Part shown: positions 1 through 36,807 of the stretch, one piece after another | Layout of the letters: each line of letters begins with the position of its first letter | How positions within the stretch are numbered: position 1 is the stretch's first letter | IMG/VR virus record: IMGVR_UViG_3300026544_000010 | Location: 1 to 36,807 of that record | DNA length: 36,807 bases | Source of the DNA: a virus | Strand: one strand, 5' to 3' | Program-made: the position numbers and the translations under genes | Notes under the pieces: generated by a model | The model's database searches: none | What the model was told of the DNA's origin: nothing | The model's input: the letters and a program-made list of their open reading frames with translations, nothing else

Positions 1-651
1 AACAGCATTTACATCCTTTTGTAATTTAATCCTAACGGGATCAATTATCTTAAGTTCTTCTTTACTTACTCCAATGTCACCTAGTAAGTCTTTATCTCTA
101 ATAACGGATCTATATAAATCGTTTATCTCGTCTTCAGATATCCTACCGTCTTTAGTAGTTTCATAATCTCTTAACCCAGCTGGCATTACTAAGAATTTAT
201 TATAAACAATCTTACTCTCTTTTATAAATTTATATATAAGCTTTATCTTAATATCTCGCTTCTTAGAGTTAGTAGTTTTAAACTTAATTTTATCTATATG
301 AGATAAGAAATATTCGTATCCTGTTTCACCATCTACATCAGGAACAAAGTCCTTTTCTTTAGTGTCAAATTTAACAAGAATTTTACCTTCCATGATTTTT
401 AAATAAAGAGCAGACAAACTTGTTATGGTGTCAAATATTTTAGGATGTATTATATCGAATTTTATATCTATAAAACCGAATCTTATATTCCTGGCTTCAC
501 TACCTGAAACAGAGAAGAACTCCACTGAGTAGAGACCTTCTGGGTCAAATGAGTTACCTGTGCTATCTAAACTACTTAGAGATTTTACTTCTCCTAAATA
601 CTTTACATCTTCTTTCGTGGGTGATATTAAATCTAAATTAATCGCTGGCAT
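1..651 (-). CDS. Phage RNA polymerase beta'-like subunit, N-terminal part (partial, runs off window start)
   Basis: The frame is open from an ATG at 651 down to base 1, giving the first 217 residues of a longer protein. An AAGGA ribosome site lies just upstream of the ATG. Residues 36-71 read DPEGLYSVEFFSVSGSEAR, then RFGFIDIKFDIIHPKI. This follows the plan of the beta' N-terminus in phage and bacterial RNA polymerases, where a 'GL(Y/F)...IFG...R.G.I.L..P..H' block forms part of the clamp. In phiKZ the virion polymerase beta' is split and its N-terminal half (gp180) sits beside the giant tail lysin gp181. Here the same neighbour starts divergently at 730, which favours the virion enzyme injected with the DNA. 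The catalytic aspartates of beta' would lie in another gene or beyond the edge. The family call is from recognised pattern and context; virion rather than non-virion is inference. Confidence 0.7.
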   Translation of the reverse strand, partial: MPAINLDLISPTKEDVKYLGEVKSLSSLDSTGNSFDPEGLYSVEFFSVSGSEARNIRFGFIDIKFDIIHPKIFDTITSLSALYLKIMEGKILVKFDTKEKDFVPDVDGETGYEYFLSHIDKIKFKTTNSKKRDIKIKLIYKFIKESKIVYNKFLVMPAGLRDYETTKDGRISEDEINDLYRSVIRDKDLLGDIGVSKEELKIIDPVRIKLQKDVNAV

Positions 652-729
652 GTATTTTCCTTGAATTTTATTTTTTATATGTATACATTATATAAAAGTT
701 TAAAAATAACTATATTCAGAGGAAATAAG
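652..729. promoter_or_regulatory. Divergent intergenic region with likely promoters for the beta'-like and giant tail genes
   Basis: Seventy-eight bases separate two divergent start codons. The stretch is almost all A and T and holds TATATGTATACATTATATAA at about 676-695. A TATATGTATT element also occurs on the minus strand ahead of the capsid gene near 34095-34105. phiKZ-type late promoters are short AT-rich elements that include TATG, so this shared stretch is a plausible late promoter. No sigma70 -35/-10 pair is obvious. AGAGGA at 718-723 is the ribosome site for the plus-strand gene and fixes its start at 730. Confidence 0.35.
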
Positions 730-3700
730 ATGAGTACAGAATTTGATGATTTCGACGACATAGATATGGATCTAGATGGTGATTCCGGTTTTGAAGATGG
801 CGTCGCTCCCTTAGGAGAGAAAAGAAGTCCAGTGGAAAGTGCTCTAATGGACGGTGCACGAGGTTTTAAAGACGGTTTCTTAGGAAATAGTGTACAAGAA
901 GAAATAGGTCGTGTTGCGGGAGATATAGCCCCAGCTTTAGTAGGTTCTGATGTAGCGAGTGAAATATCTAATATCTCAGGCACTTTTACAGATGAATTAA
1001 CTAAGACTACATCTGAAATGAAGAAACACGTTAGACCTATAGTTAGATCACTAAAGAAGATAGCACCAAAAACAGGTTTACTTGGTGAGATGTCAAATAA
1101 AGTTTTATCCTTATTTGACGACGGACAACAGAATACATATACCCAATCAGAAGAAAGTATATTGGATAGTAAAGTAGCTAATGCTATGAGTTCTATGTCT
1201 ATGTTTAATAAAGATGAAGAAACACAAGCAGAAGAACTAGCAAAAGAAAGTATAAAATTTAAACAGATACAGGATCAAACATCTTTATCTCAAATCATAG
1301 CCACTAATACGGATATACTAGCTAAGTTCTCAAATTCTTATAGTATGGCTTATTATAAAAAATCCCTAGAACTACAACATAGACAGGTGTTTTTATCTGC
1401 CGATATTAAAAAGATCTTAGCGTCTGGATTCGATAGATTAGGCAAGGAAGCAGATTTAATAACTAAGAATACAGCTTTACCGGATTTTGTTAAATTAAGA
1501 ACATCTGAAGAACTAGGAGAGCAACTAAGAAATAAAACAGTAGGTAAACTAGCTGATAAATTGTTTAATCAAAGTACTTGGTTAGATCATGCACAAACGA
1601 ATATAAGAGGTAGATTTACCAACTTTAGAACTAGCGTCACTGATTCATTAGGAGAAGTTGCCGGCATAGTTGAGGAAGTGAGTGATGCCAGAGAAGCTGC
1701 TGCTGATATGGAAGAAGAAGGATTAGGTGGTCAACCATCTGGTCCAGGTGGAGCTGTTGGTGATGCAGCAGCTGGCTTCGTTAAAAACGGCTTAATAGAA
1801 AAAATGGCAAATATAATAGCTGGCAATAAATATACTAATAAGATTTTTAGAACAGCTCAAGAAGCATATGTTTCAATGCCAGAACTACTAACAGGTATCC
1901 AGTCAGAAAATAAAGATAATTTCGTGGGAACGTTAGCGGGTTTCTTCGGTGGACTCATTAAGGATCCTAATAAATTTACAGATTCCTCTATAGGTGAAGA
2001 CGACTTAAACGATAACGTTATGTTTGATAAAAGAACACAAACAAGTATCGTTAAGGTTATACCTGGATTACTATCTAAAATATTAGCAGAAGTAACAAGT
2101 TTAAGAACTGGAGGAGAACCAGAAGAATTAAAGTACGATTACACCAAAGATTTATTTACTAAAAAGAAAGATTTTAAACAAACGTTTATGGCTAGTTTAA
2201 AGAAAGATGTTTATAGATCAGGAGTATCAGAACAACTAAAAACATTTATAGATGATTTATTAAAAAATAATCCAGATGTTACTATGTCTAAAGATGAGTT
2301 AGAAGAATTATCAAAAAATATATTTGCTTACCTAACTACAAATAAATCACTAACACCTATGGAGTTAGAAAATAATGGTTTTTATAAGTCCTTTAAGGAA
2401 GAAACTGTACCTAAAGTCAAACAATTATTTAATGGTACGTTGACTGATGATGAAGGTGTTTTAAATCTAGATAAAAATAAAGATATGGCTAGAGACCTCA
2501 GAATGTTAAGAGGTACTATAGATAACCCTAGAACTAAGATATTAGACTATAAAGACAATGGTAAAACAGAAGAACTTATAAATTTAGAAATATTGAAGTT
2601 TAACGACGATACTAATGAATATGATGTAGACCTACAGAAGTACTACGATTTGGTCGAGGAAGCTCTTCCAGATACCTTAACTAACGAATACTCTGCGTCA
2701 ATGCGAAGTAAATATGGAGAAGTTAAGGACGCTGATGGAAACGATGTATCTGTAAGTGAATTGTTTGATGCTGGTAAGAAAGCAATAAAAAATATTGATA
2801 AAGAGAAAATAAAGAAAGACGCTGTAAAATTTAAAGATGATATGATTGGTAAAGCTAAAGCATTAGATAAGAAAATAGCTAAACTTACATTGAATGATTT
2901 AAAAGATCTAGGAATAGAAACTAAAGAGAATGCTTTTGATTATATAGCAAAATCTTATAAAGGAAATATTCCAGAAGAAGAGCGTAAAAAAATAGATCAA
3001 AAACTCGATAAACTTTATAAGAGCAAAGGTTACAATACTGTAAAAGATTCTATTAAAAATACGTATGATTATGTTAATGATTCTACATTGGATTCATTCA
3101 TAACAGATGTAGCATCTACTAAAAAAGCTTTTTTTAGTAAAACTAAAAAAATTATAGCTAATGTAAAAAAATTAGACGTTAAGACTTTAAAAGAAAATGG
3201 ATTAGATACAAAGGAAAAAACACTAGATTGGATAATATCTAAACATAACGATCTAGCTCCAGAAACTTTATTGGCTATTGAAAAGGAATTAGGTAAGTTA
3301 TATAACTCGGATAAGGTGTTATCCGCTAGAAGTAAAATAGAATCTGTATTTAACAAAGACAATATTTTAGCATTTAAAGATGATTTAAAATCAGACGTTG
3401 GGTTAGCTAAAAGTGTTCTATCTAAAGTAAATATAAAAGAACTTAAAAACGCTGGATTAAAAACACCTGAGGATGCGTTAGATTATATAAAGGTGAAGAT
3501 ACCAGATTTAACACCAGAAGACGAAGAAAGAATTCTTAAATTTTTAACAAAGGGATATAGAGTATCTTCTACGGTGAGTGATAAAGCCAGTGAAATACAA
3601 GAAGAGTTAAAGAAACAAAGTGATAAATTTAAAGAAGACGAAGAAATAAAAGTTTCTGAGGAAGAAATAAAAAACGATACAGTAGAACAAGATAAAAACG

Positions 3701-6700
3701 AAGATTCAGAAGAACCAGGTATGTTTGAATCCGTTAAAAATAAATTTTTTAAGAAAGAGGATATAGAAGAACCAGAAGAAATAGTAGTAACATTTAATAA
3801 AAGTAATCTGTCCAAAGAAATAGGACCGGTCGAACAAGTTGATGTAGTTGTAGAAGAGGCTCCTGTTAAAAATTTCGATACATTTGATGTCGATGTAGTC
3901 GAACAAGAAGATGCTGAAGAAACAATCAACGATGAACAAATTAAGTTTGAACTATTAGACGATGAAGCTACAGAAAAAGAAAAAATAGCAGAAGTAGATC
4001 GTATACTAGCGGATATAAGGAAAAAGGACGTAGGTTTTCTTAAAGGTTTAGTAAATAGATTTTTTAGGAGTGAAGATGTTAAGAAGCCAGAAGAAGAATC
4101 GAAACCAGAAGAAGAGAAAGAGAGTGCGTTATCTGAGGAAGTAGAGAACGAAAATACAGAAGGTTTCTATACAAAGTTGTCTAAAAAGTTTTTTACATGG
4201 AAAGATAAAAAGGAATTAGCAGAAGATACTAGTGAGGTAGTTGGAGAAAAACTAGAAGAAGTCACTGATAAAATAATAGATAAGATCGATGAAAAACTCC
4301 CAGAAAAAGAAAAATATGGAGTATTTGATAGGGATAAAGACGGCGATAGAGATGGTAACGCTTTTGATATGTTGAAATTTTGGGAATCTAAAGACAATAA
4401 AGATAACGAAAATGAAAAACCACCTAAAAAGAGTAAATCTGGAAATCCTTTACTAGCTATGTTAGGTATTGGTTTCTTTGCTATTAAGAAACTATTGGGT
4501 AGTATATCCGGTGGAATCGGTGGAGTTTTAACAGTAGGTAAAACTATAACCGGAATTTTAGGTAGTATAGGATCAGGATTAGGTTTAAAAAATATAGCAA
4601 AACTTATAGCTAAACACGGATTTAAACTACCGTTTAAAATAATAGGTTCTATATGGGAGTCAGCAAAAGCTATTCCTACGGTTATAGCTGGTGCTGCTAA
4701 AGGTGCTTGGAATATCGGTAATGCGTTACTACATCCTATAGAAACACTAGGTAAAGCTGGAACTAAATTATTAGGGGCGGCTGATAAAATAATAGGTTTC
4801 TTTAAAAATCCTATTAAGTCAATAACAGCAGGACTAAAAGCTGGTAAAGGTGGAATAGGTAAACTATTTAGTAAAGGTCTAGCTAAGAAGATACCTGGAA
4901 TAGGTTTATTAATGGGTATCGGTTTTGCTATTAACAGATTTAAAGATGGTGATTATATCGGCGGGGCTATAGATTTAGTTTCGGGACTACTTAGTACAAT
5001 ACCTGGATTAGGTACACTAGGTGCCATAGGTGCTGATATGGTTAATTTTTATAGAGATTCCAATAAAACAGACGAACCTATAGATAAAACTAGAGAAGCA
5101 GCTCCTGAAACATTTACAGCCGAAGATGGTCCAGATATCCCTGTTAATATTGCTCTTAAAGAAGTTATAGTATTCACAGAGGTGGCTAATCTACCAGAAC
5201 ATTACCAGATACCTATTAGAGAGTTCGATATAGAGATAGCTAAATTAAAAATGAAGATAGAAAATACAGCTAGTGACAATAGAAAAACTCTTTATTCACA
5301 CCGCATTAAACAAGCAGAAGAGAAAAGAGAGAAACTATTAGCACAAGCTAAAAAAGATATGTCTTTAGAATCTAAAGAAGTTAGTGATGAAGTTAGAGCA
5401 GCTAATAAAGAGAAGAAAGAAAACATAGGAGAGTTTAGAAAACTAGCTACAGAATTTGGAAAGAAGTCTGTAGAAGTATCTAAAGAAAAAGATCCTATTA
5501 AGAAAGCTAAACTTAAAAAAGAGTTAGCTGTAATTAAAACTAACATGGATAAAGCTAGAGGAAAAATACCTAATAGTAAAACAGAAAAGGATAATAGTAA
5601 GAAATATAAAAGAACTATTCCTGAAGAAGCTATAGAAATAGAAAAACAAATAGTAGCTACTAAAGAAGTTATTAAAACTACTACTTCTAAAACAAAGAAA
5701 GAAGCAGCTACAGCAAGACTTAAGATGTTACTAGCTAAAAAAGAAGAACTTAAAAAGAAATCTACAAAGTTAACTGGTAAAAATATATCAAAAGCTACGG
5801 CGAAAGTAAACAATAAGATATCTGAAAAAACAAAAGCCATAGACGCTAATAAGAAAATTCTTATCGATACAGCAATTGAAGCAGGAGAGATATCTAAGAA
5901 ACTTAAAGATATGCCAGCTGGAGAAGAGAAAGACACTCTAACAGGTAAATTAGAAGAAGTTAATAAGAGAGCAGATAAAGCTAGAAAAGCTATTAAGCAA
6001 GACACGGATGAAAAAACTAAACTAACAGCAGAAGCAGATAAGATTAAAAAGGAAATTCTTGCACCCACTAAAGAATTAACTAATGCTGTTTCTAAGGATA
6101 GCGGAGTTCTTAAAGGTCCTGCTAGTGCTATAGGTTTCATTGTTAGAACAGTAGAAACTAATAATAGATATAATATAGCGGGTGTTGTTAAAGGTGAATC
6201 ATTCTTATCATTTGGTGCTTATCAGTTTACAGAGAAGAATGGTAACCTTAAGAAATTACTTAGTCTAATGTTAGGTATGAACCCTTCTTATAAAGAACAA
6301 CTTAAAACTATATTAGGTAATATGAATTCTAAAGGATACTATACTAAAAGTAGATCTGATTTAAAAATGTTCCTAAAACAAATAGGTAACGACCCAGTGT
6401 CTAAGAAAGCTCAAGATATTATGTTCTATAAGAACTATTATAAGAAAGCGGAAAAGGTATTTAAGTCAAAAGGTCATAAGAACAACTTAGTACTATTACA
6501 CTTAGTAGACGCAAACGTAAATGGAGGAATGGCTAGTGTCGCTAAACGTTTAGGAGATAAAGATACATTAGCAGATATAGAAACTGCTAGATTAGACTAT
6601 TGGAAATCTCTAAAAGGTAAATGGGCTAAGTATGCTAAAGGCTGGACTAACAGATTAAATAGAGTATCTAAGTTAGGTAAGAAGTATATTAAAGGTGACC

Positions 6701-8646
6701 TAGGAGAAGGTGGACTAGATGAAGAGTTAATGGTTAAGTCAAATGAGGATCTTAAAGATACTGAATTGAAAACAGGAGCGGCTGAATCAGAATCATCATC
6801 GGGACCAATAGGAACAATAAAAGAGATTATAAAAGATATCTTAGAATTCTTTGGTGTTAAAACGAATAATTCTGGTAAACAAGATGGTTTAGTTAGCGGT
6901 AAAGAAGCACAAGCTACCGGTAAGGATATTGAAAAGATTAAAAATGGTGGTAGTGGTGGAGCTGATGACGGATCGATTACAACAGCCGCTAGTAAGAACA
7001 ACGCTACTATTAAAAACCCAATAATAACAGACTGGAAGACTGATCAAAGATATCAATCACTAGGTGATGAAGCTAAAACGTTCTATAGTGGATTCAGTCA
7101 TTATGCTGCTCAAGAAGGAATAGGCATTATGATTCCTTGGATGGGTGGTAACAGAATGTTACAGAACCAAAAAGATTTATACGCTAAAGGTAGAAGTAAA
7201 CCCGGTAAGAAGGTGACTTGGACACTAAATTCATTCCACATAGGTGGTAGAGCTATAGATATCATTTCTAACAAAGGCTTTAAAGACACTAAGACTAATC
7301 ATAAGATATCAGTAATGATGAGAGAGTTTGCTAAAGCCAATCCTGAAATGGGTGCTAGATTCTTGAACCCTAAGAAAGATCCTAACCATATTGAATTCCC
7401 TAAAGCTAAGAAGATTAAAAGCTTTAACGTAGAGGAAAAGATTAAAGGTACTAAGGAAACTAAAGGACTAGATGAGGCGACGCAAGAGAAATACGGTAAC
7501 GCTATAGCAGCAGAACCAGTTGTTAATCAAGTATCGCAAGGAACACCTACAGGTGGAATCGCTTTAGTTAATGAAAAGAAAACAGACAAGAAGGGTAGTA
7601 ATAAAGTAGGAGACGGTGCTATATTATCTGTACCTAAAGACGATAGACTAAAAGGTGCTCACTTTGAAAGTGCTTCTGATGAGAAAATAAAAGAAGCTAA
7701 AAAAGATACCAAGATAAAAGATGGTAACAAATATGCTTTAACTAAAGGCAATACTAAAGATACGATAACTAACATAATAAAAGGTTTACCTATAGATGAT
7801 AAAGCTAAATCTATGATAGCTATGTTACCTAAAGATAAATTATCAGGAGTTATAGGTGGTTTAAATATAAATGACTCTGTAGGTAAGTTATTCGAAGGAT
7901 TATCAACAATAGCTCCTAAACTGAAAGGATTAGGTGAAGGAAGTCCGGATCTAAATAAAACAATAGGTAGTTTATTAAGTGGAGAAGGTGTTACATCTAG
8001 TACGTTAACAGTCAAGTCTTCTGTTAGAAAATCAGGTGGTGTAGTAACCCCAGATATGTTAACAGCGTTCTATGATAAGAAGAAAGGTTCTACCAATGGT
8101 ATATCTGATATCATATCTAAGATAGTTCCAACATCTAATAAGTCAGGTACAGGAGGAATATCAGATATATTAGGTAGTATAACAGGTGGTATAAAAGATA
8201 CTATAGGTGGTATTACTAAAGGTATATCAGATATAAACATTCCTAAACCTACGTCTATAACAGATAAGCTAATTAATAAACCTACAGCTAGTAGTGTTGT
8301 ACCAGCTACAACCTCAACTACTACTCCAACTGTACAGTCTATTATTAGTCCTACGAGACCAACAGCTGTAATACCTGTAGAGAAACAAAATACAGATATT
8401 TATAGTAAGGACAGATTAGGTAAATTATCTAGTATCGATGATACGTTGAAGAAGTCTCTAGAATTACATAAAGAAACTTTAGCAGCTTTAAAGGTAATGG
8501 CTAGAACTAACGCAGATAAAGGATCTATTGGAGCAAGTGTAGCAGAACCAATAACTAGTAACGTCCCAAAAGACAGAAAGAAAAAAGTGGTTGTAGAAAG
8601 GGAACCGCTCGTACAGTTAGAAAGAAAAACAGTTAAAAGTGGATAA
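730..8646 (+). CDS. Giant tail tape-measure-like protein with lysozyme-like and M15 peptidase domains (phiKZ gp181-like)
   Basis: The 2638-residue protein starts at the ATG at 730, which has AGAGGA six bases upstream; an in-frame ATG at 661 lacks a ribosome site. In order it has an acidic N-terminus, long helical regions with three copies of a ~55-residue repeat (about 718-955), a charged linker (about 955-1235), and a Gly/Ala/Ile-rich hydrophobic region (about 1239-1438) typical of tape measures. A Lys/Glu coiled coil (about 1490-1785) follows. A lysozyme- or chitosanase-like domain begins near 1797 (KGESFLSFGAYQFTEK near 1820-1835). A peptidase M15-like domain (about 2100-2220) has SFHIGGRAIDI near 2168 and DPNHIEF near 2217, matching the SxHxxGxAxDI and HxE zinc motifs. 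It probably sits in the tail and locally opens peptidoglycan during DNA entry. The tape-measure role is inferred; the M15 motif is clear. Confidence 0.75.
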   Translation: MSTEFDDFDDIDMDLDGDSGFEDGVAPLGEKRSPVESALMDGARGFKDGFLGNSVQEEIGRVAGDIAPALVGSDVASEISNISGTFTDELTKTTSEMKKHVRPIVRSLKKIAPKTGLLGEMSNKVLSLFDDGQQNTYTQSEESILDSKVANAMSSMSMFNKDEETQAEELAKESIKFKQIQDQTSLSQIIATNTDILAKFSNSYSMAYYKKSLELQHRQVFLSADIKKILASGFDRLGKEADLITKNTALPDFVKLRTSEELGEQLRNKTVGKLADKLFNQSTWLDHAQTNIRGRFTNFRTSVTDSLGEVAGIVEEVSDAREAAADMEEEGLGGQPSGPGGAVGDAAAGFVKNGLIEKMANIIAGNKYTNKIFRTAQEAYVSMPELLTGIQSENKDNFVGTLAGFFGGLIKDPNKFTDSSIGEDDLNDNVMFDKRTQTSIVKVIPGLLSKILAEVTSLRTGGEPEELKYDYTKDLFTKKKDFKQTFMASLKKDVYRSGVSEQLKTFIDDLLKNNPDVTMSKDELEELSKNIFAYLTTNKSLTPMELENNGFYKSFKEETVPKVKQLFNGTLTDDEGVLNLDKNKDMARDLRMLRGTIDNPRTKILDYKDNGKTEELINLEILKFNDDTNEYDVDLQKYYDLVEEALPDTLTNEYSASMRSKYGEVKDADGNDVSVSELFDAGKKAIKNIDKEKIKKDAVKFKDDMIGKAKALDKKIAKLTLNDLKDLGIETKENAFDYIAKSYKGNIPEEERKKIDQKLDKLYKSKGYNTVKDSIKNTYDYVNDSTLDSFITDVASTKKAFFSKTKKIIANVKKLDVKTLKENGLDTKEKTLDWIISKHNDLAPETLLAIEKELGKLYNSDKVLSARSKIESVFNKDNILAFKDDLKSDVGLAKSVLSKVNIKELKNAGLKTPEDALDYIKVKIPDLTPEDEERILKFLTKGYRVSSTVSDKASEIQEELKKQSDKFKEDEEIKVSEEEIKNDTVEQDKNEDSEEPGMFESVKNKFFKKEDIEEPEEIVVTFNKSNLSKEIGPVEQVDVVVEEAPVKNFDTFDVDVVEQEDAEETINDEQIKFELLDDEATEKEKIAEVDRILADIRKKDVGFLKGLVNRFFRSEDVKKPEEESKPEEEKESALSEEVENENTEGFYTKLSKKFFTWKDKKELAEDTSEVVGEKLEEVTDKIIDKIDEKLPEKEKYGVFDRDKDGDRDGNAFDMLKFWESKDNKDNENEKPPKKSKSGNPLLAMLGIGFFAIKKLLGSISGGIGGVLTVGKTITGILGSIGSGLGLKNIAKLIAKHGFKLPFKIIGSIWESAKAIPTVIAGAAKGAWNIGNALLHPIETLGKAGTKLLGAADKIIGFFKNPIKSITAGLKAGKGGIGKLFSKGLAKKIPGIGLLMGIGFAINRFKDGDYIGGAIDLVSGLLSTIPGLGTLGAIGADMVNFYRDSNKTDEPIDKTREAAPETFTAEDGPDIPVNIALKEVIVFTEVANLPEHYQIPIREFDIEIAKLKMKIENTASDNRKTLYSHRIKQAEEKREKLLAQAKKDMSLESKEVSDEVRAANKEKKENIGEFRKLATEFGKKSVEVSKEKDPIKKAKLKKELAVIKTNMDKARGKIPNSKTEKDNSKKYKRTIPEEAIEIEKQIVATKEVIKTTTSKTKKEAATARLKMLLAKKEELKKKSTKLTGKNISKATAKVNNKISEKTKAIDANKKILIDTAIEAGEISKKLKDMPAGEEKDTLTGKLEEVNKRADKARKAIKQDTDEKTKLTAEADKIKKEILAPTKELTNAVSKDSGVLKGPASAIGFIVRTVETNNRYNIAGVVKGESFLSFGAYQFTEKNGNLKKLLSLMLGMNPSYKEQLKTILGNMNSKGYYTKSRSDLKMFLKQIGNDPVSKKAQDIMFYKNYYKKAEKVFKSKGHKNNLVLLHLVDANVNGGMASVAKRLGDKDTLADIETARLDYWKSLKGKWAKYAKGWTNRLNRVSKLGKKYIKGDLGEGGLDEELMVKSNEDLKDTELKTGAAESESSSGPIGTIKEIIKDILEFFGVKTNNSGKQDGLVSGKEAQATGKDIEKIKNGGSGGADDGSITTAASKNNATIKNPIITDWKTDQRYQSLGDEAKTFYSGFSHYAAQEGIGIMIPWMGGNRMLQNQKDLYAKGRSKPGKKVTWTLNSFHIGGRAIDIISNKGFKDTKTNHKISVMMREFAKANPEMGARFLNPKKDPNHIEFPKAKKIKSFNVEEKIKGTKETKGLDEATQEKYGNAIAAEPVVNQVSQGTPTGGIALVNEKKTDKKGSNKVGDGAILSVPKDDRLKGAHFESASDEKIKEAKKDTKIKDGNKYALTKGNTKDTITNIIKGLPIDDKAKSMIAMLPKDKLSGVIGGLNINDSVGKLFEGLSTIAPKLKGLGEGSPDLNKTIGSLLSGEGVTSSTLTVKSSVRKSGGVVTPDMLTAFYDKKKGSTNGISDIISKIVPTSNKSGTGGISDILGSITGGIKDTIGGITKGISDINIPKPTSITDKLINKPTASSVVPATTSTTTPTVQSIISPTRPTAVIPVEKQNTDIYSKDRLGKLSSIDDTLKKSLELHKETLAALKVMARTNADKGSIGASVAEPITSNVPKDRKKKVVVEREPLVQLERKTVKSG
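2881..3588 (+). repeat. Three divergent ~55-residue repeats inside the giant tail protein
   Basis: Three copies start at 2881, 3169 and 3424 (residues about 718, 814 and 899). Each begins with a block of the form K-[LV]-x-[ILV]-x-x-LK-x-x-G-[IL]-x-T-x-E-x-x-x-D-[YW]-I. After a gap comes a second block with PE followed by a helix: IPEEERKKIDQKLDKLY in copy 1, APETLLAIEKELGKLY in copy 2, TPEDEERILKFLTKGY in copy 3. Spacing is 96 and 85 residues. The copies have diverged at DNA level, so this is an old protein-domain triplication. No function is known to me. Confidence 0.75.
3715..4224 (+). repeat. Three copies of a 22-residue amphipathic motif in the giant tail protein
   Basis: Copies start at 3715, 4030 and 4159 (residues about 996, 1101 and 1144). 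They share a glycine, an aromatic or large hydrophobic pair, about six residues, then an FF pair and an acidic-basic tail: GMFESVKNKFFKKEDIEE, GFLKGLVNRFFRSEDVKK, GFYTKLSKKFFTWKDKKE. They lie in an otherwise Glu/Lys-rich, probably disordered linker, so they look like short docking helices on a flexible tether. Confidence 0.6.
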
Positions 8647-8676
8647 ATAGCTAGTGGGATTACCCACTAGCTATTT
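8645..8676. terminator. Bidirectional terminator hairpin between convergent genes
   Basis: A perfect 14-base inverted repeat, AAATAGCTAGTGGG and CCCACTAGCTATTT, has a four-base ATTA loop. The left arm begins in the stop codon of the giant tail gene (8644-8646). The right arm contains the TAG stop of the opposing gene (8671-8673). The A/T ends of the arms give a short T run on each strand. Confidence 0.75.
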
Positions 8677-9081
8677 AGTTCTTTTGCATAGTATTCGTAT
8701 TAGATATAACAATATTATGTATGGTTGTTTATCCACTACATTTAATTTTGTATATTTTAATACAGAATCATTATTACTTATACTACTCATGTATTTGTCG
8801 TGTAGTGCAGAATTATCTAGAATCAATCTCTTATACTCACGTAAGTCAATTCTATTAAATGCTATATATGTAAATATATCATTAAACTCTGACAGCACCT
8901 TAGCATATTCTTCAGATATTATAGCGTTCTTTATTTCTGAATATCCTTCTTCTGTAAAGATACCCGAAGGTATCATTTTACTTTCGTAGAATTTCAACAC
9001 GTCTTCTAAATATAAGAATTTATTATCACTAGTGTTTGCATCCAGATAATCATTTATACACGCTCTAAATTTTTCTATCAT
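8671..9081 (-). CDS. Small protein of unknown function, coupled to the polymerase beta gene
   Basis: The 136-residue protein begins MIEKFRACINDYLDANTSDN and is acidic and mostly helical, with no signal peptide or membrane segment. Its ATG overlaps the TGA of the upstream polymerase beta gene (ATGA at 9078-9081), so the two are probably translationally coupled. It has no clear ribosome site of its own. In phiKZ a small gene (gp179) lies between the virion polymerase beta (gp178) and beta' (gp180) genes, so this could be its counterpart. That is inference from order alone. A role as an accessory factor of the polymerase would fit but is not shown by any motif. Confidence 0.75.
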   Translation of the reverse strand: MIEKFRACINDYLDANTSDNKFLYLEDVLKFYESKMIPSGIFTEEGYSEIKNAIISEEYAKVLSEFNDIFTYIAFNRIDLREYKRLILDNSALHDKYMSSISNNDSVLKYTKLNVVDKQPYIILLYLIRILCKRTK

Positions 9082-10763
9082 AAGTCACCTACCTCATCTA
9101 TCTCTTCATTGTTAACTATTTCCATAGCACTAAAGTCATCTACTACTCTACCGTTAAGACAGATATCTAAATAATCTACTTTACGTTTTATACGTGGATA
9201 TGGAGCTATCCTATTAGTAATCTCATTAAACTCAGCAAATACATTTATCTTAGCTTTAGGTGTAGGATATTTTTTAGGTAGGTTATATAAACTACCTAAA
9301 TATAAATCCGTACCAACAATCTTTCTAGTATTAGAAGGGAATGTATTATTAGGTTCTTTAACTACACCTTTACCTCTTTCTTGTAGTTCTAGTATACCTG
9401 TTATCTTACTAAACATACTATCTGTAGTAGAATCAATAGGAGTTACACATATATTCATAGCACCACTTTTAGTAATACCGAATATAGTTTTACTACTAAG
9501 TCGTCTCGTCATTAACTTATTTATATTCTGTATAGTTAACTGTTTATTCTTAGACATGTTATTAATATCTCTAATCATTGTGTTAACGCCATATATAAAG
9601 TTAAACATTAGATAGTATAGAATGTCTATATATCTATTATAGATATTATTAGTATACTCTTTACCTTTTAAAAGGTATTCTGAATACTTATCTATCATGT
9701 GTACTAACAAGTCATAATAATCGTTTACATAAATATCACTCTCTTCTAGTTTCTCTTGTACGATAGAGTCTAGATAAGATTCTATTAGAGTGTACTTATC
9801 CATGATTAAGTCATACCCTCTACTAGGAATATAAAAGTCTTTATATGCAATTCTACCTATTATAACTCTCCATTCAGATAACTCTATATCTAAACCAGCA
9901 TGTAACGATTCTGCAATGTTAGCTGCTGTTTTAGGTAATACATCGAATGTATATATAATAGTACCTGCCATTTTCTCAGCTAGTAAAGAGTTCTGTTTCT
10001 TAGGTATACAAATATGAACATCATGTGGTACGTAATCTATATCCTTAAGACTCTTAGGTTTTATCTTATTCGATTGATAAATATCGTGAGTCTCTTTTAA
10101 TTTAATAGCCTCTTCATGACTTAATGTGAATATAGGTTCTACATTACAATACTTCTTAAAGGATTCTTTAAAACCATACTTACCAATTATAAACAACGTA
10201 ACGGGCGTAACCACTTTACCTAATAGGTTTTGTTTCTTTTCATCCAGACTAGCAATACCGTCTGAATACACAATTTCAGCAATCACACTGTTACCATTCT
10301 TAATAATGTTTCTAGTGGTGTTTCTAAAGAATTGTTTGGTTTTTAATAGTCTCACAAATACTTCGTTATTAGATGGACTAATTACAGTATCCGTTAAGAC
10401 GGGAACAATGGCGTATTTGGTACCGGATATTTCCATTATACCAGCATCTCTAACAAACGGCATATATAGATACTTTCTAGGTATCTTTTCACCGTCATAC
10501 TCGAAGAAGTACTCGTATAATAATACATCACTACCAGATAGATCGTGGTTAGGTTTATTTCTTTTTAACTGGTACTCTTCCTTAGGGGAAAGTTTTCTAT
10601 ATCCGTGATATGTGAATCTCGGATTAACAGACTTCATAGCAGAAATAATAACCTTATCTAAATACGCGGGTGCTTTAGGTACTTCTTTGGTTGCAAAACC
10701 ATCTATCATTGTTTGGTTTGCTTGTGGTTGTTCTTTAAACAACTTTTCTAAAACAGAATTCAT
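9078..10763 (-). CDS. Phage RNA polymerase beta-like subunit, N-terminal part (phiKZ gp178-like)
   Basis: The 561-residue protein starts at the ATG at 10763, with AAAAGGAG five bases upstream; the codon before it is TTG, too close to the ribosome site to be the start. Residues 102-125 read PFVRDAGIMEISGTKYAIVP and onward, resembling the beta N-terminal block in which a short strand pair leads into 'GxFxINGxxRVIVxQ'. Near residue 460 comes LQERGKGVVKEPNNTFPSNT, which would fall in a fork or lobe region. The length equals roughly the first half of bacterial beta, as expected for phiKZ-like enzymes whose beta and beta' are each split in two. With the beta'-like gene at 1-651 it would form part of the virion polymerase that transcribes early genes. 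The subunit call is fairly secure; the virion assignment is inferred. Confidence 0.65.
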   Translation of the reverse strand: MNSVLEKLFKEQPQANQTMIDGFATKEVPKAPAYLDKVIISAMKSVNPRFTYHGYRKLSPKEEYQLKRNKPNHDLSGSDVLLYEYFFEYDGEKIPRKYLYMPFVRDAGIMEISGTKYAIVPVLTDTVISPSNNEVFVRLLKTKQFFRNTTRNIIKNGNSVIAEIVYSDGIASLDEKKQNLLGKVVTPVTLFIIGKYGFKESFKKYCNVEPIFTLSHEEAIKLKETHDIYQSNKIKPKSLKDIDYVPHDVHICIPKKQNSLLAEKMAGTIIYTFDVLPKTAANIAESLHAGLDIELSEWRVIIGRIAYKDFYIPSRGYDLIMDKYTLIESYLDSIVQEKLEESDIYVNDYYDLLVHMIDKYSEYLLKGKEYTNNIYNRYIDILYYLMFNFIYGVNTMIRDINNMSKNKQLTIQNINKLMTRRLSSKTIFGITKSGAMNICVTPIDSTTDSMFSKITGILELQERGKGVVKEPNNTFPSNTRKIVGTDLYLGSLYNLPKKYPTPKAKINVFAEFNEITNRIAPYPRIKRKVDYLDICLNGRVVDDFSAMEIVNNEEIDEVGDL

Positions 10764-10770
10764 CAACGCT

Positions 10771-10791
10771 CCTTTTATTTTTTATACACTG
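10771..10791 (-). promoter_or_regulatory. Promoter-like AT element ahead of the polymerase beta gene
   Basis: Read on the minus strand, CAGTGTATAAAAAATAAAAG lies directly against the ribosome site. It resembles a TTGATTATAWAAA element found at the same place before the genes starting at 12888, 15561, 24473 and 28444. Similar position and sequence suggest a phage promoter with a very short leader. It could instead be general A/T bias. Confidence 0.3.
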
Positions 10792-10812
10792 AATATTATA
10801 CTCTAAACTTTT

Positions 10813-12039
10813 TTAGAAGAATAATTTCCAAACAACGCCGATGACAGTAACAATTCCTGCTACGATTCCACCTATCATTTTCCAAATACTACCAGTGTTA
10901 TCATACTTAGCTTTTCTTTCACTACTAACTGCTTTCACTTCTTCTACACGTTTCTTTAATTCTGCTAACTCCTTATCTTGTTTAGCTTTTTCTATCTCAG
11001 ATTCTTTTTCTTGTTGTAATCTAGCAGCTTCTAATCCAGCTTTCTCTCTCTCGAATTCCATTTTCTCCTTCTCGAACGCTTTCTTTAATTGTTCTATTTC
11101 TAACTTGATAGTAGATTCTTTATCTTTATTAGAAATACTTTTACTCTTCATCTCTAATTCTTGAATTTTCAACTGTAGTTCACTATCACCATTAGCAGCA
11201 GCGTCTTCTCTATTCTCGTAAATACTCAAACTAGTTAAGTCCTCTAATTCAAATGTTTCTACTATATCAACACCACTAACACAGTTTGTTATAATAACTC
11301 CATCCTGATGTTTGTTATCATTCTTTACAGGTATAGGTTGTATCTTACCTAATATTTTAGAGTAGTATACTTTAGTAGGGTTTTTGCTATTGTGTATCAT
11401 GATACTAACACCACTGTTCACTTTGTCTATGTTTAGTTTCTCAGGATACGGTGTAACGTGATCGTTTAGAGATAGCATTATATTATAATCATCTATCATT
11501 ATATGGTTATCATCATTAAATTCTGCTCTATCTATGTACTTATAGTTTCTAATAGTATTACAGGTGTTAAGGTATTCTCTTAGACTAATATCGTAATCAT
11601 CCATACTACCGTTAAGTTCATCTATGGTATCTAGCATAACACCTTTATGTTCAGCGTTAGTCATTTTAGTTATTACACTATCTAAACCATTATCTACTCT
11701 ATCGTATCTATGTAGAAACTCTTTAGAATTCCTCATATGCAGTCTAATTATTTCTAATGACGCGTTATCCATAGGTAGATAGTTATGTTTCTCCATAATG
11801 TAAACACCTCTATCATTACTATCGATATCCATAAATCTTATTGGTGATACATAACCAGAACTGTATTTAGCATAGATAACTATTCTTGGATCTATATTAT
11901 GAAACATAGTTACAGAGAAATCAGCTTTATCAGATTCTCCTGGGTAAATACTATTTCTTCCTACTGTCTTTCTGAAGATAACTTTGTTATCCACCTCGTT
12001 TGTGTTTTCTAAATTGGGTTTAAGCGATATTACTCTCAT
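10813..12039 (-). CDS. Coiled-coil protein with C-terminal membrane anchor, unknown function (probable virion protein)
   Basis: The 408-residue protein has three parts. Residues 1 to about 280 form a mixed domain of unknown family. Residues about 285-375 are a dense coiled coil rich in Glu, Lys and Gln (for example EKEKMEFEREKAGLEAARLQ). The last 20 or so residues, IGGIVAGIVTVIGVVWKLFF, form one membrane segment at the very C-terminus, with a net positive stretch before it. That is a tail-anchored layout with most of the protein inside the cell. The ATG overlaps the TAA of the preceding gene (TAATG at 12037-12041), so the pair is coupled. It lies among virion genes upstream of polymerase beta, where phiKZ has head protein gp177, but I cannot confirm homology. 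A membrane-tethered infection-stage role is an alternative. Confidence 0.75.
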   Translation of the reverse strand: MRVISLKPNLENTNEVDNKVIFRKTVGRNSIYPGESDKADFSVTMFHNIDPRIVIYAKYSSGYVSPIRFMDIDSNDRGVYIMEKHNYLPMDNASLEIIRLHMRNSKEFLHRYDRVDNGLDSVITKMTNAEHKGVMLDTIDELNGSMDDYDISLREYLNTCNTIRNYKYIDRAEFNDDNHIMIDDYNIMLSLNDHVTPYPEKLNIDKVNSGVSIMIHNSKNPTKVYYSKILGKIQPIPVKNDNKHQDGVIITNCVSGVDIVETFELEDLTSLSIYENREDAAANGDSELQLKIQELEMKSKSISNKDKESTIKLEIEQLKKAFEKEKMEFEREKAGLEAARLQQEKESEIEKAKQDKELAELKKRVEEVKAVSSERKAKYDNTGSIWKMIGGIVAGIVTVIGVVWKLFF

Positions 12040-12371
12040 TACTTTAAGTCCTTTAATTTTATTTCTCTAGTCGAGTGAATTCTTGTTTCGTTATTATAGT
12101 ATTTTAACTCCACTGTTATTCTAATACTTACCGCGTGTATTACATACTTTAATAAATGTATGAACACTTTGAATGACATATTGTCTAAGTTAGATTTACT
12201 CTTTAACGAGTGAACGGTCACCTTTTCATTTTTGTTTGCCGACTTATTTAATACATCTTCAAACTCTTTACCTATTTTAAGATCAGCGATTATGTTTCTA
12301 AATAGTTCAGCTAACACAGATCCTTCCGCACTGGAATTAACAGGTTCTTCTATCTTGTTTCTTACAGCCAT
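12039..12371 (-). CDS. Small protein of unknown function
   Basis: The 110-residue protein starts MAVRNKIEEPVNSSAEGSVL. It has a very strong ribosome site (AAAGGAGG) about six bases before the ATG. A helical N-terminal half is followed by a strand-like end (ISIRITVELKYYNNETRIHS) with alternating hydrophobic and charged residues. No family was recognised. It is the first gene of a coupled pair with the tail-anchored coiled-coil protein, sharing one base between its stop and the next start, so the two products may work together. Confidence 0.75.
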   Translation of the reverse strand: MAVRNKIEEPVNSSAEGSVLAELFRNIIADLKIGKEFEDVLNKSANKNEKVTVHSLKSKSNLDNMSFKVFIHLLKYVIHAVSIRITVELKYYNNETRIHSTREIKLKDLK

Positions 12372-12464
12372 TATAACCTCCTTTTCAATTAGTTATTTAT
12401 TTAACATTTAGCTATTATGTTATATAAAGCCATTTATATAATATGTGTATAAAAACAAGTAGAG

Positions 12465-12494
12465 ATACAATCTAGGAAAACTCCTAGATTGTAT
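12465..12494 (-). terminator. Terminator hairpin after the small minus-strand gene
   Basis: A perfect 13-base inverted repeat, ATACAATCTAGGA and TCCTAGATTGTAT, has a four-base loop and overlaps the TAG stop at 12484-12486. On the minus strand it is followed by CTTGTTTTTATAC, a usable T run. It would separate the 12484-12888 gene from the next unit at 12371. Confidence 0.7.
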
Positions 12495-12888
12495 GTTTTA
12501 TATATTTATAAAAGTTTTTTATTTCTACTATGTACGGTGATAACCTAAGAACATTAAATGAGTTACCTCTAGATAATTTATCTCTATTTATTTTATTATA
12601 GTAATTTAATATTATTTTTGAATTACGTATTATGTCCTTTATAAGAGAATCTAAATCATCTATTACAAAGTTATTTTCATCCACTACCCACATGATTATT
12701 TTATAACTGCATAAGTTATTAGCATTAATGTCTTTAACGGTCAATAATTTCTCTCTATTTAGTATTTGTTTTACTATACTCTCTAATTCATTATTAAACC
12801 TCACTATGTTACAAGAACTAGATTTAATGTTGAATACCTCTAAAAGATTACTGCTATAATCTACCTTTTTCTTAAAAAAATTAAACAT
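12484..12888 (-). CDS. Small protein of unknown function
   Basis: This gene encodes 134 residues beginning MFNFFKKKVDYSSNLLEVFN. The ATG at 12888 is preferred because AAAAGGA lies about five bases upstream; an in-frame GTG at 12909 overlaps a promoter-like element and has no ribosome site. The protein is rich in Asn, Ile and Lys, lacks membrane segments, and appears alpha/beta. It is a single-gene unit bounded by a promoter-like element and a hairpin. No family was recognised. Confidence 0.7.
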   Translation of the reverse strand: MFNFFKKKVDYSSNLLEVFNIKSSSCNIVRFNNELESIVKQILNREKLLTVKDINANNLCSYKIIMWVVDENNFVIDDLDSLIKDIIRNSKIILNYYNKINRDKLSRGNSFNVLRLSPYIVEIKNFYKYIKHTI

Positions 12889-12895
12889 CACTTTT

Positions 12896-12908
12896 CCTTT
12901 TATAATCA
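12896..12908 (-). promoter_or_regulatory. Promoter-like element TGATTATAAAAGG
   Basis: On the minus strand TGATTATAAAAGG runs straight into the ribosome site of the gene starting at 12888. The same TTGATTATA core is found just ahead of the genes starting at 15561 and 24473, and a close variant ahead of 28444. Repetition at the same place is the only evidence. Confidence 0.35.
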
Positions 12909-12953
12909 CAGTAATAGAATTTAGTGAATAAAATTTTTATTAAGGATAATGAA

Positions 12954-13358
12954 ATGAATAGAGAAGAACAAAGAAACGATAGCTTCTATACTAGTGAAGA
13001 GAGTAAAATTCTAAACAAGACTATGGACATTAGAATGAAGATAGTTGATAGTATGGTAGAAGATGGTGTGCCTATAAAAACTAATGAAATAAGAGTTTTA
13101 AAAGAAGTAATAGAATCTATAGATAATAAGACAACAGAAAATGCTAAACTAAGATTAAAACATGATGAAAATATCACAGCTGGCAATAACGCCGAGTTAG
13201 CAGCGGAAATGTTGAAACAAATAGCTAGTAGAAAAGTAGAAGATGTATATATTCCTAGAAATATGGAATTACCATCTAACGTAAAAGAACCAACTATCGT
13301 AACTGGTGAATTAGAAATTAATCCTCCAACTCTTACATTAGATGATATTAATGATTAA
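12954..13358 (+). CDS. Small helical protein of unknown function, first gene of the RuvC operon
   Basis: This gene encodes 134 residues beginning MNREEQRNDSFYTSEESKIL. The ATG at 12954 follows AAGGA at 12942-12946 with normal spacing. An upstream GTG at 12924 is in frame but would lie before that ribosome site. The protein is very polar and helical up to about residue 95, then has a proline-containing tail (LEINPPTLTLDDIND). The next gene begins nine bases after its stop, so it heads a plus-strand operon with a probable virion protein and a RuvC-like resolvase. No family was recognised. Confidence 0.75.
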   Translation: MNREEQRNDSFYTSEESKILNKTMDIRMKIVDSMVEDGVPIKTNEIRVLKEVIESIDNKTTENAKLRLKHDENITAGNNAELAAEMLKQIASRKVEDVYIPRNMELPSNVKEPTIVTGELEINPPTLTLDDIND

Positions 13359-13367
13359 GGATAAAGA

Positions 13368-14186
13368 ATGTTTAATACTACAAAAACTATATATAGCGTA
13401 ATGCTAGACACAGCTAGTCTACTAGGTAAGCAACACACAGTTTTAACAAATACTACTCTTAATGAGAAGTTCCAAGTTAATACTGTTAGTACAGAAAATA
13501 AAAATCCACAATTAAAATATTATTGTTTAGGATTAGAATACGAAGCTCTAGTGCAAGGCACCACTATGAATATAGACACAATAAGACATCGACCGACAGA
13601 TGGTGCTCTATTTAGACACATACCATTCATAGCTAGACCCCTAGATCAAGACTTAACAAATGTAGAAAAAGATAGATATAGATTAAGAGTGACTAGATTT
13701 ATAAATGGTATAGAATACGTATTTTATTTTTTGAAACTTATAGATGACGTAGCCGCCAATAGTAAACTATTATATGTCACCAGCGACTCAGGAGAAACTT
13801 TCTTAAGTCTATTCTCAACGGAAGTAGATCATATTTTAACACCGGTTATGGAAGAACGTGATAGAGTAAACGATACACTAATAGACTATATAGCATATAG
13901 TCAACACGCTACTATAACCATTACAGACGTGGAACTAAATGAAATATATAATGCTTGTAATTTATATTACGGTGGTCCTATGAATGTAGTATTGGGTGAA
14001 CTAGGTCTTGTATCGGCTAATGAGGTAGATATGCCTGATGGCTATAAAGAAGTGGCTAATGCACAAATGGGATACTTCTTAAGAGTAGAACATATACTTA
14101 CTGATATAAACCTAGAAAATAAGTTTAAGAAAACTATCGAGTTAGGTGGGATGAGTCCTATGGTATTTAGGACATATGATGCTTAA
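13368..14186 (+). CDS. Probable virion or baseplate protein of unknown family
   Basis: This gene encodes 272 residues starting MFNTTKTIYSVMLDTASLLG, with AAGGATAAAGA just before the ATG. The protein appears as a mix of strands and helices without transmembrane segments, signal peptide or low-complexity regions. The facing gene beyond the operon is the baseplate spike, and most neighbours are virion genes, so a tail or baseplate role is the best guess; no catalytic motif is visible. The last codons overlap the start of the RuvC-like gene, so the two should be made from one message. Confidence 0.6.
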   Translation: MFNTTKTIYSVMLDTASLLGKQHTVLTNTTLNEKFQVNTVSTENKNPQLKYYCLGLEYEALVQGTTMNIDTIRHRPTDGALFRHIPFIARPLDQDLTNVEKDRYRLRVTRFINGIEYVFYFLKLIDDVAANSKLLYVTSDSGETFLSLFSTEVDHILTPVMEERDRVNDTLIDYIAYSQHATITITDVELNEIYNACNLYYGGPMNVVLGELGLVSANEVDMPDGYKEVANAQMGYFLRVEHILTDINLENKFKKTIELGGMSPMVFRTYDA

Positions 14187-14721
14187 GTTAATAGGAATAG
14201 ATCCAGGTACCAACTATATCGGGGTCTCTATATTAACTATACAGTCTAAAGACCTTACTATAACCAATATAGAAACGGTGGCTCTAGATGTATCTAAAAT
14301 AAATAACATATGTTTTGTTAATAAGAATTTAATGTATAGGTTAGCTGTGCTAACAGAACTTATTTATAACGTAATGAAATTTCATAATCCAGCAGCAGTG
14401 GGTATGGAGAGTCCTTTTATAAACTCACTAAGGCCCGCTAGTGTTGTTCCTCTAAGTCAATCTGTACAAGCTATAGAGTATGGAATATATAACTTTAGAG
14501 ATAGTATGCCTGTAGGTAAGTATCCACCGTCAACTGTTAAAAACGCAGTAGGTGCTAAAGGTGGTGCTGATAAGATAGAGATATTGGACGCTTTATTAAC
14601 TATAGATGAACTTAAACTAAATGTTAATTTTAACCGAATAACAGATCATGAAGTAGATGCTACAGCTATAGCTTATGCATTACTACAAGACGTAAGAAAT
14701 AATCCACTGATACTATTTTAA
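14179..14721 (+). CDS. RuvC-like Holliday junction resolvase
   Basis: This gene encodes 180 residues starting MLKLIGIDPGTNYIGVSIL. The RNase H-fold acidic residues are all in place: Asp8 in GIDPG, Glu77 in GMESPF, and Asp156/Asp160 in TDHEVDATAIAYA, which matches the RuvC end motif. The length is normal for RuvC (about 170-180). It probably cuts branched DNA during recombination or before packaging. The second of two adjacent ATGs (14176 and 14179) is chosen because it lies six bases from AGGA at 14169-14172. It overlaps the previous gene by eight bases and ends against a palindromic terminator. Confidence 0.85.
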   Translation: MLKLIGIDPGTNYIGVSILTIQSKDLTITNIETVALDVSKINNICFVNKNLMYRLAVLTELIYNVMKFHNPAAVGMESPFINSLRPASVVPLSQSVQAIEYGIYNFRDSMPVGKYPPSTVKNAVGAKGGADKIEILDALLTIDELKLNVNFNRITDHEVDATAIAYALLQDVRNNPLILF

Positions 14722-14752
14722 TATTTAGATACTCATATGAGTATCTAAATAT
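14721..14752. terminator. Bidirectional terminator palindrome between the RuvC-like and spike genes
   Basis: A perfect 32-base palindrome starts at the last base of the RuvC stop codon; each arm reads ATATTTAGATACTCAT or its complement. It ends 11 bases before the stop of the opposing spike gene. The pairing would serve both strands. Confidence 0.7.
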
Positions 14753-14763
14753 ATGTTTAATCA

Positions 14764-15561
14764 TTATGATCTAGTTACAGGTGCTCCATCGTTACCCTTA
14801 CTGCCAGCTAATCCAGTTAAGTCACCGACTGTATCTTTAACTCTTCCTTTTGTTGTTACATCGCCATCTAAATCACTAGTGCCTTTTGTATGTAGGTTAC
14901 CAGTTATGGTTACATTACCATCTAATGTTATCTCTGGTGAATGTATAGTTACAGAACTATTATGATTAGTTTCTAACGTTCCATTCTTAGCATCGTGTCT
15001 TAAATAATTACCATTACTATCTTTAACCTCTAATACACCTGTATCTGTTTTTAATAATATGTCAAAAGCAGCAGCTTCTTCATCATTATTACTTGTATGC
15101 AAATGTATTTTCTTATCTTTAGTAGATATAGTGGTATGATAACTATTTTCATGGTCTAATGTAACACCATGTTCTTCTGTATTACCGTATAAGTGTACTA
15201 CTGATTCTTTTCTTCTTAAATCAGTTTCTCCTCTCATCATAGACCAGAACCATCTATCAGCATCACCCATTCTATATAGGATAACTGTCTCACCTTTCAT
15301 AACGTCAGGAGCTGTCACTCTGTTACTACCACCAACGTTTAACCAATCAGCTTTTAAAGTAACTTTTCTCTCAGCACCACCAGCTAACATAGAAAGACCA
15401 CTAGAAACAACACCCATTACTCCACCTTCTTCCTCCTCGTCTTCAGATATCACACCTTCATATTCACTAAGGTGTTCTGTAGGAAATACTAAAATAGTAT
15501 TTTCACCTACTTTTTTATCATTGGCTACGATACCAATAGAATCCATCTTAAAATAACTCAT
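14764..15561 (-). CDS. Baseplate central spike protein (gpV / T4 gp5 C-terminal type)
   Basis: The 265-residue protein starts at 15561 with AAAAGGA upstream. Residues about 65-112 (KVTLKADWLNVGG, then ETVILYRMGDADRWFWSMM) look like the OB-fold domain of phage spikes. From about residue 118 the chain becomes short alternating strands, and the end has regular Gly/Asp/Thr turns (SPEITLDGNVTITGNLHTKG, then DLDGDVTTKGRVKDTVGD). That is typical of the triple-stranded beta-helix that forms the membrane-piercing needle. An acidic loop with EDEEEE lies near residues 40-46. It would trimerise at the tail tip below the baseplate. It is a single-gene unit facing the RuvC operon. No lysozyme domain is fused here; that activity is carried by the 730-8646 protein. 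Confidence 0.75.
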   Translation of the reverse strand: MSYFKMDSIGIVANDKKVGENTILVFPTEHLSEYEGVISEDEEEEGGVMGVVSSGLSMLAGGAERKVTLKADWLNVGGSNRVTAPDVMKGETVILYRMGDADRWFWSMMRGETDLRRKESVVHLYGNTEEHGVTLDHENSYHTTISTKDKKIHLHTSNNDEEAAAFDILLKTDTGVLEVKDSNGNYLRHDAKNGTLETNHNSSVTIHSPEITLDGNVTITGNLHTKGTSDLDGDVTTKGRVKDTVGDLTGLAGSKGNDGAPVTRS

Positions 15562-15570
15562 AATAATCCT

Positions 15571-15584
15571 TTTTATATAATCAA
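15571..15584 (-). promoter_or_regulatory. Promoter-like element TTGATTATATAAAA ahead of the spike gene
   Basis: The minus-strand sequence TTGATTATATAAAA abuts the ribosome site of the spike gene. It shares its TTGATTATA core with the elements at 12896-12908 and 24482-24500. Confidence 0.35.
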
Positions 15585-15644
15585 TAAATATTTAGTAACA
15601 TATTTTTTAATACACGTATATTAATGAAATCAGAAAGGACTAAC

Positions 15645-18068
15645 ATGAAAATTACAAAATTAATTCTACATAAATATACTAGGTTTTCTTTAAACAATAT
15701 AACAACTATAACATATACACCCAAATCTAAAATACAACTTATTGCAGGTACCAATGGATGTGGTAAATCTTCTTTATTATACGAACTGTCCCCATTACCA
15801 GGAAATATAAAACAAGATTTCCTAGAAAATGGATTTAAAGAGATACATATAGAACACCATAATAACTCTTATGTATTAAGAAGCGGTGTTATTAGTCCAT
15901 TGAAACATAACTTCATTATGAATGGAGAAGAACTTAATGTGGGTGGTACTAAAAAAGTACAATTAGTTTTATGTAAACAACACTTTAATATAACTCCAGA
16001 GATACATGAGTTATTAATAGGAGTCAGGAACTTCACTACTATGTCCATAACCGACCGTAAACGATGGTTGTCGGACCTTTCTACTATAGACTATACATAT
16101 CCTATAGCTGTCTATAATAAGCTTAAATCTAGACATAGAGATATAGTAGGTGGATTAAAGATTTTAGATACAAAAATATCTTCTTTAGAAACTAATGTAT
16201 TAGATAGAGCTACTTTAGAAAATTATGTACAAGAGTTTAACCATATAAATGATTTTATATATAAACTAATATCTAAAAAACATAATATAAATATAGAAGA
16301 GAAGAATAACGACATGGAGATGTTGAACACTTTAATAAGTACAACTACTAGATACTTGGATAAAGTTGATAAACGAATAGATATAGCTTCTAAAAATGAA
16401 TTAGAGTTAACTCTAAACACAACAGAGTATAAGATAAAAGAACTTTTAGAATCCATAGAAACAGTTACGGAGTTAGATGATGGTACGGACGCTAATGAAT
16501 TGAATAATGAGATACAAGAACTAAAAACCCATAGAGATTCTATAACTGTAAATAAAGAATATGAAATAAGTAATATAGATAATGTCTTATACTATTTTAA
16601 TACTAACTATATGACATACGTAGGACACTTAAATAACCTATCAAAATACTCTATGGTAAACATAAGTATAGATAAAATAAATAAGTCTAGAGAAGTTAGA
16701 TCTTCGTTACGTCTTAAAATAGATTCTTTAGAACATACTCTTTCTAGATTAGGTTCTGAATATAAAATGTTAGAACTAAATAAGAATAAAGAATTAATGG
16801 AGTGTAGAAGTTGCGGTAATAGTTGGAAGGTTGGGTTTGATAAGAAGAGATATAAAGAAATAACAGAAGAGATAGAAGTAAAAAATAAACAACATAAAGA
16901 TTATGTAGATAAGTTAAACATAGAAGTAGAATACCTAAAAGAGATAGAAGAGTGTCAGAACACTATTAATGCATTTACTACGTTCTTAAAGTCTAATAAC
17001 ACTATAGAGATACTAGTGAACGATATAATTAGTAAGAATAATTTAATAGTAAATAGAGATACTAATATAATAATAGATAAACTACAAGAACTTAGAAACG
17101 ATCTAATAAAGTTATCAGACATTAATAAAACAAATCATAAGATAGAAGTTATTTCTGATAAGTTAAAGATGGTATTAATGAATAATGATAAACTAAGATC
17201 TCTTAACATAGAATCTAAAAAGACTTTAGAGGATAGATTAAATAGTTTATACATACAGAGGTCGTCTATAAAAGATAAGATAAAATTCATAGATGATCAA
17301 ATATCAGTAATAAAAAAGATAGAAGATAATCATAACGCGATTAGTGGCTTATTATCTAAGATGAAGACTAATGTAAAAGCGTCTTTAAATAGAAACGATA
17401 ATAACTACTATGATAATCTTATAGGTCATTTTAAGAAGTTATCTCATGATTTAGAAGTACAGATTAATGATGCTAGATTTAGTAATAAAAATATAGAATC
17501 TTTAAAGATAGAATATAGAGATCTATTAAAAACTAAAGAAGCGTTAGAGATAGGATTAAAAACGCTATCGCCTACAGAAGGGTTAATAGCTAAATCAATA
17601 TTATCTTTCTTAGGTGCATTTACTAATAATATTAATAATATAATACGTAGAATATGGACTTACAAAATGGAATTAATGCCTCCTCTATTAGGAGACGATA
17701 ATGACTTAGATTATAAGTTTATAATAAACGTAGAAGATATTAACTTTATAAAGGATATATCTAAAACATCTTCCGGTATGGGAGAAGTTATAAACTTAGC
17801 TAATAGAATAGTTGTGATGCATTTATTAGACTTAAACGACTATCCGTTATATCTAGATGAGTATGGTAGTAGATTCGATCCTAAACATAAAGACAAAGCT
17901 CATATGATAGCTAAAGAACTTAGTGATAGCTATTCACAAGTATTTATGATAAGTCATTCGCAAGAGATATATAGTTTATATCCTAATTCAGAGTTAATAA
18001 TAATTAGTCCTGATAACTTATTCATGTCAGACATTAAAGATTACAATTTAGCATTAGAAATAAAATAA
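15645..18068 (+). CDS. SbcC / Rad50 / T4 gp46-like recombination ATPase
   Basis: The 807-residue protein starts at the ATG at 15645, with AAAGGA five bases upstream; the ATG at 15624 lies before that site. The N-terminal lobe has a Walker A motif, GTNGCGKSS, at residues 35-43. A long coiled coil runs from about 170 to 650 and is broken near its middle by Cys387-x-x-Cys390 (ECRSCGNSWK), the zinc-hook motif through which two such proteins join. The C-terminal lobe has a signature-like SSGMGEVINLANRI near residue 709, Walker B PLYLDEYGSRFD with Asp738 and Glu739, and a switch histidine in ISHSQ. It would act with an SbcD/gp47 nuclease to process DNA ends for recombination or host DNA breakdown. 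No such nuclease gene is seen in this window. Confidence 0.88.
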   Translation: MKITKLILHKYTRFSLNNITTITYTPKSKIQLIAGTNGCGKSSLLYELSPLPGNIKQDFLENGFKEIHIEHHNNSYVLRSGVISPLKHNFIMNGEELNVGGTKKVQLVLCKQHFNITPEIHELLIGVRNFTTMSITDRKRWLSDLSTIDYTYPIAVYNKLKSRHRDIVGGLKILDTKISSLETNVLDRATLENYVQEFNHINDFIYKLISKKHNINIEEKNNDMEMLNTLISTTTRYLDKVDKRIDIASKNELELTLNTTEYKIKELLESIETVTELDDGTDANELNNEIQELKTHRDSITVNKEYEISNIDNVLYYFNTNYMTYVGHLNNLSKYSMVNISIDKINKSREVRSSLRLKIDSLEHTLSRLGSEYKMLELNKNKELMECRSCGNSWKVGFDKKRYKEITEEIEVKNKQHKDYVDKLNIEVEYLKEIEECQNTINAFTTFLKSNNTIEILVNDIISKNNLIVNRDTNIIIDKLQELRNDLIKLSDINKTNHKIEVISDKLKMVLMNNDKLRSLNIESKKTLEDRLNSLYIQRSSIKDKIKFIDDQISVIKKIEDNHNAISGLLSKMKTNVKASLNRNDNNYYDNLIGHFKKLSHDLEVQINDARFSNKNIESLKIEYRDLLKTKEALEIGLKTLSPTEGLIAKSILSFLGAFTNNINNIIRRIWTYKMELMPPLLGDDNDLDYKFIINVEDINFIKDISKTSSGMGEVINLANRIVVMHLLDLNDYPLYLDEYGSRFDPKHKDKAHMIAKELSDSYSQVFMISHSQEIYSLYPNSELIIISPDNLFMSDIKDYNLALEIK

Positions 18069-18081
18069 AAAACAATTCATG

Positions 18082-18107
18082 TCCACTAGCAAATATTTGC
18101 TAGTGGA
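18082..18107. terminator. Palindromic terminator after the SbcC-like gene
   Basis: A perfect 26-base palindrome has arms TCCACTAGCAAAT and ATTTGCTAGTGGA. It begins 13 bases after the SbcC-like stop. It is one of seven such palindromes, one at each convergent junction. Confidence 0.7.
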
Positions 18108-18130
18108 ATGTGTATAGACTGTTTTCTAAA

Positions 18131-18212
18131 AAGGAGGTGAGGCGTTATAAGTTCTGCTTAATAGATAACTATTTTTTAACCAACTATTTTTATCCATAGA
18201 TAACAACGCCTC
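18131..18212. other. Structured non-coding element with perfect Shine-Dalgarno and direct repeats
   Basis: This lies in the 186-base gap between the SbcC-like gene and the portal gene. AAGGAGGTGA at 18131-18140 is fully complementary to the conserved 3' end of 16S rRNA, yet no start codon with a sizeable open frame follows. GAGGCGTT (18139-18146) pairs with AACGCCTC (18205-18212), closing a 58-base loop. Inside the loop are two ATAGATAAC copies (18161 and 18196) and two tandem units, AACTATTTTTTAACC (18167) and AACTATTTTTATCC (18182). The GC-rich stem stands out in an AT-rich setting. It may be a small RNA or an RNA-stability element. Strand and function are unknown. Confidence 0.4.
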
Positions 18213-18254
18213 ATAATAATAATATGTATATAAGTATCATTCGAGATACATTAA

Positions 18255-20780
18255 TTAAAAGTCTTCTGGTGCTTCATCAGGATTATCATTTCCTTCTTCT
18301 GTAGTTCCATCTCCTGAACCACTTTCGCTTTCACCACTTCCTGACCCACTCTCTTCTGTGTTATCATCGGCAGGAGTTTCTTCTTCACCATTATCTACAG
18401 GTATCTCTTCCTCTTCTTCCTCGGATTCATATTTATCAAATATTTTACTAATTAGTTTCTTAACTTTCTTACTATCTTTTAGTACAGGTTTTAAGCCTAG
18501 AATAATGTCTTTAATATATTGTTCATATTCTTCCATTAAACTAAATTCTATTTTACCTTCTTCATCGAATGTAACTAATTCGTTTAGTTCTGGTAAGTAG
18601 TTATTGTTTCTCATCCATTTTCTTAATAAAGTATGGTATACCATATTTCTAAATTCTGATACTTTACCACCTAGTTCTACAGCTAACTCTTCGGTAATAG
18701 CTTCATCGCCTAGCACAGACTCTATAGCGTCTTCTAGTTTATCTTTATAATTAGAGAACGCTTCTTGTAAGCTATCTTCAGAAGTAGCTTCTACAGTAGG
18801 TAAAGATATCTTTAGGTTTTCACTAGTATCTCTTAGGATATATTTTATGATTAACTCATCGTTTAACTCGACATCAGTGACCTTCTTCAAGTCTTTCTTA
18901 ATATCTGGTAGTTGTTGTTTAACAATGTCTTTAATCTTATCGAATAAAACACCATCATTTTTAATTATGATTTTAACATGGTTAGTTAAACCCATATTTA
19001 ATGTATTCTGTCTCTTTTGAATCCTTCTAGCGAATAATGCGTTGTTTGTTATTTGCACAGCAGCAAAATCTATATCAACACCAGCTTCTACCATTTCAGG
19101 AGTAATACCTAACGTCATTAATATTCTATTACGTATATCTTCTTCTAATCCTTCATCTGGTTCTTGGATAGATCTATTCACATCACTAATATCGATTTTT
19201 ATGTTAGGTAAATCAGGATGATTGAATTCGTAAAAATATCCAACTTTATGCACCCATTGAGTAAGGTCGTGAATATTCAATATACCAACAGGTAATTCTA
19301 ACTGTTTATTCTTTAACGTTTCAGCGATCACTCTTTCTTTTGTTCTAGCTGGATCAGGATCTTTATCATCTAAGTCCACTGTCATTTTTACAGTTGGTAT
19401 ACTGTTCTTAATAGTAGACATCATTTTACCAAACATCAAAATAGCTCTTATACTAGATAGAACACTAATCTTTTCTAACAAAGACATACCTGTACCATTT
19501 GCTCTATATTCAAAAGCATAGAACTGAACCAACTCAGCAGGTATAAATAAAAGTCTAGTTTTCTGATTCTTTAATATTCTCAACATCATTACACGGTATA
19601 CATGGTTAACCATCGTAACATCTGCTATGTCTTTTAAATCATCACTAGTATCTATGATATTTTTAATTCTTCTATCAATTACATCGTTATAGATTTCATC
19701 AGCGTTTTGTAACATAGGTACTTTGTTTATTCTTTTATTAAGCTCTCTATTAGTTTTACTAAGTATGGTATTCTTATATAAATCAACCACATCACTATCT
19801 GAACTAGCAAACCAATCACTACCAGCTGTAAGTGGAGATCCATTCTTATCTAGCATAACAAAGTAACCTAAGTGATTAGATGGATCACCTATTACGTGTA
19901 CGGGTATAACCGATTCTGTAGGTAACTTCATAACCAATGGAAGAGATTCTTTTGCTAATAATGCTTCATCCTGAGTGTCTATATTAATTATAGGTCTATT
20001 TAAATCAGCTTTTAATTTCCTAAAGGCTACTTCTATAGCCACTTCTTCATTTTGGTCAGGAACATCTTCTTCTAAACCCACAGTTAGTTTTTTTAGTATG
20101 TTCTTTTTTATACCATCTCTATATGTTTTAGGAGCATTTAATATTTTAGTATTATCTGTTACAGTTATTAAACTGTTCACATCTATAGCATCTTCTAAAA
20201 GACCTACTGTAGATTTAAACTTACCAACTTCTTTTTTAGGTAATGTCTTAATCTTATTACTATTAAAGACGCCACTATTAGACATATACCCGTCTACGTA
20301 ATTTTCTATTCCTACGGTAGTTCCTTCATTAGTTAACTTAGTTAAGAACGAACTAGGTATAATAGCTTCTATATAAGAACCTTTCGTAAACAAACTCTCT
20401 CTTACTATTGTTTCTAGATTATCTTTTAATTTATAAAATTTATTAACGTGCTCTTCTACAGTAGTTAGTATTTGATGACTAGTCGAGATAGATAAGAAAC
20501 TATCTTCTAGCGAATAGTTTAAGGCACTAGATAATAAATCTTTAGGAGATATTATCGATGATGTTATGATATCAATAGTTAAATTTATATCAGGAAATAA
20601 TTCCAATACAGATTCATTGTTTGTTATGGATGTTATTGAATTATTACTTATATTGTTTAAATTAGCTTCGTCTAAACTAATACTGGTCGCTGATTTTTTC
20701 TCAGGACTTTCTTTTTGTGATACCAATTTATTATTGACAGAATCTAAAAAAATAGATGGGGGTGTTATGTCTTTACTCAT
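18255..20780 (-). CDS. Portal protein (phiKZ gp129-like)
   Basis: This gene encodes 841 residues starting MSKDITPPSIFLDSVNNKLV, with TAGGAG upstream. A central region, PAELVQFYAFEYRANGTGMS followed by LLEKISVLSSIRAILMFGKM, matches the pattern of large-phage portals, where a pocket-forming segment leads into a long helix. Further on, IRNRILMTLGITPEMV and ARRIQKRQNTLNMGL fit the stem and crown helices. The last 60 or so residues are almost all Glu, Asp, Ser and Gly (for example SGSGSGESESGSGDGTTEE), probably a disordered tail. The dodecameric portal sits at one capsid vertex, takes up DNA with the terminase and joins the tail. The size fits phiKZ-like portals, which are much longer than T4 gp20. 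The gene diverges from the 711-residue gene with only 32 bases between starts. Confidence 0.7.
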   Translation of the reverse strand: MSKDITPPSIFLDSVNNKLVSQKESPEKKSATSISLDEANLNNISNNSITSITNNESVLELFPDINLTIDIITSSIISPKDLLSSALNYSLEDSFLSISTSHQILTTVEEHVNKFYKLKDNLETIVRESLFTKGSYIEAIIPSSFLTKLTNEGTTVGIENYVDGYMSNSGVFNSNKIKTLPKKEVGKFKSTVGLLEDAIDVNSLITVTDNTKILNAPKTYRDGIKKNILKKLTVGLEEDVPDQNEEVAIEVAFRKLKADLNRPIINIDTQDEALLAKESLPLVMKLPTESVIPVHVIGDPSNHLGYFVMLDKNGSPLTAGSDWFASSDSDVVDLYKNTILSKTNRELNKRINKVPMLQNADEIYNDVIDRRIKNIIDTSDDLKDIADVTMVNHVYRVMMLRILKNQKTRLLFIPAELVQFYAFEYRANGTGMSLLEKISVLSSIRAILMFGKMMSTIKNSIPTVKMTVDLDDKDPDPARTKERVIAETLKNKQLELPVGILNIHDLTQWVHKVGYFYEFNHPDLPNIKIDISDVNRSIQEPDEGLEEDIRNRILMTLGITPEMVEAGVDIDFAAVQITNNALFARRIQKRQNTLNMGLTNHVKIIIKNDGVLFDKIKDIVKQQLPDIKKDLKKVTDVELNDELIIKYILRDTSENLKISLPTVEATSEDSLQEAFSNYKDKLEDAIESVLGDEAITEELAVELGGKVSEFRNMVYHTLLRKWMRNNNYLPELNELVTFDEEGKIEFSLMEEYEQYIKDIILGLKPVLKDSKKVKKLISKIFDKYESEEEEEEIPVDNGEEETPADDNTEESGSGSGESESGSGDGTTEEGNDNPDEAPEDF

Positions 20781-20812
20781 GATTAACTCCTAAATTAAAT
20801 TAAGGAACTTAA

Positions 20813-22948
20813 ATGCTTTTTACAGAACCATATACTAGAGATGTTTTAAATCTTACAAAATCAATAGTTGTATATTTACATTCAGAGTCCGTTTCAGTAA
20901 ATATAGAGTTACAAAATATTTACGGGACTAGCTACCGTTTTATCGCAGAGGATATAACAACTTGGAAACATTATTTGAACATGACAGGAGAAAAACATCA
21001 AATAGATACACAACTACTTCCTGATGGTATACAAGTTTATGTTACGGAACTAATGGGATACAGAGATCTGAATAAGCAATTATTAGAAGATTATCCAGTT
21101 ACTAGAGAAATACTAAAAAGAATGGGTGATGAGTATGATGAGTTATTAGATAAATATCCTGACTTTGAGACATTAATCAGAGGTATAGTGTACCCTGTAG
21201 ATATGTCTGTGTTAGTGAAAGCCAAAGACGGAGATATACTAGCTTATAATCATAAATTAGTAGAAAAACAAGAGCATACATTAATAGCAGAAGTACAGAA
21301 AGAAGTAAAAAGATACCTTTTAAGATGGCATATAGCTGAATACACCATAACAGATGAATATTACATACCATCTTTAATAGCGGGAATGACTAGTAGTATA
21401 TTATTAAAAATTAATAATCATAGAATGAGTAAGCAAGGAACTGAAGAGATACATTCTGTACTTATGAATGAATTCTTTAAATCGCACTTATCTCTACAAA
21501 GAGATGTAGAAATTTTATCAGAAGATATAAAACTATGGTTATATAAGAATTTAAGATACATAATAAACCACGTTGGTAAGGATAGTACTTTAGATCTTTT
21601 AGTTAAAGAAGTATTTAGAAAATCTGGCTTATACGTCAAAGAAGCTGTTATAAGAAATAGACTACCTATAGAATTTAATCAAACTAATTTATCTAAACCC
21701 TCATATTCTAAAAATACGGATAACATATTTTACGCGGAAAACGGAGATTCGTGCAATATAACTTCTAGTATAACTAATGATTTAATATTATTTAAAGAAA
21801 TAGATGAAGTTACGTACGATACAAAAACATTGATTATAAACGATGAGCGATATAGAAGAAAATTGACAAACGATGTAGCAACACCTATTAATACATTAGA
21901 AAGAACCAAAGTTATAACTATAGAATATGAAAATGCGTATAACGTTTTTCCAGCAAACGTACCAGAAATCACTCTTGAAAATTGGTTCCATATGGGTATG
22001 GTGTTAAATCAAAATAGATATGAGACATTTGTAGACCCTAATACTAAAATAACATATTATCTTAGAGAAACAGATGCTATTAAATTAGTTTTAAAACATC
22101 TGCTTATTTTAATTAATAAAGAAGAACTTTTATTAACTAATTTAACATTATCAAATATACCTAATCATGTATATAGTACAGATAACTTAATCACTGATTT
22201 ACCGGACGTTGTAGAGACCGTAAATGCATTGTTGGATGAAATGGTTATATACGACGGAACAAATACAGAAGAAGTCATAGATTCTATTATAAAATTTTAT
22301 AATCTTTTATGGGTATATGCTAACGACGAAGATAACCCGGTAATACGATCGGATATAGAATTAATATATGAAAGAATAAGAGAACCCGTAGTTGTTAGTT
22401 TATCGAATACACCTAAATCTATTTTAGAAATAACTGAAAATATTCCGTTTAACTACACAACAAACTATGACTATAGATTATCGGTTATAGAAATGACAAG
22501 AGTGTTTACAGGGATAAATATAGATAAGTCTATGGAAATAGATAATATATTAAGCAAGTTTAGAAACATCATAGATAAACTTACGTCGTATACTACACAA
22601 ACATTAGATGAGAATTTATACGCATCTGTTAGTGCAGCTAGTGACGACATAGGTGTACTGAGAGACGCTAATATAATGACACCTATTGATTCTAGATTCT
22701 ATTGTTTAGAATTACTGGATTTAACAGTGAATGTACAAGCTGATGACGCTAAAGATAAAATTTATGTAAGTAATATGAATATATCTAAAGCTAATCTATC
22801 AGGACCACTACAACCAAGAATGGATTTAGATATTGTTAATGAAGAACTCGTTGAGTTTAAAGTTATGTCTAATATGGTACTGCTAACAGATCCCGATGCT
22901 GAACAACATGCTAACGATTTACCACACGCATTACCGCATCAATTTTAA
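20813..22948 (+). CDS. Large putative virion structural protein, unknown family
   Basis: This gene encodes 711 residues starting MLFTEPYTRDVLNLTKSIVV, with AAGGAA seven bases upstream. It has no membrane segments, signal peptide or low-complexity tracts and no enzyme motif. The N-terminal 300 residues look helical with conserved-looking Tyr/Leu packing; the rest mixes strands and helices. The short 32-base divergent gap with the portal gene suggests shared timing with virion assembly genes. Possible roles are a tail, neck or baseplate wedge protein. It ends next to a palindromic terminator shared with the opposing unit. Confidence 0.6.
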   Translation: MLFTEPYTRDVLNLTKSIVVYLHSESVSVNIELQNIYGTSYRFIAEDITTWKHYLNMTGEKHQIDTQLLPDGIQVYVTELMGYRDLNKQLLEDYPVTREILKRMGDEYDELLDKYPDFETLIRGIVYPVDMSVLVKAKDGDILAYNHKLVEKQEHTLIAEVQKEVKRYLLRWHIAEYTITDEYYIPSLIAGMTSSILLKINNHRMSKQGTEEIHSVLMNEFFKSHLSLQRDVEILSEDIKLWLYKNLRYIINHVGKDSTLDLLVKEVFRKSGLYVKEAVIRNRLPIEFNQTNLSKPSYSKNTDNIFYAENGDSCNITSSITNDLILFKEIDEVTYDTKTLIINDERYRRKLTNDVATPINTLERTKVITIEYENAYNVFPANVPEITLENWFHMGMVLNQNRYETFVDPNTKITYYLRETDAIKLVLKHLLILINKEELLLTNLTLSNIPNHVYSTDNLITDLPDVVETVNALLDEMVIYDGTNTEEVIDSIIKFYNLLWVYANDEDNPVIRSDIELIYERIREPVVVSLSNTPKSILEITENIPFNYTTNYDYRLSVIEMTRVFTGINIDKSMEIDNILSKFRNIIDKLTSYTTQTLDENLYASVSAASDDIGVLRDANIMTPIDSRFYCLELLDLTVNVQADDAKDKIYVSNMNISKANLSGPLQPRMDLDIVNEELVEFKVMSNMVLLTDPDAEQHANDLPHALPHQF

Positions 22949-22954
22949 TAAAGG

Positions 22955-22985
22955 ATATTACATACAGCTCAGCTGTATGTAATAT
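22955..22985. terminator. Bidirectional terminator palindrome
   Basis: A perfect 15-base inverted repeat, ATATTACATACAGCT and AGCTGTATGTAATAT, is centred on a single C at 22970. It begins six bases after the plus-strand stop, and its right end enters the TAA of the opposing gene (22985-22987). Confidence 0.75.
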
Positions 22986-23650
22986 TATAATTTTAAGTCT
23001 AAGTGCATAGCTTTGAAATAAGCGTGCATAGTTTTTGTAGATCTACTACCGCCAGCATATTTCTTTATATCTTCTATAGATACTTCTCCATATTTATCTA
23101 TCAATGCATTCATAGCATTAGTAGCCTGACTATCACCAGATCTCGCCATCATTAATTCAGACATAGCACTAGTATAATCTTTACCTAAGAATATGTTTAA
23201 CTCTTTACTAGTTATCTTAGCACTCTTAGAAGCGTTAGCAACTTGACCAGTCAAGAAGTTTCTACTCTTTAAATGTTCAGCATAACTTATTTTCTTAACC
23301 ATATGTTGTGCCAGTCTCTTAACTGGAGTATATAATATTAGAGACTTAACTGTCGATAGAGTGGATATATTTGTATTAGGTATTTTAATAGTAGTTCTTT
23401 GGAATGGTTCGTAACCTAAATTTTTACATAACTTAAGATTCTTTTCTGTGTCTATAGAAAAACTACCACCGTTAGGTATTATAACAGAGATAGTTATTTT
23501 CTTATCTCTTAAATCTTCCATAAACTTATGAAACTCTTTGTTATTCATAGACTTAAATAAGTCTATGTATAGTTTTTCATTATCAGAACCACTAGAAGCT
23601 TTTACTATTTTTAAAATCTTATCTTCTACCTTTTTTCTGTTCTTTATCAT
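22985..23650 (-). CDS. RNA polymerase beta-like C-terminal (clamp) segment
   Basis: This gene encodes 221 residues starting MIKNRKKVEDKILKIVKASS, with AAAGG upstream. Residues 108-183 carry the informative pattern: KRLAQHMVKKISYAEHLKSR, then LTGQVANASKSAKITSKEL, then SAMSELMMARSGDSQATNAM. This parallels the beta C-terminus, where a basic helix leads to TQQPLGGKAQFGGQRFGEM and then an ELLTxKSDDxxGR stretch. The Gln-rich strand, the Gly/Ser/Lys turn, the Glu and the 'EL(M/L)..(R/K)S.D' block are in the same order. Bacterial beta uses this region to join the clamp and beta'. phiKZ-like phages split beta, so a separate C-terminal piece is expected, but 221 residues is short. The next gene starts 13 bases away in the same unit. 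Moderately confident. Confidence 0.5.
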   Translation of the reverse strand: MIKNRKKVEDKILKIVKASSGSDNEKLYIDLFKSMNNKEFHKFMEDLRDKKITISVIIPNGGSFSIDTEKNLKLCKNLGYEPFQRTTIKIPNTNISTLSTVKSLILYTPVKRLAQHMVKKISYAEHLKSRNFLTGQVANASKSAKITSKELNIFLGKDYTSAMSELMMARSGDSQATNAMNALIDKYGEVSIEDIKKYAGGSRSTKTMHAYFKAMHLDLKL

Positions 23651-23663
23651 AACAAACCTTTAT

Positions 23664-24473
23664 TTATAGTCTAACTAATAATATATCATCCAATGCTTGA
23701 TTACTAATATATTTAGTTTTATACGTAGCTTTAGCTATTCTACTAGTTAAGTATGAAGAGTGTTTAAAACCAGCTCCGAATAAATTCTCCGTAGAACCTA
23801 AACTAATCAATTCTATAGTTTCCATAAAACCACCTTCTATATATCTATCGCCTAGCATTATACCACCATTATTAACTTGCGGTTGACCGAACGAGTTATT
23901 CAATATTAATATATGTGTAGCTATTCCAGGTATGTCGTTAGGAACAGGTAAATTAGATTGTATATTCTTACTATATGTAATACAAGAAGTTTCATCACTA
24001 TCTTCATTAGTTGTATTATGTTTAGTGTTACTAACGAATGCTTTACCAGCTATAGAGAATTTATTATTAGATAGATCAACACTAGAATCAGGATGTTCTA
24101 CAAACCCGAGAGTATCAGGTATAATAATCATATCTTTAAATTTAGAATCGTAATAGATTACATCTACAGTTCCGTTGATAGATGAAGCTACATGCCCTAC
24201 ATAAATATATCTAGTTAAGTCATCAGGATCCACTAAAGCATTTTTTACATCAGCATCAGCTTTCTTAGGTGTAAATGTTTTCTTTACTCCTAGGTTATAT
24301 TCTATAGTATCTACATCTTTAGAAATAGTAGTTACTGTTCCTTCTCCATCTAGTTGTGAAATAGCTAATGGTTTATAAATACTTTTAATCGCTATTTCTA
24401 GTTGTATATTTTTACTTATATCTTTATTAGCGTAATCATCTGCTAGTAGAGCTTTTCTTAATCGTGAATTCAT
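23664..24473 (-). CDS. Protein of unknown function, probable virion component
   Basis: The 269-residue protein starts MNSRLRKALLADDYANKDIS, with AAAAGGA upstream of the ATG. The N-terminal 25 residues are helical; the rest has many short strands with Gly/Asn turns (NNGGIMLGDRYIEGGFMETI), giving a beta-rich appearance without membrane segments. It is the first gene of a two-gene unit with the polymerase beta clamp-like protein, 13 bases apart, so they are made together. The beta-rich makeup and neighbourhood suggest a structural protein, but no family was recognised. Confidence 0.6.
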   Translation of the reverse strand: MNSRLRKALLADDYANKDISKNIQLEIAIKSIYKPLAISQLDGEGTVTTISKDVDTIEYNLGVKKTFTPKKADADVKNALVDPDDLTRYIYVGHVASSINGTVDVIYYDSKFKDMIIIPDTLGFVEHPDSSVDLSNNKFSIAGKAFVSNTKHNTTNEDSDETSCITYSKNIQSNLPVPNDIPGIATHILILNNSFGQPQVNNGGIMLGDRYIEGGFMETIELISLGSTENLFGAGFKHSSYLTSRIAKATYKTKYISNQALDDILLVRL

Positions 24474-24481
24474 AGTATTCC

Positions 24482-24500
24482 TTTTATTTTTATAATCAAT
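24482..24500 (-). promoter_or_regulatory. Promoter-like element ATTGATTATAAAAATAAAA ahead of the unit starting at 24473
   Basis: The minus-strand element abuts the ribosome site and carries the same TTGATTATA core seen at 12896-12908 and 15571-15584. Confidence 0.35.
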
Positions 24501-24573
24501 TTAAACGTTCTTCAAAAATAGCTACTCAGTTAATTAAATAGACTATCCGATGTATGAGTCGCAAATATTAATA

Positions 24574-24604
24574 TAAACGCTCAGGAGTCAACCTGATGCG
24601 TTTA
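24574..24604 (-). terminator. Terminator hairpin after the RecA-like gene
   Basis: The arms TAAACGCTCAGG and CCTGATGCGTTTA pair over 12 bases with one bulged T and a six-base loop. The hairpin lies 12 bases beyond the stop of the RecA-like gene in its direction of transcription. A T/A-rich stretch follows on the minus strand. Confidence 0.6.
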
Positions 24605-24616
24605 AACTGGTATTAG

Positions 24617-26065
24617 TTAGTCTTTCTTCTCGAAGTGGCTCTTCCATTTAGCCTTAACTGTAACTTTATCTTTTTCTAGCCAATATGGATGGTATCCTTC
24701 TAGTCTCATCTTTAACAAATCTAATACAGAAAGAAATGGTAAATAATCTCCTCTGTATTGATCTATAGTCCACCAACCTCTAGTATTTAAAAGAGTATCC
24801 CAATCATAACCCATTTTAATTATATCAGTATATAACTCTAAAGGATCACAAAGAAATACACCTTTGTAATGTGACATATACTTTTCCATTTGTAAAAGTT
24901 GTGCTAATATTTCTACAGTTCTCTGTAGTTTATAATTTTTATCTAATTCATCTCTTATCTTTGTTCTAGATAATGATAACTCAGGCATTAAACATAAAGA
25001 GTAGTTTCTATCGTTACCTAAGAAACCATACTTACCATTTACTTTTATAAACTGGAAATAACTTAACGGCATTAAAATACCATCTACTTGAGAAACAACT
25101 AATTCCATAGTAGTTCCACTAGGTCCAGATTTAGATCTTAATAAAGTTAACTTAACAGTATTCAAATCAGTCTCTTGAGTATCCATACCCTTTCTAGGGT
25201 ATTCTGGTAATTTAGTAGCTTGGTTCTTTAGCACAGATGCAGTATGTGCGTACCAGGCTGTTAATAGCAAATAGTTAAACTTACCTGTACTACCTTTTAC
25301 TTTCATTTCTGATTTCATAAACTGTAGATCTTTCTCAGGTCTACTATATTTACTACCACCTATATCTTTATCTTGCCCGATGTGAGCCGTTATTAATAAG
25401 TTAGTATTAGATATTCTAGTTAATCTAGGTTGTTCACCCATGAATTTAGACTTAAACAAACCATCTCTTAAATAGTATGTAGCTGTATCATTATTATCTT
25501 TTTTAGACTTTGACAACATATCCATAGAAGCACTAGATTCAAATTCTGTAAAACTATCTATCTCTACAAAAGATGGATATTTGTTTTTATATACTTCTTT
25601 TGTATATGGATCTTTAAATGCTGTATATTCTATAGGTTTCTCTTTAGCTTTTTCATTTACCATTTCTCTATAACTAGTTAACCATTCATCAGATGAATAA
25701 TCTGCTTTAGTAACGACAGACCAATCCGGATCGTCTCCATCTAGTATGTCGTCAGATAAGTTATTTGAAAACTGTGCCATTGTTTTTAGTCTAGCGTATT
25801 TAACATTCATTTCTGTATCGTATGTATGCATAGCCGGATTCTCTTGTGTCTTTACTCTGTCTGCTGCTGTTACCATCATGTAGTGGATAATAGTTGACTT
25901 GTACGAGTTACCTGGTCCTATTACTCCAGAAACAACATCTAATCCACCGTTTATAATAGATTCCCCTCTATTCCCAGTTATAAACATTCCAGTGGGTATA
26001 TCGAATATACCTATGTTTATTAACACGTTTTCTATAGTGTTTCTCTTAAGTTTAATTTTAGCCAT
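24617..26065 (-). CDS. RecA/UvsX-like ATPase (probable strand-exchange recombinase)
   Basis: The 482-residue protein starts MAKIKLKRNTIENVLINIGI. Residues 41-60 read GLDVVSGVIGPGNSYKSTII, a RecA-type lead into a Walker A (GPGNSYKST, 50-58) in which the usual Gly before Lys is Tyr. MHTYDTEMNVKYARL near residue 80 matches the RecA strand ending in an Asp-x-Glu pair. SFVEIDSFTEF near 165 is a Walker B candidate, and LLITAHIGQDKDIGG near 225 resembles the RecA sensor region. It is longer than UvsX (about 390), with an extra C-terminal domain. It would coat single-stranded DNA for recombination or recombination-driven replication. phiKZ-like genomes encode such a protein near the virion polymerase beta gene, as here. 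Another RecA-fold ATPase is the alternative. Confidence 0.65.
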   Translation of the reverse strand: MAKIKLKRNTIENVLINIGIFDIPTGMFITGNRGESIINGGLDVVSGVIGPGNSYKSTIIHYMMVTAADRVKTQENPAMHTYDTEMNVKYARLKTMAQFSNNLSDDILDGDDPDWSVVTKADYSSDEWLTSYREMVNEKAKEKPIEYTAFKDPYTKEVYKNKYPSFVEIDSFTEFESSASMDMLSKSKKDNNDTATYYLRDGLFKSKFMGEQPRLTRISNTNLLITAHIGQDKDIGGSKYSRPEKDLQFMKSEMKVKGSTGKFNYLLLTAWYAHTASVLKNQATKLPEYPRKGMDTQETDLNTVKLTLLRSKSGPSGTTMELVVSQVDGILMPLSYFQFIKVNGKYGFLGNDRNYSLCLMPELSLSRTKIRDELDKNYKLQRTVEILAQLLQMEKYMSHYKGVFLCDPLELYTDIIKMGYDWDTLLNTRGWWTIDQYRGDYLPFLSVLDLLKMRLEGYHPYWLEKDKVTVKAKWKSHFEKKD

Positions 26066-26163
26066 ATCGCATTTCCTTTTCGATTTAAATACTTTTCAAA
26101 TAATAACACATTGTATAAATTATATTATTTGAATTAAATTACTATATTAATAAAAGGTATAAA
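26066..26163. promoter_or_regulatory. Divergent AT-only intergenic region
   Basis: Ninety-eight bases lie between the RecA-like and inner-head gene starts. The plus-strand side contains TTATATTATTTGAATTAAAT and then TATATTAATAAAAGG, similar to TTTATATTGAATTAATAAAA ahead of the gene at 28530. These may be a promoter class for plus-strand units; base bias makes this weak. Confidence 0.25.
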
Positions 26164-27027
26164 ATGAAGTATTACACAGCTAGCATGGTAGAAAACACTG
26201 AATTATTAGATTTAGGTTTCAGTGATGAGATAGTAGGATTAGAGAATGGTTTATTTAGTAGTCTTAAGTTAAAGCTTAATGAAACTGCTTCAGAGATTTC
26301 GAACAAAATAAATACAAGAACACACGGATTTAGAGAGTTCCTATATGAAAGAGGAAGTTTAGCTAGTGTTAAAAAGATAACTGACTTTGACAGAAAAGCT
26401 AAAAAGATAATAGATACAAAAGAATATAGTGATATGTCTATGATACAGCTTCCAGCAGTACACGGATTAACTACGGATTTATATACACTAACAGAAAAGT
26501 TATCTCCGTATTTCACAAACTTAAAAAAGAACTCTATGAAAAATCTAGAAGAGATGGATGATGTAATATCTAACTTCATAGGCGATAAAGAATTTAGAAA
26601 GTCTTTTAAAGTATCTAAAACATCTTTCGAAGAGATAAATGAGAAGTTTAATATTAAACTAGATAAAGATTTAAAGTCTATGTTTAGTACTAAAGATAAA
26701 TCAGAGTTTGTTTCTCTAGGTAAACTAGTTAGAAGTAACAATGAATTAAAAGGCACGTTAAAGAATATAATCTATATAAACGATAACTTTACAGATAAAG
26801 ATCTTATTAAATTAAATAAGAAGATAGACTCTATACAGAAGAAAATAGAGATGTTAGTTAAGATGTTAAACATTGATGAAGTAGAAGCTAGTAAAGAAGC
26901 TATACAAGGTGTGGTTACAGCACTGTCTACAGTAGCTAACTATGTTAGTAGTGTATCTAACTTATATTATGTACACATGACAGCTATGGACGTAATGTTA
27001 AAAATAAAAGAAGTATATGAAAAATAA
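26164..27027 (+). CDS. Putative inner-head virion protein (possible phiKZ gp153 counterpart)
   Basis: The 287-residue protein is almost entirely helical and highly charged, with no catalytic motif. It starts MKYYTASMVENTELLDLGFS, preceded by AAAAGG. Near residues 25-30 is VGLENGLFSSLKLKLNETAS: a Gly-Leu-Glu of the S/A/G-x-E type, where the phiKZ head protease gp175 cuts inner-head proteins to remove a propeptide. The C-terminal 100 residues form two long helices (KIDSIQKKIEMLVKMLNIDE, then AIQGVVTALSTVANYVSSVS). Lying between the RecA-like and RNase H-like genes, it is placed like phiKZ gp153, a cleaved head protein. The order match is from memory and the cleavage is a guess. Confidence 0.5.
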   Translation: MKYYTASMVENTELLDLGFSDEIVGLENGLFSSLKLKLNETASEISNKINTRTHGFREFLYERGSLASVKKITDFDRKAKKIIDTKEYSDMSMIQLPAVHGLTTDLYTLTEKLSPYFTNLKKNSMKNLEEMDDVISNFIGDKEFRKSFKVSKTSFEEINEKFNIKLDKDLKSMFSTKDKSEFVSLGKLVRSNNELKGTLKNIIYINDNFTDKDLIKLNKKIDSIQKKIEMLVKMLNIDEVEASKEAIQGVVTALSTVANYVSSVSNLYYVHMTAMDVMLKIKEVYEK

Positions 27028-27057
27028 CATAATAGATAGCATACGCTATCTATTATG
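27028..27057. terminator. Bidirectional terminator hairpin
   Basis: A perfect 13-base inverted repeat, CATAATAGATAGC and GCTATCTATTATG, has loop ATAC. It starts immediately after the TAA at 27025-27027 and contains the TAA of the opposing gene (27053-27055). Confidence 0.75.
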
Positions 27058-28444
27058 ATTTGGATATTTCCAACGGTATTTTATTACTGTATATATTAGA
27101 CCACACCATACATTCTTTTAAAGCTTCTATATCTAATATAGAATATGTCTCTACTATGATACCACTAATTACATATATAGCTATTAAAACTTTAGGATTC
27201 TTTTTCTCTAACTTCTTAAGTAAGTTTCTATTAGGCATATCTAACCCAACTACTAACTTTAGTTTTATTAAATCCTTCACTCCGTTATTAGTCACATCAT
27301 CTTCAGAAACAGATAATTTTATTTTATCTCCATCTGCTAACTCTTTCTTAATAGTACATTTACCTTCTAGATCAAATAACTTATCCGTTATGTCTATATA
27401 GTAAATAGGTTTATTGTCAGAGTTCTTTTGTACTAGATAATCTTTAAGTATCTTCTCCGTTAAATTAGCATTTTCTATACCATATCCAGCTAACCCAACA
27501 GGTTTAACTTCGTGAGCCACTTCTAAACCTATTATAGTAGATATAGATAAATAGTGCACGTTAGTTATATTAAATATGAAATCACCATATAGACTATGTA
27601 GAGATGTTACATTAGCGTTGTAAAGATTATCTAAGTTTATAGTACAAACTACTTCAGAATCACCTAAGTAATTTAAAAACATACTTTTTACTTTTGTTAT
27701 TATGGGAATAGTTTCTGTTAATACAGAAGTAGAGTAAACCACATAATTAGTTCTTAACCCAACAGGATCATCTTTCTTATAGTTAGCTACTGTGTATTTA
27801 AGAGAATCTGATTTCTTATTAACAAATAACATATGTCTAGAATTTAGTAATAGATGTCTATCTTGTTTAGTCTTCCAGTAATACTGTATATCAGATACTT
27901 TATAGAATAGATCCATATTGTGTACTCTAGCTACTTCTATACCATTTAATGCTCTATATAGTCCTGCATTTGTTTCGTAGTCATATACTCTTTTATATTT
28001 GATTACAGTGTCTACATCTCTGACCTTCTTAAACTTATCTATTAATTCATCTTTCACAGCATAGTTTAATCTATTTTTATCTATATCATCTTTTAACAGT
28101 TTAATAAGTGATATATTATTAGTAGCTAGAAATAAGGTATCTATTTTAAATCTAGATAAATATCTAAACAATTCAAACGCTACTTCAAATAGAGCCATAT
28201 CTCTATTAACATTCTTTATCCGTTTAAATCTATCTATGAATACCTCAGGTTCTATTAACTTATGTTTTATCTTATTTAAATCTACTACGTTTACATAACC
28301 TACATCCGTTATTTTTGTATTGTTAGGTCTTTTACTACTAGATATATTTATTTTATCATCTTTATAGTAATACCCGTGTGTCCCTACTATAAAATCTATA
28401 TTATCACTTTGTATATCTACATATAACATTAAATTCTTTTTCAT
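27053..28444 (-). CDS. Possible RNase H-fold protein (phiKZ gp155-like), otherwise unknown
   Basis: This gene encodes 463 residues starting MKKNLMLYVDIQSDNIDFIV, with AAAGGA upstream. The opening strand with Asp9, followed by a second strand pair (GTHGYYYKDDKI), then an acidic helix (ALFEVAFELFRYLSRF) and a strand ending in ATNN, resembles the first half of an RNase H fold (Asp, Glu, then TDS/ATN). phiKZ encodes an RNase H-like protein, gp155, close to its RecA-like gene, and the position here matches. The remaining catalytic residues were not identified, and the last 300 residues belong to no family I recognise. If correct it could remove RNA primers or RNA-DNA hybrids. Confidence in the gene is high and in the function low. 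Confidence 0.45.
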   Translation of the reverse strand: MKKNLMLYVDIQSDNIDFIVGTHGYYYKDDKINISSSKRPNNTKITDVGYVNVVDLNKIKHKLIEPEVFIDRFKRIKNVNRDMALFEVAFELFRYLSRFKIDTLFLATNNISLIKLLKDDIDKNRLNYAVKDELIDKFKKVRDVDTVIKYKRVYDYETNAGLYRALNGIEVARVHNMDLFYKVSDIQYYWKTKQDRHLLLNSRHMLFVNKKSDSLKYTVANYKKDDPVGLRTNYVVYSTSVLTETIPIITKVKSMFLNYLGDSEVVCTINLDNLYNANVTSLHSLYGDFIFNITNVHYLSISTIIGLEVAHEVKPVGLAGYGIENANLTEKILKDYLVQKNSDNKPIYYIDITDKLFDLEGKCTIKKELADGDKIKLSVSEDDVTNNGVKDLIKLKLVVGLDMPNRNLLKKLEKKNPKVLIAIYVISGIIVETYSILDIEALKECMVWSNIYSNKIPLEISKS

Positions 28445-28460
28445 TTCAATTCCTTTACTA

Positions 28461-28472
28461 ATATAATAATCA
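28461..28472 (-). promoter_or_regulatory. Promoter-like element TGATTATTATAT
   Basis: It lies on the minus strand a few bases before the ribosome site of the gene starting at 28444, and is a variant of the TTGATTATA element seen ahead of several minus-strand units. Confidence 0.25.
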
Positions 28473-28529
28473 CTATAAACCTTAGTCTACAATTTATATT
28501 GAATTAATAAAATATAAAAAAGGAATAAC

Positions 28530-30038
28530 ATGAGCAATATAGTACGTCCTAATATAAATACAGTAGGTAGTTTTAACGTAGCTAGTCCATATGATTCTAT
28601 AGTAAATAACTTAGAAGAGTACAAAGTAGAGTCTATAAGAAGTTTACAAGAGATGATAGACGGTAATGAAAACCCTCTTGATACTGTTTATGTAGATGTA
28701 GGTAGAACAGAAGAAGATATGAAACATGACATACAGAATGGTGTCATGATAGTAGTAATGGTAGATTCTAGTGGTGGTTATGCTTACATACCTGAAACTA
28801 AATTCCTATCAGCACCAGACACTACTGGTATTAGATATCAAGAGAAAGTTTTAGGTATTAACTTAGGACTATTAGAGACATCTATGGATCTAACATCTTT
28901 AAAGTCTGATATCTTAGCTATGATTAGTGATAGAATAGGTATAGAAGCTAACGCACAAGAAGTAGAGAAATCTGCCATATTAAGAATACCTAAAGATAAA
29001 CATAACTATATACAACAAAATAGAGAACTAGTAAAGAACATTAGACCTAGTTACTATTTTAAATATCTAGAATGTAGAGAACATAATAAGATACTAGCGG
29101 AAGAGAATAATAGATTATCATGCTTTGTGACTAGTAAACTATCCGCAGGTATGTCTAATCTAGCTAATAGAAATAGATATGCTATAAATACAGATAGCGA
29201 ACTAATAAACTATAAAGTAAGATTAGCTACTAATATTAGACTAAACAATTGTAAAGGTGTAGAAGTATATTCTAATGTATTTGCTATACACGATTCATTA
29301 GCTAATACTATAAACTTAGTTAGATTTGATAGTAACTCTGTAGCAGTAGTTAAAACTAAGAGTATACCATCTTTCAATAAGGTAGCTATATATGTAGTTA
29401 ATGGAATCTTAACAGTGGTAGGTGTTAAAGCAGATAGTATAGAAGTTATCACACTAGATGAAGATCTAATCACTGTAGACACAGGCACTATAAACTCTTT
29501 AAATAATCCTAACCTATATTCTCCTATACAAGGAAATAACGATTACTTAACAATAGGAATAGGAAACACTAACCAAGGTAAAGTATATAAACTAGATATT
29601 AGTACAACAGGTACTGTAGCTATTTCAAGCGAACCTATACAAGACTTTAGTACTAACGACACACCTTTATCAAATGGCGATGTATTTAATATACTAGAGA
29701 TGACTACTACTGGTTTAATTATATTTGATACTTATATATACAAGTTTACTATATCAAATGGAGATTTTACAAAACTAAGCACACAATATTCTAATCCATT
29801 CGATATTAAAGCTGACTTTGTAATGTCCGTCACTGTTGGTAGATACGAAGTAGTAACTAAACTTAATAACACGGTGCAGCTTATTAGTATAGGTGATGAT
29901 GCTATTATAGCTGGTGTCTATTCTGATACAACTTATCCAATGACAGATTTTGGTTATTGTGTTACACTAGATAGATCACTATTAATACTAACTAATAAAC
30001 AAACCACAGACAGCATGGAAATAAAAAAATACATCTAA
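28530..30038 (+). CDS. Probable tail or fibre-type virion protein
   Basis: The 502-residue protein starts MSNIVRPNINTVGSFNVASP, with AAAAAAGGAA upstream. The N-terminal 210 residues are mixed and include a helical stretch (EVEKSAILRIPKDKHNYIQQ) that may be a trimeric stalk or attachment part. From about residue 215 to the end the sequence is nearly all short strands with Gly/Asn/Asp turns and Thr/Ser/Val/Ile-rich repeats (KVAIYVVNGILTVVGVKADS, TGLIIFDTYIYKFTISNGDF), the look of a beta-propeller or beta-prism. Such proteins in tailed phages are often fibre or baseplate parts that touch the host surface, but there is no specific match. It is a single-gene unit with a palindromic terminator. Confidence 0.5.
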   Translation: MSNIVRPNINTVGSFNVASPYDSIVNNLEEYKVESIRSLQEMIDGNENPLDTVYVDVGRTEEDMKHDIQNGVMIVVMVDSSGGYAYIPETKFLSAPDTTGIRYQEKVLGINLGLLETSMDLTSLKSDILAMISDRIGIEANAQEVEKSAILRIPKDKHNYIQQNRELVKNIRPSYYFKYLECREHNKILAEENNRLSCFVTSKLSAGMSNLANRNRYAINTDSELINYKVRLATNIRLNNCKGVEVYSNVFAIHDSLANTINLVRFDSNSVAVVKTKSIPSFNKVAIYVVNGILTVVGVKADSIEVITLDEDLITVDTGTINSLNNPNLYSPIQGNNDYLTIGIGNTNQGKVYKLDISTTGTVAISSEPIQDFSTNDTPLSNGDVFNILEMTTTGLIIFDTYIYKFTISNGDFTKLSTQYSNPFDIKADFVMSVTVGRYEVVTKLNNTVQLISIGDDAIIAGVYSDTTYPMTDFGYCVTLDRSLLILTNKQTTDSMEIKKYI

Positions 30039-30039
30039 C

Positions 30040-30067
30040 TACATAGAGCGATATATCGCTCTATGTA
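30040..30067. terminator. Bidirectional terminator palindrome
   Basis: A perfect 28-base palindrome (left arm TACATAGAGCGATA) fills the 29-base gap between a plus-strand TAA (30036-30038) and the minus-strand TGA (30068-30070). Confidence 0.75.
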
Positions 30068-30748
30068 TCAGTATATTCTAAGTAATGTATTATTTGTAAC
30101 TAATGTAATGGTTTTCACCATATTATTAGCTTTCACAGTTATAATATATCTTTCTTGTAAATCATTCAGTTCTTTTGTTAGTCTTAGAAGATCTCTCATA
30201 GACTTAACTGATGAATCGTCTATATCATAGATATTACCAGGAATTAAATCCATAGCCTCTTTCCATGTTGACATAGACTTCGTATATATTAACCCTAACG
30301 CATTTGTATAATAAAACATTCCTATGTCTTTAGACTTTAAAGGATATTCTACTGTACTAATGCTTCCTACGTCGAGAGTGGTAACATCTAGTTTAACTTG
30401 TTTCTGAAACTTCTTTAAACTATCAGATATACCAGGACTAGTTTTAGATCTTTCTACTAGTTCTTTCCAGTCTTCTTTAAAGGATTCTATAGAGACTTCC
30501 TTTAATATAGAATTCAATAATGTAGTTAGTGTACCGTCTAGGGGTTCTATATCTTCTACAAATTCCCCATCTATGGCTAACTTCATTAAACCAGCTTTAA
30601 TAAGTGCTGGATCATATGGAACGGCAAAACTCGTGTTTCTAGTTCCTATCATATGTACATTAGGTGTTTTTTCACCTATGTATACCATCAATCCTACGTT
30701 TATTACCTCTGATAAGTTATCACTCATTGGTACGTCTTTAATAAACAT
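30068..30748 (-). CDS. Protein of unknown function, probable virion component
   Basis: This gene encodes 226 residues starting MFIKDVPMSDNLSEVINVGL, with GAAGGAG upstream. The N-terminus is beta-rich (VGLMVYIGEKTPNVHMIGTR); the C-terminal third has two helices ending in a strand-rich tail (NNMVKTITLVTNNTLLRIY). There are no membrane segments. It follows the proline-rich protein gene by 12 bases in the same unit, so they are probably co-translated. Two gene positions upstream is the major capsid gene, which makes a capsid or neck accessory role plausible, but no family was recognised. Confidence 0.6.
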   Translation of the reverse strand: MFIKDVPMSDNLSEVINVGLMVYIGEKTPNVHMIGTRNTSFAVPYDPALIKAGLMKLAIDGEFVEDIEPLDGTLTTLLNSILKEVSIESFKEDWKELVERSKTSPGISDSLKKFQKQVKLDVTTLDVGSISTVEYPLKSKDIGMFYYTNALGLIYTKSMSTWKEAMDLIPGNIYDIDDSSVKSMRDLLRLTKELNDLQERYIITVKANNMVKTITLVTNNTLLRIY

Positions 30749-30760
30749 CTTTTCTCCTTC

Positions 30761-31816
30761 TTAAAATATATTCAGTTTGGCTATTTTCCCAGATAGCATC
30801 ATATAGCACTTACCATTGGTAACTATGATAGCTAACCCACCTACTTTTCTACATATACGATTTATGGCATAGCACATAGAATTACTAGGTAATTTAACCA
30901 CGTTAACACCTATGTCTTTTAGTTCTAATTCCACACCACCATAACTAGGTGTGTATATTAAAACAGGAACTAAGAATTTATGTTTATACGTATTAATAAC
31001 TTCCGTTACTTCTAATGTATCTATTAGTACACGCATAGCTCTCTTATAGACAGCTAACTCTTCTCCGTATTCTGCTTGTAAACTTCCTGATAAATTAGGT
31101 TTTATCATTTCGTGTGCAGAATTAAAGTCCTCTTTAAAATTATCCATATAACTTCCCATAGCTGAGTTATATATGTTGGTTAGTATGCCACCAAATTCAT
31201 CAGGTATGGATTCTGCTATTCTACCAGCATCTATTATTTTACCTAAACCATTCACTAAGCTAGATAGATAAGACGTGTCCAGTTTCTTTTCACTGTAGAT
31301 AGTGAATTCTATATTAGCCATTCTCATAATAGGATTCTCTAAGTTTTTGTCTCTAACCATAGTAAACTTAACTATACTGCTTAGGTTAGTCTCTGATTTC
31401 TCTAAATCAGTTACCATCTTAGGTTCTAGACTAGTGTTCGTAAACTCTAATGATTTAAACTTACTACTAACTATAGACGATGTATCTATAGCTGTGTCTA
31501 TTAAAGCAGGTGTATTATTAACATGTTCTGTATGAACAGTAATAGCTCCCGCAGCTTGCGGATTTATAAGCGGTTCTCGTGGTACTATCTCAGCATCCAT
31601 AGCGATGTCATCATACTTACTAAACGATATTTGAGCATCGCGAAGTACAGGTGGTGCTGGTGGTGGAGCGTACATATTTAACGGCGGTTGATATACTGCC
31701 GGTTGTCCTACTGGCGGTGGTTGTATAGGCGGTGCCACCAGATTCATATTGTGTTGTGGTGGTGCTGGATACCGTCCCAATTCAGCATACTGACCAGGTT
31801 GATTATTGTTATACAT
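30761..31816 (-). CDS. Proline-rich N-terminus protein of unknown function, near the capsid gene
   Basis: This gene encodes 351 residues from the ATG at 31816. That start is preferred because AAGGA lies five bases before it, while an in-frame ATG at 31822 overlaps the ribosome site itself. Residues 1 to about 55 are a Pro/Gln/Asn/Tyr tract with runs such as APPIQPPPVGQPAVYQPPL and MYAPPPAPPV, probably disordered. Residues about 60-130 are acidic and loose, and from about 130 a folded alpha/beta part follows (FTMVRDKNLENPIMRMANIE) ending in strands (VGGLAIIVTNGKCYMMLSG). Proline-rich tracts often bind partner proteins or form flexible arms. The gene lies directly after the major capsid gene and its terminator, and ahead of the 226-residue gene. 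No family was recognised. Confidence 0.65.
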   Translation of the reverse strand: MYNNNQPGQYAELGRYPAPPQHNMNLVAPPIQPPPVGQPAVYQPPLNMYAPPPAPPVLRDAQISFSKYDDIAMDAEIVPREPLINPQAAGAITVHTEHVNNTPALIDTAIDTSSIVSSKFKSLEFTNTSLEPKMVTDLEKSETNLSSIVKFTMVRDKNLENPIMRMANIEFTIYSEKKLDTSYLSSLVNGLGKIIDAGRIAESIPDEFGGILTNIYNSAMGSYMDNFKEDFNSAHEMIKPNLSGSLQAEYGEELAVYKRAMRVLIDTLEVTEVINTYKHKFLVPVLIYTPSYGGVELELKDIGVNVVKLPSNSMCYAINRICRKVGGLAIIVTNGKCYMMLSGKIAKLNIF

Positions 31817-31917
31817 ATTCATCCTTCTTTTTAAATTGTCTATATAGACTAAGTGTATAATATGTAAATAAAAAATAGTTCACATACATGCATTAAATAT
31901 AACGACGTAAAATAAAA

Positions 31918-31950
31918 GTTACCACACTGACGAATGCCAGTGTGATAGTA
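31918..31950 (-). terminator. Terminator hairpin after the major capsid gene
   Basis: CACACTG (31923-31929) pairs with CAGTGTG (31938-31944), with further partial pairing outside. It lies 10-40 bases after the capsid stop, and on the minus strand it is followed by AACTTTTATTTT. It would keep capsid transcription apart from the proline-rich protein unit. Confidence 0.65.
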
Positions 31951-31959
31951 TTTAATAAA

Positions 31960-34062
31960 TTAAATATTTGCTTGTGGGATTTTTCTAGTAACTGTTTCGA
32001 AACCTGTTACTTCAAAGTCTCCAAGAATTGGAAGAAGGTTAATGAATTCAAAACACGGTTGGTTATAAAGTGCATTAACATCAGCTCCATCAATTGTTCT
32101 ACGGATTTCAATCGTAGGTGTTGGGATAAATGCTCTAAGACCGAAGTTAAGAATATTTACACCAGCTTGACCAGTTGTAGGAAGAACCATCATTCTACCA
32201 GCAAATGCTTTAGAACCTGTAGAAACGATTTTAACGTTTACATTTTCTCCAAGATTTACACCTTCAGATCCACCTGTAAGGATAGATTTAATTTTTCTGT
32301 CAGTAGCGATAACGATTGTTGGTTTTTGTCCTGGTGCTACTTGAGTATTCTCAAATGCATCTAGGTAACCAGTTGCGTCCATCATTTCATTTACTGTATT
32401 AGAAATAGTGTTAACCAATGCAGCTTTAACGTTTTCTTTAAGGTCTTTTGAATTCAAAGAGTCTACGTGTAGTGCTAGATCAATAACTTTATCAGAGTAG
32501 TATGGATTAACTAAATCTTTAGCAGCTCCAGCCATTTCAGATAGAGTAAGGTCAGCACCATTAGCTACAGCGTTTCTTAGGAAACCAGCATATTTCAATA
32601 GTTTGTTAATACCAATTACAGAAGACATAGCTCTTGATTGGTTACCAAACGATTTAATTTTGTTAGCATCGTTATCAGTATCAGCTGTGTGAACTTTAGG
32701 CTTAAGAACAGAAATTGGAGTTCTATAACCAACAGAATATACAGTTGTAAGAGTTTCTGTAGAAAGAATATAACCAATTGATCTCAAGTTACTGTTAGTC
32801 ATATATGCTTCTACAGTATATCCTTCGATTACCATTGCATCAATAACATCTTTAACAGCTTGGTATGTAGCAGAAGTTTCAGCAACAAGTCCACCAGTAG
32901 CATCTTTAATACTAACCAATTCTAGTTTAGCAGGAGATACAGAAATATCACCAATTTGTGTATTACCATTACCATAGATTACAGCTCTGATTTGAATCTT
33001 GTGATCAGGGATGTTAAGATCTGTAAGAACTTGTGAATCTGAACCATCAAGTTGTTTAGTGTTAGTAGTATCAATAGTGATAGCATCAGAGATAAAGTTA
33101 AGAACTACATCTTTGCTATGACCAGCAGCACTAGGAACCCATTTAGCAGCACCAAAACCAGATACATTAAATTTATGTACAGAAGTGTTGTTACCATCAT
33201 CAAGTTTGTAGAATAGTTCTTCAAGAACAACTGTATCATCAAGAGCATCTGTGTTATTTCTAACACCTTCAGTAAGTTGAGCAGCAGTTTGAGAAATACC
33301 AATGATTGGTGCATCTACGTTTACTTTAATTGGAGCAGTTGTAATAACTTCACCAGTTACATCAGTTGGGTAGCTATAAGCATTAATTAGTACAGCACCA
33401 TTTGTTGTGTTAGAAACAGGAACTAGTCTTGTTTTCTCACCAGCAAGTACAGAATCAGCATCAATAAGAGCTTTGATAAGTGGAATACTATTTCTTTTTA
33501 GTCTATCTGGCTTAGGGTTAGATCTAAGGAATTGTCCTTCGATTCTTTCAGACGTTACTGTTACTGTACAACCACTTGTACCAGGAGATAGTACTACTGT
33601 TGGATAGATAGCTTCCATAAATTGATCTTGTTTAGCCATAACCAAGTTTACACCAAATGAATATGGTTTATTACTAGCTACCATTTGACCGTCAAATGCT
33701 TCAGTAGCAACTACTTGCTCACCATATACATCAGACTCACCAAACAAACCAGCTTCAACAGCTACAGATGGACCATCAACAGTTACTGATCTAGCTTGAC
33801 CAATTACACCGATAGGATCTTGATCTAGCATAAGACCATATTTAGCAGCTTCGATTTGACAATCTTCAAGACCCGCCACATCATTTAGTGCTTCTTCAGC
33901 AATTCCTGTTACTAGACCTGCAGACTCTTTTGTAAAGTCAGCTCCATAGTTAGCATCTTCAACACCAATAGCCATTTTAGCTACAGCCTCTGGTCCAGCA
34001 ATCTCTGCTGCCGCAAGTCCTTTTTCTACGTCACTCATCATTTCAGAATATGTTTTCTTCAT
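31960..34062 (-). CDS. Major capsid protein (phiKZ gp120-like)
   Basis: This gene encodes 700 residues starting MKKTYSEMMSDVEKGLAAAE, with AAAAGGA upstream. Length matches phiKZ-like major capsid proteins (about 700-750). The first 60-65 residues are acidic and helical, as expected of a propeptide or scaffold-like arm; the G-x-E at AGLEDCQIEA would suit the head protease. Residues beyond are beta-rich with Asp/Asn/Gly turns (VVLSPGTSGCTVTVTSERIE). The C-terminal region (IVIATDRKIKSILTGGSEG, then STGSKAFAGRMMVLPTTGQ) fits the P- and A-domain strands of an HK97 fold. Ile is coded mostly by ATT/ATC and Leu by CTT, unlike the ATA/TTA/CTA use of the neighbours, as expected for a very highly made protein. 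Terminator hairpins lie on both sides. The call is inferred from size, composition and setting. Confidence 0.7.
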   Translation of the reverse strand: MKKTYSEMMSDVEKGLAAAEIAGPEAVAKMAIGVEDANYGADFTKESAGLVTGIAEEALNDVAGLEDCQIEAAKYGLMLDQDPIGVIGQARSVTVDGPSVAVEAGLFGESDVYGEQVVATEAFDGQMVASNKPYSFGVNLVMAKQDQFMEAIYPTVVLSPGTSGCTVTVTSERIEGQFLRSNPKPDRLKRNSIPLIKALIDADSVLAGEKTRLVPVSNTTNGAVLINAYSYPTDVTGEVITTAPIKVNVDAPIIGISQTAAQLTEGVRNNTDALDDTVVLEELFYKLDDGNNTSVHKFNVSGFGAAKWVPSAAGHSKDVVLNFISDAITIDTTNTKQLDGSDSQVLTDLNIPDHKIQIRAVIYGNGNTQIGDISVSPAKLELVSIKDATGGLVAETSATYQAVKDVIDAMVIEGYTVEAYMTNSNLRSIGYILSTETLTTVYSVGYRTPISVLKPKVHTADTDNDANKIKSFGNQSRAMSSVIGINKLLKYAGFLRNAVANGADLTLSEMAGAAKDLVNPYYSDKVIDLALHVDSLNSKDLKENVKAALVNTISNTVNEMMDATGYLDAFENTQVAPGQKPTIVIATDRKIKSILTGGSEGVNLGENVNVKIVSTGSKAFAGRMMVLPTTGQAGVNILNFGLRAFIPTPTIEIRRTIDGADVNALYNQPCFEFINLLPILGDFEVTGFETVTRKIPQANI

Positions 34063-34133
34063 GTTTCAATCCTTTTGTTTTTAGTTTTTTTTTAATACAT
34101 ATATATTAAAACTACTTATGTAGATTTAAAAAG

Positions 34134-34151
34134 AATAGATTATCATCTATT
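34134..34151 (-). terminator. Weak terminator hairpin after the 194-residue gene
   Basis: AATAGAT and ATCTATT form a seven-base stem with loop TATC, overlapping the TGA stop at 34143-34145. Short and AT-rich, it is followed on the minus strand by CTTTTTAAATC, so it may be only partly effective and allow some read-through into the capsid gene. Confidence 0.4.
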
Positions 34152-34727
34152 ATATAAAGTTTGCAAGAAGTAGTTAAGGGTTTTAGATTTATTTCTATCA
34201 CCACCTAGTACCTTACTTTCTAAATTTAAAAAATTAGTGAATAACTCTAGTAACGCTGTAGACTTTCTTAACTTTAATAGTTTTAGGAATTTATCCGAGA
34301 CTACTGCTATTAGGAAACTATTGTGAACAGAAACGTCAATTAAATCATCACTTAAATTAGATACGATCTCTAGAGGAGTTCTTTTATCTTTCATTATTGA
34401 TTTGAAATCATAGTCGTTTGTATTAATGTTATTCATATAAATAGTTGGTTCTATTTTTCTACCAGACAACAAACCATCGATATTCTCTATACTTGCTATA
34501 GAATTGTTACATATATCATCACCATTATTCTTCAAGTTTATTAATACGTAACTTGTTAGTGCTACTACGTCTGCCATATCATTACTAGATACTTTAGCTA
34601 TTACTTCTTTTAAATCGTTATCTTTACCATCTTCTATTGCTTCTGTTAAAGCATCTAAAGAAATCTCTTGTCCATCAAACGACTGTTTGACGTAATCAGG
34701 TATTACAAGTATTCTACTTATGTCCAT
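34143..34727 (-). CDS. Protein of unknown function upstream of the capsid gene
   Basis: This gene encodes 194 residues starting MDISRILVIPDYVKQSFDGQ, with AAAGGAT upstream. The protein is largely helical (SNDMADVVALTSYVLINLKN; HNSFLIAVVSDKFLKLLKLR) with no membrane segments or signal peptide. It lies 80 bases before the capsid start on the same strand, with only a weak hairpin between, so some capsid transcripts may begin here. No family was recognised. A role in capsid assembly is possible by position alone. Confidence 0.65.
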   Translation of the reverse strand: MDISRILVIPDYVKQSFDGQEISLDALTEAIEDGKDNDLKEVIAKVSSNDMADVVALTSYVLINLKNNGDDICNNSIASIENIDGLLSGRKIEPTIYMNNINTNDYDFKSIMKDKRTPLEIVSNLSDDLIDVSVHNSFLIAVVSDKFLKLLKLRKSTALLELFTNFLNLESKVLGGDRNKSKTLNYFLQTLYNR

Positions 34728-34852
34728 GTTAATCCTTTATATATACATCAGTTACTATTTATATAGCAATAATGCTTTATTTTATTTTTATTCAGTTAAA
34801 AATATATTCATCAACTATCTTTAATGATAATTAAATAAAAAGGATTGTAAAT

Positions 34853-36364
34853 ATGAAAGCCTTAGACGCGTTATTAATAGCAATAAGATTACTATATATA
34901 GAAAAATCAATAGAAAAACATAACTCTTCTAACAGTGTAGAATTAGTAAATAACATAATAGAACTATTGAGTACTGAGAAGAGACCTTTAAGTGGTAACA
35001 GACAAGATATAATAAATAATTTAAAGGCTTATGTTAAAACGTTTGTAGATACTTATGATAAGGATGTATATGAACCTAACCTAATTAAACAATCATTACT
35101 CTTAATATTAGAGAATAAAGATTTGATTAATGAATTGATAGATGACTTAACAAGAGAGAGTAGTTTAGAAGATAAACAAAAAAGAATACTTAGATTAAGA
35201 TCTATATTAAATAATTTCTACGGTGAAGATAAATTAAAGAAACTATTAAATAGATTACAATTTGAGATTAATAACAAGAGAAACTCAATAGGTGATATAA
35301 ACAAATTTAGATTAAACGCATTAGCAGATTTAGAAACAGTTAGTTTGGGTAACGCTGAAAAAGATGTGAATGTTGTTACAGAGATAGATTTATCAGATAT
35401 TAAAGAGTCTTCTGAAATCATCCATGAGTTACAAAATGAGGCTAATAGTGGGTTACTATTAAAAACTGGATTCCAGGCGTTGAACGCTGTGCTAGATGGT
35501 GGCGTTCGTAGAGGAGAGCTAATAACAATAACTTCTCAACAACATAAATATAAATCAGGTTTAGTTAGAAGTTTATTTATGCAAACCATGATGCATAATA
35601 CACCTGAGTTAAAAGATATTAATAAGAAACCATTAATGGTATTTATAAGTTTTGAAGATAATGCTAGACTTGTATTAAAATTTATGTTTGAATACTTGAT
35701 GTCTTGTGATGGTAAGACTACTACTATTAATGATATCTCTAGTGATGTAGCAGCTAGTTATATAAGAACTAGATTAGAAGAGAAAGGATGGAATGTTAAA
35801 CTATTAGTAGTTAATCCATCTGGATGGGGTTATAAAGATATCTTTAATAAAATAGAAGAGTATGAGAGTAATGGTTATGAAGTATTTGGATTAGGTTTAG
35901 ATTATTTATCATTAGTTCCTAAAATAGGATGTGTTTCAAATGGTGCAACTGGAGCAGATACTAGAGATTTATTTAGAAGAGTAGGTAACTACGGTAGAGC
36001 TAAAGATATTTACATAATGACTCCTCATCAGAGTAGTACTGCTGTAAAGATGTTGTTAAGAAATGACGTTAGAGATGACGAAGTAGTAAAAGAAGTATAT
36101 GGTAAGGGTTACTTTGCAGATAGTGGTCAACTAGACCAAGAACAAGATGTAGGTATACTAGGACACATTTGTAAGAAAGATGATGGATATTACTTAACAT
36201 TAGCAGTAGATAAACATAGAGGATTTGTTATAGATTTTGAGAAGGCATTCTTTAACTATAAATTCCCTAAATCAGGATTACCAATTCCGGGAGATGTAGA
36301 TGGTGAAGATAAAGCAGTGAAAGATTTAAACAATACAGAAAGTGATAGTATGGACATATTCTAA
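34853..36364 (+). CDS. DnaB-like replicative helicase
   Basis: The 503-residue protein starts MKALDALLIAIRLLYIEKSI, with AAAAAGGATTG upstream. Residues 1 to about 190 are helical, suiting the N-terminal collar. The ATPase domain begins LKTGFQALNAVLDGGVRRGE, the typical DnaB lead-in. Its P-loop is ITSQQHKYKSGL with Lys234, where Tyr replaces the usual Gly before the Lys. FGLGLDYLSLVPK with Asp350 is Walker B; MTPHQSSTAVKMLLR and LAVDKHRGFVIDFEKAFF supply the sensor Gln and a conserved Arg region near the end. It would unwind the replication fork as a hexamer. The length is close to bacterial DnaB (about 470). A primase domain is not fused and no primase is seen in the window. It is a single-gene unit ending in a palindromic terminator. 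Confidence 0.85.
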   Translation: MKALDALLIAIRLLYIEKSIEKHNSSNSVELVNNIIELLSTEKRPLSGNRQDIINNLKAYVKTFVDTYDKDVYEPNLIKQSLLLILENKDLINELIDDLTRESSLEDKQKRILRLRSILNNFYGEDKLKKLLNRLQFEINNKRNSIGDINKFRLNALADLETVSLGNAEKDVNVVTEIDLSDIKESSEIIHELQNEANSGLLLKTGFQALNAVLDGGVRRGELITITSQQHKYKSGLVRSLFMQTMMHNTPELKDINKKPLMVFISFEDNARLVLKFMFEYLMSCDGKTTTINDISSDVAASYIRTRLEEKGWNVKLLVVNPSGWGYKDIFNKIEEYESNGYEVFGLGLDYLSLVPKIGCVSNGATGADTRDLFRRVGNYGRAKDIYIMTPHQSSTAVKMLLRNDVRDDEVVKEVYGKGYFADSGQLDQEQDVGILGHICKKDDGYYLTLAVDKHRGFVIDFEKAFFNYKFPKSGLPIPGDVDGEDKAVKDLNNTESDSMDIF

Positions 36365-36393
36365 TATATAGACAGCAATCGCTGTCTATATAT
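36364..36393. terminator. Bidirectional terminator hairpin
   Basis: A perfect 13-base inverted repeat, ATATATAGACAGC and GCTGTCTATATAT, has loop AATC. It starts in the helicase stop codon (36362-36364) and contains the TAG of the opposing gene (36386-36388). Confidence 0.75.
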
Positions 36394-36646
36394 GTCTTAA
36401 AATTATTCTTCCTATCTGGTAAATGAATACACCAGCAGCACTACCTAGAATAGTAGCAAATATATCAAAAGAATCTATTTTCTTATGGTGAATAGTATCA
36501 TAAATTTCTTTAAGTAAACCAGCTACAGCACCTATTAAAAATGGAATTATGCTAACTAGAAAAAAAGAACACACGAACGATATTATTAAACCTGCTACGA
36601 AATGACAACCTTTGTCTTTAAATGGTACCTTACCACAACTATACAT
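36386..36646 (-). CDS. Small membrane protein (YfiM/DUF2279-like pattern)
   Basis: This gene encodes 86 residues starting MYSCGKVPFKDKGCHFVAGL, with AAGGAT upstream. Two or three membrane segments are visible: about residues 16-45 (possibly a hairpin) and 61-80. The ordered motifs DKGCHF, LLKEIYD, and DIFATILGSAAGVFI match a small membrane-protein pattern (D-K-x-x-H, K-E-x-x-D, D-x-x-A-x-x-x-G) also found in YfiM/DUF2279-like proteins and often carried by phages, with no established role I can name. A holin or inner-membrane infection protein is possible. There is no lysin gene beside it; the only lytic domains here are in the giant tail protein. Confidence 0.6.
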   Translation of the reverse strand: MYSCGKVPFKDKGCHFVAGLIISFVCSFFLVSIIPFLIGAVAGLLKEIYDTIHHKKIDSFDIFATILGSAAGVFIYQIGRIILRHI

Positions 36647-36679
36647 ATTAATCCTTATTAAGTTTATTTACTCAAGTAA

Positions 36680-36712
36680 TAAAAAAAAAACAGGGAGTTA
36701 CCTCACCTGTTT
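36680..36712 (-). terminator. Strong rho-independent terminator overlapping a stop codon
   Basis: On the minus strand AAACAGG-T-GAG, loop GTAA, CTC-CCTGTTT is followed by a run of T at 36681-36690. The stem has ten base pairs with one bulge. The hairpin includes the last codons and TAA (36698-36700) of the partial gene entering from the right. It is the most classical terminator in the window. Confidence 0.85.
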
Positions 36713-36807
36713 AATGTCTTTATTCCAGCTAGTTACAACTACATAGCAGTTGCTTTCTCTAGCAACTACCATATCGGCACCAAAGGTTTGGCCTTTGGCG
36801 TATTTCC
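36698..36807 (-). CDS. C-terminal end of an unidentified gene (partial, runs off window end)
   Basis: A minus-strand frame open from the window edge ends at TAA 36698-36700, giving 35 residues: KYAKGQTFGADMVVARESNC, then YVVVTSWNKDIKQVR. The other two frames contain stops. The perfect terminator built into the stop supports this being a real gene end. Too little is present to name a family; the ending looks beta-rich. Confidence 0.6.
   Translation of the reverse strand, partial: KYAKGQTFGADMVVARESNCYVVVTSWNKDIKQVR

Follow-up and report, generated by a model that had tools for sequence, protein, structure and literature searches.

The window, by which we mean the whole stretch of 36,807 nucleotides of viral DNA that we analysed, begins with part of a polymerase gene, followed by a divergent giant open reading frame.

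1 to 651, minus strand: virion RNA polymerase subunit gene (phiKZ gp180 counterpart), N-terminal 217 amino acids, phrog_2986 at E 8e-61
730 to 8646, plus strand: giant phiKZ gp181-type tail protein, 2638 amino acids
745 to 3063, plus strand: conserved gp181-type N-terminal region, residues 6-778

The 2638-residue open reading frame is a real gene. It starts at the ATG at position 730, which is preceded by a ribosome site (aggaaataag), and it stops at 8646. The family phrog_3201 ('tail fiber') covers residues 6-778 at E 2e-52. A profile built from the first 800 residues of 17 gp181-type proteins, with the window protein excluded, matches at E 1e-75, and shuffled copies gave E-values of at least 0.35. 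The polymerase subunit gene lies upstream and is divergent, matching the gp180-gp181 layout of phiKZ, and the same arrangement is found in the other jumbo phages that we compared. Because of the N-terminal matches and the divergent polymerase neighbor, as in phiKZ, the protein is, judged from sequence, both the positional and the sequence counterpart of phiKZ gp181. A preliminary description of this DNA had already called it a gp181-type protein, and these results agree.

phiKZ gp181 is described as a baseplate glycosidase that punctures cells, and its muralytic activity has been measured (PMC5380687). Its phrog_3201 relatives, the structural peptidoglycan hydrolases of jumbo phages, share with the window protein the N-terminal region, the polymerase-adjacent locus and a C-terminal hydrolase. 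However, whereas phiKZ gp181 contains a single SLT transglycosylase domain, Pfam found no SLT match in the window, and the protein instead contains a GH46/VgrG3-like domain and an M15 domain. Lacking SLT makes the protein a variant within the gp181-type lysins rather than an outsider, because other members also lack it and have GH19, M23 or no recognized hydrolase. Matches to Enolase_N and DUF5938, outside the two hydrolase domains, were below threshold and we regard them as chance.

The two domains are separated by a linker:

6112 to 6684, plus strand: GH46/VgrG3-like glycosidase domain with a lysozyme fold, residues 1795-1985
6154 to 6156, plus strand: Glu1809, likely catalytic acid
6196 to 6198, plus strand: Glu1823, candidate second catalytic acidic residue
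6685 to 7008, plus strand: linker between the glycosidase and M15 domains
about 7009 to 7420, plus strand: M15-type zinc peptidase domain, residues 2094-2230
7153 to 7155, plus strand: Arg2142, candidate substrate-binding residue
7237 to 7239, plus strand: His2170, predicted zinc ligand
7258 to 7260, plus strand: Asp2177, predicted zinc ligand
7378 to 7380, plus strand: Asp2217, predicted catalytic base (in DPNH)
7387 to 7389, plus strand: His2220, predicted zinc ligand

Single-sequence searches of Pfam and PDB were weak for both domains, and profiles of relatives were required. Using the neighboring polymerase gene as bait, we obtained 13 uncultivated loci, one of which (L020) encodes the same glycosidase and M15 pair, with 44% identity over 490 residues. 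A search with the glycosidase alignment found another protein with both domains (L034). Both are from uncultivated phages, and in both the key residues of the two domains are intact. A tblastn search of phage records with the glycosidase domain found nothing, and no relatives were found in the genome contigs searched. The window protein, L020 and L034 are about 34-36% identical in the N-terminal region and 43-60% identical in the catalytic domains, and they form one clade in a tree of the N-terminal region (support 100/100). A larger enclosing clade (100/98) adds L021, which has only the M15 domain, and L022, which has only a VgrG3-like domain; these two are long branches and their exact placement is less certain.

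The first domain is best named GH46/VgrG3-like, and not a member of GH46, because the window sequence alone falls below the Pfam cut-off (E 0.002, 18 bits versus a curated cut-off of 27) and it is two individual relatives that pass a cut-off, while a profile of relatives reaches GH46 structures. A profile built from five sequences (the window, L020, L034, L035 and L022) matches the solved structures of GH46 chitosanases at E 1.2e-6 and the VgrG3 lysozyme at 7e-4. L035 clears the GH46 cut-off (42 bits) and L022 clears the VgrG3-like cut-off (128 bits, 4e-37). The AlphaFold2 model of the domain gives Z-scores of 11-13.5 to GH46 structures (13.5 over 185 residues) and 9.3-9.5 to VgrG3. Glu1809 is invariant in 5/5 aligned sequences. 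Glu1823 is common to the window, L020 and L034; L035 and L022 have acidic residues nearby whose exact equivalence is uncertain. The domain as a whole is kept in L020, L034 and L035. The likeness to the C-terminal lysozyme of Vibrio cholerae VgrG3 and to GH46 chitosanases is one of fold and profile, as those proteins are a type VI secretion effector or secreted enzymes and not gp181-type tail proteins. By analogy, the likeliest activity is that of a muramidase, because of the relation to VgrG3 and the role of the gp181-type family. The L035 protein (4531-9867, plus strand), which belongs to another phage and is tape-measure-like (phrog_167), has a clear GH46 domain towards its C-terminus.

As predicted from sequence and structural models, the second domain is an M15-fold zinc peptidase that is nearest to the L-Ala-D-Glu endopeptidases. 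PHROG endolysin families match it at 2.6e-11 and 8e-8, and a profile from the window, L020 and L034 reaches Ply500 (4e-4) and LysB4. The Pfam M15 models stay below their curated cut-offs (Peptidase_M15_4, 13 bits versus 25; VanY, 13.8 versus 25). By fold, the domain matches the T5 L-Ala-D-Glu peptidase (Z 7.8), LysECD7 (7.4) and ChiX (7.1). All of the top fold matches have the M15/hedgehog fold, with every M15 Z-score below 8; we rejected the hedgehog matches as a clue to function, since hedgehog merely shares its fold with M15. The predicted zinc ligands of the HxxxxxxD...H pattern (His2170, Asp2177 and His2220) and the predicted catalytic Asp2217 are kept in all three proteins, as is Arg2142, and His2170 and Asp2177 also align with Ply500. 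The protein contains a single instance of the spaced motif S.H..G.A.D-x(30-60)-D..H, which was found in 0 of 2000 shuffles. A five-sequence M15 alignment that included L021 and L001 was poor beyond the first His/Asp motif and was left out of the analysis. The domain thus resembles T5 endolysin, Ply500, LysB4, LysECD7 and ChiX in its fold, spaced His/Asp/His and catalytic Asp, but those are lysis or secretion enzymes, whereas here the M15 domain is part of a tail protein. Based on these matches, the predicted peptidase most likely cleaves the L-Ala-D-Glu bond of the stem peptide.

The linker has AlphaFold2 pLDDT values below 50, is predicted to be disordered and is poorly conserved in the alignment. 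Confidence in the models is modest (mean pLDDT 58 and 61) and drops to low values near parts of the two active sites. With the model of both domains as query, Foldseek returned nothing at or below E 0.001; the structural matches were taken from VIA-align rows and combined with the profile evidence.

These results uphold the main proposal of the preliminary description, that one giant tail protein carries two different hydrolase domains: profiles, fold, key residues and the relatives L020 and L034 all point the same way. The lysozyme- or chitosanase-like domain that it had placed at about 6121-6700 and the M15 domain at about 7030-7400 were both found, with slightly different boundaries. The domain profile search that it proposed reaches GH46 and VgrG3 from one domain and Ply500 from the other when relatives are included. 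Its suggestion that one chain could cut both types of bond is plausible in light of the sequences and models, because a glycan-cutting domain is joined to an M15 domain with the expected residues, also in two relatives.

The C-terminal hydrolase varies widely among gp181-type proteins. We searched the C-terminal 1000 residues of relatives with Pfam and found SLT in phiKZ, SPN3US, PCH45, RVTF4, Moabite, FBKp24, D6, Eowyn, pVa-21, CR5 and ChrisDB, and in the loci L023 and L028. GH19 is present in FLC6, FLC9, Goslar (below the cut-off) and EL, and M23 in XC31 and pir03, the latter already listed by its authors (PMC7765460). In L024 and L031, the last 1000 residues have no hydrolase recognizable by Pfam, and lysin function in these two may have been lost, moved or gone unrecognized. 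L024, L025 and L031, together with the near-copies L026, L027 and L032, make up one clade of gp181-type proteins, with L025 placed by similarity. As read from these sequences, the hydrolase of the family is swappable: SLT, GH19, M23, M15 alone, a VgrG3-like domain alone, the pair, or none recognized. Most relatives of the window protein carry just a single wall-cutting domain.

Phage EL of Pseudomonas and the Erwinia phages Joad and RisingSun also have gp181-type proteins. EL gp183 and Joad share a conserved domain that has no name and contains the motifs HxxGLALD and GGHIH (L019, 6075-6527, minus strand, and L037, 2477-2920, plus strand); it comes after the GH19 domain in EL gp183. The second domain of EL has no Pfam or PDB profile match, but its motifs suggest that it may be M15-like, and EL and Joad may provide another example of a dual lysin. 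The order in EL, a glycosidase and then possibly an M15-like domain, would be that of the window protein, although the EL glycosidase belongs to another family. Another pairing of a glycosidase with M15 is found in L001 (7530-8663, plus strand), a phage protein of 377 residues with GH108 and M15_4 that seems to be a stand-alone lysin.

It is highly likely, in our view, that the window encodes a virion-associated tail lysin of gp181 type, from a phiKZ-like jumbo phage, in which a GH46/VgrG3-like muramidase and an M15 endopeptidase, both cutting the cell wall, have taken the place of SLT. Judging from sequence and models, one chain probably cuts both the glycan and the peptide bonds of the host wall. 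Its location in the virion is assumed by analogy with phiKZ gp181, and we infer the enzyme activity, the exact bond specificity and the benefit of the pairing. The host is likely Gram-negative, because the major capsid protein is about 25-28% identical to those of phages of Gram-negative hosts.

We postulate that in this phage lineage the usual SLT domain was replaced by the muramidase, followed by the M15 zinc endopeptidase. Upon tail contraction, the tip would deliver both flexibly linked domains to the periplasm, where the muramidase would cut glycan strands and the M15 domain would cut stem peptides, most likely at L-Ala-D-Glu. The two cuts could allow a small local hole to open faster, or to open in a more crosslinked wall.

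Several other explanations can be considered. The M15 domain could be a D,D- or L,D-carboxypeptidase, similar to VanY or LdcB, that trims stem peptides without opening the wall. VanY and LdcB share the M15 fold (Z 4.8-5.5) and VanY is among the weak Pfam matches, but these scores are below those of T5 peptidase, LysECD7 and ChiX, the L-Ala-D-Glu endopeptidases rank higher by profile as well as by fold, and the PHROG matches are endolysins, so that we find this unlikely. Alternatively, peptidoglycan hydrolysis could be the work of a single domain, the other having become a binding or structural module. Relatives get by with a single domain, and the low model confidence around parts of both active sites would fit such a loss. 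Nevertheless, the window protein, L020 and L034 retain the key residues of the two domains even though they have diverged in both the N-terminal region and the catalytic domains, and we think that loss of one activity is quite improbable.

The nearest solved structures to the first domain are chitosanases, which might mean that it cuts another polymer, such as a polysaccharide of the capsule or a chitosan-like one, located outside the wall, and that each domain works on a layer of its own. This is very unlikely, as the peptidoglycan lysozyme VgrG3 belongs to the same superfamily, L022 from the same clade is clearly VgrG3-like, and other gp181-type proteins fill this slot with wall-degrading domains. 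The preliminary description had also suggested a different peptide crosslink in the host as a possible reason for the second domain. We found no support for an unusual host wall in this analysis, and the idea is unsupported because the nearest M15 fold relatives cut the stem peptide and not the crosslink. L-Ala-D-Glu endopeptidases cut near the base of the stem peptide, at a bond that is present whatever the crosslink. In addition, T5 endolysin, LysECD7 and ChiX have ties to Gram-negative bacteria, by origin or by target, and we view an adaptation to an unusual crosslink as extremely improbable.

The reading that we prefer, a muramidase paired with an endopeptidase in one tail lysin, has few parallels. 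Virion lysins with two catalytic domains are very few and those known are mostly from Gram-positive phages, and virion endopeptidases have been reported almost only from phages of Gram-positive hosts (PMC5380687, PMC6116005). SP-beta CwlP, phi11 Gp49, phiMR11 Gp61, HydH5 and phage G gp183, which has LytD plus M23 (PMC8570332), all from phages of Gram-positive hosts, each combine a pair of distinct wall-cutting domains within a tail protein, as in the window. However, these proteins and their domain families (e.g., amidase plus lysozyme, or LytD plus M23) are unrelated to those described here. In a limited literature search, we found no description of an M15 domain, or of a GH46/VgrG3-like and M15 pair, in a gp181-type protein. 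It seems to us an even call whether a deep, uncultivated phiKZ-like branch exchanged one transglycosylase for a paired muramidase and stem-peptide endopeptidase, providing phages of Gram-negative bacteria with a dual virion lysin, with a separate GH19 and M15-like instance in EL-type phages.

This protein and the domain swaps among gp181-type proteins show that phiKZ-like phages have, in their tail lysin, an exchangeable slot able to hold peptidases and pairs. As a natural cutter of two bonds, the window protein would be useful for studying wall penetration by jumbo phages, and a testable laboratory case is available in phage EL of Pseudomonas aeruginosa.

The gene order downstream of the giant protein is rearranged. 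The gene after gp181 in relatives is gp182-like and has the same orientation. In the window, minus-strand genes follow (8671-9081 and a phrog_2943 polymerase at 9078-10766; rearranged region 8647-10766), and a 711-residue open reading frame at 20813-22948 (phrog_3222) may be a relocated gp182.

An additional module is located upstream of the lysin domains:

4870 to 5115, plus strand: hydrophobic, hairpin-like IPGIG...IPGLG module, residues about 1381-1462

By tblastn, this module matches baseplate-region proteins of Acidovorax phage ACP17 and Synechococcus phages (L038, L039), with up to 45% identity and an E-value of 7e-11. In those proteins, judged by eye, it sits before lysozyme-like or SleB-like segments. 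The module is possibly a shared membrane-active hairpin.
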